64,000 nt of DNA, taken from contig JAKBXW010000001.1 in assembly GCA_021840555.1 (NCBI GenBank), forward strand, positions 62,001-126,000, in the 5' to 3' direction. The notes under the pieces are model-generated. The model saw only the letters and a program-made list of their open reading frames with translations, searched no databases and was not told the DNA's origin. The stretch comes from Nitrospirota bacterium (lineage in GTDB: Bacteria > Nitrospirota > Leptospirillia > Leptospirillales > Leptospirillaceae). Shown piece after piece: positions 1 through 64,000 of this stretch. A program made the position numbers and the translations under genes. The number at the start of each line of letters is the position of its first letter. Within the stretch, counting starts at the first letter, position 1.

Positions 1-292
1 CTGGGCGATCTGATTGGCGTGGTCAGCAAGAGAAAATCGGGGGAAGCCGGCTCTTACGAGATTCCATCTTTGTAAAAAACGGGAATTGGCAAGGATGATG
101 TGCGTTCTGGACAGGAAAAGGGAAAAGGATAGATCCGATTCGGAGAGAAGGGAGTCAATTTCAAGGAGGGCCTGTTCATTTTTGAATAGCGAGGGTCTGA
201 ACAAGAGATTCATCGTTAACGGCCAGCTCCTGTGAAAATGGATGAATCCGCAGACTCTGAATCATTGTCTGGATGGCTTTTTCTAATCTAGC

Positions 293-970
293 ATGAGGAC
301 CCCATTGATGGAAACCGACAGGAAGGTGTATGATCGGCAAACCCAATTTTTCGCCGAGGCCTATCGCAGTGGAAACATAGGTTGGCCACGGGAAGGACCC
401 TCGGGACTCGTCGACCTGCTTCTCGAAGCCGCCAACGGATCGGGTTTCGGAACGGTTCTGGAGATCGGGTCGGGAGAAGGCCGGAATCTCGCGCCTTTTC
501 TGAAGCGGGGATGGAATGTCGTGGCACTGGATCTCCTGGTCGACCCTCTTCGGGTAGCGCGCGGGAAGATCTCTTCGGAAAGGTCGGGCCAGGCTTTTTT
601 TGTCCAGGGGGACCTTTTTCGATTGCCCTTTCGTCCGAAGAGTTTTGATGTCGTCTTTGACTTCGGGGTTTACCATCATCTGCGCCGTCCCGAGAGAAAA
701 AAGTACCCTTCATGGATCGGGCAATTGCTTAAGCCTGGCGGATTGGCGGGGGTCGGGGTCTTTTCAGAGCTTTTTCGGCATTTTCCTGAAGAATCGAGAC
801 GCCGGAGCTTTGTGACCCACCGGGGACATCATGATGTCTTTTTCAGGGAAAGGGATCTGCCGGCTCTTTTGGGCGGGAGCTTCTCCTTGGTGTCCACGGG
901 ATCGGAGTCCCCTGGAGCACTCGACCATTACCGACTGGCGGTCTATCGGAAGATTCGTGAGTGGCTGTAA
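293..970 (+). CDS. class I SAM-dependent methyltransferase
   Basis: ORF with VLEIGSGEGRNLAPFLKRGWNVVALDL motif I and FDVVFDFGVYHHL motif. Confidence 0.8.
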   Translation: MRTPLMETDRKVYDRQTQFFAEAYRSGNIGWPREGPSGLVDLLLEAANGSGFGTVLEIGSGEGRNLAPFLKRGWNVVALDLLVDPLRVARGKISSERSGQAFFVQGDLFRLPFRPKSFDVVFDFGVYHHLRRPERKKYPSWIGQLLKPGGLAGVGVFSELFRHFPEESRRRSFVTHRGHHDVFFRERDLPALLGGSFSLVSTGSESPGALDHYRLAVYRKIREWL

Positions 971-1000
971 CCAGAATCAGCTTTTGGAAAGGGATCATTA

Positions 1001-1300
1001 ATGGAGCACCGTCCCATCGCATTTGCCTATGAAATCGGAGAAACCGTCCTGGTCACCATCACGAATCAGATAGGTCTCGTGGAAAGCCGGACGAGAGGAT
1101 ACTGGAAGGCCAACGAATACGATGTCATCATTCCACCGGAAAATGCCCGCATGCGGGTTCGTGAGGAAAATTTGTCCCATGTTCCGAACGAATATGTGCT
1201 GACACGCCTTCCGACCATGGCAGGATTGTCGGCTCCTCCGAAGTTTCTGAGTGTTCCCGGTGATGTCAGGACTTCGGGGACCTCTCTGACATCGCAGTGA
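1001..1300 (+). CDS. conserved hypothetical protein (99 aa)
   Basis: ATG ORF followed by an intrinsic terminator; no family recognised. Confidence 0.5.
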   Translation: MEHRPIAFAYEIGETVLVTITNQIGLVESRTRGYWKANEYDVIIPPENARMRVREENLSHVPNEYVLTRLPTMAGLSAPPKFLSVPGDVRTSGTSLTSQ

Positions 1301-1340
1301 TTTTTCTCTGAAAATTCTTTGTTCATGCTTCGTAAAGAGA

Positions 1341-1370
1341 AAAGGGGACCTTTGGAAAGGTCCCTTTTTG
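1341..1370 (+). terminator. Rho-independent terminator
   Basis: GGGACCTTT-GG-AAAGGTCCC-TTTTT perfect stem followed by T-run. Confidence 0.8.
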
Positions 1371-1619
1371 CGTTCTTGCATTCCGGCGCAAAAACTGTCG
1401 ATCCGGAGATCGGGACCCTTTTGGAAAATGGGTTGAGGTCTGTGAGATTGTCCTGGTTGTGACGGGGGTGAAGTTGAACAGATCTTCATGACTGGCGGCG
1501 GATAGGGACTTGCTTGTTGCAACCAAGGACCTTTCGACGGAGAACCGTCCCATTTTCCAATGTCACGGAAGGAAAACGGGACGGAGAAAAGTCACATGAA
1601 AACAGTGCTGTCAAATGCC

Positions 1620-1964
1620 CTAATAACGGGGAAGTGAACGGTCGGCGTGAAGGGCATAGGCATCAATCCCTCCATGTAGGTTCCTGACTTTTTCGAATCC
1701 CATTTTCTTAAGAAACTGACAGGCCTGAAGGCTTCTGACACCATGGTGGCAATAAACAACAACATCCTTTTCTCGATCGATTTGCGATAGTTTTTGGGGA
1801 AGTTGTGCAAGGGGAATATGAAGGGCATTCGGGATCTTGACCCGGGAATGTTCCCAGTTTTCCCTGACGTCAAGGATGATAAGGTCATCTCCCTTGTCGA
1901 TCCGATCCTTAAGATCCGAAGGATGGAGCTGAAGATCCTTGTTCCCTGAGAAAAATCCAAACAT
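1620..1964 (-). CDS. rhodanese-like domain protein
   Basis: DVRENWEHSRVKIPNALHIPL and active-site loop CHHGVRS; start at 1964 has an upstream GGGAGGTC SD, better than the longer track ORF (2027). Confidence 0.85.
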   Translation of the reverse strand: MFGFFSGNKDLQLHPSDLKDRIDKGDDLIILDVRENWEHSRVKIPNALHIPLAQLPQKLSQIDREKDVVVYCHHGVRSLQACQFLKKMGFEKVRNLHGGIDAYALHADRSLPRY

Positions 1965-2431
1965 TTCTTTTTGACCTCCCGAGAGATCCGCCGGAAGAGC
2001 CATTTCTCCCGGCCATCTCATCCTCATTATTTCGTAATGGAATGATCGATCCCTCTATATGTGGCCGATCCTGTCCCATCATTCTTGGTCCTGGTGATAA
2101 ATTTTACAGCGACTTCCTTGATGGAAACAACTTTTATTCGGGGATATCCACTGAAAATGGAGGCCGTTTTTCCGAGAAAGAAACACCAGCACGGATCTTG
2201 CCAGCCAAGACCCGGTATGTCGGGCCACCCGAGGCAGTCGACCGGAAAGAGGGCTGCATGATGAATTCAGAAAATTTTCCTTGACCCTATCGGGCTTTGA
2301 TGCCTCCTTCTTATCTATTCTTAATCTGGGAATCTTCCGATAAGAACATTGGTTCATGTGAGCGGGACAGGAACCAGGAGATAGGGAATGCCCCAAGTGG
2401 CAAAAGATCTTTCAATCCGGAGGCGGTATAG

Positions 2432-2986
2432 ATGTCAAGGCAATTGATTGGAAGCAAAAGCATCCCATGGATGCTCTGGGTTCTTCTGATGGGAGGAATT
2501 CTGATCGGAAGCAGCCAAAAGGCCATGGCAAGTCCCGGAGGGAGCAATCAGCTGGGTTTTTCGGCGGAAGTGGAAGGGATGGACGATATCAACACTCCCG
2601 GTGGCGCGGGAACAATGTTTTATGGTGGAGGTATTTCTGTCCAGTACTGGATTTCGCCAGGGTTCGGGGTGAGGGTCGGGGCCGACTATTTCAATAACTC
2701 GAAATCCACAGGCCCACTTCCCCAGAATATCCTTCCCTTCTATTCGGGACTGATGGTCAATCTTCTGTCGGGATCGATTGGATCTCTCGACCTTGTGGGA
2801 GATTTTGGGCAGGCGTTGAACAATGGTGTGGACAACACCTATTTCGATGCCGGTCTTCAGCTCAACACGCTTTTGTCGAATCGACGCCAGTTTTTTCTCG
2901 ACGTGCGCTTTCGGGAGGATGGAGTCGGGACCATGGCGACACCCTGGCAGTTTGTGACTGCCGGTCTGGGAATCAACTTCTTTTAG
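2432..2986 (+). CDS. outer-membrane beta-barrel-like protein
   Basis: signal peptide-like N-terminus; alternating amphipathic strands ending in ...TAGLGINFF (C-terminal aromatic). Confidence 0.6.
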   Translation: MSRQLIGSKSIPWMLWVLLMGGILIGSSQKAMASPGGSNQLGFSAEVEGMDDINTPGGAGTMFYGGGISVQYWISPGFGVRVGADYFNNSKSTGPLPQNILPFYSGLMVNLLSGSIGSLDLVGDFGQALNNGVDNTYFDAGLQLNTLLSNRRQFFLDVRFREDGVGTMATPWQFVTAGLGINFF

Positions 2987-3147
2987 GGGCCTTGCGCTTC
3001 AAATTCGGGTTATGATCTGGATCATACAGGGTGGATTCGGGTGTCTGGTATCTTTGACCCCGTGGCAAGTCCAAGGGCTGGAGAGTAAAGTCCGGCTTGC
3101 CGGGATTTCCACCACCTTCATCCAATACAAAAAAGGAGCTGAGGCGC

Positions 3148-3606
3148 ATGGCGATTGACACAGAACTCATCAAGGCCCATGGGGCTGCCATCAAAGGGCT
3201 GGGAACCCAGGTCACCTCCTATTTCTACGATTACATGTTCTCCCACTTTCCCGAAGTCCGGAAAATGTTTCCGGAGACTATGACGACCCAGAAGGAACGG
3301 CTTTTCAACTCGCTGGTCTACATCTCCACAAACATCGACAATCCGTCGGCTCTGGTCCCTTACCTGGAACGCCTGGGGGAGGGACACATCAAGTACGACA
3401 CGCGGCCCGAGCATTATGACGCGGTCGGGGTCAGTCTTATGAAAACGCTGGAGCATTTCCTCGGATCGGCCTGGACTCCGGAGGTTTCCGCAACCTGGAG
3501 CGAGGCTTACAACCTCGCGGCGAAAGTGATGACGGAAGCGGCCGCCCGCTCAATGGATCCTGCACGCTACAAGCCTCTTTCCCCGGAAGGCGTCCCAGTC
3601 TCCTAG
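3148..3606 (+). CDS. single-domain bacterial globin
   Basis: MAIDTELIKAHGAAIKGLGTQVTSYFYDYMFSHFPEVRKMFPETM...LGEGHIKYDTRPEHYDAVG, globin fold motifs with proximal His region. Confidence 0.85.
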   Translation: MAIDTELIKAHGAAIKGLGTQVTSYFYDYMFSHFPEVRKMFPETMTTQKERLFNSLVYISTNIDNPSALVPYLERLGEGHIKYDTRPEHYDAVGVSLMKTLEHFLGSAWTPEVSATWSEAYNLAAKVMTEAAARSMDPARYKPLSPEGVPVS

Positions 3607-3817
3607 TTTCCCCCTTTCCCGACAGAGAGGCGCCATTCGGTTTTCGCTGGATGACGCCTCCTCGCCCGAATGTGAATTTTGCGTGATGATACTATTAAAG
3701 ATAGTATAATTTATTTGATTTGAGATCCCACCCGGAAACGTTTAAAATACTCCCGACAAAAAACGTACGAATCGCGATTAAAAAGAGGCGCGGCGCTCCG
3801 GATGTTCAAGAATTGCC

Positions 3818-4543
3818 GTGGCCGAGAAAGGTGAATTCATGCTGGAGTGGATCCGGAAGGAGGCCGTTGAACGTCCGAAGGTTATCGGAGGGCTCATGGT
3901 CCTGATCGGAGGTGTGTTTGTCCTTTCGATGGGTTGGTGGGGTTTTTCTGCCACGCGGTCCGCGAAGTCCGATGTCCTTGCCAAGGTGAATGGTGTTCCG
4001 ATCAAGGTGGACGATTACTCCCGGGATTATCTGATTATGAAGGACAATTACAAGCGGCTCCTTCGGGGGGATCTCGGTGCCAAGATATTGAAAGACCTTA
4101 ATTTTCCTGGGCTTGTCCTGAGAAACATGATCTACCGGCAACTCTGGATCGATGAGGGACGAACCCTCGGCATTCAGGTCTCCGATCAGACTGTCATACA
4201 GGAAATTGCCCGCATTCCATTCTTTCAGGTTGGAACTCCTCCCGCTTTTTCAAAAGACGCCTATGTGGCTTTTCTCAAGGAAACCCACCAGACGGCAGAA
4301 GGCTTTGAAGACTCCGTCCGCAAGGACGTGCTAGTCCAGCGCGCCCAGCTTTTTGTCCGCGCTTCGCAGACAATCGGCAATCCGTCCCCCCAACAGGGTG
4401 GTGCGACCCCCTCGGATACCAATGCGGAGCGAGTCCGGCTTCAGAATGAAACGGTGGAGGCCCTTCAGAATCAGCTCGAAACAAAAGCCCGCATCGATAT
4501 AGACCAGAAAGTCTTCCGGGAAGTGTCCCGCCAGTTGCTCTGA
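3818..4543 (+). CDS. SurA N-terminal/PpiD-like membrane-anchored chaperone
   Basis: N-terminal TM then SDVLAKVNGVPIKVDDYSRDY...LRNMIYRQLWIDEGRTLGIQVSDQTVIQEIARIPFFQ; no PPIase domain; start may be 3839. Confidence 0.7.
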   Translation: MAEKGEFMLEWIRKEAVERPKVIGGLMVLIGGVFVLSMGWWGFSATRSAKSDVLAKVNGVPIKVDDYSRDYLIMKDNYKRLLRGDLGAKILKDLNFPGLVLRNMIYRQLWIDEGRTLGIQVSDQTVIQEIARIPFFQVGTPPAFSKDAYVAFLKETHQTAEGFEDSVRKDVLVQRAQLFVRASQTIGNPSPQQGGATPSDTNAERVRLQNETVEALQNQLETKARIDIDQKVFREVSRQLL

Positions 4544-4564
4544 TTTTAATCCATCAAACCTGAT

Positions 4565-5743
4565 TTGAGGAGTCGTTCATTGTCACTCCCTCTGGCTCCA
4601 TGTCACATGCGGCGCAACGCGAGAATGACGGATTTTCACGGCTATTTCCTTCCTCTCTCGTTCACATCCATTCTTGAGGAAGCGAAGGCTGTCCGCGAAA
4701 AGGCCGGGTTGTTCGACATTTCACATATGGGGCATTTCATGGCGACGGGCCCGGGAGTCAGACGCCATCTCAATGGCCTGATCACATCTGATCTCGAAGC
4801 GGTTCCCCCCGGGAAATGTCTTTACGCTCTTCTGCCCAATGATCAGGGTGGTACTGTCGACGATCTCATTTTGGCCGCGTCCGGTGAGGATGAAATTCAT
4901 GTCATTGTCAATGCGGGAAACAGGGACGGAGATTTTGCCTGGCTCAGGGATCATCTTCCGAAGTCCATTTCCCTCGAAGATCTTTCCGCAGGTCAGATCG
5001 GACTGGCCCTCCAGGGCCCAGCCTCCTCTCAGATCGTCTCGCTCCTCGCCAGAGGATTCGAAGGGATGAAACGCAGGGAAGCCCGCTTTTCGATGGGTGC
5101 TGCCAACCATCTCTGGATCAGCCGAACCGGTTACACCGGGGAGGATGGCTGGGAGTTTTTTGGTTCGGAGGAGTCGATTCTTCCCCTTTACCGGATTCTG
5201 TCCGAAAAAGGGGGCGATTTAGGATTGCACCAGGCCGGTCTTGGAGCCCGCGATCTTCTCAGGCTGGAGATGGCCTATCCTTTATACGGACAGGAGCTGA
5301 CCCCCGAAAAGACGGCATTCGACGCCGGCCTCGACTTCGCTGTCAACCTGCGGAAGGGATCTTTTCTGGGAAAAGACAAAATGCTTGAAAAGAGGGCTGA
5401 GACGGGAAGGAATCGCCTGACAGGATTTGTTCTGACCGAACGGGGAATTCCTCGGACCCACTGCCCCGTCCTTGATCCTGCCACCGGTCTCCAGGTCGGA
5501 GAGGTGACCTCTGGCGGTCACTCGCCACGTGTGGGGGGAGGGTTCGGGCTGGCCTACATGGAGCCCGGTTTTCTAAGGGAATTCGAGCAAGGCAAGGAGG
5601 CGGGAGTTGAAATTCACGGCAAGATCCATCGGGCCCGGATTCATGAACGTCCTTTTGTGACTGGCGGCCTTTCGGGAAAAAAGGAGTCCGCTCAGTTGGC
5701 AGTCAAGTCGAACGGAACAGCAGATCAAGGAGCGAAAAGGTGA
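4565..5743 (+). CDS. gcvT: glycine cleavage system T protein (aminomethyltransferase)
   Basis: FDISHMGHF, SRTGYTGEDGWEFF, gene order gcvT-H-PA-PB. Confidence 0.95.
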   Translation: MRSRSLSLPLAPCHMRRNARMTDFHGYFLPLSFTSILEEAKAVREKAGLFDISHMGHFMATGPGVRRHLNGLITSDLEAVPPGKCLYALLPNDQGGTVDDLILAASGEDEIHVIVNAGNRDGDFAWLRDHLPKSISLEDLSAGQIGLALQGPASSQIVSLLARGFEGMKRREARFSMGAANHLWISRTGYTGEDGWEFFGSEESILPLYRILSEKGGDLGLHQAGLGARDLLRLEMAYPLYGQELTPEKTAFDAGLDFAVNLRKGSFLGKDKMLEKRAETGRNRLTGFVLTERGIPRTHCPVLDPATGLQVGEVTSGGHSPRVGGGFGLAYMEPGFLREFEQGKEAGVEIHGKIHRARIHERPFVTGGLSGKKESAQLAVKSNGTADQGAKR

Positions 5744-6138
5744 GTTCAGAACGGCGCTATACCCCGACTCATGAGTGGATCCAGTCCTTCGGGGATGCCT
5801 CCCGGATGCGTGTGGGAATAACGGAATTTGCCCAGAAGGAGATCACTGACGTCGTCTTTGTCGAGCTCCCAAAAATCGGGAAGAAGGTCCCTCAGGGGGC
5901 CGAGGTGGCGATCATCGAGTCTGTGAAAGCCGCTTTTTCGATCTATGCTCCCATGGGCGGGGAAGTCGTGGCGGTCAACGGTTCGATCGAGTCCAATCCG
6001 GCTCTGGTCAACGCAGATCCCTATGGGGCAGGCTGGCTTTTCGAGCTCAGGATCGACAATGCCGCGGAGTGGGACTCCCTTCTCGACGAAAAAGGATACC
6101 AGGCGCTTCTGTCCTCAGGAACGGCTGGAGGACACTGA
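5740..6138 (+). CDS. gcvH: glycine cleavage system H protein
   Basis: lipoyl site ESVKAAFSIYAPMGGEVVAVN. Confidence 0.95.
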   Translation: MSSERRYTPTHEWIQSFGDASRMRVGITEFAQKEITDVVFVELPKIGKKVPQGAEVAIIESVKAAFSIYAPMGGEVVAVNGSIESNPALVNADPYGAGWLFELRIDNAAEWDSLLDEKGYQALLSSGTAGGH

Positions 6139-6142
6139 TCCG

Positions 6143-7507
6143 ATGGCCGATTTCATTCCCCACACAGAGTCGGAAACACGCGAAATGCTTGACCTCCTCG
6201 GCCTGGACACCATCGAGGATCTTCTCTCTGTCTTCTCTCAGTCGATGCCGGCCTCCGGTCCGCCGGATCTTTCTCCTTTGGGCGGAGGAAAGGACGAGCG
6301 GGCCCTGATGGAATGGTTTTCGTCCCGGGGGGACCGGAATCTTTCCTCTTCCCGTGCGGTCGTTTTCCGGGGGGCGGGGGCCTATGACCATTTCATTCCG
6401 GCAGCGGTTTCCGCCCTGGTCGGAAGAGGGGAGTTCCTTACATCCTACACCCCGTATCAGCCGGAGGCTTCCCAGGGACTCCTCCAGGCCATTTTCGAGT
6501 TCCAGACCGCAATCGCAAGGCTATACGGAATGGATCTTGCCAATGCCTCTCTGTACGACGGAGCGACGGCCCTGGCCGAGGCCGTTCTTGTGGCTGTCCG
6601 TGAAACGGAAAGATCGGTGGTCCTGCTTTCGGAAGGAATCGATCCGGAATACCGTTCTGTAGTGGAGACCTATCTCGAGGGAATGTCCGTCCGGGTGGAG
6701 GTCATTCCACTGGAAGGAGGAAAGACCTCCCGTTCTGCACTCGGGAAAAGCGTAGGGCCGAATGTCGCATGCTTTGTCGGCGCAACCCCGACATTCCTGG
6801 GAACGATCGATCAGTTCGAAGGGGTGTCCGATCTTCTCCATGAGGCCGGGGGACTATTCATCATTCACGCCAATCCGCATTGTCTGGCTCTTATGAAGTC
6901 CCCGGGCGAATGGGGGGCTGACCTTGCCACGGGTGAAGGCCAGCCCCTGGGGCTTCCGCTTTCTTCCGGCGGACCCTATCTCGGGCTTCTTTCCGCCCGG
7001 AAAAAATTCGTGCGTCGAATTCCTGGCCGGCTGGCAGGGTTGACGAAAGATCGGGAAGGACGTCAGTGTTTCGTTCTGACCCTTCAGGCCCGGGAGCAGC
7101 ATATTCGGCGGGAAAAGGCGAATTCGAACATCTGCAGCAATGAGACCCTTCTGGCATTGCAGGCCCTGGTCTATATGTCCCTTCTCGGACCGGAAGGCTT
7201 GAGGCGGGCGGCCGCCGGATCGTGGTCCAACGCCCACGACCTTTGCTCAAGGCTCCGGACAATTCCGGGCGTTTCCCTCGTAAACCCCGATGCCGACTTT
7301 TTTCACGAATTCGTACTTGAGCTTCCACTGGAGGCCGACGATCTGAGCCGTCATCTTCTGCAGAACGGCATTCTCGGGGGGCTTCCTCTCGGAGCTCTTC
7401 TGGGGCCCGCCTGGGGCCGGAGAATGCTTTGGTGTGCGACGGAAGTTCGCTCGGAAACCGAAATCGCACGAACCGTCGAGATCGTTCGGCACTATCTTGT
7501 CCACTGA
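6143..7507 (+). CDS. gcvPA: glycine dehydrogenase (decarboxylating) subunit 1
   Basis: MADFIPHTESETREMLDLLG...TSYTPYQPEASQGLLQAIFEFQT; the track start at 5945 runs back into gcvH. Confidence 0.95.
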   Translation: MADFIPHTESETREMLDLLGLDTIEDLLSVFSQSMPASGPPDLSPLGGGKDERALMEWFSSRGDRNLSSSRAVVFRGAGAYDHFIPAAVSALVGRGEFLTSYTPYQPEASQGLLQAIFEFQTAIARLYGMDLANASLYDGATALAEAVLVAVRETERSVVLLSEGIDPEYRSVVETYLEGMSVRVEVIPLEGGKTSRSALGKSVGPNVACFVGATPTFLGTIDQFEGVSDLLHEAGGLFIIHANPHCLALMKSPGEWGADLATGEGQPLGLPLSSGGPYLGLLSARKKFVRRIPGRLAGLTKDREGRQCFVLTLQAREQHIRREKANSNICSNETLLALQALVYMSLLGPEGLRRAAAGSWSNAHDLCSRLRTIPGVSLVNPDADFFHEFVLELPLEADDLSRHLLQNGILGGLPLGALLGPAWGRRMLWCATEVRSETEIARTVEIVRHYLVH

Positions 7508-7537
7508 TGGGTTTTCATAAAACGAGGTAAAACAGAG

Positions 7538-9040
7538 ATGTCCCCTGAAATGTCCGGTGGCGAGATGCCAGAATCCATGAGGCCTCCGATGGAACCCACC
7601 CTCTGGCAGAAAAGCCGTCCGGGAGCCCGAGGTGTATTCCCGCCGGGGGTCCCTCCCGAGATTTTTGAGACCCGCTGTCCCGAAGGTCTAAGAAGGGAAT
7701 CCCCTCTCTCCCTTCCGGAGCTGTCGGAGCTTGACGTGGTCCGGCACTTTACCCGCCTCTCCCATCTGAATCGCGGGGTCGATACCCATTTCTACCCTCT
7801 TGGCTCCTGCACGATGAAATACAATCCCAAAATAATGGACAGGATTCCGGAGATTGCGGGGTTCCGCGACCTCCATCCAAGGATCGCGCCGGAAGGGATG
7901 CAGGGATTGCTGGAGTCACTTTACACCCTCGAGGAGTTATTAGGCCATCTCCTCGGGATGGAGGCCGTGACCCTGGCTCCGGCAGCCGGGGCCCATGGAG
8001 AACTGACCGGGATCCTGATCGCAAGGCGCTATTTCGAGTCCAGAGGAGACCGGGGACGGACGGAAATCCTGATTCCGGATTCGGCTCACGGGACCAATCC
8101 CGCCAGCGCGGCAATGGGTGGATTTTCCGTCCGCGTTCTTCCTTCGGGAAACGATGGCGGAGTGGATCTGGCCCATCTCGAAGAGGCCTTGTCAGAAAGA
8201 ACGGCGCTTGTGATGATGACTGTCCCGAGCACGCTGGGCATTTTCGAAAAGGATCTCCTCAAGATGGTGGCCATGGTCAAAGCCTCCGGCGCCCTTCTTT
8301 ACATGGATGGGGCCAATTTCAATGCCTTCATGGGACTTTTGAGACCCGGCGACCTGGGTTTCGACATCGTCCACATCAACACCCACAAGACGTTGGCCAC
8401 CCCCCACGGGGGCGGCGGACCTGGTTCCGGACCGGTCGGCGTCAAGGCCCATCTGGCGCCTTTCCTGCCCTCTCCCCGCATCCGGAAAGAGGGGGAACGC
8501 TTTTCCCTGGTTTCGCCAAAGACCTCAATCGGACCGATCCGGTCATTCATCGGATCTTCCCTTGTGCTTTTGAGAGCCCTCGGATATTTGCAGATGCTTG
8601 GAGCGGAAGGCGTCCGGCGGGTAGCCCTCTACGCCCTTCTCAACGCAAACTATCTCCGAGCCCGCTTATCGGGGACTCTTCCAAGAACCGGATCCGGACT
8701 CTGTGCCCATGAGTTCGTCCTTTCGGCGAAAGAACTAGGCGCCGAAGGCCTTCATGCTTCGGATCTTGCCAAGGAGATACTCGATGCCGGGTATTACGCT
8801 CCCACGATATCATTTCCGCTCATTGTCCCCGAGGCCATGATGATCGAGCCCACCGAGACGGAGTCGAAGGAGACGCTGGACCGTTTTGCCGAGGATTTCC
8901 GGAAGATCGTCGAACGGGCCCGGAGCAATCCGTCAAGGGTCAAGGAGGCGCCCCGCCGCACACCGGTCTCAAGACCCGACGAGGTGTCGGCGGCCCGGGA
9001 TCCCGTCCTTGCCGACCCGGCTTCCCTACGCGCTCTCTGA
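7538..9040 (+). CDS. gcvPB: glycine dehydrogenase (decarboxylating) subunit 2
   Basis: FYPLGSCTMKYNPKI, PLP-lysine region NTHKTLATPHGGGGPGSGPVGV. Confidence 0.95.
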   Translation: MSPEMSGGEMPESMRPPMEPTLWQKSRPGARGVFPPGVPPEIFETRCPEGLRRESPLSLPELSELDVVRHFTRLSHLNRGVDTHFYPLGSCTMKYNPKIMDRIPEIAGFRDLHPRIAPEGMQGLLESLYTLEELLGHLLGMEAVTLAPAAGAHGELTGILIARRYFESRGDRGRTEILIPDSAHGTNPASAAMGGFSVRVLPSGNDGGVDLAHLEEALSERTALVMMTVPSTLGIFEKDLLKMVAMVKASGALLYMDGANFNAFMGLLRPGDLGFDIVHINTHKTLATPHGGGGPGSGPVGVKAHLAPFLPSPRIRKEGERFSLVSPKTSIGPIRSFIGSSLVLLRALGYLQMLGAEGVRRVALYALLNANYLRARLSGTLPRTGSGLCAHEFVLSAKELGAEGLHASDLAKEILDAGYYAPTISFPLIVPEAMMIEPTETESKETLDRFAEDFRKIVERARSNPSRVKEAPRRTPVSRPDEVSAARDPVLADPASLRAL

Positions 9041-9768
9041 TGACCGTGATCGGAGACGCCCATGCGAAAGAGCCGGGGATTGTTTCCGATCGATGGGTTC
9101 TGCTGGTCGACGGAGCTGGAACCGCGCTCGGGCAGATGGCGCGTGACAAAGAGCTCAGTTCCCTGGTAAAGCCGGGGCGAACGGGAATCCTGCGGCTCTA
9201 CAGAATATCTTCCGGGGCCACGGTCGGGCGGACATGGTCCGGAGTCATTCCCCCGGATTGGGGATTGCCCCCGGAAACAATTGCCTTGCGCCAGACAGGT
9301 GGCGGGGCGGTTCTCCATGGTCAGGATCTTTGCCTTTCTCTGTTCTTTCCGCGAAACGCGATTTCCCCAGAATCCCGGAACTGGCCCCTTTTTTATGAAA
9401 GACTCCACGCTGCCTTTGCGGATTTCCTTCTTTGGGCCGGATATTCCACAACCATGGAGTCCCGGTGTACGTCGACGTCTCCTTCTGACAATTCATCATC
9501 AAAAGCATCCAGCGGATCCTTCTGTTTCAGGGAGAGCGTCCGGGGGGACCTGATGCAAAACGGCGTCAAGGTCCTTGGGGGGGCATTGGCCGTCGGACGC
9601 GGGGCGATCGTCTACCAGGGGTCCCTTCAGATTCCCGGGGAAAATCCGGAAGTCTTGTCAGGACTCTTCGAAGAATGGTATTGTTCGATAGGTAGGGATA
9701 GGATCGACAAGGCCTTAATGGCAAAGGAGATAGCCGGTGGGAGAGGTGGACCCTTTTGTCCGGATTGA
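9040..9768 (+). CDS. lipoate-protein ligase A/octanoyltransferase-like protein
   Basis: LRQTGGGAVLHGQDL and NGVKVLGGALAVGRGAIVYQGSL motifs; adjacent to gcvPB. Confidence 0.8.
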   Translation: MTVIGDAHAKEPGIVSDRWVLLVDGAGTALGQMARDKELSSLVKPGRTGILRLYRISSGATVGRTWSGVIPPDWGLPPETIALRQTGGGAVLHGQDLCLSLFFPRNAISPESRNWPLFYERLHAAFADFLLWAGYSTTMESRCTSTSPSDNSSSKASSGSFCFRESVRGDLMQNGVKVLGGALAVGRGAIVYQGSLQIPGENPEVLSGLFEEWYCSIGRDRIDKALMAKEIAGGRGGPFCPD

Positions 9769-10111
9769 ACTGACGAAAGAGCATTCCCCACCCGCAGAGC
9801 CTTTGGCGGCGGATGTTCGCGACAATCAGGGAAGGCTTGTCGTTCGGGCCGGCGAACGGGTGACGGCATCCCTGATGGACCGCCTCAGAAAAATGGGAAT
9901 TCTGGAAATCTATGTCACCACTCCGGAAGCTTCTTCGGCCGATTTCTGGCTTCGGTGGGGTGAGGATTGGCTTCGGGCGGCACGGAGCCGCCTTCTCCTT
10001 TTGACCCCCGAATCGGGAGTTCCGAAGGATATGCTCGACAGCTTTGACGGGGCGCTTGAAAAAGCCGTCAAGGAGACGGTCCATCAAAGGATCAGTTCGA
10101 TAGAGCCTTGA
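9737..10111 (+). CDS. hypothetical protein
   Basis: ORF overlapping the lplA-like 3' end; no family recognised. Confidence 0.5.
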   Translation: MGEVDPFVRIELTKEHSPPAEPLAADVRDNQGRLVVRAGERVTASLMDRLRKMGILEIYVTTPEASSADFWLRWGEDWLRAARSRLLLLTPESGVPKDMLDSFDGALEKAVKETVHQRISSIEP

Positions 10112-10139
10112 GGAAGAAGGGGAGAGAAAATCCCCGGGG

Positions 10140-11060
10140 ATGCCGTTTGATCCTGATCTTCGGGAACATTTCGGAGAAAATTGCATGAATCAGAACCCCT
10201 CCTTCTCCCCGAACTCTTCTCAAAAGGCCCGGCCCTCGACCGACAAGCTTTTCGAAAGAATATCCAGCATCGACCATCTGCCAACCCTTCCGGTCATCGT
10301 CCGGACGGCTCTCGCCTATCTTGACGACCCTGATGTCTCCATGGCCCGCCTGGCGCGGATTATCGAAGAAGACCAGTCGATGGCCGCCCGAATCCTCAAA
10401 GTGGCGAATTCCCCTTATTATGCCCGCTCCGGGAAGATCGGAATGATCCGTGAGGCGATCCTCCTCCTGGGCCTGAACGGAATCCGGGGCCTGATTCTAT
10501 CGATGTCGGTTCTTCAGCTTGTGGCCGGCCGCGAAGGGGTTATCAAGCTCTGGAAGCATTCCTTTGCCGTTTCGATCCTTTCCCGGATACTCGGAGAAAA
10601 TCTGGGGGTCGGTCAACCGGAGGATCTGGCGACGGCAGGCTTGCTCCACGACTTCGGGAAGGTGATCTACTATCTTGACTTTGAACCCTGGATCCCCGAG
10701 TTGATGAGGAAGGATCCGGGAATTCCGGACTGGAAGTTTGAAGAGGATCTGTTCGGGGCGAGCCACGCCTTTGTCGGATTCCGTCTGGCCTATTTCTGGC
10801 ATTTTCCCTCCTCGATCCGTGTTCCGATAGGATGGCACAACAATCCTTCGAAGTCTCCTTCATACCAGCTGGAAACATCGATCATCGCTCTTGCGGACGG
10901 TCTGGCAACCCTCGCCGGGTTCGGCCTCGAGGAGGCCCCCTGTCCGGAGTCTACGATGTTCGACGCCCTCCGCTCCCTGGATCTGACGGAAAAACAGCTG
11001 GAGGTCGTTCTGCAGCTTATGATGGAGAACCTCCCCAAGCTGGAGGCTCCGGATTTCTGA
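10140..11060 (+). CDS. HDOD domain protein
   Basis: LPTLPVIVRTALAYLDDPDVSMARLARIIEEDQSMAARILKVANSPYYA...GLLHDFGK; start may be 10185. Confidence 0.85.
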   Translation: MPFDPDLREHFGENCMNQNPSFSPNSSQKARPSTDKLFERISSIDHLPTLPVIVRTALAYLDDPDVSMARLARIIEEDQSMAARILKVANSPYYARSGKIGMIREAILLLGLNGIRGLILSMSVLQLVAGREGVIKLWKHSFAVSILSRILGENLGVGQPEDLATAGLLHDFGKVIYYLDFEPWIPELMRKDPGIPDWKFEEDLFGASHAFVGFRLAYFWHFPSSIRVPIGWHNNPSKSPSYQLETSIIALADGLATLAGFGLEEAPCPESTMFDALRSLDLTEKQLEVVLQLMMENLPKLEAPDF

Positions 11061-11097
11061 CCGTTCCTTTTCTCAAGACCTCTCCGCTCCGGACGTA

Positions 11098-12072
11098 GTG
11101 GCCAGCGATATAATGGAAGCGCTTTCTCCGGCCATGGCCCGCGAGTTTTTCGACTGGGCCGTTCTTGTCGATCCTCCCCCTGCCCCTGAATGGGGGTTTT
11201 TCATGGAATGGCTTTCCGGGGGCCGCCAGGGAAGTCTCGAGTATCTTGAGCGAACGGCATCGAGGCGGCGCTCCATCTCTGACGGCTACCCCGGTTACCG
11301 GACGCTCGTTCTCGCTCTTCTGCCTTATGACCCGGGAGCCTTCGGGCCTGCTCCGGCCCAAGGGGGTCTCGAGATCGCGCGCTATGCGGTGGGAGAGGAT
11401 TATCATGTCCGGTTCGAAAAAGCCTTCGGCCGGATCCTCTCGGAAATCTCGCCCTTGTTTCCCCCCGGAGAGAAACCACTGGTCAAGCCGGACCATGGAA
11501 GCATTCTTGAAAAGTCCTACGCCCAGATGGCCGGTCTTGGGAAAATGGGTAAAAACACCCTCCTGCTTCATCCGCGTCTTGGCTCCTGGTTTACAATCGG
11601 ATCCCTTCTCCTGAAGACTCCCCTCCTTGAGAAAACGCTCCCTTCCTCCGACAGGGATCCCTGCGGCCCGTGCTCAAGATGTCTCGATGCCTGTCCGACG
11701 AATGCGTTTGAAGCTCCCCATCTTCTCGACGCCAGACGATGTCTCAGCTATCTGACGATCGAACGGCCGGGAGACGACGGGGCTGGTCTCAGAAAATCCC
11801 ATGGAGGGGGATGGCTGTTTGGATGCGACCTCTGCCAGGAGGTCTGTCCCCACAATGCGGACCGACTTCCCGGCTCCCCGGTGGATGGGATTTCCCGCTT
11901 CCTTTCTGTCGAGGATCCGACGGAATCCGACATGCGCGCCTTCAGAAAGACCCATGGAGCTTTGTCCAGGGTTCCGGTTCATCGACTTCTTGAAAGGGTT
12001 CGGGAGGCTGCGATGTCCGAAAAAGGGGCAAGCGCTCCGGAGCATGGAGAAAAAAGGTCGAGTCCGATATAA
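11098..12072 (+). CDS. queG: epoxyqueuosine reductase
   Basis: CGPCSRCLDACPTNAF and FGCDLCQEVCPHN [4Fe-4S] motifs; YPGYRTLVLALLPYDPG. Confidence 0.9.
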   Translation: MASDIMEALSPAMAREFFDWAVLVDPPPAPEWGFFMEWLSGGRQGSLEYLERTASRRRSISDGYPGYRTLVLALLPYDPGAFGPAPAQGGLEIARYAVGEDYHVRFEKAFGRILSEISPLFPPGEKPLVKPDHGSILEKSYAQMAGLGKMGKNTLLLHPRLGSWFTIGSLLLKTPLLEKTLPSSDRDPCGPCSRCLDACPTNAFEAPHLLDARRCLSYLTIERPGDDGAGLRKSHGGGWLFGCDLCQEVCPHNADRLPGSPVDGISRFLSVEDPTESDMRAFRKTHGALSRVPVHRLLERVREAAMSEKGASAPEHGEKRSSPI

Positions 12073-12142
12073 TCTTGCGAAAAGAGTGCCTCGTCCTCCG
12101 CAGAATGGAGGGGGCGAGATATTGGGACCCGAAGGAGAACCC

Positions 12143-13219
12143 ATGTCAAAGAAAGGTTCCCCCCGCCCGGATTTTTCCGTTCGCTTCATCGGTCGATCCA
12201 GGCCGGTTTCGGAACTGCTTGAACTGGTCGCCCGCGTGGCCAGGAGCGAGTCTACGGTTCTGATTACAGGAGAGAGCGGGACGGGAAAGGAAAGAATCGC
12301 CCGGATCCTCCACGAAGAAAGTCCGAGAGCCCGCGCACCCTTTGTTCCGGTTAACTGCGGGGCCATTCCCGAGGGGCTCATGGAAAGCGAACTCTTTGGC
12401 CATGAAAAAGGAGCCTTTACCGGGGCGTCGAACGGAAGGGCCGGCCGATTCGAGGTCGCGGAGGGAGGAACCATTTTTTTTGACGAGATCGGGGAGTTGG
12501 CGGTCACCCTCCAGGTCAAGCTTTTGCGGGTTCTTCAGGAAAAAGTCTATGAAAAGGTGGGAGGGATAAAACCCCGGACCGCCAACGTCCGCGTTCTGGC
12601 CGCCACTCACAGAAATCTCGAGGAAATGGTCCGCTCTGGTGGGTTCCGTGAGGATCTCTACTACAGGCTGGCCGTCATTCCCGTTGAAATTCCTCCCTTG
12701 CGCAAACGCCCGGAAGACATCCCGCTTCTCATCGATTTTTTTATCAGAAGGTGGCAGGAAGAAGGACGGGGGGATCCGGTCACACTCTCTCCCGCCGCCA
12801 TGAATGCCCTGACCCTGTATGAATGGCCGGGAAATGTGAGAGAGCTTGAAAACGTGATGGAACGCCTCCTGGTTCTTTCGGGTGGAGAAAAAGTCGACAT
12901 TTCCGACCTCCCCGAAAAGATATGCCGGCAAGGAACCCCCCTCCTCCCTCCCGAGGCGGAACCGGAAATCATGGAGACGGAGGCCAGAAACTCTTCTCCG
13001 GAACCGTTTTCGGCCGGGGCGGAGAGGATGGTGGTCCCAATGGGAGGAGATCTTCTCGGAAAGGACTTCAACCTGGCGTCCTTCCTGGGCGACCTCGAGC
13101 GGAGCCTGCTTCTCCAGGCCCTTGAACGAGCCAGTGGAAATCGCTCAAAGGCCGCGGAAATCCTGGGAATCAACCGAACGACATTGATCGAGAAAATCAG
13201 GCGATTCCGCATATCGTGA
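12143..13219 (+). CDS. sigma-54-dependent activator, AAA+ and Fis-type HTH, no receiver domain
   Basis: GESGTGKE Walker A, GAFTGA loop, C-terminal NRSKAAEILGINRTTLIEKIRRF; in-frame ATG at 12143. Confidence 0.9.
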   Translation: MSKKGSPRPDFSVRFIGRSRPVSELLELVARVARSESTVLITGESGTGKERIARILHEESPRARAPFVPVNCGAIPEGLMESELFGHEKGAFTGASNGRAGRFEVAEGGTIFFDEIGELAVTLQVKLLRVLQEKVYEKVGGIKPRTANVRVLAATHRNLEEMVRSGGFREDLYYRLAVIPVEIPPLRKRPEDIPLLIDFFIRRWQEEGRGDPVTLSPAAMNALTLYEWPGNVRELENVMERLLVLSGGEKVDISDLPEKICRQGTPLLPPEAEPEIMETEARNSSPEPFSAGAERMVVPMGGDLLGKDFNLASFLGDLERSLLLQALERASGNRSKAAEILGINRTTLIEKIRRFRIS

Positions 13220-13281
13220 GCAAGAAGTGGTGAGGGTTCCCCGATCTCCCGGTCCGCACGTTCCGGAGAATCCCGAGGCTG

Positions 13282-15390
13282 ATGAACCCAAGGAGAGAGA
13301 CGATAATGATGGCAAAGAAGGTCGCCTCCAAAAATCGTGTCATCGTCCTCGCGGGCCTCGCTGTTTTCCTGTCGCTTTCCGGATTCTCTACGGGGGCCCT
13401 TGGAAGAACGACCCCCGCACCCGTGGGAAGGTTAGGGCCGAAAGACGATCTGACACTCCTTTCCGTGGCGCGGAAGGATTTGAGATCCCAGCACCTCAAA
13501 ATGGCCGAAGAGGCCATCTCCGAACTTCTTTCCTCCCATCCCCATTCGATTTACCGGGGGCCTGCCCTTCTTCTGCTGGCCAGAATCCATGGCCGAAAGG
13601 CCCTGCAAAAAGGAGCCCGGAACTTCAGGGAGCCCCTTGTCTATTTCCGCAGGGCGGAGGCGGTTCTCCCTCCGGGCTGGGACAAGGGAGAGGTCCTTTT
13701 CCGCGAGGGGCGCTACCTCATCCGTCAGCGATTCGGAGCGGAAGGGCGGGGGATCCTTTCGCGTCTCCTCACCCTATACCCCGAAAGCCCATGGGGCTTC
13801 CGGGCCCGGCTCGCCATTGCCGACTCCTGGCGGGAGCGGGGCAATCTCCGCAGGGCGGAGGCGATGCTGGAGGAAGCGCGGGCGCGTCTGGGCTCCTACG
13901 CCACGAAAGAAGACCGCCTCCGCTATGCCTATCTCCGGGGCCATCTCCTTCTGGATCGGGGGAATCTCCCGGGTGCCGAATCCGCTTTCCTCGCCGCTCT
14001 TTCCCTCTCGAAACGATATCCCTACCATCATCCGGGATCCCTTCTTCTGCTGGCCCGCACCGCCTACGCCCTTCATCACAACCATCGGGCTGCCGTTCTT
14101 TTCCGGAGTTTTGAGCGTCTGTTTCCCGATGATCCCCGGTCGGGAGAAGCCGAGTACTACCTGGCCAGGCTTTCCGGACGTTTCGGCCTCCCCTCTCATG
14201 AACGGGCCCGCTTGAGAGCCGTTGTGGCGGACAATCCGGGCAGCACCGCCAGCCATATGGCCCGGATCGAACTGTTGCGGCAGATCCTCCTGCGCGAATC
14301 TCCGGCACAGAAAGGCCGGGACCTGCCCGAGCTTCTTTCCCGGGCGATTCGGGAACTCGGCCGGATCGCTCCGGAAGAGCGAAACCAGAGAGTCGCGAAT
14401 GAAGCGACCCTTCTTCGAATCCGACTTGAGGCTCAGGCGGGCGACTGGGAGGAGGCAATCCGGGAGTCCGCCCGGCTCGAGGGCCGGATCGATCCGGCCT
14501 CCCGGCTGGGACAAAGGGTCCGTAAACAGGAGGAAACGCTGGTCCTGGGCCGGATCGCCCATTTTTCAAAACCCCTTCGGGCCCGAAAGGTTCTGGCCCT
14601 CTATCGGGCCTACCGCTACCGCCTTCCCCCTCCCACGGATCCCCAAGGGGCTGCGCTCTATCTGGTCCTGGCCAGGGCGGAGAGAAAGGTCGGTCACAGG
14701 AAACGCGCTGAAAAGGTGCTAGCGAACGTCCTCGACGTCGTTCGCGACCCGGCCATCCGGGAGGAGGCACGAAGAGTTCGCTACCGGTGGCTGGTGAAGG
14801 ACGGCCAGAAAGTTCGGGCCTATCAATGGGCGATGATGCTCGCCATCGATTCGACGATTCCTTCTCCGGGACGGGAGAGATGGTTCTCGAATGCCGAGGA
14901 ACTGGCGCGGACCATGAAAAACCCCGGGCTTGAGCAGCGGGTTCTTTCCCGCTGGTCCGAATCGGGACTTCCCATGGATAACCCGGGCAAGGGCCTGGCC
15001 CGTCTTGGCCTTCTCGATATCCGGGCGGGACATGCGGGAAGGGGGCTCGCCCTCCTCAAGCGCGCCCTTCCCGAAATCGAAGACAATCCGAAGGATCAGC
15101 CACTCCTCGCAGAGGTCCTCTTTCATCTTGGCCAGGAATCCTTTCTGCGGGGAAAGCGGGCCGAGGCCCGACGCTACTGGCAGAAAATGCTGGCCTGTTG
15201 CCCCAACGGTCCCCACGGAGGGTGGGTCACCTACCAGTTGGGCCAGATATCCCTGTCCGAGGGCCATCCCAGGGAAGCTCTCGACTGGTTTGAGAAGACC
15301 GTCAGGCAGTATTCCGGGGATGAGGTGGCCAGGATTGCCGAACAGAAGATAAGCGCCCTGAAGCTGGAGAAAAAGGATGGAAAACCCTGA
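13282..15390 (+). CDS. exported tetratricopeptide-repeat protein (702 aa)
   Basis: signal-like N-terminus and multiple TPR-like helical repeats (e.g. EVLFHLGQESFLRGKRAEARRYWQKML). Confidence 0.75.
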   Translation: MNPRRETIMMAKKVASKNRVIVLAGLAVFLSLSGFSTGALGRTTPAPVGRLGPKDDLTLLSVARKDLRSQHLKMAEEAISELLSSHPHSIYRGPALLLLARIHGRKALQKGARNFREPLVYFRRAEAVLPPGWDKGEVLFREGRYLIRQRFGAEGRGILSRLLTLYPESPWGFRARLAIADSWRERGNLRRAEAMLEEARARLGSYATKEDRLRYAYLRGHLLLDRGNLPGAESAFLAALSLSKRYPYHHPGSLLLLARTAYALHHNHRAAVLFRSFERLFPDDPRSGEAEYYLARLSGRFGLPSHERARLRAVVADNPGSTASHMARIELLRQILLRESPAQKGRDLPELLSRAIRELGRIAPEERNQRVANEATLLRIRLEAQAGDWEEAIRESARLEGRIDPASRLGQRVRKQEETLVLGRIAHFSKPLRARKVLALYRAYRYRLPPPTDPQGAALYLVLARAERKVGHRKRAEKVLANVLDVVRDPAIREEARRVRYRWLVKDGQKVRAYQWAMMLAIDSTIPSPGRERWFSNAEELARTMKNPGLEQRVLSRWSESGLPMDNPGKGLARLGLLDIRAGHAGRGLALLKRALPEIEDNPKDQPLLAEVLFHLGQESFLRGKRAEARRYWQKMLACCPNGPHGGWVTYQLGQISLSEGHPREALDWFEKTVRQYSGDEVARIAEQKISALKLEKKDGKP

Positions 15391-16624
15391 GAACGTATCC
15401 GATTCGCAAGTTGCTGCGGAGGACCGCGAGACTATTCTGAAGCAGGCTTTCCTTTCCTTCCAGTCCGCATCCGAGTCCCTTGTCACCTCCTACGCCGCCC
15501 TCGAAAAGAGGATCGCCGACCTTTCGGAGGCTCTCTCCCGGAAAAATATGGACTTCGACCGCCAGGGGAGTTTTCTGGAGGCCATCCTGAAAAGCCTCTC
15601 CGCCGGTGTTCTTGTTCTTTCGCCGGGAGGTTCCGTTCTTTACCGGAATCCGGCCATGGAGGTTTTTTCCGGGATTTCCGAAGGGTCTATCCTGCCCCTG
15701 CTTGAGAGGAAAGGGCTGTGGCCTCCGGACGGGAGCGAGGATGCCGCCTTCGACGACCGGAGTCGGTCCTGGGGAGTGGTGCGACGCCCAGTTCCGGGTC
15801 CGGAAGGAGGCGCGATCGGCTATGTCTTCATTTTTACCGATGTGACCCGGATTCGTGAAATGGAGGAGGAGATGGCCCGGGACCGGAGACTTCGGGCGAT
15901 GGGGGAAATGATCGCCCAAATCGCCCATGAGCTCCGGAACCCTCTCGGAAGTCTCGAGCTGTTTGCTGCCCTGCTGACAAAAGACGCGACAACACCCGAA
16001 GGAAGGGAATACCTCGGACATATGACCACCTCGATCGCCTCCATGGATCGTCTGATCGGAAATCTTCTCTATCACACCCGAACTCCGGATCTCCAGGAAG
16101 GATGGTTTGACGCCGGGACCCTGATTGGACGCATTGCCGACGATTTCTCCCGCATGGTCCACTCCGCCTCTCGCTCCCGCTCTGCCAGAACACTGACATT
16201 CCGTCGGGTGCCCGATTCCTCCAGTGTCCTTCTTTGTGTCGACGAGGAACTTATCACCCATGCCCTTTTCAACCTTCTCGGCAACGGGCTCGAGGCCCTC
16301 TTGGGGGTCCCGTCTTCGGAGAATCGATCAAGGGAGCTCCGGCTGGAATCTCTTGTAGCCCGTGACAGGAGTTACCTTTTTATCGTGAAAGACAATGGCA
16401 TCGGAATTGCTGAAGATGTGGCTGAGCGAATTTTTGACCCCTTTTTCACCACGCGGGCCAAAGGAACCGGGTTGGGGCTTTCCATCGTCCACAACATTGC
16501 CGTGGCCCATGGGGGGGAAATTCGCTACGATCGTGAGGGGGAATGGACGGTTTTTTCCCTGTCCCTTCCTCCGGGACGCGTTCGGTCAAAGTCGGCCAAT
16601 GGAAATGAAGGAGGCGCCAGGTGA
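15377..16624 (+). CDS. PAS sensor histidine kinase, FlrB/FleS-like
   Basis: IAHELRNPLGSLELFA H-box, DNGIGI, GTGLGLSIV; next to sigma-54 response regulator and flgB. Confidence 0.85.
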   Translation: MENPENVSDSQVAAEDRETILKQAFLSFQSASESLVTSYAALEKRIADLSEALSRKNMDFDRQGSFLEAILKSLSAGVLVLSPGGSVLYRNPAMEVFSGISEGSILPLLERKGLWPPDGSEDAAFDDRSRSWGVVRRPVPGPEGGAIGYVFIFTDVTRIREMEEEMARDRRLRAMGEMIAQIAHELRNPLGSLELFAALLTKDATTPEGREYLGHMTTSIASMDRLIGNLLYHTRTPDLQEGWFDAGTLIGRIADDFSRMVHSASRSRSARTLTFRRVPDSSSVLLCVDEELITHALFNLLGNGLEALLGVPSSENRSRELRLESLVARDRSYLFIVKDNGIGIAEDVAERIFDPFFTTRAKGTGLGLSIVHNIAVAHGGEIRYDREGEWTVFSLSLPPGRVRSKSANGNEGGAR

Positions 16625-18033
16625 GTCCCCAGGAAGCCGGAAGTGTTCTTGTCGTCGATGACGAACCGGAAATGGCGATCGCCCTCAGGGAGACCCTTCG
16701 CCGGGACGGTTACAGGGTCAGTCTCGCCCAGAACGGGGCCGAGGCTATCGAGAAAATATCCCGGGAGGAATACGGATGGGTGATCAGCGATGTTCGCATG
16801 CCTTCCGTGGACGGTTGGGAGCTTCTCTCCCGCCTGAAGGAGAAATCTCCCCTGACCCGTGTCATTTTGATGACGGCCTACGGAACGGTTCCCCAGGCAG
16901 TGGCGGCAATGAAACAGGGGGCAGTCAATTTTTTGACGAAACCCTTCAAGGCCGAGGAATTGAGAAAGATCCTGGAGCCCTCCCCGAATCCTTCACAGGA
17001 GGACAGATCGGTGGGCGCCACTGGGGGTACGGGGGGCCGCAGTCCCTGGGAAAGCGTCTCCCGCCCGATCAGAACCCGGAATCCTGCAATGATCAGGATC
17101 CTTGGAATGATCGATGCGGTCGCCTCGACTCCTGCGACGATCCTGATCGAAGGAGAAAGCGGAACGGGCAAGGAGCTTCTTGCGCGCTACCTGCACGAGC
17201 GTTCGACCCGCGCCCACCGTCCTTTTGTCGCGGTCAACTGCGCCGCTCTCCCGGACAACCTCCTCGAATCGGAGCTCTTCGGGTACGAAAAGGGGGCCTT
17301 TTCCGGGGCACTAGCCCGGAAGATCGGCAAGTTCGAACTCGCCCATTCCGGAACACTCCTGTTGGACGAGGTCGGAGAGATGGAACTCGCCCTTCAGGCC
17401 AAGCTCCTTCGGGTGATCCAGGAACGCGAGATCGACCGGGTCGGAGGAACGCGTCCGGTTCCGGTCGACATCCGGATCATCGCCACGACGAACCGGAATC
17501 TGAAGGAGGAGGTGCGGGCCGGTCGATTCCGGGAAGACCTCTATTACCGTCTGAGGGTCTTTCCCGTCGCCCTTCCCCCCCTTCGGGAGAGGATGGAGGA
17601 CATCCCCCTCCTCGCGGAACGATTCCGGCAGGCATTCGAGAAGGAACACATGGCGGTGGGCCCATTCGCTCCGGAGACGCTCGAGCTTCTCGGCCGCCAC
17701 CCCTGGCCCGGCAATGTCCGGGAGCTCGAAAACGTCGTTACGCGGGCGGCCTTCCTGGCCGAGGGACGGACGATCCTTCCCTCCCATGTGTCTGATCTTC
17801 TTGATCCTGAGGCAGACGATCCTGCGAGAGGGGAGGAGTCCGATGCGGGGATTCGTCCCGGGCGTTCGGTCTGGGAGGTCGAGCGGGAGCTGATCCTCCG
17901 GACCCTGGCATCCTGCGGCGGGAACAAGGCCCAGTCTGCGAGGCTCCTGGGAATCAATGTCCGCACCCTCCGGAACAAGCTTTCCGAATACGGGATCACC
18001 GGTGGGGAGGGAGGCGGGGAGGAAATCGCATGA
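16621..18033 (+). CDS. sigma-54-dependent response regulator, FlrC/FleR-like
   Basis: REC domain VLVVDDEPE...SDVRMP...KPF, AAA+ GESGTGKE, GAFSGA loop, Fis HTH; GTG start. Confidence 0.9.
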   Translation: MSPQEAGSVLVVDDEPEMAIALRETLRRDGYRVSLAQNGAEAIEKISREEYGWVISDVRMPSVDGWELLSRLKEKSPLTRVILMTAYGTVPQAVAAMKQGAVNFLTKPFKAEELRKILEPSPNPSQEDRSVGATGGTGGRSPWESVSRPIRTRNPAMIRILGMIDAVASTPATILIEGESGTGKELLARYLHERSTRAHRPFVAVNCAALPDNLLESELFGYEKGAFSGALARKIGKFELAHSGTLLLDEVGEMELALQAKLLRVIQEREIDRVGGTRPVPVDIRIIATTNRNLKEEVRAGRFREDLYYRLRVFPVALPPLRERMEDIPLLAERFRQAFEKEHMAVGPFAPETLELLGRHPWPGNVRELENVVTRAAFLAEGRTILPSHVSDLLDPEADDPARGEESDAGIRPGRSVWEVERELILRTLASCGGNKAQSARLLGINVRTLRNKLSEYGITGGEGGGEEIA

Positions 18034-18126
18034 CCGGGAAAAAATTTCCCTGCGAAAGAGAGCAAACCTCCGTTTCCCTGACCTTGTTCTTTTTTGGAAT
18101 TCACTGACCAAAGCCCATTGAGTGCT

Positions 18127-18142
18127 TGGTATGATTATTGCT
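18127..18142 (+). promoter_or_regulatory. sigma-54 promoter upstream of flgB
   Basis: TGGTATG-ATTA-TTGCT, GG-N10-GC. Confidence 0.85.
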
Positions 18143-18167
18143 TTTTTTTAAGCAGGAGGAGGCGATC

Positions 18168-18542
18168 ATGAGCCAGGTCCATCTTTTTGACAGGACGACC
18201 GATCTTCTCAAGGTGACGATGGATCTACGCTCGCGGAGGCATCTTCTCCTGGTGAGCAACATTGCCAACCAGGATACTCCGGGATACATGGCACGGGACC
18301 TTTCCTTCAAGGGCGAGCTTGCGAAGGCCATGGAATCGCCGGATCGAAGGGAACTCGAACACACGGAGGGCCGCCTCACCATCAACACGGACGAGACTGT
18401 CGGCAATGATCTCAACACCGTCAATATCGAACTTGAAATGCAAAAGCTGGCCGCGAACACCGGCAATTACAACGCCCTGGCCTCCATGGCCGGATGGAAG
18501 TACCGGATGATGGGTGACGCCATTTCGGGTGAAGGGAGGTAG
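18168..18542 (+). CDS. flgB: flagellar basal-body rod protein FlgB
   Basis: MSQVHLFDRTTDLLK...LVSNIANQDTPGYMARDLSFK; the track start at 18138 lies inside the -12 element, so 18168 with AGGAGGAGG SD is preferred. Confidence 0.95.
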   Translation: MSQVHLFDRTTDLLKVTMDLRSRRHLLLVSNIANQDTPGYMARDLSFKGELAKAMESPDRRELEHTEGRLTINTDETVGNDLNTVNIELEMQKLAANTGNYNALASMAGWKYRMMGDAISGEGR

Positions 18543-18544
18543 TC

Positions 18545-18982
18545 GTGGGATTTTCAGACGCGCTCAGAATCTCGGGGTCCGGACTCGAAGCCGAACGGGT
18601 GAGACTCAACGTTCTGGCGGGAAACCTCGCCAATGCCGATTCCACACGGGGAAATGAGCGGGGAACCTACGAGCGGCGGGATGTCATCTTCGCCGCCGTC
18701 GCCCCCGGCCAGTCTTTTTCGGACATTCTCAAGGCTCCGTCGCAAAGCCCCGTCAAGGAGGTCAAGGTTCTCGGCATGGTCCGGGATCCCCGCCCACTCA
18801 ACAAGGTATACGATCCCCAGAGTCCCGATGCCGACTCCGAGGGATTCGTCTATCGTCCGAATGTTTCGAAGCTCGAGGAGATGACGAATCTGATCGATGC
18901 CTCCCGGGCCTATGAAGCCAATCTGACCGCCCTCGACACGACAAAAAGGATGGCCTCGAAGGATCTGACGATCCATGTTTAG
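18545..18982 (+). CDS. flgC: flagellar basal-body rod protein FlgC
   Basis: ALRISGSGLEAERVRLNVLAGNLANADST...EEMTNLIDASRAYEANLTAL. Confidence 0.95.
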   Translation: MGFSDALRISGSGLEAERVRLNVLAGNLANADSTRGNERGTYERRDVIFAAVAPGQSFSDILKAPSQSPVKEVKVLGMVRDPRPLNKVYDPQSPDADSEGFVYRPNVSKLEEMTNLIDASRAYEANLTALDTTKRMASKDLTIHV

Positions 18983-19012
18983 GGGGAACGGGGGTAAAAA
19001 GGGAGGTTTGGT

Positions 19013-19330
19013 ATGATCGACGAGACGCGGATCGGAAAAACGGAACCTTTTGCGCCGGTATCCCGGGAGGAGACTCCCGAAAGGGCGCAGCCCCCGTCAT
19101 CGGGGGAAGAGTCTTTCGTCCATGTCCTGAAGGATTCGATCGCCCGGGTCAATTCGCTCCAGACGGAAGCGGACAAGACGATCCAGGAATTCTCGACGGG
19201 ACAGGACGGGGTGACCCTCCACCAGACGATGATTGAAATGGCCCAGGCCGATGTTTCCTTTCACCTGATGATGCAGGTCCGGGACCGGATCGTGAAGGCC
19301 TACCAGGAAATGAACAACATGCCTTTGTAA
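19013..19330 (+). CDS. fliE: flagellar hook-basal body complex protein FliE
   Basis: VTLHQTMIEMAQADVSFHLMMQVRDRIVKAYQEMNNMPL. Confidence 0.95.
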   Translation: MIDETRIGKTEPFAPVSREETPERAQPPSSGEESFVHVLKDSIARVNSLQTEADKTIQEFSTGQDGVTLHQTMIEMAQADVSFHLMMQVRDRIVKAYQEMNNMPL

Positions 19331-19356
19331 GGGCTTAAGGATCAAAGAGGGGTCTG

Positions 19357-20952
19357 ATGGACATATTCCGCAAGATTTCCGAAACCGTTTCCCTGTGGTT
19401 CGGCCGCCTCACCATGATGCAAAAAATCGTGGCGGGGATTCTGGGCGTCCTGTTGGTCGGCGTCATGATATTCCTGGGATTCGCCGGAAAGACAGTCGAC
19501 CGGGCGGTCCTCTATTCGGGACTGTCGCCTGTCGACTCTTTCGAAATCCAGCAAAAGCTCGACCGGATGGGTATCCCCTATGCCGTCTCCACCAAGGGAG
19601 GAGTGATCCGGGTCCCCAAGAGTCAGGTCTACACGCTCCGGATGGAGCTGGCCGACGAAGGGCTTCCGCGCCATCACGGAGCCGGCTTCGACATCTTCGA
19701 CCACCCCTCTCTCACGACGACGGATTTCGTGCAGCATGTGCAGTACTTGCAGGCCCTTCAGTCGGAGCTCGACCGGACGATCGAGGAGATGAGTCCGATC
19801 GCACTGGCTCGGGTGTCCATCGTCCTTCCCCGCAGGTCAGTTTTTCTCCGCCACCAGAAAGGGGCACACGCCTCCGTGCTGATTCGCCTGAAGCCGGGGC
19901 GGACGCTTGCGCGGGACCAGGTGAATGGCATCGTTCATCTGGTGGCCAATGCGGTGGAGGGACTGACCCCCGATCATGTGACGATCGTCGACAACACCGG
20001 CACGATCTTAAACCGGAAGAGGCCCGGGCTCCTCCCGGGGGAGCTCACCAAGGCGCAGCTCTCTTACCAGTCCATGGTGGAGCACCGTCTCCGGAAGCGG
20101 GTTCAGACCATGCTGGATCAGGTTCTGGGGGAAGGGCAGTCGGTAGTTCGTGTCAATGCGACGCTCAATTTCAGGCGCGTCGAGGAGACGAAGGAACAGT
20201 TCGATCCCAAGGGACGGGCGCTCGCGGAACGTGAAAAGCTTCGGGAAAAATCCTCCGGATCGAGAATCGTTCCCGTGGGCGTTCCCGGTGTTCTCAGCAA
20301 CATTCCCGGCCCCAACGGAAAGGTCGCGAGTCCCCCACTGGGCCCAAAAAACGGAACACAGACCCGGTATTCCAAGAAAAAGGATATCGAGCACTACGAC
20401 GTGAGCCACACGATGAGCCATATCGTCGAGCCCACCGGCACGATCGCCCGAATCTCCGTCTCCGTTCTGGTCAATGGCAAGACGCGGACGGTGACGGGCA
20501 AAAAGGGGGATACGACAGTCTACGAACCGCGAACGCCCGAAGAGATCGCCTCCTTCACCCGCATCGTGCAGAACGCGATCGGGTATGATCCGGCCCGGGG
20601 CGATACCGTCGTGGTGGATTCCGTACCCTTCGTAAGGCCCGAGTCGGAAAGACCCCAGAATCAGGAAGCCCGGATGGCCGAGCGGCTCAAACCCTTCATG
20701 CCGCTTCTGGAAATATTCCTGGGCGGCCTTCTCGTCCTGGTCTTCAGCCTCTTCATCTTGAAGCCGATTCTCCAGAGCATGGTCACCAAGTCCGTCCCCC
20801 TGCCGGCCCAGGGTCCGGCGGGGATTGCGGTCCCCATGCGCGAGGAAGAAGGCGAAGCCGTCAGGTCCAGCAAGGAAGACATTGCCCGCATGACGCAGGA
20901 GGATCCCTCCCAAGCCGCGCAGGTCCTGCGGTTGTGGCTCAAGGAAAAATAG
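19357..20952 (+). CDS. fliF: flagellar M-ring protein FliF
   Basis: LYSGLSPVDSFEIQQKLDRMGIPY, ELDRTIEEMSPIALARVSIVLP, C-terminal TM. Confidence 0.95.
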   Translation: MDIFRKISETVSLWFGRLTMMQKIVAGILGVLLVGVMIFLGFAGKTVDRAVLYSGLSPVDSFEIQQKLDRMGIPYAVSTKGGVIRVPKSQVYTLRMELADEGLPRHHGAGFDIFDHPSLTTTDFVQHVQYLQALQSELDRTIEEMSPIALARVSIVLPRRSVFLRHQKGAHASVLIRLKPGRTLARDQVNGIVHLVANAVEGLTPDHVTIVDNTGTILNRKRPGLLPGELTKAQLSYQSMVEHRLRKRVQTMLDQVLGEGQSVVRVNATLNFRRVEETKEQFDPKGRALAEREKLREKSSGSRIVPVGVPGVLSNIPGPNGKVASPPLGPKNGTQTRYSKKKDIEHYDVSHTMSHIVEPTGTIARISVSVLVNGKTRTVTGKKGDTTVYEPRTPEEIASFTRIVQNAIGYDPARGDTVVVDSVPFVRPESERPQNQEARMAERLKPFMPLLEIFLGGLLVLVFSLFILKPILQSMVTKSVPLPAQGPAGIAVPMREEEGEAVRSSKEDIARMTQEDPSQAAQVLRLWLKEK

Positions 20953-20964
20953 GAGGGGTAGGCG

Positions 20965-21969
20965 TTGGCCAAAAGGAAGCTTTCCGGGCTTGAGAAGGCG
21001 GCGATCTTTATCGCGGCCGTCGGACCGGAGGTCGCCGCTGAGATCCTGAAGCAGCTCGACATCAAGGAGGTCGGTGTGATCTCGAGCCTCATCGCACAGA
21101 TGGGCGAGGTCAGCTCGGAGGAGATCGACGAGGTGATGGGGGAGTTTTCCGTCGTCTACAAGGCGACGCGAGGCCTTCCTCGGATGGGGGAGAAATACAT
21201 GCGCGAAATTCTGGAAAAGTCACTGGGCAAGGAGCAGGCCGACCAGATTTTCGAAAGCATGAACGATCAGGAAGGGACCAATCTCCAGTCCCTCAAGTGG
21301 ATGGACCCCAAATCGATCGCCAATCTGATCAGAAACGAGCATCCCCAGACGATCGCCCTGATCCTGAACTATCTGAACCCGAACCAGACGGCCAACGTGC
21401 TGGCCTATCTGCCCGAAGCCCTGAAGGCGGACGTTGTTTTCCGGATGGCGACCCTCGAGGACATCAGCCCCCAGGTGATCCGGGATCTCGAAGAGGTGAT
21501 CTCCACCGAGATCCAGATGATGGGAGGGTCGCTGACAAGCCTGGGCGTGAGCCGGATCGAAAAGACGGCCAATCTCCTGAACGAGATGGATCGGTCGACT
21601 TCGGAAGGAATCCTCGACTTCATCGGCCAGAACGACCAGTCGGTGGCCGAGCAGATCCGGGCTCTCATGTTCGTATTCGACGACCTCGTGATGGTGGACA
21701 ACCGGGGGATCCAGGCCCTTCTGCAGAGCGTCTCCCGGGACGTTCTCACCAAGGCCATGCGCGGAGCCGGAGATGCCGTGAAGGAAAAAATCCTCTCCAA
21801 CATGTCGACCCGGGCCCAGGCGGCCCTCAAGGAGGACATCGACTCGATGGGGGGGATTCCACTCAAGGACGTGGAGTCGGCTCAGGCGGAGATCATGAAG
21901 GCGGTCCGCCGCCTCGAAGCCGAAGGAAAACTGGTGATCCTCGGACGGGGAGGAGAACAGATTGTCTAG
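20965..21969 (+). CDS. fliG: flagellar motor switch protein FliG
   Basis: NEHPQTIALILNYLNPNQTANVLAYLPEALKADVVFRMATLEDISPQVI. Confidence 0.97.
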   Translation: MAKRKLSGLEKAAIFIAAVGPEVAAEILKQLDIKEVGVISSLIAQMGEVSSEEIDEVMGEFSVVYKATRGLPRMGEKYMREILEKSLGKEQADQIFESMNDQEGTNLQSLKWMDPKSIANLIRNEHPQTIALILNYLNPNQTANVLAYLPEALKADVVFRMATLEDISPQVIRDLEEVISTEIQMMGGSLTSLGVSRIEKTANLLNEMDRSTSEGILDFIGQNDQSVAEQIRALMFVFDDLVMVDNRGIQALLQSVSRDVLTKAMRGAGDAVKEKILSNMSTRAQAALKEDIDSMGGIPLKDVESAQAEIMKAVRRLEAEGKLVILGRGGEQIV

Positions 21970-22666
21970 TGTCGGTCGGGGGTTCAAGGGATGGAATTTC
22001 GAGAATCTGGTCGGACAGGCGGGGGAGAAGGGGCGGGGCCGAACCCCGGACAGGGAATCTCCGGCCGGGGGACCTGAGTCCGGTAAGGAGGATGATCTCT
22101 TCCAAAGGTCGGAGGAGCTGGGAAGAGTCGAAGAGGAGGCCCGAAAGGCCGGCTTCGAGGCGGGGTACGCCGAAGGCCTCGAGAGGGCCCGCTCCGACAT
22201 GGAGCCTCTCCGCCAGGCCTGGCTCGATTGGGCGTCGAAAATCTCCGCATTCGAGAGCGATCGGCTCAGGGCACTTCTTCCCGTTCTGGTCGATCTTCAG
22301 GAAAAGGCGCTGTCGAAGATTCTTGGTGATGAGGAGGGTCGCCCGCGGATTCTCCGGAAACTGCTTGAGAGAATGGTGGGAGAGTATGCCTCCGGGCGCG
22401 AGGGTGAACTTCTGGTACCGGAATCCGACTTTCACCTGGTCAGGCAGTTCGATCCCGGATTTCCGGAAGAGCTCGCGGCGCGGGGAATCCGACTGGGCAT
22501 CGCGCCGGACCTTCCGCCCCGGCATGTGGAACTCCGGTTTTCCGACCGGATCGTCGCATTCGATCCCGCGTCCGCCGGAGACTCTCTTCGGAAAACTCTT
22601 TCCCGCGCCGATCCTGGCCCCATTCCGGAGATCGCGGGCCCGGACGGAGAGGTAGAACGGCCATGA
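21962..22666 (+). CDS. fliH: flagellar assembly protein FliH
   Basis: position between fliG and fliI; EEARKAGFEAGYAEGLERARSDMEPL. Confidence 0.85.
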   Translation: MSSVGRGFKGWNFENLVGQAGEKGRGRTPDRESPAGGPESGKEDDLFQRSEELGRVEEEARKAGFEAGYAEGLERARSDMEPLRQAWLDWASKISAFESDRLRALLPVLVDLQEKALSKILGDEEGRPRILRKLLERMVGEYASGREGELLVPESDFHLVRQFDPGFPEELAARGIRLGIAPDLPPRHVELRFSDRIVAFDPASAGDSLRKTLSRADPGPIPEIAGPDGEVERP

Positions 22667-24030
22667 AGATCGGGATGGAAGGGGAAAAAGCCGATCTTTG
22701 GCTCGGTTCCGCCGGACGCGCGATGGACCGTCTTTTGTCGGGATGGAGTCCCGACCAGGAAGGAGGCCTGGTTGTCCAGGGGGTGGGGCTCATGATCGAG
22801 GCCAAGGGGATGAGCCTGGGGGTTGGGGAGATCGGCACCCTTCTTTCCGATCCCCCGATCGATGCCGAAGTGGTCGGCTTTCGGGAGGGGCGGACCCTTC
22901 TGATGCCTCTTGGGGATCTCGAAGGGGTCAGACCCGGAACCCGCCTCATGAGAAAAAGCCGGATCACCTCGGTCTTTCTTTCTCCCGAGTGGCTGGGGCG
23001 CGTCATCGATCCCCTCGGCCATCCCCTGGACGGCATCCCTCTTCCTGCAGGAAATATCGAGATGCCGCTTCGCGGCCGCCCTATCAATCCACTGAAACGG
23101 CAGCGGATCGATCGTCCGCTCGATCTCTCGGTCCGTTCGATCAATGCCCTCGCCACCGTCGGGATCGGTCAGAAGATCGGTATCTTCGCCGGCCCTGGAG
23201 TCGGCAAAAGCACCCTGATCGGCATGATGGCCCGGAATGCCGACGTCGACGTCAATGTCATCGCCCTGGTGGGGGAAAGGGGGCGCGAGGTTCGGGAGTT
23301 TCTCGAGCGGGATCTCGGTCCGGAAGGGCTGTCCCGCTCGGTGATCGTGGTGGCAACGGGCGAGCAGCCCCCTCTCCTCAAGACCCGGGCGACTCTGTTG
23401 GCGATGTCGATTGCCGAAATGTTCCGGGATCTTGGAAAGCGCGTTCTTTTCGTCATGGATTCCCTGACCCGCTATGCCGGAGCCCAGAGAGAGATAGGTC
23501 TGGCCACGGGGGAGCCTCCTTCGGCCCGGGGATACACGCCGTCGGTCTTCGCCCAGCTTCCCCGGCTGATCGAGCGGGCCGGCTGCGGGGAGGGTGCCGG
23601 ATCCATCACCGGGATCTTCACCGTTCTGGTCGAGGGGGAGGATGTTCCCTCCGACCCCCTTTCGGAAGCCCTGACAGCCATTCTCGACGGACATGTCCAT
23701 CTGTCCAGGGCGCTGGCCCAGGAAGGGGTCTTTCCCGCCGTCGACCCCGTAGACAGTCTATCCCGGGTGATGGTCGACATCGTGCCGGAGGAGATCCAGG
23801 AGAGGGCCCGGGAATGGAGACGGCTGTACGGGTTGTTCCGGAGGTCGGAGGATCTGATCCGGATCGGTGCCTATGTTTCGGGGACCGATCCTCTCCTCGA
23901 CCGGGCGGTCCGCCTCCACGAAGCAATGACGGATTTTTTGCGCCAGTCGAGGGAGGAGCCCGTTTCCCTTGAGCAGTCCTTCCAGGACCTCGCCCGGTCC
24001 CTGGAGGATGCGGGGATGGAAGAGACGTGA
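22663..24030 (+). CDS. fliI: flagellum-specific ATPase FliI
   Basis: FAGPGVGKSTLIGMMARN, DSLTRYAGAQREIGLATGEPPSARGYTPSVFAQLPRLIERAG. Confidence 0.97.
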   Translation: MKIGMEGEKADLWLGSAGRAMDRLLSGWSPDQEGGLVVQGVGLMIEAKGMSLGVGEIGTLLSDPPIDAEVVGFREGRTLLMPLGDLEGVRPGTRLMRKSRITSVFLSPEWLGRVIDPLGHPLDGIPLPAGNIEMPLRGRPINPLKRQRIDRPLDLSVRSINALATVGIGQKIGIFAGPGVGKSTLIGMMARNADVDVNVIALVGERGREVREFLERDLGPEGLSRSVIVVATGEQPPLLKTRATLLAMSIAEMFRDLGKRVLFVMDSLTRYAGAQREIGLATGEPPSARGYTPSVFAQLPRLIERAGCGEGAGSITGIFTVLVEGEDVPSDPLSEALTAILDGHVHLSRALAQEGVFPAVDPVDSLSRVMVDIVPEEIQERAREWRRLYGLFRRSEDLIRIGAYVSGTDPLLDRAVRLHEAMTDFLRQSREEPVSLEQSFQDLARSLEDAGMEET

Positions 24031-24057
24031 CGATCCTGAGCGGGGGAGTTTCCTGAG

Positions 24058-24519
24058 ATGGCAGAGCGTCCCTTTACCCTGGAATCCGTCCTGGCCGTCA
24101 GGGAGGCCGAGCTCGAGACGGTCGAACGGGACCTTTCGAGGATCGGAGGCGAGAGGTCCCGCGAGAAGGAGCGGACCCGGGAAATGCATCGACGGAAGGA
24201 GGAGGGTCTGGCTTTCGGCCAGGAGGACCGCAATCCGGCGGATACCGGCTTTCTGCTGGCCTGGTACGGGTGGCTTTCCCATATGGATCAGAAAATCGGG
24301 GAGCAGGAACGCCGCGAAAAACTGGTCGAAGACGAGTTCGAGCGGGTCAGGGAGCTCTGGAAGAAGGCCCTGATGGAAAAGGAAAAGATCCTGATCCTGA
24401 GGGAACGGCACAGGGATGGGGAGCGGAGGCGGACCATGCGCATGGAGGAGCGTTCCCTGGACCTCTGGATCCAGTCCCGAGGATTCGGACGCAATCCTCG
24501 CGACGGGGAAGGCTCATGA
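24058..24519 (+). CDS. fliJ: flagellar export protein FliJ-like coiled coil
   Basis: charged coiled coil immediately after fliI. Confidence 0.75.
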   Translation: MAERPFTLESVLAVREAELETVERDLSRIGGERSREKERTREMHRRKEEGLAFGQEDRNPADTGFLLAWYGWLSHMDQKIGEQERREKLVEDEFERVRELWKKALMEKEKILILRERHRDGERRRTMRMEERSLDLWIQSRGFGRNPRDGEGS

Positions 24520-24983
24520 AGAGGAACCTGGCGCTTCTTCTGGAACGACTGGGGATGGCGGTGCTTCTGATCCTTTCAGGGCTGACTGCTCGTCCGGAGA
24601 CCAACGCCGCTTCCGCGCCTCCTCCGGCAAGCGCACCGTCGAGTTCCGGGGAGGAGCGCCGCCTCCTTCTGATGAAGCAGGATCTCGACAGGGAGATTCA
24701 GAGAAACAAAAAGATTCTCGGAGAAATCGACAGGAAGCTCGCGCTTTACCGGTCGCTCAAGAAGAAGAATGTCAGACGTCTCATCAGGCTTTATGAATCG
24801 ATGGCCCCACGGACGGCGGCCTCCCAGATCAATGTCATGCCGGAGAAACTCCGCCTGACGCTGTTCTCGGGAATGAATCCACGGAAGGCGTCACGCATCA
24901 TGCGGTACGTGGATCCTCGCGTTGCGGCGAAAATCTCGGTCGAGATGGCCGGAGATTCCTCCGCGCGGGGAGGCGGTCGGTGA
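24516..24983 (+). CDS. MotE/MgtE-N-like flagellar protein
   Basis: TM plus coiled coil then LFSGMNPRKASRIMRYVDPRVAAKISVEM; start chosen at ATG 24516. Confidence 0.7.
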   Translation: MKRNLALLLERLGMAVLLILSGLTARPETNAASAPPPASAPSSSGEERRLLLMKQDLDREIQRNKKILGEIDRKLALYRSLKKKNVRRLIRLYESMAPRTAASQINVMPEKLRLTLFSGMNPRKASRIMRYVDPRVAAKISVEMAGDSSARGGGR

Positions 24984-25007
24984 ATCTCTATCGAAAGGGG
25001 CGTCGTC

Positions 25008-26552
25008 ATGGGGACAGCACCATCATCCATTCTTCACAAAATACCGGAGTCCGCTCCCGTCCGGGGGCAAAAGGACACTCCGGATCCCGAAAGGTCTGAG
25101 AAAAAGGACGCCTCGAGGCCGGCGAAAGAAGCCGGGAGCGAGGCGAAAACGCGTTCCGGCAAATCCTCCGCACACAAAAAAAGCTCCTTTGCGGCGATCT
25201 TCAGGGGGGCCCTCCAGAGCCGCTCCGCTCCAATCCCGGATGGAGAGAATCCGGAGGAGACCCGGCCAGGAAAGGGAACGGGCAAAAATTTCCGCGGGGA
25301 TCACCCCAGGACTTCCGGCCAGTCCCGCAAGAAAAAGGCGACGCCGTCCGAGGGGGCGCTCCTGTCTCTGGCGATGCCCATTCCCGAACCTTCCCCGAAA
25401 AAAAAGGCGTCTCTTTCCCGGCCATCCCCGGCGGAGCCTTCACGATCCTCTCGCATTCTTTGGGGTCCCCAGGGTCATTCCCCATCGCATCCATCATCAC
25501 AATTGACGGTGGTCGGAAAAAGGCCACCCCTCCCCGAGGCTCTTCCCACTCCATTCCCGAAGAGCGCTGATCCCTCCGGGGCGCTGTTTTCCGGGGAGGC
25601 AATCAAACCGCTCGCGCCTTCCATGCCGGAAATGAGGTCGAGTCCCGTCCCGAAGGAATCGAAGGCACTCTCTTCGGAAAAGACGGTATTGATTCCGGAC
25701 GAGGCGGATCTTTCCCCGGGAAGGCCTCCGCTGGAAAAAATGTTCCTTCCGGAGAGGTCCTCCTTCCAGCGGGAGGATCCCTCCCTTGGAAAAGAGGTGT
25801 CCGCCGATTCGAAACCCTCTCCGTTTCCCCATCCGGACAAATCTCTTGAAAAGATTGCGCTCCATGGGAAAGAGGGGGGGAGTCCGGCCCTTCAGACTTC
25901 CTCCCCCGGTGTTCTGGATGGGAGCACTGTCGGAGGGCCAGCCCCGGGAGAGGAGACCACCCAGTCGCCGGCGATTCCTGACGGGATGTCGGCACGCGTA
26001 GGCCAGCTGGCCCGGGAGGGCGGAGGCCGGGTGGCCCTGGAGGTGAAGCCTCCCCACCTGGGTCCCGTGGGTGTTCGTGTTCACGTCGATCCTCACACCC
26101 GTCTCGTCACGGTGGAGCTCTCCTCGCACGATCCGCGGATTCGCCACCTGCTCTCGGAAAAAGAGGGAAGCATCAAGGAGTCCCTGTCCCAGACAGGATT
26201 TGTCCTCGACAGGTTTCAGGTCGTCTCCCAGAGTCCTCCGGGACTGGGGGACGCCTCGCTTCAGGGGTTGTCGGCGGCCGGAAGCGGCGGTGGTGCGGCC
26301 GGGGGGGATGGAGCCTCCTCGGGGGGAAATCGTGATGATGGAGTGGCCGGAGGCTCTTCCCAGGGAGCGGACCTTGCCAGCCAGGGGCGACCGGAGGCCG
26401 GAGCGTCCGGTCGGGAGGGAGGTCGCGGAACCTTTTCGGGCGCGTCTCCCGGGGCCGATGAAGGGGTGTCGGCGGTGGGAGGAAATCAGGGCGAGGCTCC
26501 CGCCGCATCGGGGGAAAGCGTCAAGAACGCAGGCTATCACCGGATCGCCTGA
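25008..26552 (+). CDS. fliK: flagellar hook-length control protein FliK
   Basis: LEVKPPHLGPVGVRVHVDPHTRLVTVELSSHDPRIRHLLSE...L Flg_hook domain; disordered N-terminus. Confidence 0.85.
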   Translation: MGTAPSSILHKIPESAPVRGQKDTPDPERSEKKDASRPAKEAGSEAKTRSGKSSAHKKSSFAAIFRGALQSRSAPIPDGENPEETRPGKGTGKNFRGDHPRTSGQSRKKKATPSEGALLSLAMPIPEPSPKKKASLSRPSPAEPSRSSRILWGPQGHSPSHPSSQLTVVGKRPPLPEALPTPFPKSADPSGALFSGEAIKPLAPSMPEMRSSPVPKESKALSSEKTVLIPDEADLSPGRPPLEKMFLPERSSFQREDPSLGKEVSADSKPSPFPHPDKSLEKIALHGKEGGSPALQTSSPGVLDGSTVGGPAPGEETTQSPAIPDGMSARVGQLAREGGGRVALEVKPPHLGPVGVRVHVDPHTRLVTVELSSHDPRIRHLLSEKEGSIKESLSQTGFVLDRFQVVSQSPPGLGDASLQGLSAAGSGGGAAGGDGASSGGNRDDGVAGGSSQGADLASQGRPEAGASGREGGRGTFSGASPGADEGVSAVGGNQGEAPAASGESVKNAGYHRIA

Positions 26553-26574
26553 ACCCTTTTCCAAGGAGAAGATC

Positions 26575-27396
26575 ATGATCGTCAAGACCGAACAAAACGA
26601 TATCCGGACCATCCGGAAGGAGTCGGAGAAGCGGCTCACGCCCTCCAAGCTCCCTCCACCCCTGAAAAAGAAGCTGGGGATGGAGGACTATATGAACATC
26701 ATGATCCGTCAGCTCCAGTACCAGGATCCCTTTCATCCGATGGACAACAGGAAATTCGCCTCGCAGCTGGCCCAGTTTTCCCAGCTCGACCAGCTGGTCC
26801 ACCTGAACAAGAAGATGGACGGCATGGCCAATCAGGGAAAAGAGGCCGACTCTCTTCAGATGGTGGGATTCCTGGGCCGGGAGGTCTTCATGAAGGGAAA
26901 TCGCTTCGTCCGGAACCCTCACGAATCCGCAAACCTGGTATTCCGCCTCGAGAAACCGGCCGCCCATTCCACCGTCTACATTTACGGGGCCAGGCACCAG
27001 CTAGTCCGCACTCTCAAGGCGGGACCGATGGAGGCTGGGAATCAGCATGTGGCGTGGGATGGTCTGAGCAACCGAGGAACGATGGCTCCACCGGGAGGGT
27101 ACGAATTCGAGGTCGTGGCCCGCGACGTCAAGAACCGTCCTGTCATTGCCTCTCCTCTCCGGACCGGCATCGTCACGGGGGTTCTCTTTTCCGGGACGCG
27201 CCCCCGCCTTGAGGTCGACGGCGAAAAGGTCGATCTGTCGGATATCACCCATGTGGGCGTCCTCAGGGAAAAAGAACATGCGTCCGGACCGGCCCCCGTT
27301 TCCGCGCTAAAACCGCTGGCCGGGTCGCATCCACCGTCCGGTTCCTATGCGAAAGGACCCGTAAAGTCTTCGCCCTCGATTCACCATACGCTGTGA
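26575..27396 (+). CDS. flgD: flagellar hook assembly protein FlgD
   Basis: MEDYMNIMIRQLQYQDPFHPMDNRKFASQLAQFSQLDQL; ATG at 26575. Confidence 0.92.
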   Translation: MIVKTEQNDIRTIRKESEKRLTPSKLPPPLKKKLGMEDYMNIMIRQLQYQDPFHPMDNRKFASQLAQFSQLDQLVHLNKKMDGMANQGKEADSLQMVGFLGREVFMKGNRFVRNPHESANLVFRLEKPAAHSTVYIYGARHQLVRTLKAGPMEAGNQHVAWDGLSNRGTMAPPGGYEFEVVARDVKNRPVIASPLRTGIVTGVLFSGTRPRLEVDGEKVDLSDITHVGVLREKEHASGPAPVSALKPLAGSHPPSGSYAKGPVKSSPSIHHTL

Positions 27397-27470
27397 TCTT
27401 CCGCTTTCGGGCCGGACCGAAGGCGGCTTTGAGTGCTCGATAACATTCATTCTGTCCAGGAGGAATTGCC

Positions 27471-28847
27471 ATGGGTATTCTTTCGTCCATGTATGTCGCC
27501 AACAGCGGTCTATCCGCCATGGGAACGGACATGTCGGTGATCGGAAACAACATAAGCAACATGAATACGGTCGGGTTCAAGTCGGGACGGGCCGTATTCG
27601 CCAATATCTACGGTCAGACCCTGGCCGGAAAATCGAACGCGGTCGGGCCATCACAGCCGGGGTCCGGGGTCTACGTCGAGTCCATCGAGCCCCTCTTCAC
27701 CCAGGGATCGGTCCAATCCACGAGCAACGCCCTCGACCTGGCCATTCAGGGGAACGGGTTCTTTTCCTTCCGCAGCAGCACCGGTGCGATCCTTTATGGG
27801 CGAAACGGAGCGCTCTCCCTCGACCGGAATGGCAAGATCGTCGATCAGGGGGGGCACATCCTCCAAGGTTATTCGGCAGATGCCGCCGGCCGGATTCAGC
27901 CCAAGGTCGGGGACCTGGGCGTGCCCCAGTCGACCATTCCCCCCAAGGCCTCCCAGAATGTCTATTCCCGGATCAACCTTGATGCCAACATGACGGAAAA
28001 GCTGAAGGCCGGAAAGACGTTTTCGAAATCCAGCAATATCTTCGACTCTCTCGGCATCGAGCATCTTCTCACCTACAAGTTCCACCCCACCAACACGGTG
28101 GGCCAGTGGGCGGTGGAGGCCACTCTCGACGGGGCCAAGCTGACCAAGGGGGGAGGCAGCGTCACCTATACCTCCTCGGCGGGCGGAAAGGCCACGACGA
28201 TCAAGGGCATGGTGGCCATGATCAACTTCGACGGCAACGGCAATGTGGCCAATGTCAACTACGGCGGGTCTCCGACAAAGCTCGACGCCTCCGGTGTGCA
28301 GAGCGTGGACTACACCATGGCCCTCGACGACAAGGCCTCCACGCCGGTCACCCTGTCGCTCTTCATTCCCAAACCCGGACAGAAGGTTCCTGAAAACAGG
28401 AAGGACGGGATCACCCGGCAGGTCCTGGACCTGACCCAATACGCCGAGCCCTCCACGACGATCGAGGAGACGCAGGACGGTTACAAGGCGGGAGACCTGT
28501 CAAATATCGCGATCGACCGGCAGGGACGAATTGTCGGTTCATTCTCGAACGGGACGGAACACAACCTCGGGGCCATCGCGGTATCGACCTTCAACAACCC
28601 CAACGGTCTGGTCAGCATCGGAGGAAATCTCTACCAGGAAAGCATCGGGTCCGGGATCGCGAATATCGGCCGGGCCAATCAGGGGGGGAGAGGGCAGGTC
28701 CTGGCCAATTCTCTTGAGCAATCCAATGTGGATCTCGGGCGTCAAATGATTGACATGATTTCGGCGGAGAGGGGCTATCAGGCCAACGCCTCTGTCATAT
28801 CCGCCGACAACCAGCTTATGAACACTCTGCTGACGCGTATTGGATAA
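27471..28847 (+). CDS. flgE: flagellar hook protein FlgE
   Basis: SGLSAMGTDMSVIGNNISNMNTVGFKSGR...LEQSNVDLGRQMIDMISAERGYQANASVISADNQLM. Confidence 0.95.
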   Translation: MGILSSMYVANSGLSAMGTDMSVIGNNISNMNTVGFKSGRAVFANIYGQTLAGKSNAVGPSQPGSGVYVESIEPLFTQGSVQSTSNALDLAIQGNGFFSFRSSTGAILYGRNGALSLDRNGKIVDQGGHILQGYSADAAGRIQPKVGDLGVPQSTIPPKASQNVYSRINLDANMTEKLKAGKTFSKSSNIFDSLGIEHLLTYKFHPTNTVGQWAVEATLDGAKLTKGGGSVTYTSSAGGKATTIKGMVAMINFDGNGNVANVNYGGSPTKLDASGVQSVDYTMALDDKASTPVTLSLFIPKPGQKVPENRKDGITRQVLDLTQYAEPSTTIEETQDGYKAGDLSNIAIDRQGRIVGSFSNGTEHNLGAIAVSTFNNPNGLVSIGGNLYQESIGSGIANIGRANQGGRGQVLANSLEQSNVDLGRQMIDMISAERGYQANASVISADNQLMNTLLTRIG

Positions 28848-28876
28848 TCTCGCGGCAACAATGTCTTGAAGAAGAA

Positions 28877-28915
28877 ATGGGCCCTCCGGTCAATCCTGCC
28901 GGAAGGCCCATTTTT
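28877..28915 (+). terminator. Rho-independent terminator after flgE
   Basis: ATGGGCCCTCCGG / CCGGAAGGCCCAT stem followed by TTTTT. Confidence 0.85.
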
Positions 28916-28918
28916 GTT

Positions 28919-28934
28919 TGGTACACGTTTTGCT
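28919..28934 (+). promoter_or_regulatory. sigma-54 promoter upstream of fliL
   Basis: TGGTACA-CGTT-TTGCT, GG-N10-GC, directly after the flgE terminator. Confidence 0.8.
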
Positions 28935-29019
28935 TATCATAGGTCGAAAAGAAGGTGCGGACCGGTTTCGGGGGATCCTGAGACTATCCGGACAGGCGGA
29001 CGCAATCCGGGAGAGACCG

Positions 29020-29529
29020 ATGGCTGAGGAAGAAGAGGGCGGAGAAGGGCAGGGGGAAGAAAAGAAAGGATCCAAGAAGATGCTGATCGTCGTCGTTGCG
29101 GCGATCCTGCTTATCCTCGGGGGAGGAGGAGCCTTCTTCTTCCTTCACCACAAGAAAAAGGGATCCTCCGAGGAGCGGCACCATCACTTGACCCCCAAGG
29201 AGATGGAGAAGATGATCAAGGAACATCCGATCATCGATCTCAAGCCGTTCGTCGTCAACCTTTCCGGTCCGCCCGGAAGCGCACCCCAGTACCTGAAGGT
29301 CCGTATTGCTCTGAAACTCGACCGGGCGGTGACGGCCAAGGAGATCGACTACCGGATGGCCGAGATCCAGAGCGCGATTCTGATTCTTCTGGGTGCCCAG
29401 ACGGTGGGGGATCTCCAGTCGACGGGAGGCAAGCTGGCTCTGAAGGACGAAATTCGCCACAGGATCAATGCTAGGCTCGATTCGGGAAAGGTCACCGATG
29501 TCTATTTCACGGAGTTCGTGATTCAGTAG
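29020..29529 (+). CDS. fliL: flagellar basal body-associated protein FliL
   Basis: MAEEEEGG...TM...IIDLKPFVVNLSGPPGSAPQYLKVRIALKLD; start at 29020 because the track start precedes the promoter. Confidence 0.9.
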   Translation: MAEEEEGGEGQGEEKKGSKKMLIVVVAAILLILGGGGAFFFLHHKKKGSSEERHHHLTPKEMEKMIKEHPIIDLKPFVVNLSGPPGSAPQYLKVRIALKLDRAVTAKEIDYRMAEIQSAILILLGAQTVGDLQSTGGKLALKDEIRHRINARLDSGKVTDVYFTEFVIQ

Positions 29530-29591
29530 GGGGAAGACCCGGCGCCTTCGCACCGGCGCCGGAGCGAAGGGCATGCGGAAAGGGAGGATCG

Positions 29592-29969
29592 ATGGCTGAC
29601 GAACCATTGGACGAGGAAGCACTGGCGAGGGCATGGGAAGAGGACCTGGCCAAGAATGAAGCCGGCAAGGATCGCGAAGAACCCCAGGGGCCGCCCAGGA
29701 CCCACGAACCCCCCCTGAGTCTGGATTACCTTCTGGATGTTCCCCTCACCATTTCGGTCCGTGTGGGAGAGTCACGGATGCTCATCAAGGATCTCCTGCA
29801 GCTGGGCCAGGGTTCGGTCGTGGAGCTCGACAAGCTGGCCGGCGAACCGATGGAGGTTCTCATCAACGACCAGCTGGTGGCCCGCGGGGACGTGGTTCTG
29901 GTCAACGACAAGTATGGCATCCGGCTGACCGACATCGTCAGCCCCATCGACCGGGTGAAGAAGCTTTGA
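29592..29969 (+). CDS. fliN: flagellar motor switch protein FliN
   Basis: LLDVPLTISVRVGESRMLIKDLLQLGQGSVVELDKLAGEPMEVLINDQLVARGDVVLVNDKYGIRLTDI. Confidence 0.97.
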   Translation: MADEPLDEEALARAWEEDLAKNEAGKDREEPQGPPRTHEPPLSLDYLLDVPLTISVRVGESRMLIKDLLQLGQGSVVELDKLAGEPMEVLINDQLVARGDVVLVNDKYGIRLTDIVSPIDRVKKL

Positions 29970-30006
29970 TGCCGGACCTTCAGGCATCCATCAGGGAGGC
30001 AGATTC

Positions 30007-30495
30007 ATGATCACAACGTCTCAGGGCCACGACGCGAGTCTTCTGTTCATAGGCGCGAAGCTTTTGGGCTCGCTCATCTTCGTTTTGGCACTCTTTCTCG
30101 CGGGGGTCTGGGTGGTGCGGTTTCTCCAGCGCCAGAAACTCCTCGCCTCCCGAAGACCGGAAGCTGAGATCGAAATCCGGTCGACCCGGTCGCTCGGCCC
30201 CCGCGCCCAGATTGCCCTGGTGACGGTTGCGGGTCACTCATTCCTGGTAGGAATCGCGCCGTCGGGCATCTCCCTTCTGGGAAAGATCGACGAGCCTTCC
30301 CCACGGGCGTCATCATCGGCCCCACCCGCAGCTCCCGCATCCCGTTCCCAGACGCCTTCCGCCGCCGCCTCCGCCCGGTCTTCGGGACAGGACCCGGCCT
30401 CATTCGACGCCGCCGTGCGCGAGGCACTGGACAGGATCGGAGCGCTCTCCAGGGAGCGGGGCTCCTCCGAGCGGAGCAGCCGGTGGACGGTATGA
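30007..30495 (+). CDS. fliO: flagellar biosynthetic protein FliO
   Basis: single TM plus [37 protein letters not shown]. Confidence 0.85.
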
Positions 30496-31283
30496 GAGTC
30501 CGCCTCGGCCCGGCGGTCGCGACACTCCTTGCCGCCATGCTCCTAGCCGGCGTCTGCCAGGACGCGGCCCTGGCGAAGGATCTGACGGTCGCTCCCGTGG
30601 CGCCTCTTCCCGACATCCATCTCTCCTTCGGAAACGGGAATCCGGAGCCATCCCAGGTTGCGATGACGGTCGAGCTCTTTCTTCTGCTGACCGTTCTGTC
30701 CCTGGCCCCGGCCATTCTTGTGATGATGACCTCCTTCACGCGGATCGTGGTGGTCCTCTCCTTTATGAGACAGGCACTCGGCACGGCCCAGGTGCCCCCG
30801 AACCAGGTCCTGATCGGTCTCTCCCTTTTCCTGACCTTCTTCATCATGGCCCCGGTCTGGCAGACGATGAACAAGACGGCGATCACGCCCTATCTGGACA
30901 AAAAGATCGGTTCTGACGAGGCGCTCTCCCGGGGAATGGCTCCCGTTCGGGATTTCATGTTCAGGCAGGTCAGGAAAAAGGATCTGGCGCTCTTCGAGCG
31001 GATCGCCCATCTGCCAGAGACACCCGGGACGCGGGAGGAGATTCCCACCTATGTCCTGATTCCGGCCTTCGTCGTGAGCGAACTCTCGACGGCCTTCGAA
31101 ATGGGGTTCATGATCTACCTTCCCTTTCTCATTCTGGACGTGGTCGTCTCGTCGGTCCTGATGTCCATGGGCATGATGATGCTCCCCCCGACCGTCGTCT
31201 CCCTGCCTTTCAAGATTCTCCTGTTCGTTCTGGTGGATGGCTGGACCCTGATCGTCGGCTCCCTGGTCCAGAGTTTTCACTAA
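30492..31283 (+). CDS. fliP: flagellar biosynthetic protein FliP
   Basis: [51 protein letters not shown]. Confidence 0.97.
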
Positions 31284-31295
31284 AGGAGGAATGAC

Positions 31296-31565
31296 ATGAA
31301 TCTCCAGACCGCCGTCGATCTGACCCACGAAGCCATGAGGGTGGCACTGGTACTGACCCTGCCAGTTCTTCTCGTCAGCCTTCTGGTCGGGGTGGTGGTG
31401 AGCCTTCTCCAGGCCGTGACACAGATAAACGAGATGACGCTCTCCTTTCTGCCCAAGGTGGCGGCGGTGGGGGGCGTTCTTCTTGCCCTCATGCCCTGGA
31501 TGGTGCGACTCATGGTGGACTACACCCAGGGCCTCTTTGCCCAGTTGCCGGGGCTGACTCGGTGA
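31296..31565 (+). CDS. fliQ: flagellar biosynthetic protein FliQ
   Basis: LPVLLVSLLVGVVVSLLQAVTQINEMTLSFLPKV. Confidence 0.97.
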   Translation: MNLQTAVDLTHEAMRVALVLTLPVLLVSLLVGVVVSLLQAVTQINEMTLSFLPKVAAVGGVLLALMPWMVRLMVDYTQGLFAQLPGLTR

Positions 31566-32371
31566 ACGCCAGCCCATTCATGCACCTTTTCTCCCTGTCC
31601 CGATGGGATCCGGAACTCTTCGTGCTGATCCTTTCCCGGACGAGCGGGGTCCTGATCGCGATGCCCGCCTTCAATGCCAGGGCCGTGCCGACGCGCATCA
31701 AGGCCCTCGCCGCCGTCGCCCTGTCGGCACTTCTCTTCCCTCTGGTGGGGGCCCGCATTCCCTTCCAGGAAAGCGGGTACGACACCCTTCTTCTCGAGAT
31801 CTTCTCGGAGTTCATGGTGGGTGTTTCGATCGGGTTCTGCGCCTACCTGATCTTCGCGGCGGTCGCCCTGGGAGGTCAGCTCGCCGGAGTTCAGGCGGGC
31901 TTCGGGATCGTGGATGTCATCAATCCCCTGGGTGTGGCGGAGGTGCCCCTCCTGGGGAATTTCCAGGCCCAGGTGGCCTTTCTTGTCTTTCTCGCGACCA
32001 ATGCCCAGTATGCCCTTTTATGGACCCTGGCCCGGTCCTATGAGGTGATCCGGGTGGGAGGCGGGACTTTCTCCGACAGCTATTTCGCGGGAATCACCCA
32101 CCTCGTCGGCTCGATGATGACACTCGGACTGGTCCTCGCCTCCCCCTTCATCGTGGGGGGGCTTGTCCTGAACCTCGTCCTGGGGTTCCTGTCGAAAATG
32201 ATGCCCCAGATGAACCTCATCTCGCTGGGTCTGCCGGTCATGGTGCTGGGGGGGCTCCTTCTCACGCTGCTGGGCCTTCCTTTTTTCAGCGCGGTCCTGG
32301 CCCGCTCGATGGGGGGACTGGGGGGAACCCTGGACGATCTTCTGAAGGTGATGTCCGGCCATGGCGGATAA
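31562..32371 (+). CDS. fliR: flagellar biosynthetic protein FliR
   Basis: ILSRTSGVLIAMPAFNARAVPTRIKALAAVALSALLFP. Confidence 0.95.
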   Translation: MNASPFMHLFSLSRWDPELFVLILSRTSGVLIAMPAFNARAVPTRIKALAAVALSALLFPLVGARIPFQESGYDTLLLEIFSEFMVGVSIGFCAYLIFAAVALGGQLAGVQAGFGIVDVINPLGVAEVPLLGNFQAQVAFLVFLATNAQYALLWTLARSYEVIRVGGGTFSDSYFAGITHLVGSMMTLGLVLASPFIVGGLVLNLVLGFLSKMMPQMNLISLGLPVMVLGGLLLTLLGLPFFSAVLARSMGGLGGTLDDLLKVMSGHGG

Positions 32372-33449
32372 CGACAACTCGGGACAGCTCCGGCAGGAAG
32401 AGCCGACTGCGCGGCGCCTTGAAAAGGCGCGCGAGGAAGGTCAGGTCGCAAGAAGCCGGGAGGTCGGCTATTTTTTCTTTCTGATGGCATCCCTGATTCT
32501 CATGGTCGCCTATGGTGCCGATCTCGTCACCCGACTCAAGGAGGACATGGCCTACTATCTGAACCATGCCGGAACTCTCCGGATTTCGCCGGATTCGATC
32601 TCTCCCTTCGTCACGAAACTGGTTCTGCACGAGATGGGAACGACGCTCCCCGTCCTGGCGGGATTCCTCTTGTTCGGAGTGGCGGCCTTCCTGCTTCAGG
32701 GAGGCTTTGTCTGGAGCCCCAAGGCCGCCGCCTTGCGCTGGAACCGGATCTCTCCTTCCCAGGGACTGAAGCGGCTTTTTTCGGTCCGCTCTCTCGAAGA
32801 GCTGGGGCGCTATCTCGTCAAGGTGATTCTCTCCCTTCTCATCCTGTTCGTCGCGCTCAGGAACAATTGGCTCTCCCTTCCGGCCCTGGTCGAGACCGGC
32901 CCTCACCGGATGATCGGAGCCCTCTATCGGATGGCTTTCCTGGTCCTCGTCGCCTTTTTGCCCCTGTATATGGCGCTCGCCCTCGGAGACTACCTTTTCC
33001 AGCGCTTCATCCTGATGCGTGGACTTCGCATGACGCGTGCCGAGGTCAAGGAGGAGACGAAGGAGACGGAAGGAGATCCGCAGATCAGGGCCCGCATCCG
33101 GTCGATCCAGCGCGCGATGGCCAGGCGGCGGATGATGTCGAAGATCAAGGGGGCGACGGTGGTCATCACGAACCCCACCCATTTCGCCGTCGTCCTGAAA
33201 TATCTTCCGGAGTCCATGACGGCTCCGGTCGTGGTCGCAAAGGGCGCCGACGAGGTCGCCTTCCGGATCCGGGAGGCCGCCCGGGAGGTGGGCGTACCAG
33301 TCGTTGAGGATCCGCCGCTCGCCCGCGGACTTTACCGGGACTGCCCGCTTGACCGAGAAATTCCCGTGTCGTTCTATGCGGCGGTGGCGCGCATTCTGTC
33401 CGTCCTATACCAGAGGGCCGGTGGTCCGGCCCCCGTTCGGGAAGGGTAG
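32361..33449 (+). CDS. flhB: flagellar biosynthetic protein FlhB
   Basis: PTARRLEKAREEGQVARSREV; autocleavage NPTH in VVITNPTHFAVVLKY. Confidence 0.97.
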   Translation: MADNDNSGQLRQEEPTARRLEKAREEGQVARSREVGYFFFLMASLILMVAYGADLVTRLKEDMAYYLNHAGTLRISPDSISPFVTKLVLHEMGTTLPVLAGFLLFGVAAFLLQGGFVWSPKAAALRWNRISPSQGLKRLFSVRSLEELGRYLVKVILSLLILFVALRNNWLSLPALVETGPHRMIGALYRMAFLVLVAFLPLYMALALGDYLFQRFILMRGLRMTRAEVKEETKETEGDPQIRARIRSIQRAMARRRMMSKIKGATVVITNPTHFAVVLKYLPESMTAPVVVAKGADEVAFRIREAAREVGVPVVEDPPLARGLYRDCPLDREIPVSFYAAVARILSVLYQRAGGPAPVREG

Positions 33450-33452
33450 CGC

Positions 33453-35534
33453 ATGAAGGGGTTTTTCCAGGGCCGTTCGGCCGATCTTTTCGTCTTTGTT
33501 GGGGTGGTTGGGCTTTTGTCCATCATGATCGTCCCCCTTCCCCCACTGATGCTGGACCTGCTTCTTTCGACCAATATCGCCTTTTCCCTGATCATCCTTC
33601 TGGTGGCCCTCACCACGAAGTCGATCCTCGAGTTCAATCTCTTCCCGACGATCCTTCTTCTGGCGACGCTCTTCCGTCTCTCCCTCAATGTCGCCAGCAC
33701 CCGTCTTATCCTTCTTCACGGTCAGAACGGGACGGTGGCGGCGGGTCACGTCATCGAATCCTTCGGGCGATTCGTCATCGGAGGATCCTATGCGGTCGGT
33801 CTGGTCATCTTCCTGATTTTCGTCGTCATCAACTTTGTCGTGGTGACGAGGGGTGCCGGACGTATCGCCGAGGTCGCGGCCCGCTTCACCCTCGATGCAC
33901 TTCCGGGAAAGCAGATGGCCATCGATGCGGATCTGAACTCGGGGGCGATCAAGGAAGAGGAGGCCAGGAAACGGCGAAAGGATCTGACCCGGGAATCGGA
34001 GTTCTACGGGGCGATGGACGGCGCCTCGAAGTTCGTCAGGGGAGACGCCATCGCGGCGGTCCTGATCCTGTTCATCAATATCGTGGGAGGCCTGGTTATC
34101 GGAACGGTTCTCATGGGGATGCCGGTGGGGGATGCCCTTCAGGTCTACACGCTCCTGACCATCGGCGAAGGCCTGGTGGCACAGATTCCAGCCCTGATCG
34201 TGAGCGTGGCGGCGGGGATCGTGGTGACGCGCTCCTCCTCCACCAACGAGCTGGGAATGGACATGCGGGAGCAGCTCTTTTCCCGGAGCCGGGCGATGGG
34301 CGGCGCCTCCGCGATCCTTCTTTTCCTGTCGGCCGTTCCCGGCCTCCCCCATCTGGCCTTCCTCATGATGGGCGGCGCTATCGGAGGTGTGGCCTGGTCG
34401 CTCAGAAAGGCCCGCCTCCGGACCGAAAGCGCCCGGAAGGAGGAAGAGGCGAAGGCGCCCCCCTCCGCGGAAAATATCGAACAGTTTCTCTCGCTGGACC
34501 TTCTCGAGATCAACGTGGGCTACGGCCTCGTGAGCCTCGTGGAGGGAGGGGCGGGGGGAGACCTGACGGAGAGGATCAAGGGGATCCGGCGACAGCTGGC
34601 CGGGGAACTCGGGATCATCGTTCCTCCGATCCATATCCGGGACAATCTCCAGCTGAAGCCCGATGAGTACATGATCCTGCTCAAGGGGAATCCGGTCGGG
34701 CGCTGGGAACTCAAGCCCGGCTCACTTCTGGCGATGAACGCGGCCGGAGCGGTCGAGGGAATGGCCGGGACGCCTGTCAAGGAACCGACATTCGGTCTGC
34801 CGGCCTTGTGGATACCGGCCGAGCAGCAGGAGACGGCGGAAGCGGCCGGGCTGACGGTCGTCGACCCGGTGACGGTCCTGGCCACCCACCTGACGGAAAT
34901 ACTCCGGGCACACGCCGACGAGCTTGTGGGACGCCAGGAGACACAGAGGCTGCTCGACGCCCTGGCCCGGGACTATCCGAAGCTCGTCGAAGACCTCGTC
35001 CCGGGGCAGATCGCGCTCGGGACCCTCGTCTCCGTCCTGCACGCGCTGCTGTCGGAGCGCGTCTCCATCCGGGACCTCCGGACTATCCTGGAATCCCTCT
35101 CGGACCAGATCGCCTCCGGGCGGGATGCCAAGGATGTGACACTCCTGGCCGAAGGGGTCCGGCAGGCTCTGGGGAGGACGATCGTCAATCCCTACCTGTC
35201 CGGACGGGCCAGGCAGCTGTCCGTCATCAGCCTGGACACGAGATGGGAGGAGCAACTCCAGAAGGTGCTCTCGGGCGGAGGCGGGGGGACCGGCCGTCCC
35301 CTGGCGCTCGATCCAGGACTGGTCCAGAAATTGCTTTCAACTCTTGGAAGAGTCCTTGAGTCTCAGGGTAAACGAGGAATCCAGGGGGTCCTGCTCGTCG
35401 CTCCACAGGCGCGCTTCGGGATCAGGCGGCTCATCGAGCGCTATTTCCCTTCGCTTCCGGTCCTGTCTCCCCAGGAGATTCCGCCGGATATTCCGATCCA
35501 GTCGTCGGATGTCGTACGATATCAGGAGGCGTGA
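33453..35534 (+). CDS. flhA: flagellar biosynthesis protein FlhA
   Basis: FNLFPTILLLATLFRLSLNVASTRLIL; ARFTLDALPGKQMAIDADLNSG. Confidence 0.97.
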   Translation: MKGFFQGRSADLFVFVGVVGLLSIMIVPLPPLMLDLLLSTNIAFSLIILLVALTTKSILEFNLFPTILLLATLFRLSLNVASTRLILLHGQNGTVAAGHVIESFGRFVIGGSYAVGLVIFLIFVVINFVVVTRGAGRIAEVAARFTLDALPGKQMAIDADLNSGAIKEEEARKRRKDLTRESEFYGAMDGASKFVRGDAIAAVLILFINIVGGLVIGTVLMGMPVGDALQVYTLLTIGEGLVAQIPALIVSVAAGIVVTRSSSTNELGMDMREQLFSRSRAMGGASAILLFLSAVPGLPHLAFLMMGGAIGGVAWSLRKARLRTESARKEEEAKAPPSAENIEQFLSLDLLEINVGYGLVSLVEGGAGGDLTERIKGIRRQLAGELGIIVPPIHIRDNLQLKPDEYMILLKGNPVGRWELKPGSLLAMNAAGAVEGMAGTPVKEPTFGLPALWIPAEQQETAEAAGLTVVDPVTVLATHLTEILRAHADELVGRQETQRLLDALARDYPKLVEDLVPGQIALGTLVSVLHALLSERVSIRDLRTILESLSDQIASGRDAKDVTLLAEGVRQALGRTIVNPYLSGRARQLSVISLDTRWEEQLQKVLSGGGGGTGRPLALDPGLVQKLLSTLGRVLESQGKRGIQGVLLVAPQARFGIRRLIERYFPSLPVLSPQEIPPDIPIQSSDVVRYQEA

Positions 35535-35537
35535 GGA

Positions 35538-36728
35538 ATGATGATCAAATCGTTCGAGGGGGTCGACATGAACGACGCCCTCAGAAAGGTCAAAAAAGAA
35601 CTGGGATCGGATGCGGTCATTCTTTCCTCCCGGAAGTCCGAACGCTCCGGATCTCCCGCTTCTCCAGGCGTGGTCGTCACGGCCGGGCTTCCCCAGGTGG
35701 ATCCTCCCTGGGCCCGGGACCTTCCCGGTGAGCCTGAGGAAAACCCGGAAGGCGTTCGCCTCTCGGAGATGGACGCTCTCCGGGAAATCATCGCCCGCAT
35801 GGAACGGGAGTGGGGACCAGGATCTTCGCGTGAGATCCAGGGACTGCTGTCCAGGGTCGGCCCCCTGTCGGCCGGCTTCCTGGCTTCGGCCCATCCTCCC
35901 TTCGATCCTGTAGAGGAAGCCGGCAAAATTCTCGCATCATGCGGTTTTCCGGAGGAAGACCGGCAGGATCTGATGGAAGCCTTTCGTCTCCTCTCCTTCC
36001 AGCCCGTCGAATGGAGTTCCTCCCAGGTCCAGTCGCTTCTCCAGTTCCTGGTCGCGCAGAAGCTCTCCGTCGCCGGATCTCTCTTTTCGGGAGAGCGGCA
36101 GGGAGGTCGGCCCCAGATCATCCTTTTTGCCGGACCGACCGGTGTCGGAAAGACGACAACGATCGCAAAGATCGCCGCAATGCTCGTCGCCCGCCACAGA
36201 CGTTCCGTGGGGCTCGTCAACTTCGACACCTACCGGATCGGGGCGGTCGAGCAGCTGCGGATCTACGGGGACCTGATGGGGGTTCCGGTCGAGGTTGTGA
36301 GCAGCCCGAACCGGCTTTCCGGGGCGATCGAGCACCTTCAGGAGAGCGAGGTCATTCTGGTTGATACGGCGGGCCGCTCCGAGGGAGGCTCGGACGAAAT
36401 GGCCCCTTTCCTGTCGGTTCTCAGATCGGGTCCTTCCTGGGATTTCAGGACGGTTCTCGTCGTCGCCGCGACACAGAAGTCGGAGGATCTGAGCCGCACC
36501 CTCCAGCGTTTTTCCAGGATTCGCCCCGACGCGCTCGTCGTGACCAAGGTGGACGAGACCGGATCCCTCGGTTCTCTCTACCCTTTGCTGGCCCATAGCC
36601 GGATTCCGGCCGCATATGTCGGAACCGGACAAAAAGTCCCCGAGGACATCGAATTGGCCCACGGAGGCCGTCTGGCACAATGGATGATTGAAGGATGGAG
36701 TCGCGATGGATCAGGCGTCCGGACTTAG
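35538..36728 (+). CDS. flhF: flagellar biosynthesis GTPase FlhF
   Basis: FAGPTGVGKTTTIAKIAAMLVARHRRSVGLVNFDTYRIGAVEQLRIYGDLMGVPV. Confidence 0.95.
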   Translation: MMIKSFEGVDMNDALRKVKKELGSDAVILSSRKSERSGSPASPGVVVTAGLPQVDPPWARDLPGEPEENPEGVRLSEMDALREIIARMEREWGPGSSREIQGLLSRVGPLSAGFLASAHPPFDPVEEAGKILASCGFPEEDRQDLMEAFRLLSFQPVEWSSSQVQSLLQFLVAQKLSVAGSLFSGERQGGRPQIILFAGPTGVGKTTTIAKIAAMLVARHRRSVGLVNFDTYRIGAVEQLRIYGDLMGVPVEVVSSPNRLSGAIEHLQESEVILVDTAGRSEGGSDEMAPFLSVLRSGPSWDFRTVLVVAATQKSEDLSRTLQRFSRIRPDALVVTKVDETGSLGSLYPLLAHSRIPAAYVGTGQKVPEDIELAHGGRLAQWMIEGWSRDGSGVRT

Positions 36729-37593
36729 GAGCAAGGGAGGACCTCCTCCCGAGAAGAATCGGAGAGCTCATCTTCCCCGGGTCATCTCGGTTACCAGCGG
36801 GAAAGGGGGGGTCGGGAAGACCAACGTCTCCGCGAACATGGCCTATGTCATGGCCACGCGGTTCGGTTTGCGGGTCCTGGTACTCGATGCGGATCTCGGC
36901 CTGGGAAACATGGATGTCCTTTTCAACATCAGGCCCACCCACACGCTCCAGGATGTGCTCATGGGACATCGCACCCTCTCCGAAATCCTTGTCCGCGGTC
37001 CCGGGGGAATCCAGATTCTTCCGGCCGCCTCGGGGGTCGAGGAGATGACCAGCCTGACCCCCGAGCAGAATCTTCACCTGCTCGAGGAATTCGAAACCCT
37101 GTCGGACGATCTCGATGTTCTCCTCATCGACACGGGCGCCGGCATCTCCGAAAACGTCCTGACCTTCAATCTCGCCAGCCGGGAGACGATCGTGGTCGTC
37201 ACCCCCGAGCCGACGAGCCGGACAGACGCCTTTGCTCTCATGAAGGTGCTTTTCCGGAGACAGCCCGACAAGCCCTTCCTTTTTTTGGCCAACATGGTCA
37301 GGGACCGGCAGGAAGGGGTGGGACTTTTCGATCTGGTGAGCCGGGTTGCCGATGCCTATCTTCCCGGACTTTCTCTCTCCTATGCGGGACACCTTCTCGC
37401 CGATCCCTCCCTGACCCAGGCGGTCCGGTCCCAGAAAGCCATTGCCGAGATCCTTCCCGGAGCTCCGTTTTCAAAGGGAATGGAGACTGTCGTTCGCGCT
37501 CTTCTGTCTCGCCCTCCAAGGAGCGGCGGAGAAGGGGGGATCGGTCTGTGGATGAAACGGCTGGCCGCTGCAGGGGACGGCGGACTGTCGTGA
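36688..37593 (+). CDS. flhG: MinD-like flagellar number regulator FlhG (YlxH/FleN)
   Basis: VTSGKGGVGKTNVSANMAYVMA; start may be 36706. Confidence 0.92.
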   Translation: MKDGVAMDQASGLRSKGGPPPEKNRRAHLPRVISVTSGKGGVGKTNVSANMAYVMATRFGLRVLVLDADLGLGNMDVLFNIRPTHTLQDVLMGHRTLSEILVRGPGGIQILPAASGVEEMTSLTPEQNLHLLEEFETLSDDLDVLLIDTGAGISENVLTFNLASRETIVVVTPEPTSRTDAFALMKVLFRRQPDKPFLFLANMVRDRQEGVGLFDLVSRVADAYLPGLSLSYAGHLLADPSLTQAVRSQKAIAEILPGAPFSKGMETVVRALLSRPPRSGGEGGIGLWMKRLAAAGDGGLS

Positions 37594-37598
37594 TGTAT

Positions 37599-37627
37599 TT
37601 GTGAACTATTCGTGAAATAGGTATAAT
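37599..37627 (+). promoter_or_regulatory. sigma-70-type promoter upstream of fliA
   Basis: TTGTGA-N17-TATAAT. Confidence 0.6.
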
Positions 37628-37721
37628 GTAAGCGTTGCAAAATTCATGTTGATGGAAATTTGTCGAAGTATGAAAAAACTTTCCCGGGAGCTTTTTCTGA
37701 AATCAGGTCTGGGGGAATGCC

Positions 37722-38453
37722 GTGGAACTCGATGAGGCGATGATCAAGGAATTCGCGGGGACGATCAAATATCACGCCATGAGGTACGCTCATCGGCTTC
37801 CTCCGGAAATCGGAGTGGAGGATCTGATCAGCGTCGGCCTTCAAAGCCTTGTCGAAAGCGCCCGGCGATTTGATCCCTCCCGAGGCCTCAAGTTCAAGAC
37901 CATGGCCGAACACAGGATCCGGGGAGCCATGCTCGATGAAATTCGAGCCATGGATTGGGTCCCGCGCTCGGTTCGGGAAAAACAGTCCGAAATCCAGTCA
38001 GTTCGCAACGCTCTTGAAAAAGAGCTTGGCAGGGAGCCAAGAGAAGAGGAAATCGCCAGAAGGATGGGGCTTTCCGATGAAGCGATGGCCCAGGTTCTTT
38101 GGGAGATCGACACGCATCCGACTCTTTCGCTGGACGATTTCCTGTCGCCGGATGAAACTGAGGGGGACTCTCTGGGAGACCGACTTCCTGAAACCCGGGA
38201 GGAAGATCCCCTGGCCCATCTGATCCGGGTCGACGCCGTGGAACGCCTGACGGAGGCTCTGGATGCCCTTCCGGAAAAACAGCGTCTTGTTCTGACCCTC
38301 TATTACTATGAAGAGCTGACGATGAAGGAAGTCGCCCAGGTTCTCGAGGTCAGCGAATCGCGAGTTTCCCAGATTCATGCCCAGGCCCTGCGGGCCGTCA
38401 AATCCATCCTCAGAACGACGATGGGGGAAGGTTCCAGCTCCAGGAAACGGTGA
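37722..38453 (+). CDS. fliA: flagellar sigma factor sigma-28
   Basis: HRLPPEIGVEDLISVGLQSLVESARRFDPSRGLKFKTMAEHRIRGAMLDEIRAMDWVPRSVR; GTG start. Confidence 0.95.
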   Translation: MELDEAMIKEFAGTIKYHAMRYAHRLPPEIGVEDLISVGLQSLVESARRFDPSRGLKFKTMAEHRIRGAMLDEIRAMDWVPRSVREKQSEIQSVRNALEKELGREPREEEIARRMGLSDEAMAQVLWEIDTHPTLSLDDFLSPDETEGDSLGDRLPETREEDPLAHLIRVDAVERLTEALDALPEKQRLVLTLYYYEELTMKEVAQVLEVSESRVSQIHAQALRAVKSILRTTMGEGSSSRKR

Positions 38454-38511
38454 CCCGGGACCTGTCCGGTCCGCGATCGGAGGTTTTCTGCCATTTTTCC
38501 GGGTCGAGGGG

Positions 38512-38539
38512 TTGAGAACTGTCGTATTGTGTCCGATAA
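38512..38539 (+). promoter_or_regulatory. possible sigma-28 promoter upstream of cheY
   Basis: TTGA-N15/16-(G)TCCGATAA; weak -35. Confidence 0.4.
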
Positions 38540-38643
38540 GAGACTGTCGGGAAGGTCCGGAATCGGAATTGCCCGGATGTGGTTTCGCATCCGGGCGTAA
38601 CGATCCGGCTTGACCGCGCCATTAGGTGCAGGAAGGAGTTCCT

Positions 38644-39027
38644 ATGATCAACTTTGGAATGAAGGTGCTGGTTGTGGATGACTTTTCCACGATGCGCCGG
38701 ATCGTCAAGAACACCCTTCGCCAGATCGGCTTCACGAACATCGAGGAGGCCGAGGACGGACAGAAGGCCTATGACCGGCTGATCGTGGAGAAATTCGACT
38801 TTGTCGTCAGCGACTGGAACATGCCGAACATGACGGGGATCGATCTTCTTCGCAAGGTTCGGGCGACTCCCCAGATCAAGGATATTCCCTTTCTGATGGT
38901 GACGGCGGAAGCCAAGCAGGAAAACATCGTCGAGGCGATCAAGGCCGGCGTGTCGAATTACATCGTCAAGCCGTTCACCGTTGCGACACTCGACGAGAAG
39001 GTCAAGAAGATCTTCAAGGAAAAATAG
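38644..39027 (+). CDS. cheY: chemotaxis response regulator CheY
   Basis: VLVVDDFSTMRRIVKNTLRQIGFTNIEEAEDGQKAYDRL...SDWNMPNMTG. Confidence 0.97.
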   Translation: MINFGMKVLVVDDFSTMRRIVKNTLRQIGFTNIEEAEDGQKAYDRLIVEKFDFVVSDWNMPNMTGIDLLRKVRATPQIKDIPFLMVTAEAKQENIVEAIKAGVSNYIVKPFTVATLDEKVKKIFKEK

Positions 39028-39065
39028 CCCCTGGATTCCGGAATGCGACGCACGGAGGTCGGACG

Positions 39066-41030
39066 ATGAGCGAAGGCTTCGACAACGATGAAATGAAGGA
39101 GATTGTCCAGGATTTCTTGCAGGAAGCCTCGGAGATGCTCGAGGGGCTCGACAACTATTTCGTCCAGCTCGAGAACAATCCCGAAGACCGGACCCTTTTA
39201 AACGAGATATTCCGAACCGCCCACAGCATCAAGGGGTCAGCAGGTTTCATCGGTCTGAACAGGATCGTCGAGGTTGCCCACCATGCGGAGAATGTCCTGA
39301 ATCAGCTCCGCACGGGAAACATGCGTGCCGAGCCCGCTGTGGTGGACATCATCCTGGAGGCGATGGACGCCCTCAAGGTTCTTGTCAATGAGGTCCGGAC
39401 CGGCGAACAGGCCGACGTCGACATCGAAGGCATCAACATGAAGCTCGATCTCCTCCTTCAATGGGGAGAGGATACCCATACGGAAACCACGTCCGGAGAG
39501 GAAGATGCTCCCGAAGGGGACATGGCGGCTGCGGTTCGGGAAGAGCAGGCTCTGGACCATCCGGCGCTTCCGGAAGGAGAGGCGGCGGTTGAACCCGCGG
39601 CGGCCCCGGGCCCATCCGTTCCTGTCCCCCCTCCCTCGGCCCCTCCTCCGCCCCCTTCCGCTCCTCCCCCGGCGGCTTCCACCCCCCAGGTCGTTCGACC
39701 GGCCACCTCCCGGGAGGAGGCTGCGAACGCCGAGGCCGGAGCCCAGAAAAGTCCGGAGGGCGGGGGCGGGGAGGCCGACCAGACGATTCGGGTCGAAATC
39801 AGTCGACTCGACAGCGTGATGAACCTTGTGGGAGAGCTGGTCCTCGGCCGGAACCGGCTCGTGAAGCTTTCGGGGGATATCGACGGGATCACCGACCTCG
39901 AGCGGCGCATCAAGGAGGTTGCCGAAGCGATTTCCCAGCTGAACCGGGTGACGACCGATCTGCAGACCGCCGTGATCAAGACCCGCATGCAGCCGATCAA
40001 GAAGGTTCTCGGCAAATTTCCCCGCATGGTGCGGGATCTCTCCCGGAAGATGGGGAAAAGCATCCGCCTCGAACTCGCCGGAGAGGAGACAGAGCTCGAC
40101 AAGTCGGTCATCGAGGAGATCGGGGATCCCCTTGTCCATATCATCCGGAACTCCATCGATCATGGAATCGAGATGCCGGATGACAGGGTGGCCCAGGGGA
40201 AGGATCCGGAAGGCGTCGTGCGTATTTCGGCCTACCAGGAAGGAAACTCCATCGTCATCGAGATTACTGACGACGGTCGTGGGATCGACCCGGAAAAAAT
40301 CCGCAGAAAGGCCGTCGAGAAGGGGATCATCACCGAGGCTGACGCCTTGCGGATGAATGACGCCGAGGCTGTCAACATCATTTTCATGCCCGGATTCAGC
40401 ACGGCGGAAAAGGTGACGGATGTCTCCGGGCGGGGCGTTGGGATGGACGTGGTCCGGACCAACATCAACAAGATCAACGGATCCGTCGAAATTGCCACGC
40501 AGAAGGGGGCTGGCTCCACCTTCACCATTCGTCTTCCCCTGACGATCGCAATCATCCAGGCCCTCATGGTCACAATCGGTTCCGAAACCTATGCGATCCC
40601 TCTCGCCAGCGTTGTCGAAACGGTAAAAATTACCGTAAAGGATATCAAGACCCTTTCGGGGAGCGAGGTGCTGAACCTGCGACAGCAGGTCCTTCCCCTG
40701 ATTCGTCTCCGGGACGAGTTCAAGGTTCCCCACGCGGCGGACGGATCGGGCATTCCCGAAGGGCAATATGTTGTGGTTGTCCAGGTCGGCTCGAAAAATC
40801 TGGGGCTGGTTGTCGACCGGCTCCCCTACCAGGAAGAGGTCGTCATCAAGTCGATGGGCCAGATTCTTTCGGGAATCCGGGGACTGGCCGGCGCGACGAT
40901 CACGGGAGATGGACGGGTCGTCATCATTCTTGATGTGGGAGAGATCCTCCAGGATGTCTCCCTTAGGACCAAAAAGGGAGCCACATCCATCGATTCCATG
41001 TCGCCGGAACGTCTGGGAGCGGGAGTCTAG
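39066..41030 (+). CDS. cheA: chemotaxis histidine kinase CheA
   Basis: Hpt FRTAHSIKGSAGFIG; HATPase VHIIRNSIDHGIE...GRGVGMDVVRTNI; C-terminal CheW domain. Confidence 0.97.
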   Translation: MSEGFDNDEMKEIVQDFLQEASEMLEGLDNYFVQLENNPEDRTLLNEIFRTAHSIKGSAGFIGLNRIVEVAHHAENVLNQLRTGNMRAEPAVVDIILEAMDALKVLVNEVRTGEQADVDIEGINMKLDLLLQWGEDTHTETTSGEEDAPEGDMAAAVREEQALDHPALPEGEAAVEPAAAPGPSVPVPPPSAPPPPPSAPPPAASTPQVVRPATSREEAANAEAGAQKSPEGGGGEADQTIRVEISRLDSVMNLVGELVLGRNRLVKLSGDIDGITDLERRIKEVAEAISQLNRVTTDLQTAVIKTRMQPIKKVLGKFPRMVRDLSRKMGKSIRLELAGEETELDKSVIEEIGDPLVHIIRNSIDHGIEMPDDRVAQGKDPEGVVRISAYQEGNSIVIEITDDGRGIDPEKIRRKAVEKGIITEADALRMNDAEAVNIIFMPGFSTAEKVTDVSGRGVGMDVVRTNINKINGSVEIATQKGAGSTFTIRLPLTIAIIQALMVTIGSETYAIPLASVVETVKITVKDIKTLSGSEVLNLRQQVLPLIRLRDEFKVPHAADGSGIPEGQYVVVVQVGSKNLGLVVDRLPYQEEVVIKSMGQILSGIRGLAGATITGDGRVVIILDVGEILQDVSLRTKKGATSIDSMSPERLGAGV

Positions 41031-41077
41031 GAACATATGGGATCAGTTCGTCTGCCCTTTGATCCGAGGAGGTTCAC

Positions 41078-42772
41078 GTGAGTGGATCCGAAAGAAGAAG
41101 ATCAGTCCGGATGAGGTTATCGGCCAAGATCGCCCTCTCCACGGCAGCGGCTCTCGTTCTGGTCCTCGGAGCTACCTACACGTTGTTTTACCGGTCGGCG
41201 AAATCCGATCTGGCCCGGATCGAGACGGGAAAGATGACGATGATGGGCCATTCGATCGTCCGGGGTCTGGGAACCATCATGTATTCCATCAATGCGCCGG
41301 CCCTTTCCCAGAAGCTCGTGGCCGACCAGAAGACCCTGCCCGGGATCGTCCGGGTTCAGGTCCTCAGGCCCGACGGCTCCCAGTCCTTCTACGACAACGC
41401 GGCCATCGAGAAAGTGAATGGATGGCGCCACTACAAGGCCTATTCCCCCCGGGTTTTCTTTCTCCATCCGAAACATCCCGAACGGGATCTGGCCGGGGAT
41501 CCGAGATTTGCGGCCGTCGTGAAATATGCCAAATCGGCGACCTTCAAACAGGTCGTCGATGGAAAACCCGTATTGACGAGGCTTTTCCCGATACGCTACG
41601 AGAAGAACTGCGCCCTCTGCCATGGGTACGCCTCCCATGAACCGACCTTGGGTGTCCTTCGTGTCAGCATGGAGCGATCCTCTTTCGAGGGGGACCTTTC
41701 CCGACTCAAGATTCAGGCGCTTCTTTATGCTCTGGCCACCATTGTCATCCTGCTCCTGCTGCTTGTCGTCCTGATCCGCCTGATCGCCGTCCGGCCTCTG
41801 GGGGAGCTCGTCGCGGTGATCGGAAAGACCGCCGGGGGAGATCTCACCCAGCATATGGAAAGCAGGGCGGGGGATGAAGTGGGAGATCTCGTCAACCATT
41901 TCGGGAGAATGGTCGACAACCTTCGGGAGCTGGTGAAAAAAGTGGCCAACGAGTCGGTTGGCGTGGGGCAGGGATCCCGCAACATGATCGTCTCCCTCGA
42001 ATCCATCCGGGGCAAATCGACCGCCCAGATGAAACAGATCGATACGGCCAAGGCCGTCGTCGATGAGCTGGGCCGGTCTCTGGCCGATATCGCCAAGGTG
42101 ACCCGGGATGTTTCCGACATATCGGCCAGGGCAAGTCAGGAAGCCAACGCCGGGGGAGAGACGGTGACCGAGATGGTCCGGGAACTCTCCCGGATCGAGA
42201 AGGTCATTTCCGAGGCAGGAGAAAAAATTCTCGACCTGGGGAAACGCTCGGACCAGATTTCCCAGATAGTCAACATCATAAACGAGATCGCCGAACAGAC
42301 CAACCTCCTGGCATTGAACGCCGCCATCGAGGCCGCCAGGGCCGGGGAACAGGGTCGAGGATTCGCGGTCGTCGCCGATGAAGTCCGCAAGCTGGCGGAA
42401 CGGACGACCCGGTCCACCCGCGAAATCTCCGAGACCATCTCCCAGCTGCAGGGGCTCACCGACCAGTCGGTCAAGGTCATGGAGCGGGGTTCGAAGGAGA
42501 TGAATCTTCTGATCGGCGAAACCCGGAAGACCGCGGAGGTCTTTTCCCGGATTGTCTCCTCCTCGTCCGACGTCTCCGGCCGGGTGAACCAGATCGCCGA
42601 GATGACCGGACAGCAAACGCAGGCGATCGGGCGTGTCGGGCAGGTTGTCGACCAGACGGCCCACGACGCCCGGGAAACCGTCGAGAATGTTTCCGGCGCG
42701 GTTCTGGCCGGGGAGGGCCTCCAGAAACAGATGGAGGAACTTAACGAATACCTGTCCCGATTCAAGGTGTGA
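41078..42772 (+). CDS. methyl-accepting chemotaxis protein with CxxCH-containing periplasmic domain
   Basis: two TMs, periplasmic [57 protein letters not shown]. Confidence 0.95.
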
Positions 42773-42808
42773 GGGAACGCTCTTGTTTATCAATCCAGGA
42801 GTACGCTG

Positions 42809-43366
42809 ATGGAAAGTTCAGGGATGGCCATTGCGCCGGTAGGCAGGCAGGATGAGACAACCCGGGAGTTGTCCCGGGAGATGTCCGGGGTGCCTGGGGG
42901 GGTTGATTTCGGAGAGGGGATCCTCCAGCTCGTGAGCTTTCGGCTGGGGGAGGAGGAATACGCCCTCGACGTGATGAACGTTCACGAAATCAACCGGATA
43001 TCCGATGTGACGCGGGTTCCCAAGGCGCCTTATTTCGTGGAAGGGGTGATGAACCTTCGGGGAAAAATTCTTCCGGTGATCAACCTTCGCAAGCGCTTCG
43101 GTTTTCCCCCTCCCACCACCGATGCGGAGGAGGCGAGGACCATCGTTGTCTTTCATGAGGGACTCATGGTCGGCCTGGCCGTGGACCAGGTCTACCAGGT
43201 GATCCGGATCGGGCGGGAGAAGATCGAGAACAATGAGGGAATCGGTCTGGGCAATGTCCTGGACGCGGTCATGGCCGGTGTGGCCCATCTCGGGGAGAAT
43301 CTGGTGGTGCTTCTCGATCTTCCCAAGCTTCTGGAAGCGATCCAGAAGGACGCCGGAAGACGCTGA
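42809..43366 (+). CDS. cheW: chemotaxis coupling protein CheW
   Basis: VSFRLGEEEYALDVMNVHEINRISDVTRVPKAPYFVEGVMNLRGKILPVINLRKRFG. Confidence 0.97.
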   Translation: MESSGMAIAPVGRQDETTRELSREMSGVPGGVDFGEGILQLVSFRLGEEEYALDVMNVHEINRISDVTRVPKAPYFVEGVMNLRGKILPVINLRKRFGFPPPTTDAEEARTIVVFHEGLMVGLAVDQVYQVIRIGREKIENNEGIGLGNVLDAVMAGVAHLGENLVVLLDLPKLLEAIQKDAGRR

Positions 43367-43397
43367 CCTGAAATAGTCCGGTTTTCGGGAGAGCTGC

Positions 43398-44192
43398 ATG
43401 GACATTACGACGATCCTCGGACTGGTCCTCGGGCTGGGCGGCATTCTCATGGGCGCCACACTCGAGGGTCTTCCCCTTTCGACGATCATTCAACCCACGG
43501 CGGCGATGATCGTCTTCGGGGGAACCTTCGGGGCGACCCTTCTCCAGTTTCCCCTGGGCTTTGTCCTGAAGGCCTTAAAGCTGATCCCGCGTATCTTCTT
43601 TTCCAAGGGCGGCGATCCTGGTCCCATCATCCAGAAGATTCAGGATCTCTCCAAGACCAGCCGGAAGGAAGGGCTCCTGAAGCTCGAAGCCCATCTGGAG
43701 GATCCGGAGATCAAGGCGGACCCGTTCTTCGCCCGGGGGGTCCGGATGGTGATGGACGGAACCGAGATCACCAAGGTCCGGGAGGCTCTCGAGGTCGAGG
43801 CCCATTATATCGAGGAGGAGGAGGGGGTTTCCTTCAAGGTCTTTGAGTCTGCGGGCGGGTATGCGCCGACCATCGGAATCCTGGGAGCCGTTCTGGGGCT
43901 CATCCATGTCATGAGCAACATGGGGGACCCCGCCAAGCTGGCCGAGGGCATTGCCGTGGCCTTCGTGGCAACGGTCTACGGCGTGGGGTCGGCCAATCTC
44001 GTCTACCTTCCCATCGGCGGGAAGCTCAAGCTCAAGGCCCGGACCGAGGGGAAGATCCGCGAGATTATCGTGGACGGACTCGTGGGGATCGGCCAGGGAG
44101 AGAACCCCGGCATGATCGAGGAGCGGCTGCTGGGCTTTCTCAATGATGCCGAGCGGGTCAAATATGAACAGACCTACCGCAAGGGCAAATAA
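43398..44192 (+). CDS. motA: flagellar motor stator MotA
   Basis: VFESAGGYAPTIGILGAVLGLIHVMSNMGDPAKLAEGIAVAFVATVYGVGSANL. Confidence 0.97.
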   Translation: MDITTILGLVLGLGGILMGATLEGLPLSTIIQPTAAMIVFGGTFGATLLQFPLGFVLKALKLIPRIFFSKGGDPGPIIQKIQDLSKTSRKEGLLKLEAHLEDPEIKADPFFARGVRMVMDGTEITKVREALEVEAHYIEEEEGVSFKVFESAGGYAPTIGILGAVLGLIHVMSNMGDPAKLAEGIAVAFVATVYGVGSANLVYLPIGGKLKLKARTEGKIREIIVDGLVGIGQGENPGMIEERLLGFLNDAERVKYEQTYRKGK

Positions 44193-44217
44193 CCGACAGG
44201 CGTGAGGGGAGAGGGCC

Positions 44218-45042
44218 ATGGCCAAGAAGGCCAAGCACGAGGATCACGAAAACCTCGAACGGTGGCTGGTCTCCTACGCCGACTTCATCACTCTCCTTTT
44301 CACCTTCTTCGTGATGATGTATGCCATCTCGGCGGTCAACACCGGAAAATACAAGGTCCTCTCCCACGCCATCGTGGCCACCTTCAACCACGAAACGGTT
44401 CAGCAACATCTTCACATCATCATCCCCCACAGCCGGATCCAGCCGGGAGAGTCCACGCCCCAGGTCAGGACAGTCCTTTTCCGGGCCATGCAGCTGATCC
44501 AGGAGCGCTCCTCCTCCCATGGGGCGATGAAGGTCGTCCAGACCAGCAAGGGGATCCGGATCCGGATCCAGGCGGCCTTCCTGTTTCGTTCCGGCCACGC
44601 CGCCGTTCGCAAGGCGGCCATCCCGACGCTCCGGAACATCGCCGGAATCCTGGCGCGGACCAAAAGACCGATCCGGGTCGAGGGTCATACCGACAATGTC
44701 CCCATCCACGGCCGTTACAAGAACAACTGGGCCCTGTCCACCATGCGGGCCGTCAATGTTCTGACGGAGCTGATCGCCCTGGGGCCGATCGATCCGCATC
44801 AGGCCAGCGCCGCCGGATATGGACAGTACCGTCCCCTGGTTCCGAACGACTCCGACGCAGACCGCCAGAAAAACAGAAGGGTCGAGATCGTGATCCTCAA
44901 GGGGGCCGAGAAGTCCCTGTCCTCCCCCGCTCCCTTTGGGATGCCCGGAGCGGTTTCCGGTAAGGAAGGGGGAGGGGAATCTCCCGAGATTCCGGCTCCG
45001 GCCCCCCCGGCCTCGACCGATCTCCCGGCTCCGAGAATCTGA
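44218..45042 (+). CDS. motB: flagellar motor stator MotB
   Basis: RWLVSYADFITLLFTFFVMMYAIS; OmpA-like IRVEGHTDNVPI. Confidence 0.97.
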   Translation: MAKKAKHEDHENLERWLVSYADFITLLFTFFVMMYAISAVNTGKYKVLSHAIVATFNHETVQQHLHIIIPHSRIQPGESTPQVRTVLFRAMQLIQERSSSHGAMKVVQTSKGIRIRIQAAFLFRSGHAAVRKAAIPTLRNIAGILARTKRPIRVEGHTDNVPIHGRYKNNWALSTMRAVNVLTELIALGPIDPHQASAAGYGQYRPLVPNDSDADRQKNRRVEIVILKGAEKSLSSPAPFGMPGAVSGKEGGGESPEIPAPAPPASTDLPAPRI

Positions 45043-45053
45043 AGGAGTGCCCG

Positions 45054-45395
45054 ATGGGTATCTTGCCGGTCGTGAATCTCGAACAGGTGATCGCCCAGTC
45101 CCCCGCCCTGACGGGAGATCTGATCCGGGAGCAGAAAAAAGAGGAGGGGGCCCCCGAAGGGGTCCGAAAGGCGGTAACGGCCGATGAACAGATTCCTCCT
45201 CCGGCCGTCGAAATCCGTCCCGTCCGGGCGGTTATATCCGGAGAGTCTTCGGAGGAGGGGCTGGAGAAAGAGACAAAATCGGAGTATCCTCCGGGAAGGA
45301 GGCGGGGAAGGTCAGAACGTCCGTCCGCCTCCTCCGGTGGCTCGAAAAGCTCCGGGGACGGAGTGCGTGGACACCGCCTGGATATCGAAGCCTGA
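45054..45395 (+). CDS. hypothetical protein in the motB downstream region
   Basis: ATG ORF with no overlapping gene; low complexity. Confidence 0.45.
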   Translation: MGILPVVNLEQVIAQSPALTGDLIREQKKEEGAPEGVRKAVTADEQIPPPAVEIRPVRAVISGESSEEGLEKETKSEYPPGRRRGRSERPSASSGGSKSSGDGVRGHRLDIEA

Positions 45396-45413
45396 GACTC
45401 TGGAGTCATCCGA

Positions 45414-45992
45414 ATGCCCTGGGCACGATTTGAAATCATTTCGGGACTTGTCGATGTTCTTCTGATCCTGAGCGCTGTCGTCCTGATGGTCCGGGTGAGA
45501 ATTCTCAGAAACTCCCTCAAGAGGTTGCGGGGACACTCCTCCGATCCGCTCTTTCTTCCGGAATCTTCCTCTTCCATGGTTCCCAAGGCCGAGAGCCCCT
45601 CCTCCGGACGGAAGCGAGAGGAAGCGGAGGCCTTCGACCGGGAGCGCCGGCGGCTGGAGGGCTTGATCCGGGAAGGCGAAAAGGTTCGATCCGAATTGTC
45701 CGTCCTCTTTTACGACGTCCAGCGCTTTCTCGATGAGCTGACGATGGCCGAACGGCGCGGGGCGGGGGAAAAACCGGAGAGGCTGGAAGAGAGCGGGAAG
45801 ATGTATCCTCTTCCGGAGGACGAGTTGGCGCTCCCTCCGGCAGAATCCGGTCTGAGGGAGGAGCCGACGAAGGATCTCGTTCTCCGTCTTTCCCGGGAAG
45901 GACGCTCCATTCCTGAAATCGCCGCCGCGGTCGGTCGCGCAGAAGGAGAGGTCGCGTTTCTGCTGTCCATGGAGAAGGTCGGCCGCTCCTAG
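45414..45992 (+). CDS. DUF2802-like membrane protein
   Basis: N-terminal TM, C-terminal LVLRLSREGRSIPEIAAAVGRAEGEVAFLLSM. Confidence 0.65.
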   Translation: MPWARFEIISGLVDVLLILSAVVLMVRVRILRNSLKRLRGHSSDPLFLPESSSSMVPKAESPSSGRKREEAEAFDRERRRLEGLIREGEKVRSELSVLFYDVQRFLDELTMAERRGAGEKPERLEESGKMYPLPEDELALPPAESGLREEPTKDLVLRLSREGRSIPEIAAAVGRAEGEVAFLLSMEKVGRS

Positions 45993-45994
45993 CG

Positions 45995-46981
45995 GTGATG
46001 CGTAGGTTTCTGCAAAGACCCGATGTGGGCAGGGAGGAAAGGTGGTGCGGGATGGAACCCGTTGGGCAAAAGTCGCGATTTGAGGCGATCTCTCCCTCGA
46101 CTGACGGCCTCTCCTACGAATTTCTGTTAAAGCTCCTCGATCTGTCCCGGGCCGAGACACCGGGTATGAAAATCATTGTTTCTCTTCCAGCGGCCCTTCT
46201 CACCAAGGCTTTTGATGCAGCATCGTCCCTTCCCGTCCGTTTCATCATGAAAGCCTCCCCGCTTCGAAATGAGTTGGAACAGCTCCTGGGCGAATCTTCC
46301 TCCGGACCCGTGACGCTCGAGGTGGAGCGGGACGGAAATCGTCTTCTCTGGAACTTCCGAGGAAAAAATATCGCCCTCTCGCTGGCCTCTCCGCTGATTC
46401 TTTCCCGTCCGTTGCCCATCCTTCTCGAAGATCCGCAGCCGGTGCCCAAACCGGACCTCCCTTCCGGAGGACCGGAGACCCTCCTCCCCACCCGGACCAT
46501 CCTGGCCTATTCCTCTCCTTCTCAGGATGAGCCGGTCTCCCGGGGGGGCGGCGCTCTCGCGCTTTCCGGTGCAGGAATCCTTCCCTCGGCGGGACCGGTC
46601 GCCGTCTGGCCCGCGTTTTTTCCGGACCGCACGATCGCGCTTTCCGTCCGCTGGATTCCGGAGGAGAGGCGGAAAGATGAGGAGCCTTCCGGTCGTCCGG
46701 GAGGAGAGGTGGTCTTCTCTCTGGAAATTCCCTGGGGGAGAGGGAACGGAGACCGTTCCCCGGAAAAGATCCTCCTGACAGGGTTGTGGGGAGAGGGAGG
46801 CGTCACACTCCAGGGGAGAAATCTTCCGGAGGATTTTCTGAAGCACTTCGAAGGACGAAGGGAGATCCTGTCGGAAAGTCTTCGGGTCTTTCCGGGCGTC
46901 TTGTTTTCTGCCCGCCTGAGCGGGCGGGAATCCGGCAGGATGGAGGAGGGGGAAATTGGCGGGTCCCGCCCCCGGAAGTGA
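45995..46981 (+). CDS. FliK-like/YlqG-like protein (tentative)
   Basis: precedes the FlhB-C-like gene; no firm homology visible. Confidence 0.5.
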   Translation: MMRRFLQRPDVGREERWCGMEPVGQKSRFEAISPSTDGLSYEFLLKLLDLSRAETPGMKIIVSLPAALLTKAFDAASSLPVRFIMKASPLRNELEQLLGESSSGPVTLEVERDGNRLLWNFRGKNIALSLASPLILSRPLPILLEDPQPVPKPDLPSGGPETLLPTRTILAYSSPSQDEPVSRGGGALALSGAGILPSAGPVAVWPAFFPDRTIALSVRWIPEERRKDEEPSGRPGGEVVFSLEIPWGRGNGDRSPEKILLTGLWGEGGVTLQGRNLPEDFLKHFEGRREILSESLRVFPGVLFSARLSGRESGRMEEGEIGGSRPRK

Positions 46982-47270
46982 TGATGCGGAAGGCGTCTCC
47001 GCGGAAAAGGTGGCGCTTTCAATCGCCCTCCGTTATCTTCCCGGCATTGACGAAGCTCCTCTTGTCCTGGTCAGCGGCCAGGGAGAGATCGCACGGGCGA
47101 TCGTGATACTCGCTCGCTCTCTCAGGATTCCCGTAGTCCGGGAGGCGGGACTCTCTGAAAAGCTATTGCGTGTTCCCCCGGGACACCCGATTCCGAAAGA
47201 GCTGTACGAGGCCGTCGCCGTCATCCTAGCGGCTCTCTTTGTGGAGAGGCCCCCCGGACAGGGAGGATGA
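46956..47270 (+). CDS. FlhB C-terminal domain-like protein (FlhX/YlqH type)
   Basis: VALSIALRYLPGIDEAPLVLVSGQGEIARAIVILARSLRIPVVREAGLSEKLLRVPPGHPIPKELYEAVAVILAALF aligns with FlhB cytoplasmic domain but has no TMs or NPTH. Confidence 0.8.
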   Translation: MAGPAPGSDDAEGVSAEKVALSIALRYLPGIDEAPLVLVSGQGEIARAIVILARSLRIPVVREAGLSEKLLRVPPGHPIPKELYEAVAVILAALFVERPPGQGG

Positions 47271-47394
47271 GCGGGCATTTTGCCTTTGGTTCCTTGCTGA
47301 TGGACTGAGACCCCATAAACCCCGCTCCGATTCCGTCTCTGGCGGATCCACTCCTCCGAAGGCTCCGGGCCCTTTCTTGCCGGGACCTCGCCCG

Positions 47395-47584
47395 GGATTC
47401 GGGAATCTCCTCTCCGTCCAATCTGAGGGAATGGGCTCTGGGCCTTCCGTGCAGTCTGAGCGCACCGCGCGTCGGAAGGGTCCCGGGGGGCGCGGGACTC
47501 GACCGGACCTCACGGGATCCGCTCTCCGGCCTTCATCGATGGAAGGTCGAGGAAGGATCGATGGCACTCCTGGCAGGAGTTTTT
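47395..47584 (+). ncRNA. candidate GGA-rich RNA ending in an intrinsic terminator
   Basis: CCCG-GGATT-CGGG, CATCGAT-N16(GGA-containing)-ATCGATG, ACTCCT-GGC-AGGAGT-TTTT; no convincing ORF. Confidence 0.25.
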
Positions 47585-48042
47585 CCTTTGCTTTTTCCTG
47601 AGAGTCTTCGTCATGTCCGGGGGCAATCCGGCCCTTTCGGAACAGAAGGAGCCGGTCGCTCCGTTTCACTGGAGCCGGAGGCCTTGTCCCCTCTGGCTGA
47701 TCCTGATCTTGATCTTGATCCCGCCTCTCTTTCCCTCCTCCGAGCCGCTGTCTGACTTATGAACGCCTTTCCGAACGTCTCCGGGCCGATGGCATCGACC
47801 CTGCGAGGCGGCCCGACGTCTCGGGTTCTTCTGAAGTCCGATCAGGCCCATCACGACTGTCATTTTTATGTCGCCTTTAAAGTTACCATTCTGAACCCGA
47901 TCTCTCCCTCTGTTTCCTGAAAAATCCAGGCCCGTTCAGCAAAAGAAATCCGGGAATTTTTTTCCTGACGGAGAGGGAAAGAATTGCCGGAAATTAGGGG
48001 AGGTTATAATTAAAATGTTGCTATTTATTAATTTTTAATAAC

Positions 48043-48058
48043 TGGCATGGTCATTGCT
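48043..48058 (+). promoter_or_regulatory. sigma-54 promoter upstream of flgF
   Basis: TGGCATG-GTCA-TTGCT, GG-N10-GC. Confidence 0.9.
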
Positions 48059-48083
48059 TAAGTCGAGGCAAGGAGGACCTGCA

Positions 48084-48884
48084 ATGAGACGTGCCGAATT
48101 CGCACTGGTGTCAGGGGCCCAGGGACAGGAACAGATGATCGATGTCCTGTCGAACAATCTGGCCAATGTGAACACCCCGGGATACCGGAAGGACCGGGTC
48201 ACCTTCCGGACCTACCTTCCCCACCGGGAGTATCTCCACAAATCGCCTTCCGATCGTCCGGGGTTCCGGATGACCCCCTTCGGGACCTTTCCCACGCCCT
48301 GGGGCATGGCCGGTTCCGATGTGCCCCACGCCGGCGTCGACCGGATCTATGTCCGCTACGAGGAGGGGGAGTTCCAGAGAACGGGAAATCCTCTCGATGT
48401 CGCCCTGTCCGGGAAAGGCTTTCTGGCGGTCCAGACGGCGGGAGGAACGTTCCTGACCCGGAACGGACATCTCACGCTTGATAAGGATGGTCACCTGGTG
48501 ACCAACGAAGGCCATCCCGTGCTGGACGACCAGGGAAGAAACATCAGTCTGCCGATCGGGGGCCGTGAAAAAATTCGGATCGACAGCGCGGGAAAGATCT
48601 TTGCCGGAGAGAAGCTCGCGGGGCGCCTCGGAATCGTCGAGCCCGCCGGAGGGAATGACAGCCTGGTCAAGGTCGGGGAAGGACTTTTCTATTCTCCGGC
48701 GGGCACCCTAAAGGGAGAGGCCCGGGTGATGGCCGGGGGCGTGGAGGGCTCCAATGTGAAGGGGACCTCCGAAATGGTTCGGATGATCCAGGGGATGCGC
48801 ACCTACCAGACGGACATACAGGCGCTTCACACCCTGAACGATCTGACAAATCGGACCGTCAACGACATGACAGTGATCGCCTGA
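48084..48884 (+). CDS. flgF: flagellar rod protein FlgF
   Basis: MIDVLSNNLANVNTPGYRKDRVTF...VRMIQGMRTYQTDIQALHTLND; start after promoter. Confidence 0.92.
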   Translation: MRRAEFALVSGAQGQEQMIDVLSNNLANVNTPGYRKDRVTFRTYLPHREYLHKSPSDRPGFRMTPFGTFPTPWGMAGSDVPHAGVDRIYVRYEEGEFQRTGNPLDVALSGKGFLAVQTAGGTFLTRNGHLTLDKDGHLVTNEGHPVLDDQGRNISLPIGGREKIRIDSAGKIFAGEKLAGRLGIVEPAGGNDSLVKVGEGLFYSPAGTLKGEARVMAGGVEGSNVKGTSEMVRMIQGMRTYQTDIQALHTLNDLTNRTVNDMTVIA

Positions 48885-48905
48885 TCGATCAAACGGGGAG
48901 GATCC

Positions 48906-49691
48906 ATGTTTCGAGCTCTCTGGAGTGCGGCCGCCGGCATGGAGTCGCAGCAATCCAATCTCGATGTCATCACGAACAACCTGGCCAATGTGAACACCAC
49001 GGGATACAAGCGCCAGCGGGCGAACTTCCAGGATCTGATGTACCAGACCCAGATCCCGGCGGGGGAGGCCTCCTCTCTCGAAGGGAATCAGGTTCCCACC
49101 GGTCTTCAGGTGGGCATGGGAAGTCGTCTGGCTTCGGTCCAGAAGGTCTTTCTCCAGGGATCCCTCCGGACGACGAACAATCCGCTCGACGTGGCGATTC
49201 AGGGGAACGGCCTGCTTGTCGTGAAGTTGCCGGACGGACGTCAGGCCTATACCCGGGATGGAACCTTCAATATCGATGGCAAGGGGCGGATGGTGACTCC
49301 GGGTGGTTTGGTCACAGATCCGCAGATCGTCGTTCCCAAAAACGCGAAATCGATCCACATTTCCCCCGATGGCGAGGTCTCGGCCACGGTTCCAGGGCAA
49401 ACCGCTCCGGTCCACCTTGGTCAGCTTGTCCTGGCGCAGTTCATTAACCCGGCTGGTCTGGAGGCCCGCGGAAACAATCTTTTTATGGAGACCTCCGCCT
49501 CCGGAAAGCCGTCATTGTCGAGCCCGGGGGTGAACGGAGCGGGCCATCTCCAGTCGGGTTTTCTCGAGGCCTCGAACGTGAACGTGGCGGAGGAGCTCGT
49601 CAACATGGTGATCGGACAGCGCGCCTATCAGATGGATTCGTCGAGCATCCGGGCCGTCAACCGGATGCTCGGATATACCGCGACGCTTTAG
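48906..49691 (+). CDS. flgG: flagellar distal rod protein FlgG
   Basis: LDVITNNLANVNTTGYKRQRANFQDLMYQTQ...MVIGQRAYQMDSSSIRAVNRML. Confidence 0.97.
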   Translation: MFRALWSAAAGMESQQSNLDVITNNLANVNTTGYKRQRANFQDLMYQTQIPAGEASSLEGNQVPTGLQVGMGSRLASVQKVFLQGSLRTTNNPLDVAIQGNGLLVVKLPDGRQAYTRDGTFNIDGKGRMVTPGGLVTDPQIVVPKNAKSIHISPDGEVSATVPGQTAPVHLGQLVLAQFINPAGLEARGNNLFMETSASGKPSLSSPGVNGAGHLQSGFLEASNVNVAEELVNMVIGQRAYQMDSSSIRAVNRMLGYTATL

Positions 49692-49707
49692 GACTTCAGG
49701 AGAGACG

Positions 49708-50355
49708 ATGGGGTTCATGAATTGGCTTGTTCCACTGGCTTCGTGGATCGCAGGATTTCTGCTGGCCGCAGGAGTCCCGGGGGATTTGTGGGCTCTGGAT
49801 CGTAGCCGGGATATCCCGATCCTGAGCAAGGGGGGCGGAGGGTTGTCTTTTGATCGCGCGGCCCTTGATGGGCGCATCCGGCAGGAACTGCATCTCGGAC
49901 CCGGTTCCCGGATCGCGATCGGGGGTTTGCCACGTCGTTTCCAGGGGCCTTCCGGGGAGGAGCTTTCCGCAGAGCTGACAGAGGAAGGTCCCCAGACAGG
50001 AGGCGTCTATCTTTTTCTTCTCAATGTCCTTGGAAACGGGGTGGCCCGGGAGTCCTTCTACCTGCATGTGAAGGTTTCCGGGGAGTCGGCCAAAGTTCCC
50101 GATTACCCGCTGCTCCGGGAGAAGGCGCTTCGGTCTGGCGGCTCTTCTGGGGACTCCCTGGTCCATTCGGGGGATACGGTGCGTGTGACGGTAAGCGGCA
50201 GGGGATTCATGATCCGATTCTCGGGAATCGCCCAGGGTGAGGGATTCGCCGGGGATCAGATCCCCGTGATCAATCCCGTGTCCGGACGCAGTCTGACGGG
50301 TCTGATCACCGGCCATGATCAAGTGATGATCCGTCTTTCGGGGAGCCCCTCGTGA
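49708..50355 (+). CDS. flgA: flagellar P-ring chaperone FlgA-like protein
   Basis: position between flgG and flgH; GDTVRVTVSGRGFMIRFSGIAQGEGFAGDQIPVINPVSGRSLTGLITGHDQV. Confidence 0.9.
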   Translation: MGFMNWLVPLASWIAGFLLAAGVPGDLWALDRSRDIPILSKGGGGLSFDRAALDGRIRQELHLGPGSRIAIGGLPRRFQGPSGEELSAELTEEGPQTGGVYLFLLNVLGNGVARESFYLHVKVSGESAKVPDYPLLREKALRSGGSSGDSLVHSGDTVRVTVSGRGFMIRFSGIAQGEGFAGDQIPVINPVSGRSLTGLITGHDQVMIRLSGSPS

Positions 50356-50936
50356 AGGTGCGAAAATCATCGGGATTTCTGGTCGCCGTATTTCTGGGGA
50401 ACCTTTGGCTGGCAGGATGCGTGAAAACGGCTGCCCCACCGCCTGTGACCTATTCGGATGGAGCGCCCCACCCCCTTCCTCCCATCCAGAGGGAGCGGGC
50501 CTTTGACGGATCCCTCTTCGCTCCGGGTGGGCTTGGAGACCTGGCCGCCGACAAGGTCGCACTCTACCCCGGAGATCCGGTGATCATCCGGTTCGGCCTG
50601 AAGAACGGGTATCCCGGGATTCCCCAGGGGCGCGTGACCCTCCTGACGGGGCAGGTGATCCGGGTCGAACCGTCCGGAACCCTTCTTGTCTCGGCCCAGA
50701 GAAGCATCCGGGACAGTTCGGGGGTCCGCCGGGTGGTTCTGGTGGGACGCGTGGACCATGGTTCGATCGAAACGGGGAACGAGGTTCCGGTTTCCCGGGT
50801 CTCCATGCTCCGGTTCCGGTCGGATGGGCCATCGGAGCGAAAGAGAAATCCGAACTTCACGCCGTCCGTGGTCCCTGGAAAGACCAACGGAAAGGCAGGA
50901 GCTGGAAGTAAAAAAAGGTCAGGGGGAACCCCATGA
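50352..50936 (+). CDS. flgH: flagellar L-ring lipoprotein FlgH
   Basis: lipobox LAGC; SLFAPGGLGDLAADKVALYPGDPVIIRF...GTLLVSAQRSIRDSSGVRRVVLVGRVD. Confidence 0.85.
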   Translation: MKVRKSSGFLVAVFLGNLWLAGCVKTAAPPPVTYSDGAPHPLPPIQRERAFDGSLFAPGGLGDLAADKVALYPGDPVIIRFGLKNGYPGIPQGRVTLLTGQVIRVEPSGTLLVSAQRSIRDSSGVRRVVLVGRVDHGSIETGNEVPVSRVSMLRFRSDGPSERKRNPNFTPSVVPGKTNGKAGAGSKKRSGGTP

Positions 50937-52018
50937 AAAGGTGCATGCGACTTTGGGTCTGGATGCTCCTCCTTCTGGCGGGTATGTTCTCTCAAATGGA
51001 GGGAGACCGGGAGGCTTTCGCCGAGAGAATCGGTGATCTGGCGCGGGTTCAGGGGATGACCGACAACATGCTCGTCGGGTACGGACTCGTGGTCGGACTC
51101 CCGGGAACAGGTGATACGAGCCGGTCTCCGTTCACACGGCAGTCCCTCGTGTCGGCCTTGGCTCGCCTTGGGGTGAATGCCCGTTCATTGGAATCGGCGA
51201 TCAAGGGTCGGAATGTGGCCGCGGTCATGCTGACCGCCCGTCTTTCCCCCTTTCTGAGAAAAGGGGCCCGTTTTTCCGTACGGGTGGCCTCGGTTGGAGA
51301 CGCCACCTCCCTCGAGGGGGGGACATTGCTTCTGGCGACACTCAAGGCCCCAAACGGGCAAATCTATGCCACGGCCCAAGGACCGGTCGACGCGGACACT
51401 CCGGGTCGCATCGGGGAGAGAGTCCGGAAGGCGGACCCTCCCGAAGGGAAAAGAACGAGCGGGATGGTTCTCCAGGGAGGTCTCGTGGTCCGGGGCGTTC
51501 CGGTTCCCTTCAACGGCCGGCATCACCTGTGGATCAGTCTGGACAAGGAGAACTTCACGACTGCCGCAAGGATCGCCCGGGCCATCAATGCCGCAATGGG
51601 AGGAAGGCCGGCGGTTGCCCAGGACGGGCGGAGCGTTCAGCTCACGATACCCGAGGAGTCACGCGGGGATGTCGTGGGATATATGGCCCGCATTCTGAAT
51701 CTTCCGGTTACGCCCGACCAGGCCCCGGTTGTCGTCATCAACCAGCAAAGCGGAACGATCGTGATCGGAAGGGGTGTGGAGGTGTCGGAATGCGCGGTCA
51801 GCCACCGCGACCTCTCGGTGGTCGTGACGGGAAAGCGGGTGGTCGCACCCAAGAGGGATCGCAGTATTCCGCTGACTTATGTTCCCAGAACGGTGACCCT
51901 GCGATCGTTGGTGGCGGCGCTCTCCTCTCTGGGAACCCGGACGGAGGACATGATCGCGATTCTTGAGGCGCTCAAGGCCTCGGGAGCCCTTGAGGCTGAA
52001 ATCCGGATCGTGGGTTAG
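50933..52018 (+). CDS. flgI: flagellar P-ring protein FlgI
   Basis: RIGDLARVQGMTDNMLVGYGLVVGLPGTGD. Confidence 0.97.
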   Translation: MKRCMRLWVWMLLLLAGMFSQMEGDREAFAERIGDLARVQGMTDNMLVGYGLVVGLPGTGDTSRSPFTRQSLVSALARLGVNARSLESAIKGRNVAAVMLTARLSPFLRKGARFSVRVASVGDATSLEGGTLLLATLKAPNGQIYATAQGPVDADTPGRIGERVRKADPPEGKRTSGMVLQGGLVVRGVPVPFNGRHHLWISLDKENFTTAARIARAINAAMGGRPAVAQDGRSVQLTIPEESRGDVVGYMARILNLPVTPDQAPVVVINQQSGTIVIGRGVEVSECAVSHRDLSVVVTGKRVVAPKRDRSIPLTYVPRTVTLRSLVAALSSLGTRTEDMIAILEALKASGALEAEIRIVG

Positions 52019-52027
52019 GAGGAGTCG

Positions 52028-52396
52028 ATGCAAGATGAAAACGTCTCCGGAATCCGTGTCGGGAGCGGGGAAATCGTATCTCCCGGGAGCAGGGTCCGGG
52101 AAGGGGGCCGGATCGACCCTCTCATGAAGGCGGCCCGGAAGTTTGAGGCGATGGTCGTGGAAGGGATGGTCCGGGAGATGTGGAAGACCATTCCGGTTTC
52201 GCGAGAGGAAAGCGGTTCCCCCGGCCTTTCCCTTGCACAGCAACTGTATCAGAAGGAGTTGTCGAAAGACCTGGTGGGCGCGGGAGGGTTCGGACTGGCC
52301 CGGCAGATCGTCGAAGACACCCGGAAAGGCGAGAAATTGCCGGAGAGGCCGCCTCAGGAGCCGATCCGTCCGACCGTCTTGTCCGTCACCGTATAG
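52028..52396 (+). CDS. flgJ: FlgJ-like rod-binding protein, no muramidase domain
   Basis: AARKFEAMVVEGMVREMWKTIP...LAQQLYQKELSKDLVGAGGFGLARQI. Confidence 0.85.
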   Translation: MQDENVSGIRVGSGEIVSPGSRVREGGRIDPLMKAARKFEAMVVEGMVREMWKTIPVSREESGSPGLSLAQQLYQKELSKDLVGAGGFGLARQIVEDTRKGEKLPERPPQEPIRPTVLSVTV

Positions 52397-52406
52397 GAGG
52401 GAAATC

Positions 52407-53267
52407 ATGAGTGGATTGGTCATCAACACCAACGCGGCCTCCCTGGGCGCGCAATACAACCTGAACGAGACACAGAACCGGATCAACCAGACCATCAACC
52501 GCCTGTCCTCCGGCTATCGGGTCAATGCTCCGGCGGATGACCCGGCGGGATACGCCATCGGCCAGGTCATGACCGCCTACATGAAATCCGTCCAGCAGGC
52601 CGTCCGGAACGCCAACGACGGAGCCAACCTGATCCAGACGATCGGAGGGGCGCTGCTGACCGACAACGAAATTCTCATCAAGATGCGATCCCTGGCCATT
52701 CAGGCGGCGAACGGAACCTACAGCCCCACGGATCTGTCGACTCTTCAGAACGAGTACCAGAACCTCATGAGCGAAATCAACCGGATCGCGAAGGTCGCCA
52801 ATTTCAACGGCCGGAAGGTGCTCGACGGAAGTCTCGAAAACGGCCTCACCTTCCAGGTCGATGTGGGAACGCAGGGGGAGAACCGGCTCGTCATCGCCGT
52901 TCCTTCCATCAGCAGCGATGTTCTGGGGCTTTATAACGGAAGCACCCTGATCATGCCCTTGGGAATGACCTCGGTGATCAACGGCGACATGGCTCTTTCG
53001 GCCATCTCCGCCATCGACGGAGCCCTCGACGAGCTGAACCGGATCCAGGGAACCCTCGGGGCTTTCCAGCAGCGCATGACCTGGACCATACGGAACCTGA
53101 ATACCGCCCTGGTGAATATCGCCGCCACCAAGTCCCAGATCAAGGACGCGAACTTCGCCAAGGAAACCTCCCGTTTTGTCCGGGACCGTATCCTTCAGCA
53201 GTCCGGAACCGCCGTTCTGGCCCAGGCAAACCAGATTCCCCAGGCGGCGATCAAGCTGATACCGTAG
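52407..53267 (+). CDS. fliC: flagellin (copy 1)
   Basis: LVINTNAASLGAQYNLNETQNRINQTINRLSSGYRVNAPADDPAGYAIGQ...QQSGTAVLAQANQIPQAAIKLIP; ATG 52407 with GGAGGG SD. Confidence 0.95.
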   Translation: MSGLVINTNAASLGAQYNLNETQNRINQTINRLSSGYRVNAPADDPAGYAIGQVMTAYMKSVQQAVRNANDGANLIQTIGGALLTDNEILIKMRSLAIQAANGTYSPTDLSTLQNEYQNLMSEINRIAKVANFNGRKVLDGSLENGLTFQVDVGTQGENRLVIAVPSISSDVLGLYNGSTLIMPLGMTSVINGDMALSAISAIDGALDELNRIQGTLGAFQQRMTWTIRNLNTALVNIAATKSQIKDANFAKETSRFVRDRILQQSGTAVLAQANQIPQAAIKLIP

Positions 53268-53300
53268 AGACGGACAATGGATTTGGGACTTTGACCCTGC

Positions 53301-53328
53301 TAAAGTCTGAAGTGTGAACTGCCGATAA
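53301..53328 (+). promoter_or_regulatory. sigma-28 promoter upstream of flgM
   Basis: TAAA-N16-GCCGATAA. Confidence 0.75.
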
Positions 53329-53371
53329 ATGACTTGAGGGATTCTGTTTTCCGAATTCATGGAGGATCAGG

Positions 53372-53716
53372 ATGAGCGACCCAAAGGTGACGCCGTCGGG
53401 ATCGGCCCGGATACCGGACCGCCCCGAAAAGCTGTCGAAGAAGGCGGTCGTCGGAGAAGTCGACAATGAAAGCAGGAAGTCTCCGGCTCCGGTGGCTCGG
53501 ATCGTGGAGTCAGACGTGTTGGAGATCTCGGGGCCTGCCCGGCAGGTGGCCCGCTTGCGGGAGGAGATTTCCAAGGTGCCTGATGTGCGTGAGGAGCGGA
53601 TCGCCGAGTTGCGCGAACAGATCAGGAACGGAAGCTATTCGGTTCCGTCGCAGGAGGTGGCGAAGAAGATGATCGCCTGGGGCAAGGATCACGGAGGCGT
53701 CCCCTCCGGCTCCTGA
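53372..53716 (+). CDS. flgM: anti-sigma-28 factor FlgM
   Basis: SDVLEISGPARQVARLREEISKVPDVREERIAELREQIRNGSYSVPSQEVAKKMI. Confidence 0.92.
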   Translation: MSDPKVTPSGSARIPDRPEKLSKKAVVGEVDNESRKSPAPVARIVESDVLEISGPARQVARLREEISKVPDVREERIAELREQIRNGSYSVPSQEVAKKMIAWGKDHGGVPSGS

Positions 53717-53738
53717 AGGACCGGAAAGGATTCGGATC

Positions 53739-54176
53739 ATGGACAGACATGACACAGGTTCTTCTGAACAGGAGGAAAAGGGAGGGGCAAGAAGGGAGGC
53801 TCTTTCCGAGCTCTCCCATCTCGTGACCGTCCTCGAGAGGGAGAGGGATCTCCTGGTCGCCGGGGACTGGGAGCGACTCGATGCCGTCCTCGAGGAAAAG
53901 GACCGGAGATCCCGCCGTCTGGGAGAACTTATGTCAAGTCTGCCCACAGAGGAATTCGACATCTCTGCCGGAGAAGAGCCGACTCTTCGCGGTCTCCTCA
54001 CCCATCTCTCCGAGCTCGCGTCCGTCAATCTTGTCCTGGCCCGGGAGTCCTCCCTGATGGTCGAGCAAGTCTTGCGGGAAATTGCGCTCGAGGCGGAAGG
54101 AGGGGGAACCTACGGCGCGAGCGGCGAGGTCGGGGCGACGCGCCCGGCTCCCGCCATGGTTTCGACCCGGGGCTAG
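53739..54176 (+). CDS. flgN: flagellar export chaperone FlgN-like
   Basis: coiled coil LSHLVTVLERERDLLVAGDWERLDAVLEEKDRR between flgM and flgK. Confidence 0.8.
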   Translation: MDRHDTGSSEQEEKGGARREALSELSHLVTVLERERDLLVAGDWERLDAVLEEKDRRSRRLGELMSSLPTEEFDISAGEEPTLRGLLTHLSELASVNLVLARESSLMVEQVLREIALEAEGGGTYGASGEVGATRPAPAMVSTRG

Positions 54177-54206
54177 GTTCGGTCCTGAAGATCCTGGAGG
54201 GAAACA

Positions 54207-55886
54207 ATGTCGGGCATTATCGGGGTCATGAACATCGGGCAGTCCGGGGTTGAGGCCAACGAGGCGGCCCTCAAGACGGCCGGCCACAATCTCTCGAATG
54301 TCAACACGCCCGGATACTCCCGGGAACGCGTCATTTTCGAGCAGCATGTCCCGGACAGGAGCCATCCAGGCATGATGGGAGCCGGGGTCGACGCGCGCCG
54401 GATCCGGCGCGTGGTCAATCACTTTCTGGAAAACCAGTCGATCCGCCAGAAGACGACTCTCGGCTTCTGGGAATCTTCCCGTACCTCTTTGGGAGAGATC
54501 GATTCCTACTACTTCCATGCCCAGTCCGAGGGACTGTCCCGGGATCTGTCCCGTTTTTTCAACCATTGGGAGACGGTGGCCAACCATCCGGCCGACCGGG
54601 CGGCCCGCTCCACTCTGGTGAGCTACGGACGAAACCTTGGCCAGGATTTTCATCAGATGACCGCTCTCTATGCCGAAGCCAGAAACCGTCTCGGACACCA
54701 GATCGAGGACCAGGTCACCAAGATCAATGCCCGGATCGCCCGGATCGCCGATCTGAATCACAGCATTCTGGCGGCCAGGGGGCGGGGGGAGGACCCTAAC
54801 ACCTTTCTCGACGAACGCACCCGTCTGGCGACGGAGGTTTCCCGTCTCACGAACGCTCATTTTTTCCTTGACAAGGACGGCTCCCTGAACCTTCATCTGG
54901 GGGGGCAGTCGGCTTTTTCGGCAGAGAAGGTCGGTCACATGACGGCTGTGTTCGATCCCGTTCACGACCGTTACCGGATCGAACTCGCCCCTCCCTCACA
55001 TTCCGGTCCTCCCATCGACATCACCGACCGTGTCCGGGGGGGGACGCTCGGGGGCTATCTCGACGTCCGGGATCACAAGATGAAGGCGATGCAGCACCAT
55101 CTCGACCTTCTGGCCTATCAGCTGGTGAACAGCGTCAATGCGATCCACGCGCAGGGCTTTGGACTGTCAGGGCAGACTGGAGTCAATTTTTTTCATCCGA
55201 CAGTAGACGTGGCCCGGACGAAGGGGGAGGGAACGGGGGCGCTCGTCGCGAACGTCGAGGATGCGGCCGCGGTCCTGCCGGCGGTGGATGTCGAGGTCGA
55301 TGCGACCGGAGTGAAGGTTTTCTCCCACGCCGATCACGTTCTGCTTGGAAGCGGCTCCGTGACGGATGGCGTGGGGCAGGTTTCCGCCGGAGGATACGCC
55401 ATTCGGGTTCTGGCACCCAAAAAGGGATCGGAGAGTTTTCTCGTCTCGGGAGGAGGTCATGTGGACGGAGCCGCCCTCCATATGGATGTCGGGCCCATCA
55501 CCGCGGATGACATCGCCGCCGCCCAGTCCCCCGCAACCCCCGGAAAGAACGAGGGGGACAATGCGAATGCCCACCAGATCTTTTATCTGTCCCAGAAGCA
55601 TCTCCGCTTTCCGGGGGAGGACGAGCCTTCCTCGATCTACGAATACTACGCCTCCGGAGTGGCCCGCGTCGGCGCCTGGGCCCGACAGGCCCGTCTGAAC
55701 GACAAGGCCCAGGTCGCGATTTCCCAGAGTCTGGAAAATCAGAGGCTCTCCGTCTCGGGTGTGTCGATCGCCAACGAGTCGGCGAAGATTATTCGTTTCG
55801 AAAAGGCCTATCAGGCTTCGGCCAACCTCATTCAGATGGTGAACAGGCTTCTCGACACCCTCGTACGTCTTCCCAACAGCGGCTGA
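54207..55886 (+). CDS. flgK: flagellar hook-associated protein FlgK
   Basis: GVEANEAALKTAGHNLSNVNTPGYSRERVIFE...GVSIANESAKIIRFEKAYQASANLIQMVNRLLDTL. Confidence 0.96.
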   Translation: MSGIIGVMNIGQSGVEANEAALKTAGHNLSNVNTPGYSRERVIFEQHVPDRSHPGMMGAGVDARRIRRVVNHFLENQSIRQKTTLGFWESSRTSLGEIDSYYFHAQSEGLSRDLSRFFNHWETVANHPADRAARSTLVSYGRNLGQDFHQMTALYAEARNRLGHQIEDQVTKINARIARIADLNHSILAARGRGEDPNTFLDERTRLATEVSRLTNAHFFLDKDGSLNLHLGGQSAFSAEKVGHMTAVFDPVHDRYRIELAPPSHSGPPIDITDRVRGGTLGGYLDVRDHKMKAMQHHLDLLAYQLVNSVNAIHAQGFGLSGQTGVNFFHPTVDVARTKGEGTGALVANVEDAAAVLPAVDVEVDATGVKVFSHADHVLLGSGSVTDGVGQVSAGGYAIRVLAPKKGSESFLVSGGGHVDGAALHMDVGPITADDIAAAQSPATPGKNEGDNANAHQIFYLSQKHLRFPGEDEPSSIYEYYASGVARVGAWARQARLNDKAQVAISQSLENQRLSVSGVSIANESAKIIRFEKAYQASANLIQMVNRLLDTLVRLPNSG

Positions 55887-55897
55887 AAGGGGGCGCG

Positions 55898-56836
55898 ATG
55901 ATTCGGGTCACGGGACTCATGACTGATCGCTCCCTCATGGCGAACCACGATCGGGCGACGGAAAATCTCTACGAATCCGAACGCCAGGTCTCTTCCGGGA
56001 AACGGGCCGACACGCCGGGGGACGCTCCCGAGGCGATGAGCGAGGTTCTCCGCATCAACCGTTCCCTTGCTGTCACGGGGCAGATTATTCAGAACGCCCG
56101 GGAAGGGGCGAGCCGGATCTCCCTGATGGAAAGCATCCTGACCCAGATCGACAATGTGATGATCCGGGCCAAGGGACTGGCCATCCGCCAGGCGAACGGC
56201 ACGATGGATGCCGAGGACCGGAGGATCGCCGCCGAGGAGGCGGCCCGTCTGCTCGAACAGACGGTGGCGCTGGCCAATACCCGCGGCGGGGAGCAGTATC
56301 TCTTCGGTGGAACCAACATCAGCATTCCTCCCTTCCTGCTCGGGGATCCCCGGAAGGATCCCTATGTGGTCTCCTACCAGGGAAACCACAAAAGCTCGAC
56401 GATTCAGCAGGGATTCACCCCCAGCTTCCGACAGGCCGGGCTCATGCGGACGACCGTGTCCGGAGACGAAGTGCTGGGGGATTCGAAAAAGAACCCCGAC
56501 GGGCCTCTCGCCTTTCCCGCCCTCCGCCGTTTTGTCCTGGGTCTCAGGAACAACGACGAAACTGCCATCCACAACGCCATCGGAGAACTCGACATGGCGG
56601 TGCGCTCGATCTCCGAACGCTCGGCCGTTCTGGGGACCTACGAGCGCTCCCTCCGAAGCACCATCGCGAGACTCGAGAAATACCGGACCGATCTCAAGGT
56701 TCTGCGGAGCGAAACGGAGGATGTGGATATTCCCAAGGCCGCGTCGCGCATGGCCCTGTCCCAGAACCTGCTCGAGGTGTCGGCCAAGGCCAGCCGGAAC
56801 ATCCTCCAGAATGTGCAGAATGTTCTCTTCCATTGA
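55898..56836 (+). CDS. flgL: flagellar hook-associated protein FlgL
   Basis: NLYESERQVSSGKRADTPGDAPEAMSEVLRINRSL; position after flgK. Confidence 0.93.
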   Translation: MIRVTGLMTDRSLMANHDRATENLYESERQVSSGKRADTPGDAPEAMSEVLRINRSLAVTGQIIQNAREGASRISLMESILTQIDNVMIRAKGLAIRQANGTMDAEDRRIAAEEAARLLEQTVALANTRGGEQYLFGGTNISIPPFLLGDPRKDPYVVSYQGNHKSSTIQQGFTPSFRQAGLMRTTVSGDEVLGDSKKNPDGPLAFPALRRFVLGLRNNDETAIHNAIGELDMAVRSISERSAVLGTYERSLRSTIARLEKYRTDLKVLRSETEDVDIPKAASRMALSQNLLEVSAKASRNILQNVQNVLFH

Positions 56837-56866
56837 TCGGGCTGTTCAAGCGAGAGGGGGCTTCCC

Positions 56867-57568
56867 ATTCTTATTCTGACGCGTAAGATCGGCGAAGGGA
56901 TCCGGATCGGTTCCTCGGTCCACATCGTTGTTCTGGAGGTGAAGGGGGGCGCCGTGCGGATCGGGATCGAGGCGCCGGAGGGAGTTCTCATCCACAGGGA
57001 TGAAGTCCTGGCACGGATCATGGAGGAAAACCGGAAGGCGACCGGAACCTCCCGCGACAAGGTGGAGGGAGAGACCCTGTTGCCGGCGTCTTCCGGAGGA
57101 AAGTCCATGAAGGTCTTCGACACAAAGCGTTTCGGCAAGATTCCTGTGGAGGACGAGCGGATCATCATCTTCCCCGACGGCCTTCTGGGATTCCCCGCGT
57201 CTCGGCGGTTCGTTCTTCTCGAGACGGCCGAAAACGGAATTTTTTACTGGCTTCAGTCCCTCGATGATCCGGGGCTTGCCTTCGTGGTCATCGATCCGGT
57301 CCATCTGATCCCCGACTACAAGGATCGGCTTGTTCTTTCGGAATGGGACCGGGAGTTTTTCGATCCCGAAATGCCGTCCAGCCTCCACGCCCTGGCGATC
57401 GTCACCTTTCCCGAGACTGGCGAGGCGGGGGCCACGGCGAATCTCCAGGGGCCCCTTCTCGTCCGGGAGAGCGACCGTCTGGGCCGGCAGGTCGTTTTGG
57501 CCGAGTCCGACGCCTGGCTTCGCATGCCGGTCTTTCTTCCGGAAGGGAAAGGCGGGGAGACCTCCTAA
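56867..57568 (+). CDS. CsrA-FliW fusion protein (233 aa), apparent ATT start
   Basis: in-frame from ATT 56867: (M)LILTRKIGEGIRIGSSVHIVVLEVKGGAVRIGIEAPEGVLIHRDEVLARIMEEN = CsrA, linker, then MKVFDTKRFGKIPVEDERIIIFPDGLLGFPASRRFVLL...GPLLVRESDRLGRQVVLAES = FliW; no stop between; GAGAGGGGG SD 6 nt upstream of ATT. Confidence 0.85.
   Translation: MLILTRKIGEGIRIGSSVHIVVLEVKGGAVRIGIEAPEGVLIHRDEVLARIMEENRKATGTSRDKVEGETLLPASSGGKSMKVFDTKRFGKIPVEDERIIIFPDGLLGFPASRRFVLLETAENGIFYWLQSLDDPGLAFVVIDPVHLIPDYKDRLVLSEWDREFFDPEMPSSLHALAIVTFPETGEAGATANLQGPLLVRESDRLGRQVVLAESDAWLRMPVFLPEGKGGETS
57107..57568 (+). CDS. fliW: possible separately initiated FliW (nested in the fusion frame)
   Basis: in-frame ATG 57107 preceded by GGAGGA at 57095-57100, spacing 6 nt; protein starts MKVFDTKRFG. 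Confidence 0.5.
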   Translation: MKVFDTKRFGKIPVEDERIIIFPDGLLGFPASRRFVLLETAENGIFYWLQSLDDPGLAFVVIDPVHLIPDYKDRLVLSEWDREFFDPEMPSSLHALAIVTFPETGEAGATANLQGPLLVRESDRLGRQVVLAESDAWLRMPVFLPEGKGGETS

Positions 57569-57592
57569 AGTTTTCCGGCATCCTGCCGATGA
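57566..57592 (+). promoter_or_regulatory. sigma-28 promoter upstream of fliC2
   Basis: TAAA-N15-GCCGATGA; -35 overlaps the fliW TAA stop. Confidence 0.85.
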
Positions 57593-57650
57593 GATCCTTG
57601 GAACGGTGAGGACCGTTGTCCCGGTTGAGTCGCCGGGTGACCAAGGACAA

Positions 57651-57684
57651 GGCCAGGGATGAGGCCGGAATAACCCAAGGAGGG
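57651..57684 (+). promoter_or_regulatory. candidate CsrA-binding region in fliC2 leader
   Basis: GGCC-AGGGATGA-GGCC hairpin with GGA in loop, and CAAGGAGGG overlapping the SD. Confidence 0.5.
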
Positions 57685-57688
57685 TATC

Positions 57689-58516
57689 ATGAGCGGTTTG
57701 ATCATCAACGACAACATGGCATCGCTGAATGCCCAGTACAATCTGAACGAGACCCAGCGCGCCCTGAACAAGCACATTAACCGGCTCTCCTCAGGGTACC
57801 GCGTGAACACCCCCGCGGACGATCCTGCCGGCTATTCGATCTCCCAGCGCATGGGCGGTCAGATCAAGTCCTATGCGGCGGCCATCCGGAACGCCAATGA
57901 CGGATCGAGCCTTCTGCAGACGGCGAACGGGGCCCTTCAGACCGACAACACCATCATCCTGAAGATGCGCCAGCTGGCCATCGAGGCGGCCAACAGCACC
58001 TATTCGCCGAAGGACCTCAAGGTTCTGAACCAGGAGTACCAGCACCTCAAGTCGGAAATCACCCGTATCGCGAAGGTGACCGACTTCAACGGGATGAAGC
58101 TTCTGGACGGAAGCCATTCGGACTTCAAGTTCCATGTCGGTATCTACACGACCTTCAGCGACAGGCTGCATGTGAGGATCGGAAAGGTGGATGCCGGCGA
58201 GCTGGGAATCAACGGAACGGACATTTTAAACCGCAACGATGCCAAACATTCGGTGGACCAGCTCGACAAGGCTCTCGACCGGATCAACGAGCTGCAGGGC
58301 AACATCGGTGCCATCCAGGACCGGATGGAATGGACGATCCGGAACCTGAACACCGCAACCACCAACGTCCAGGCGAGCCGGGCCGGAATTCGCGACGTGG
58401 ATTTCGCCGGAGAAACCGCCAAGTTCACAAAGAGACAGATCCTGTCCCAGTCGGGCGCGGCCGTGCTGGCGCAGGCGAACCTCATCCCGCAGGCAGCCAT
58501 CAAGCTGCTCCCTTAG
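57689..58516 (+). CDS. fliC: flagellin (copy 2)
   Basis: LIINDNMASLNAQYNLNETQRALNKHINRLSSGYRVNTPADDPAGYSISQRM...QSGAAVLAQANLIPQAAIKLLP. Confidence 0.96.
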   Translation: MSGLIINDNMASLNAQYNLNETQRALNKHINRLSSGYRVNTPADDPAGYSISQRMGGQIKSYAAAIRNANDGSSLLQTANGALQTDNTIILKMRQLAIEAANSTYSPKDLKVLNQEYQHLKSEITRIAKVTDFNGMKLLDGSHSDFKFHVGIYTTFSDRLHVRIGKVDAGELGINGTDILNRNDAKHSVDQLDKALDRINELQGNIGAIQDRMEWTIRNLNTATTNVQASRAGIRDVDFAGETAKFTKRQILSQSGAAVLAQANLIPQAAIKLLP

Positions 58517-58518
58517 CC

Positions 58519-58575
58519 AGGCCCGCCCGCCGGGCCTAGGGACTGGCCGGCCTGGTGCCGGCCAGCCCTATTTGT
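58519..58575 (+). terminator. tandem hairpin terminator after fliC2
   Basis: AGGCCCG-CCCGC-CGGGCCT then TAGGGACTGGCCGGC-CTGGT-GCCGGCCAGCCCTA followed by TTTG. Confidence 0.75.
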
Positions 58576-58633
58576 TCTGATGCGGGTTCCGTTTAGTGTG
58601 GATGGGTTTTCGGAGCGATAGCCGGAGGTCATT

Positions 58634-60085
58634 GTGAGCGGAATTTCCGGAGGCATCCCGGGCGCCGGGTCCCCCCAGGACGCATCCCCGCATCGCATGC
58701 GGATCACGAATATGGCAGCACTTTCCCAGGGGCTCGACACGGAGAAGCTTGTCGAGGCCAACCTCCAGGCAGCCGCGGTTCCCCTCGAGCAGATGGAGCA
58801 GCACCAGGCCAATCTTGAAGGGCAGGCCGCGATCTGGCGTCAGGTCCAGCAGAAGCTGGACGGGTTTCTCAAGGTATCCGGGAATCTGAACCTGAAAGAA
58901 GACTTCAACGCCTTCAAAAGCATCGTCCCGCCCCATTCCGCCTTCACCGTCACCCCCGGTCCCGGGGCGTCCCTCGGCTCCTACAGCGTCTCCGTGGAAT
59001 CCCTCGCGAAGCCTGGGGTTCTTGTGTCTTCGGGATTTCCTGACAAGGACAAGACCTCCGTTCTCAACATCCCACCCGACGGGGCCTTTTCCCATGCCTC
59101 CATGACCTTCCTGATCGGGAACCACCTGATCGGAGGACATCTCCGGACAGTCCGTCTCGACAAGGATACGGGCTTCACGATGGAGGATCTGGCCCAGGCC
59201 ATCAACAGCGCGAACATCGGGATCCATGCCATGGTCATGCGCACAGGAGCCCCGGGGGCTCCCTATTCCCTTTCGCTCTCTTCGACGAAGAATGGGGTGA
59301 ATTTTCGGGTCATGGAGCAGGAGGGGCTGGACTTCTCCTTCCGGACGGTCCAGAAAGGAAGCCTCGCCCACCTTCAGGTCAACGGTGTTCCCGTCCAGTC
59401 GGAATCCAACGATGTTGCGGACGCCATTCCCGGATCGGTCATCCATCTCAGGCAGACCACGGGTCCGACGCCGACGACCGCGTCCATCGTTCACAACACC
59501 AAGACCATCAAGACCAACATCGGATCAATGGTCAAGTCCTACAATGATCTTGTAGACTTTCTCGACAAGGAATCCCGCATGAATCCGGCGACAGGGCAGG
59601 GAGGTCCCCTGCTCGGAGCCTATTCGGTTATCGATCTCAGGAACCGGCTGGGTACGGCCCTGACCCGGGCCCTCCCCGACAAGGTCCAGGGAAAATACCG
59701 CACCCTGGCCGATGTGGGGATCACATTCCAGAGAAACGGCCATCTTTCCTTCGACCAGGGGAAGCTCGACAAGGCGCTGGCTTCCAACTATGACGACGTA
59801 GTCCATCTCATGACCGGCTCGGGAGGGACGCCGGGCGTGACTGCATCCCTTCACGACATCCTGACGGAGTTCGCCAATCCTGCGAGTGGCCCCCTCGCCG
59901 GCGAGATCGCGGATATCAACGCCCAGGAGCGGACGAACGTTCGCCAGATGACCCGGAAGCAGGACGAGCTTGCCACTCTGAAAGATCAGCTCGAGGAAAA
60001 GTATTCGGGGCTCCAGAGCCTTCTGGGCGGACTCAACGCCAAGCAGGCTTATGTCAGCCAGCAAATCGCCCGAGGAGTGATCTAG
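58634..60085 (+). CDS. fliD: flagellar capping protein FliD
   Basis: LSQGLDTEKLVEANLQAAAVPLEQMEQHQANLEGQAAIWRQVQQKL; GTG start. Confidence 0.93.
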   Translation: MSGISGGIPGAGSPQDASPHRMRITNMAALSQGLDTEKLVEANLQAAAVPLEQMEQHQANLEGQAAIWRQVQQKLDGFLKVSGNLNLKEDFNAFKSIVPPHSAFTVTPGPGASLGSYSVSVESLAKPGVLVSSGFPDKDKTSVLNIPPDGAFSHASMTFLIGNHLIGGHLRTVRLDKDTGFTMEDLAQAINSANIGIHAMVMRTGAPGAPYSLSLSSTKNGVNFRVMEQEGLDFSFRTVQKGSLAHLQVNGVPVQSESNDVADAIPGSVIHLRQTTGPTPTTASIVHNTKTIKTNIGSMVKSYNDLVDFLDKESRMNPATGQGGPLLGAYSVIDLRNRLGTALTRALPDKVQGKYRTLADVGITFQRNGHLSFDQGKLDKALASNYDDVVHLMTGSGGTPGVTASLHDILTEFANPASGPLAGEIADINAQERTNVRQMTRKQDELATLKDQLEEKYSGLQSLLGGLNAKQAYVSQQIARGVI

Positions 60086-60155
60086 GGGTGAGGAGATCTT
60101 TTCCGTTCTTCCTCGCCGGGATTCGTCACCCACAGAGCGATGAGAGGATCCGTGC

Positions 60156-60602
60156 ATGAACCAGTATGCCGCCGCAACCTACCGCCAGACCATGGAAAGC
60201 ACACTTTCTCCGGCCGACCTTCTGATTCGGCTTTATGAAGGAGCCATCCGGTGCGTGGACATCATCAAGGAAGCGGCCAATTCGGGGGACATTCCCCGGA
60301 GGGCGGATGCTGTCAACAGGCTGACGGGCATCCTGTCCGAACTGGCCTCCGCCGTTGACGGCCAGGAGCCGAAAGATCTTTCCGATTCCCTCGTCTCCCT
60401 CTATCTTTTCCTGATCCAGGAGGTGACACTGGCCAATGTGGCCGGGGAGGTCTTTCGTCTTGATCCCGTTCGGGAGATAATGTCCGAACTCCTCGGAGGC
60501 TGGCGGACAGCCGCCCAGACCGCGCGTAAGCCCCCGGTGGTCGCTCCCGGGAAGACGGACGATGTCCAGACTTCCCGGCGCTCCCTGTCGGTGCGCGGAT
60601 GA
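60156..60602 (+). CDS. fliS: flagellin chaperone FliS
   Basis: YAAATYRQTMESTLSPADLLIRLYEGAIRCVDII. Confidence 0.92.
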   Translation: MNQYAAATYRQTMESTLSPADLLIRLYEGAIRCVDIIKEAANSGDIPRRADAVNRLTGILSELASAVDGQEPKDLSDSLVSLYLFLIQEVTLANVAGEVFRLDPVREIMSELLGGWRTAAQTARKPPVVAPGKTDDVQTSRRSLSVRG

Positions 60603-60985
60603 TCGGCGATACGTCCAGGGAGCTGGTGGAGGAGTTCATGGGCCAGCTCGAGACCCTTTACGACAAGGTGTCTCTCGGCCAAGGGGTTCGGGCTCTTTCA
60701 CTGGCCGAGGTCGAAGGTCTGGATCTGAAACCCCTTCTGGCGGCCCAGGAGGCTCTCGATCGGGCGAAGGTCGTCCTTGGCGACCATCTGGGTTATCCGG
60801 AGCTCGTGATGCTTCTCCATCGCATCGATGTTCTGACGCGCTCTCTTGGCCCCTTCGGAGCGGAGGACGGACCGCTCGCTTCCCGTCTGTCCGCCCTTTC
60901 GGGGCAGGGACCTCATGGAGCTTACGCGAAAGCTTCCCGGCAGTCATCCGCGCTGTTTGGCCAAATAAAACTGGGACAGGTCTAA
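60599..60985 (+). CDS. FliT-like hypothetical protein
   Basis: overlaps fliS stop; helical protein, assignment by position only. Confidence 0.5.
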   Translation: MIGDTSRELVEEFMGQLETLYDKVSLGQGVRALSLAEVEGLDLKPLLAAQEALDRAKVVLGDHLGYPELVMLLHRIDVLTRSLGPFGAEDGPLASRLSALSGQGPHGAYAKASRQSSALFGQIKLGQV

Positions 60986-61191
60986 GGTTTTCCCTTACGC
61001 TTGAGGATTTCCGGATTTTTCCTTGTTCTGCCTCCCCATGGATTTTCTCAGATTGACAGATTTCTGACAGGGAAAGAAAATCCCGGGAGATCTTCTGTTC
61101 AGGAATAAAATTCCTCTTCCATATTGATCCATATAAAAAATCCAATTTAATCATATATATTTAGTTATCGTGACTCCCTTCTTCCCGATCT

Positions 61192-61207
61192 TGGCATAAA
61201 AAATGCG
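61192..61207 (+). promoter_or_regulatory. candidate sigma-54 promoter upstream of glycosyltransferase gene
   Basis: TGGCATA-AAAA-ATGCG, GG-N10-GC spacing; one mismatch in TTGC. Confidence 0.55.
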
Positions 61208-61230
61208 AAAAAGAGATCAGGGAGGTTCTT

Positions 61231-62199
61231 ATGAACATTCTGATGCTTTATACCGCGATTCCTCACACTACGGGGCGCTACCTCGAAAAAGCCCTGCGAG
61301 AGGTCGCTACCATTCGCTCCTGCGGTCCAACCGCTTCGGAGAAGATTCTTCGGGCGTGGGATCTGGAAGCGATCTCCGATCGCGTCAGGCCCCATGACCT
61401 TCCCTGCGAAAAGGTTTCGGCGAAGGCAATCAGGGAGGGATTCCCGGGTTTCCGCCCCGACTGGATCCTCTTCGTGGAAAGCGGGGTCTGGTTCGAGATG
61501 CCGATTCTCGACGAGTGGCCGTCTCCGAAAGCGTGTTATCTGATCGATACCCATCTTTTTGCCGCCGACCACCTCGCGATCGCCAGCCGCTTCGATGTCG
61601 TCTTTCTCGCTCAGAAGCCCTATGTGGAGCTTTTCAGGGAACGCCTCGATCGGCCTGTATACTGGCTCCCCCTCGCCGCCGATCCGCAGATCCATCGTCC
61701 CTTCGACGAGCCGGAGCGCTTCGATGTGGCGATCTGCTCCTCGAATTCCGCTATCCCGGACCGACGTTCGCGCCGCCTCGCCCGGCTTGATATACACAGC
61801 ATTCTTGGACAGAAGAGGGTCTTTCTCGAGGAGATGTCGCGGTTTCTCTCGTCGGGAAAGATCCTCTTCAACTCGGCGGTCAAGGACGATCTGAACATGA
61901 GGGTCTTCGAAAGTCTGTCCATCGGAAAGTGCCTTTTGACGGACTCCGTTCCGGGCCTTCTGGATCTCTTCGCCCCCGATGTCGATCTCGTCGTGTATGA
62001 CGACGCCGATCTCGTGGACAAGTTACGCTTTCTTCTCGCTAATCCGGGGATCCGGGAACGGATCGGGGCCTCCGGAAGAAAGAAAATCCTCCAAAGCCAC
62101 ACCTATCGCCATCGGGCCCGCTCCCTCGTCCGCATCCTGTCCGACAACCCCGGCATTCTCAGAAAAGGAGACGAACATGTTGCGTATTCTCACGTTTAA
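61231..62199 (+). CDS. CgeB/YkvP-like glycosyltransferase
   Basis: FNSAVKDDLNMRVFESLSIGKCLLTDSVPGLLDLFAPDVDLVVYDDADLVDKLRFLLANPGIRERIGASGRKKILQSHTYRHRA. Confidence 0.8.
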   Translation: MNILMLYTAIPHTTGRYLEKALREVATIRSCGPTASEKILRAWDLEAISDRVRPHDLPCEKVSAKAIREGFPGFRPDWILFVESGVWFEMPILDEWPSPKACYLIDTHLFAADHLAIASRFDVVFLAQKPYVELFRERLDRPVYWLPLAADPQIHRPFDEPERFDVAICSSNSAIPDRRSRRLARLDIHSILGQKRVFLEEMSRFLSSGKILFNSAVKDDLNMRVFESLSIGKCLLTDSVPGLLDLFAPDVDLVVYDDADLVDKLRFLLANPGIRERIGASGRKKILQSHTYRHRARSLVRILSDNPGILRKGDEHVAYSHV

Positions 62200-64000
62200 C
62201 TGGCATGAAGGCTATATTTCCCTTCTGGGGAAACTACCGTTTTCCCTCGATATCGTCGAGCGCAAAAAAGGAGGCTATGAGCGCTGGATGCATGAGTTCC
62301 GGCCTTGTCCGCGAGGCTCCCGCATCATCGATGCCGGGGAAGCGATGACGCTTCTCGCCCGAGAAGAATACGATGCCGTCATTTGCCACGACGTCAGCGA
62401 CCTTGTTCTGACGCAGCGTTCTCCCGTTCCCCAGTTTCTGGTTTTCCACAACCGTCTTGACACGATGATCGCCCTCGGGAAAAACCGTGTGGATGCCCGG
62501 GAGTATCGCGAAAGTCTGAAGACGCTCCTCGGGTCGGTCCCCGACCTGACAACGGTCTTCATTTCTCCATCCAAGAAAGAGTCCTGGGGGCTGTCTGGTC
62601 CCGTCATCCTTCCGGGAGTCGATGGCCGGGAATGGAACGGATTCGACGGTGCGGAAGCAAAGGTCCTCAGAATCGGGAACTTTCTCGAAGAGCGGGACCT
62701 GATGCTGGGTGCGAAACTTTCAGGGAGGATTCTGGAAGGACTTCCCCACACGACCCTGGGGATCAATCCCGGGATTTCTGGTGCGAAACCCAGCCGGAAT
62801 CTCGAAGATCTGAAGGAGCACATGCGCCATCATCGCCTTCTTCTCCATTCCACTGTCGAACCGTGGGAGGACGGATACAATCTCTCCCTTCTCGAGTCGA
62901 TGGCCACAGGGATGCCTGTCGTCGCCCTGGCCCATTCGGGGTCCCCGGTCGTCGACGGAGTCAGCGGTTTTCTCTCTGACAGCGTCGAGAAACTAAGGGA
63001 ATCGGTTGAAACGCTTCTCGCCAATCGGGAGAAGGCCATCGAGATGGGAAACAAAGGCCGGGAGAGTGTTCTCAGGGAATTTCCGGAGGAGCGCTTTCTC
63101 GAAGAGTGGGAACGCCTTGTAAACCGGAAGGTTTCGCTCTGGAAGCCGAAGCAGATCTACCGGAAAGAGCGGGGAGAGGTCATCGACAGGATCCCGGCGG
63201 GATCCAGCCGGATTCTGGACATCGGATGCGGGACGGGAGCCATGGGTCGCGGGATTAGGACGCGGTGGGGAGATGTCCATCTGGTGGGAATCGAAAAGGA
63301 TCCGGCGCGCGCCTTCGAGGCCCGGGCCTATTACGACCGCGTCGTCGAAGCCGACGCAGCCCTCTGGAAACCCGACTTTGCCGCGGAGAGCTTCGACGCC
63401 ATCATTCTGGCCGACGTTCTGGAGCATGTCGAAAATCCGGCGATGCTTCTGAAACGGTATGTTCCCTTTCTGTCTTCTCACGGAGTCATGGTTCTCTCCG
63501 TGCCAAACATCCGTTATCACGAAGTTCTTTCGGGGTTGGCCCAGGGCCGTTTCGACTATCAGGAGCAGGGAATCCTCGATCGCTCCCACCTCAGGTTTTT
63601 CACGCGCAAGACTCTGGTCGAACTGCTCGAATCCTCCGGTCTTCAGGTGGAGACGATCGCTGCCAATGTTTCGGCAGAGTATACCCGGATGTCGCAAGAT
63701 CTGGCCGAAAAGAAAATGCCAAAGCTCGACATCGATCTGGGTTCGGTCATTCTCAAACAGCAGTCCCCCGAGGAAATCCGGGACCTGTTCGTCATGCAGT
63801 TTCTGGTGACCGCACGCCGGAAAGTTTTTGGGCTCATCGAGAAGGTCGACGATCTCATGGGATCCGGACTCGTCGATGGCATTGAGTCGATCCTCGAGGG
63901 AGGGCTCGCCGATCCGGCCCTGACGCTGGAAGAGAGAGGGGAGGTCGAGATCAAGCTTGGAGAGATTCTCTCCAGGAAGGGAGATCTTGACGGAGCTGTC
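62177..64000 (+). CDS. glycosyltransferase-SAM methyltransferase fusion, 3' end beyond window
   Basis: 608 codons without stop from ATG 62177: MLRILTFNWHEGYISLLGKLPFSLDIVERKKGGY..., GT C-terminal LLHSTVEPWEDGYNLSLLESMATGMPVVAL, then ILDIGCGTGAMGRGI...FDAIILADVLEHVENP; absent from ORF track. Confidence 0.85.
   Translation, partial: MLRILTFNWHEGYISLLGKLPFSLDIVERKKGGYERWMHEFRPCPRGSRIIDAGEAMTLLAREEYDAVICHDVSDLVLTQRSPVPQFLVFHNRLDTMIALGKNRVDAREYRESLKTLLGSVPDLTTVFISPSKKESWGLSGPVILPGVDGREWNGFDGAEAKVLRIGNFLEERDLMLGAKLSGRILEGLPHTTLGINPGISGAKPSRNLEDLKEHMRHHRLLLHSTVEPWEDGYNLSLLESMATGMPVVALAHSGSPVVDGVSGFLSDSVEKLRESVETLLANREKAIEMGNKGRESVLREFPEERFLEEWERLVNRKVSLWKPKQIYRKERGEVIDRIPAGSSRILDIGCGTGAMGRGIRTRWGDVHLVGIEKDPARAFEARAYYDRVVEADAALWKPDFAAESFDAIILADVLEHVENPAMLLKRYVPFLSSHGVMVLSVPNIRYHEVLSGLAQGRFDYQEQGILDRSHLRFFTRKTLVELLESSGLQVETIAANVSAEYTRMSQDLAEKKMPKLDIDLGSVILKQQSPEEIRDLFVMQFLVTARRKVFGLIEKVDDLMGSGLVDGIESILEGGLADPALTLEERGEVEIKLGEILSRKGDLDGAV

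Follow-up and report, generated by a model that had tools for sequence, protein, structure and literature searches.

In Bacillus subtilis, flagellin (Hag), FliW, and CsrA form a FliC-FliW-CsrA homeostasis switch whose strict stoichiometry results from the arrangement of the genes and from translational coupling (PMC6529632). Oshiro et al. found that one FliW per CsrA dimer suffices to inhibit CsrA and that flagellin titrates FliW (PMC6529632). The fliW and csrA genes of B. subtilis overlap, in that order, and CsrA sites are found on the flagellin Shine-Dalgarno sequence and upstream of it. In Geobacter, Leptospirillum-like bacteria, and other Nitrospirota the two genes are paired in the order csrA-fliW. 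Pathogenic Escherichia coli also has a protein antagonist of CsrA, CesT, but CesT is a distinct protein that is not fused to CsrA and that competes for the RNA pocket.

The locus described here has the same three parts as the B. subtilis switch, but CsrA and FliW are joined in one polypeptide in the order CsrA-FliW. It lies in the window, the 64,000-nucleotide stretch of DNA that was analyzed, within a gene order of flgM-flgN-flgK-flgL-[fusion]-fliC-fliD-fliS. The earlier note had claimed, from the letters alone, that complete CsrA and FliW domains share a reading frame beginning at 56867. Profile searches bore this out. The frame is open from 56867 to 57565 on the forward strand, ends in TAA (57566 to 57568), and encodes 233 residues. 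Residues 2 to 52 matched the Pfam CsrA profile PF02599 (65.3 bits versus a cut-off of 27; E value, 4.9e-18), and this part also matched NCBIfam TIGR00202 (82.7 bits versus 70.1). Residues 100 to 221 matched the FliW profile PF02623 (101.2 bits versus a cut-off of 25). The features of the locus are collected in Table 1.

Table 1. Features of the fused csrA-fliW gene and of the adjoining flagellin gene (positions in the window)
Feature	Position	Strand	Basis
Shine-Dalgarno-like region, AGAGGGGG	56852..56866	+	sequence; anti-SD duplex
ATT (AUU) start codon of CsrA	56867..56869	+	exclusion of other starts; family conservation
CsrA domain, residues 1-58	56867..57040	+	PF02599, TIGR00202; conserved residues
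GTG picked as start by gene callers	56939..56941	+	loses 24 conserved residues
Linker, 22 codons (25 in three species)	57041..57106	+	dN/dS 0.52; pLDDT <50 at residues 61-78
Internal Shine-Dalgarno GGAGGA, inside linker	57095..57100	+	sequence; anti-SD duplex
Internal in-frame ATG, start of FliW proper	57107..57109	+	conserved; equivalent start in unfused relatives
FliW domain and stop codon TAA	57107..57568	+	PF02623, 101.2 bits; fold matches
Predicted CsrA site 1, fliC leader hairpin GGCC-AGGGAUGA-GGCC	57651..57666	+	sequence
Predicted CsrA site 2, over fliC Shine-Dalgarno, CCC-AAGGA-GGG	57674..57684	+	sequence
Flagellin gene fliC, likely target	57689..58516	+	PF00669 and PF00700

Residues 2 to 24 evolve under strong purifying selection. 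Over 12 species, dN/dS was 0.09 for residues 2 to 24, 0.10 for the rest of CsrA, and 0.20 for FliW. Residues L4, R44, I51, and N55 and the RNA-contact motifs LILTR and HRDE were retained in all aligned fused sequences, as expected from the earlier suggestion that the RNA-contact residues are conserved. As judged from sequence, I51 and N55 correspond to V51 and N55 of C. jejuni CsrA, which are required for FliW binding (PMC7829508). An AlphaFold model of the monomer was confident for FliW, moderate for CsrA, and disordered in the linker; its best fold matches were the FliW crystal structures 2aj7, 5dmd, 5jak, and 5dmb_A (E value, ≤3e-9). As a model of a monomer, it is silent on docking of FliW to its own CsrA.

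One alternative is cleavage of the fused chain within its flexible linker, after which separate CsrA and FliW would act as they do in relatives. The predicted disorder and fast evolution of the linker would suit such a cut, but the linker has no conserved motif suggesting a cleavage site, and the open frame is kept throughout the genus even though the ancestral stop codon would directly give separate proteins. Cleavage is thus improbable.

The fusion occurs in a single genus of relatives of Leptospirillum from acid waters. The locus was present in 12 of its 14 genomes, including that of the window, and was a stop-free fusion in all 12, among which we counted one (L013) whose contig ends 15 residues short of the usual FliW end. 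In G011, contig ends interrupt the linker region, and G009 had no match. The linker contained no stop codon in any of the 12 assemblies, and its sole length change was 9 nucleotides. A frameshift or stop between the domains in independent genomes would have spoken against the fusion; none was seen, and an artifact of that type was rejected. Each genome with a match had a single csrA, and no second, unfused csrA or fliW was found in the same genome (the genome of the window, in 157 contigs, is 82% complete). In a tree of FliW sequences, the fused proteins formed one clade (support, 99/96) beside unfused Leptospirillum-like sequences; the fusion arose once.

The sister loci in named genomes of the genus come from metagenome assemblies, which might raise the suspicion of an assembly or binning artifact. 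Yet separate assemblies of different species carry the fusion, with proteins that are 65 to 89% identical. Because all 12 whole loci of the genus share the stop-free frame, the fusion is not an assembly error, and we consider an artifact of either kind to have a negligible chance of being correct. The fused CsrA-FliW gene is confirmed as real and conserved.

The survey for further fusions covered the Nitrospirota, the phylum of a Bacillota record, and the phylum of record SM23_31. No stop-free match to CsrA plus FliW was found outside this genus among 396 Nitrospirota. For the phylum of the Bacillota record, 300 genomes yielded no frame that spanned CsrA and FliW together, and in 150 of those 300 there was no csrA frame longer than 149 amino acids among matches above the Pfam cut-off, a search that would also reveal the order FliW-CsrA. 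None of 6 genomes from the phylum of SM23_31 had a fusion. Two candidate fusions, L044 and L045, were rejected; in both, fliW precedes csrA as a separate gene.

The unfused relatives indicate what the fusion replaced. In Leptospirillum-like genomes the stop codon of csrA overlaps the start codon of fliW by 4 nucleotides (ATGA or GTGA), preceded by purine-rich sequence. A stop/start overlap with purines upstream is the classic layout for translational coupling. This overlapping-gene ancestor was missing from the earlier note. The genus of the window has lost the ancestral csrA stop, and a linker of 22 to 25 residues replaces a CsrA tail of about 35 residues. The pairs of the Leptospirillum-like family share the AUU start and the fliC leader hairpins with the fusion, but they are separate genes with the 4-nucleotide overlap. 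In many Nitrospirota, csrA and fliW share a frame that a stop codon interrupts. This in-frame arrangement was seen in about 50 other Nitrospirota (for example, G142, G350, and G248), with TGA, TAA, or TAG between the genes and none fused. Because csrA and fliW already share a frame in those genomes, one lost stop codon would fuse them, and read-through of the intervening stop would likewise yield a fusion.

The start of the fused gene is unusual. Reading back from 56867, one meets an in-frame stop after 10 codons. Because no ATG, GTG, or TTG occurs between that stop and LILTR, the start codon of CsrA is, by exclusion, the AUU at 56867. The duplex of the preceding sequence with the anti-Shine-Dalgarno sequence (−11.1 kcal/mol) was in the top 1% by strength among in-frame codon positions, and the ATT aligns exactly with the ATG, GTG, or TTG start of relatives elsewhere in the phylum. 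The earlier reading of the frame from 56867 was correct, although it overlooked that this codon is ATT.

An alternative is that the AUU is unused, that translation begins at GTG 56939 or ATG 57107, that CsrA is dead, and that the gene is simply fliW. AUU is a rare start codon, and the program-made list of open reading frames begins at GTG 56939. As the earlier note pointed out, that GTG drops the first 24 residues, which include the LILTR strand. However, codons 2 to 24 have a dN/dS of only 0.09 with RNA-contact residues kept, and ATG takes the place of the AUU in two sister species. Because the 23 codons from the AUU to the GTG evolve as protein, they must be translated. GTG 56939 was therefore rejected as the true start, and a gene consisting of fliW only is very improbable. 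Exclusion and codon evolution together show that AUU is the start codon.

The AUU start extends beyond the fused genes. Among 20 csrA genes examined in the family, 17 started with ATT, 2 with ATG, and 1 with ATA. The fused genes account for 9 ATT starts (9 of 12), the ATG of the two sister species, and the ATA; the unfused genes started with ATT in all 8 cases (L016, L018, L019, L021, L022, L023, L041, and L043), most with a GGAGG-type Shine-Dalgarno sequence upstream. Because all 8 unfused genes also start with ATT, the AUU start is independent of the fusion. Weak csrA starts recur within the phylum: in another Nitrospirota family (f16), csrA began with TTG in 6 of 6 genes examined (L057 to L062), and L063 began with GTG, for a total of seven such genes.

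The infC gene of E. coli starts with ATT. In the genome of the window, infC (L064; contig C147 of G000 near 8333, minus strand) also has an apparent ATT start, AGGGGGTTACTG ATT AAT TCC, with AGGGGG TTACTG ATT as the sequence leading into it. In AUU-initiated infC and pcnB the start codon limits translation, a likeness to what is proposed here. AUU and AUA starts gave less output than AUG in reporter work (PMC13009471). A capped supply of CsrA would suit a regulator of this type because even a slight excess of CsrA blocks motility in B. subtilis (PMC6529632).

A second in-frame start codon lies inside the gene. The window reads GGAGGAAAGTCCATG at the start of FliW proper, where the GGAGGA duplex (−9.5 kcal/mol) is within the strongest 7% of in-frame codon positions. 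The internal start codon was kept in 12 of 12 fused genomes (ATG in 10, GTG in 2), and in 11 of the 12 the anti-Shine-Dalgarno pairing before it exceeded that of about 85 to 99% of in-frame codon positions. The exception was L007, with a weak match. Because the start codon is kept in all genomes and the Shine-Dalgarno pairing is above background in all but one, free FliW (about 17 kDa) is probably also made from the internal start. The earlier note had started from a 1:1 fusion of regulator and antagonist and a changed logic such as intramolecular self-inhibition; the fusion itself stands, whereas a strict 1:1 ratio is probably too strict.

It is possible, although we regard it as rather unlikely, that the fusion is the only product, with the internal start a relic, no free FliW, a strict 1:1 ratio, and CsrA that is purely self-inhibited. 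The frame is stop-free, with insertions and deletions in multiples of three bases in all species, and the weak internal Shine-Dalgarno match of L007 would fit. Against this, ATG or GTG occupies the same codon in all 12 genomes, and the Shine-Dalgarno-like purines are kept despite changing linker residues.

A likely target adjoins the fused gene. The flagellin gene fliC begins 120 nucleotides downstream, and CsrA sites are predicted in its leader from sequence. Both GGA-in-loop elements were conserved in the fliC leaders of 10 fused and 7 unfused loci; in the unfused relatives, site 1 has a different stem, GGUCC(A)-NGGAU-(U)GGACC. In a fold of the full-length leader, site 1 was absorbed into a longer stem. 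Because of this longer pairing, the site 1 hairpin is a prediction that needs an alternative fold. Leaders with two sites have been described for hag and for fliC of C. difficile (PMC11898703), and this one is similar. A second flagellin gene in the window (52407 to 53267), upstream of flgM, lacks both CsrA-type leader elements, and its regulation may therefore differ from that of fliC. Following fliS there is an open frame of 164 amino acids (window positions 60562 to 61056) with no Pfam match.

We consider it probable, at roughly 0.6, that the fusion operates as a modified FliC-FliW-CsrA homeostasis switch, to which internal initiation probably adds further FliW. Ribosomes would initiate at the AUU, presumably at a low rate, to give a CsrA-FliW protein of about 26 kDa, and the start at 57107 would probably also give free FliW. 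The CsrA halves would form the usual dimer, bearing two tethered FliW domains, and unoccupied FliW would keep the dimer inactive. With two FliW domains per dimer at high local concentration, plus free FliW, the basal state should be CsrA off. A build-up of cytoplasmic flagellin would then occupy FliW and free CsrA, which would bind the two GGA hairpins in the adjoining fliC leader and block translation. We infer the expression of both products, the intramolecular inhibition, and the release by flagellin. Titration of the FliW half by flagellin, one of the possibilities raised earlier, is consistent with the kept FliW-binding residues, the fliC leader sites, and the B. subtilis switch.

As in B. 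subtilis, gene architecture would set the stoichiometry (PMC6529632), but with at least two FliW per CsrA dimer rather than about one, and from an AUU start. In none of the 12 species are CsrA and FliW encoded as separate, exchangeable partners, although free FliW may come from within the gene. Because the fusion provides at least two FliW per dimer versus one, its dose response must differ from that of B. subtilis. We suggest only tentatively that the fusion is a single-chain flagellin sensor, a dimer with two FliW domains that is off until flagellin sits on both, with a sharper threshold than that in B. subtilis and with an abundance that is capped by the IF3-subject AUU start and trimmed by free FliW from the internal start.

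The domains and the switch have been described before; a version with CsrA and FliW fused, an AUU codon, and an internal start is new. In the open-access literature searched, which leaves out most subscription papers, we found nothing published on a fused CsrA-FliW protein or on the csrA of Leptospirillum, nor any mention of an AUU-initiated csrA. Such architectures may already be listed, uncommented, in protein databases.

The locus is an apparent case of conserved AUU initiation beyond infC and pcnB, and because the AUU start is family-wide, csrA is probably truncated or missed by automated annotation across these bacteria. Structural and binding studies could use the fusion as a single-chain construct that needs no engineering. 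It is a natural experiment on the claim from B. subtilis that a near 1:1 ratio of FliW to CsrA dimer makes the switch work, because it fixes the ratio at no fewer than two FliW per dimer and asks whether flagellin still releases a tethered antagonist. With CsrA and FliW joined in one gene that has a rare start and an internal start, these bacteria must set the balance between the two in a new way.
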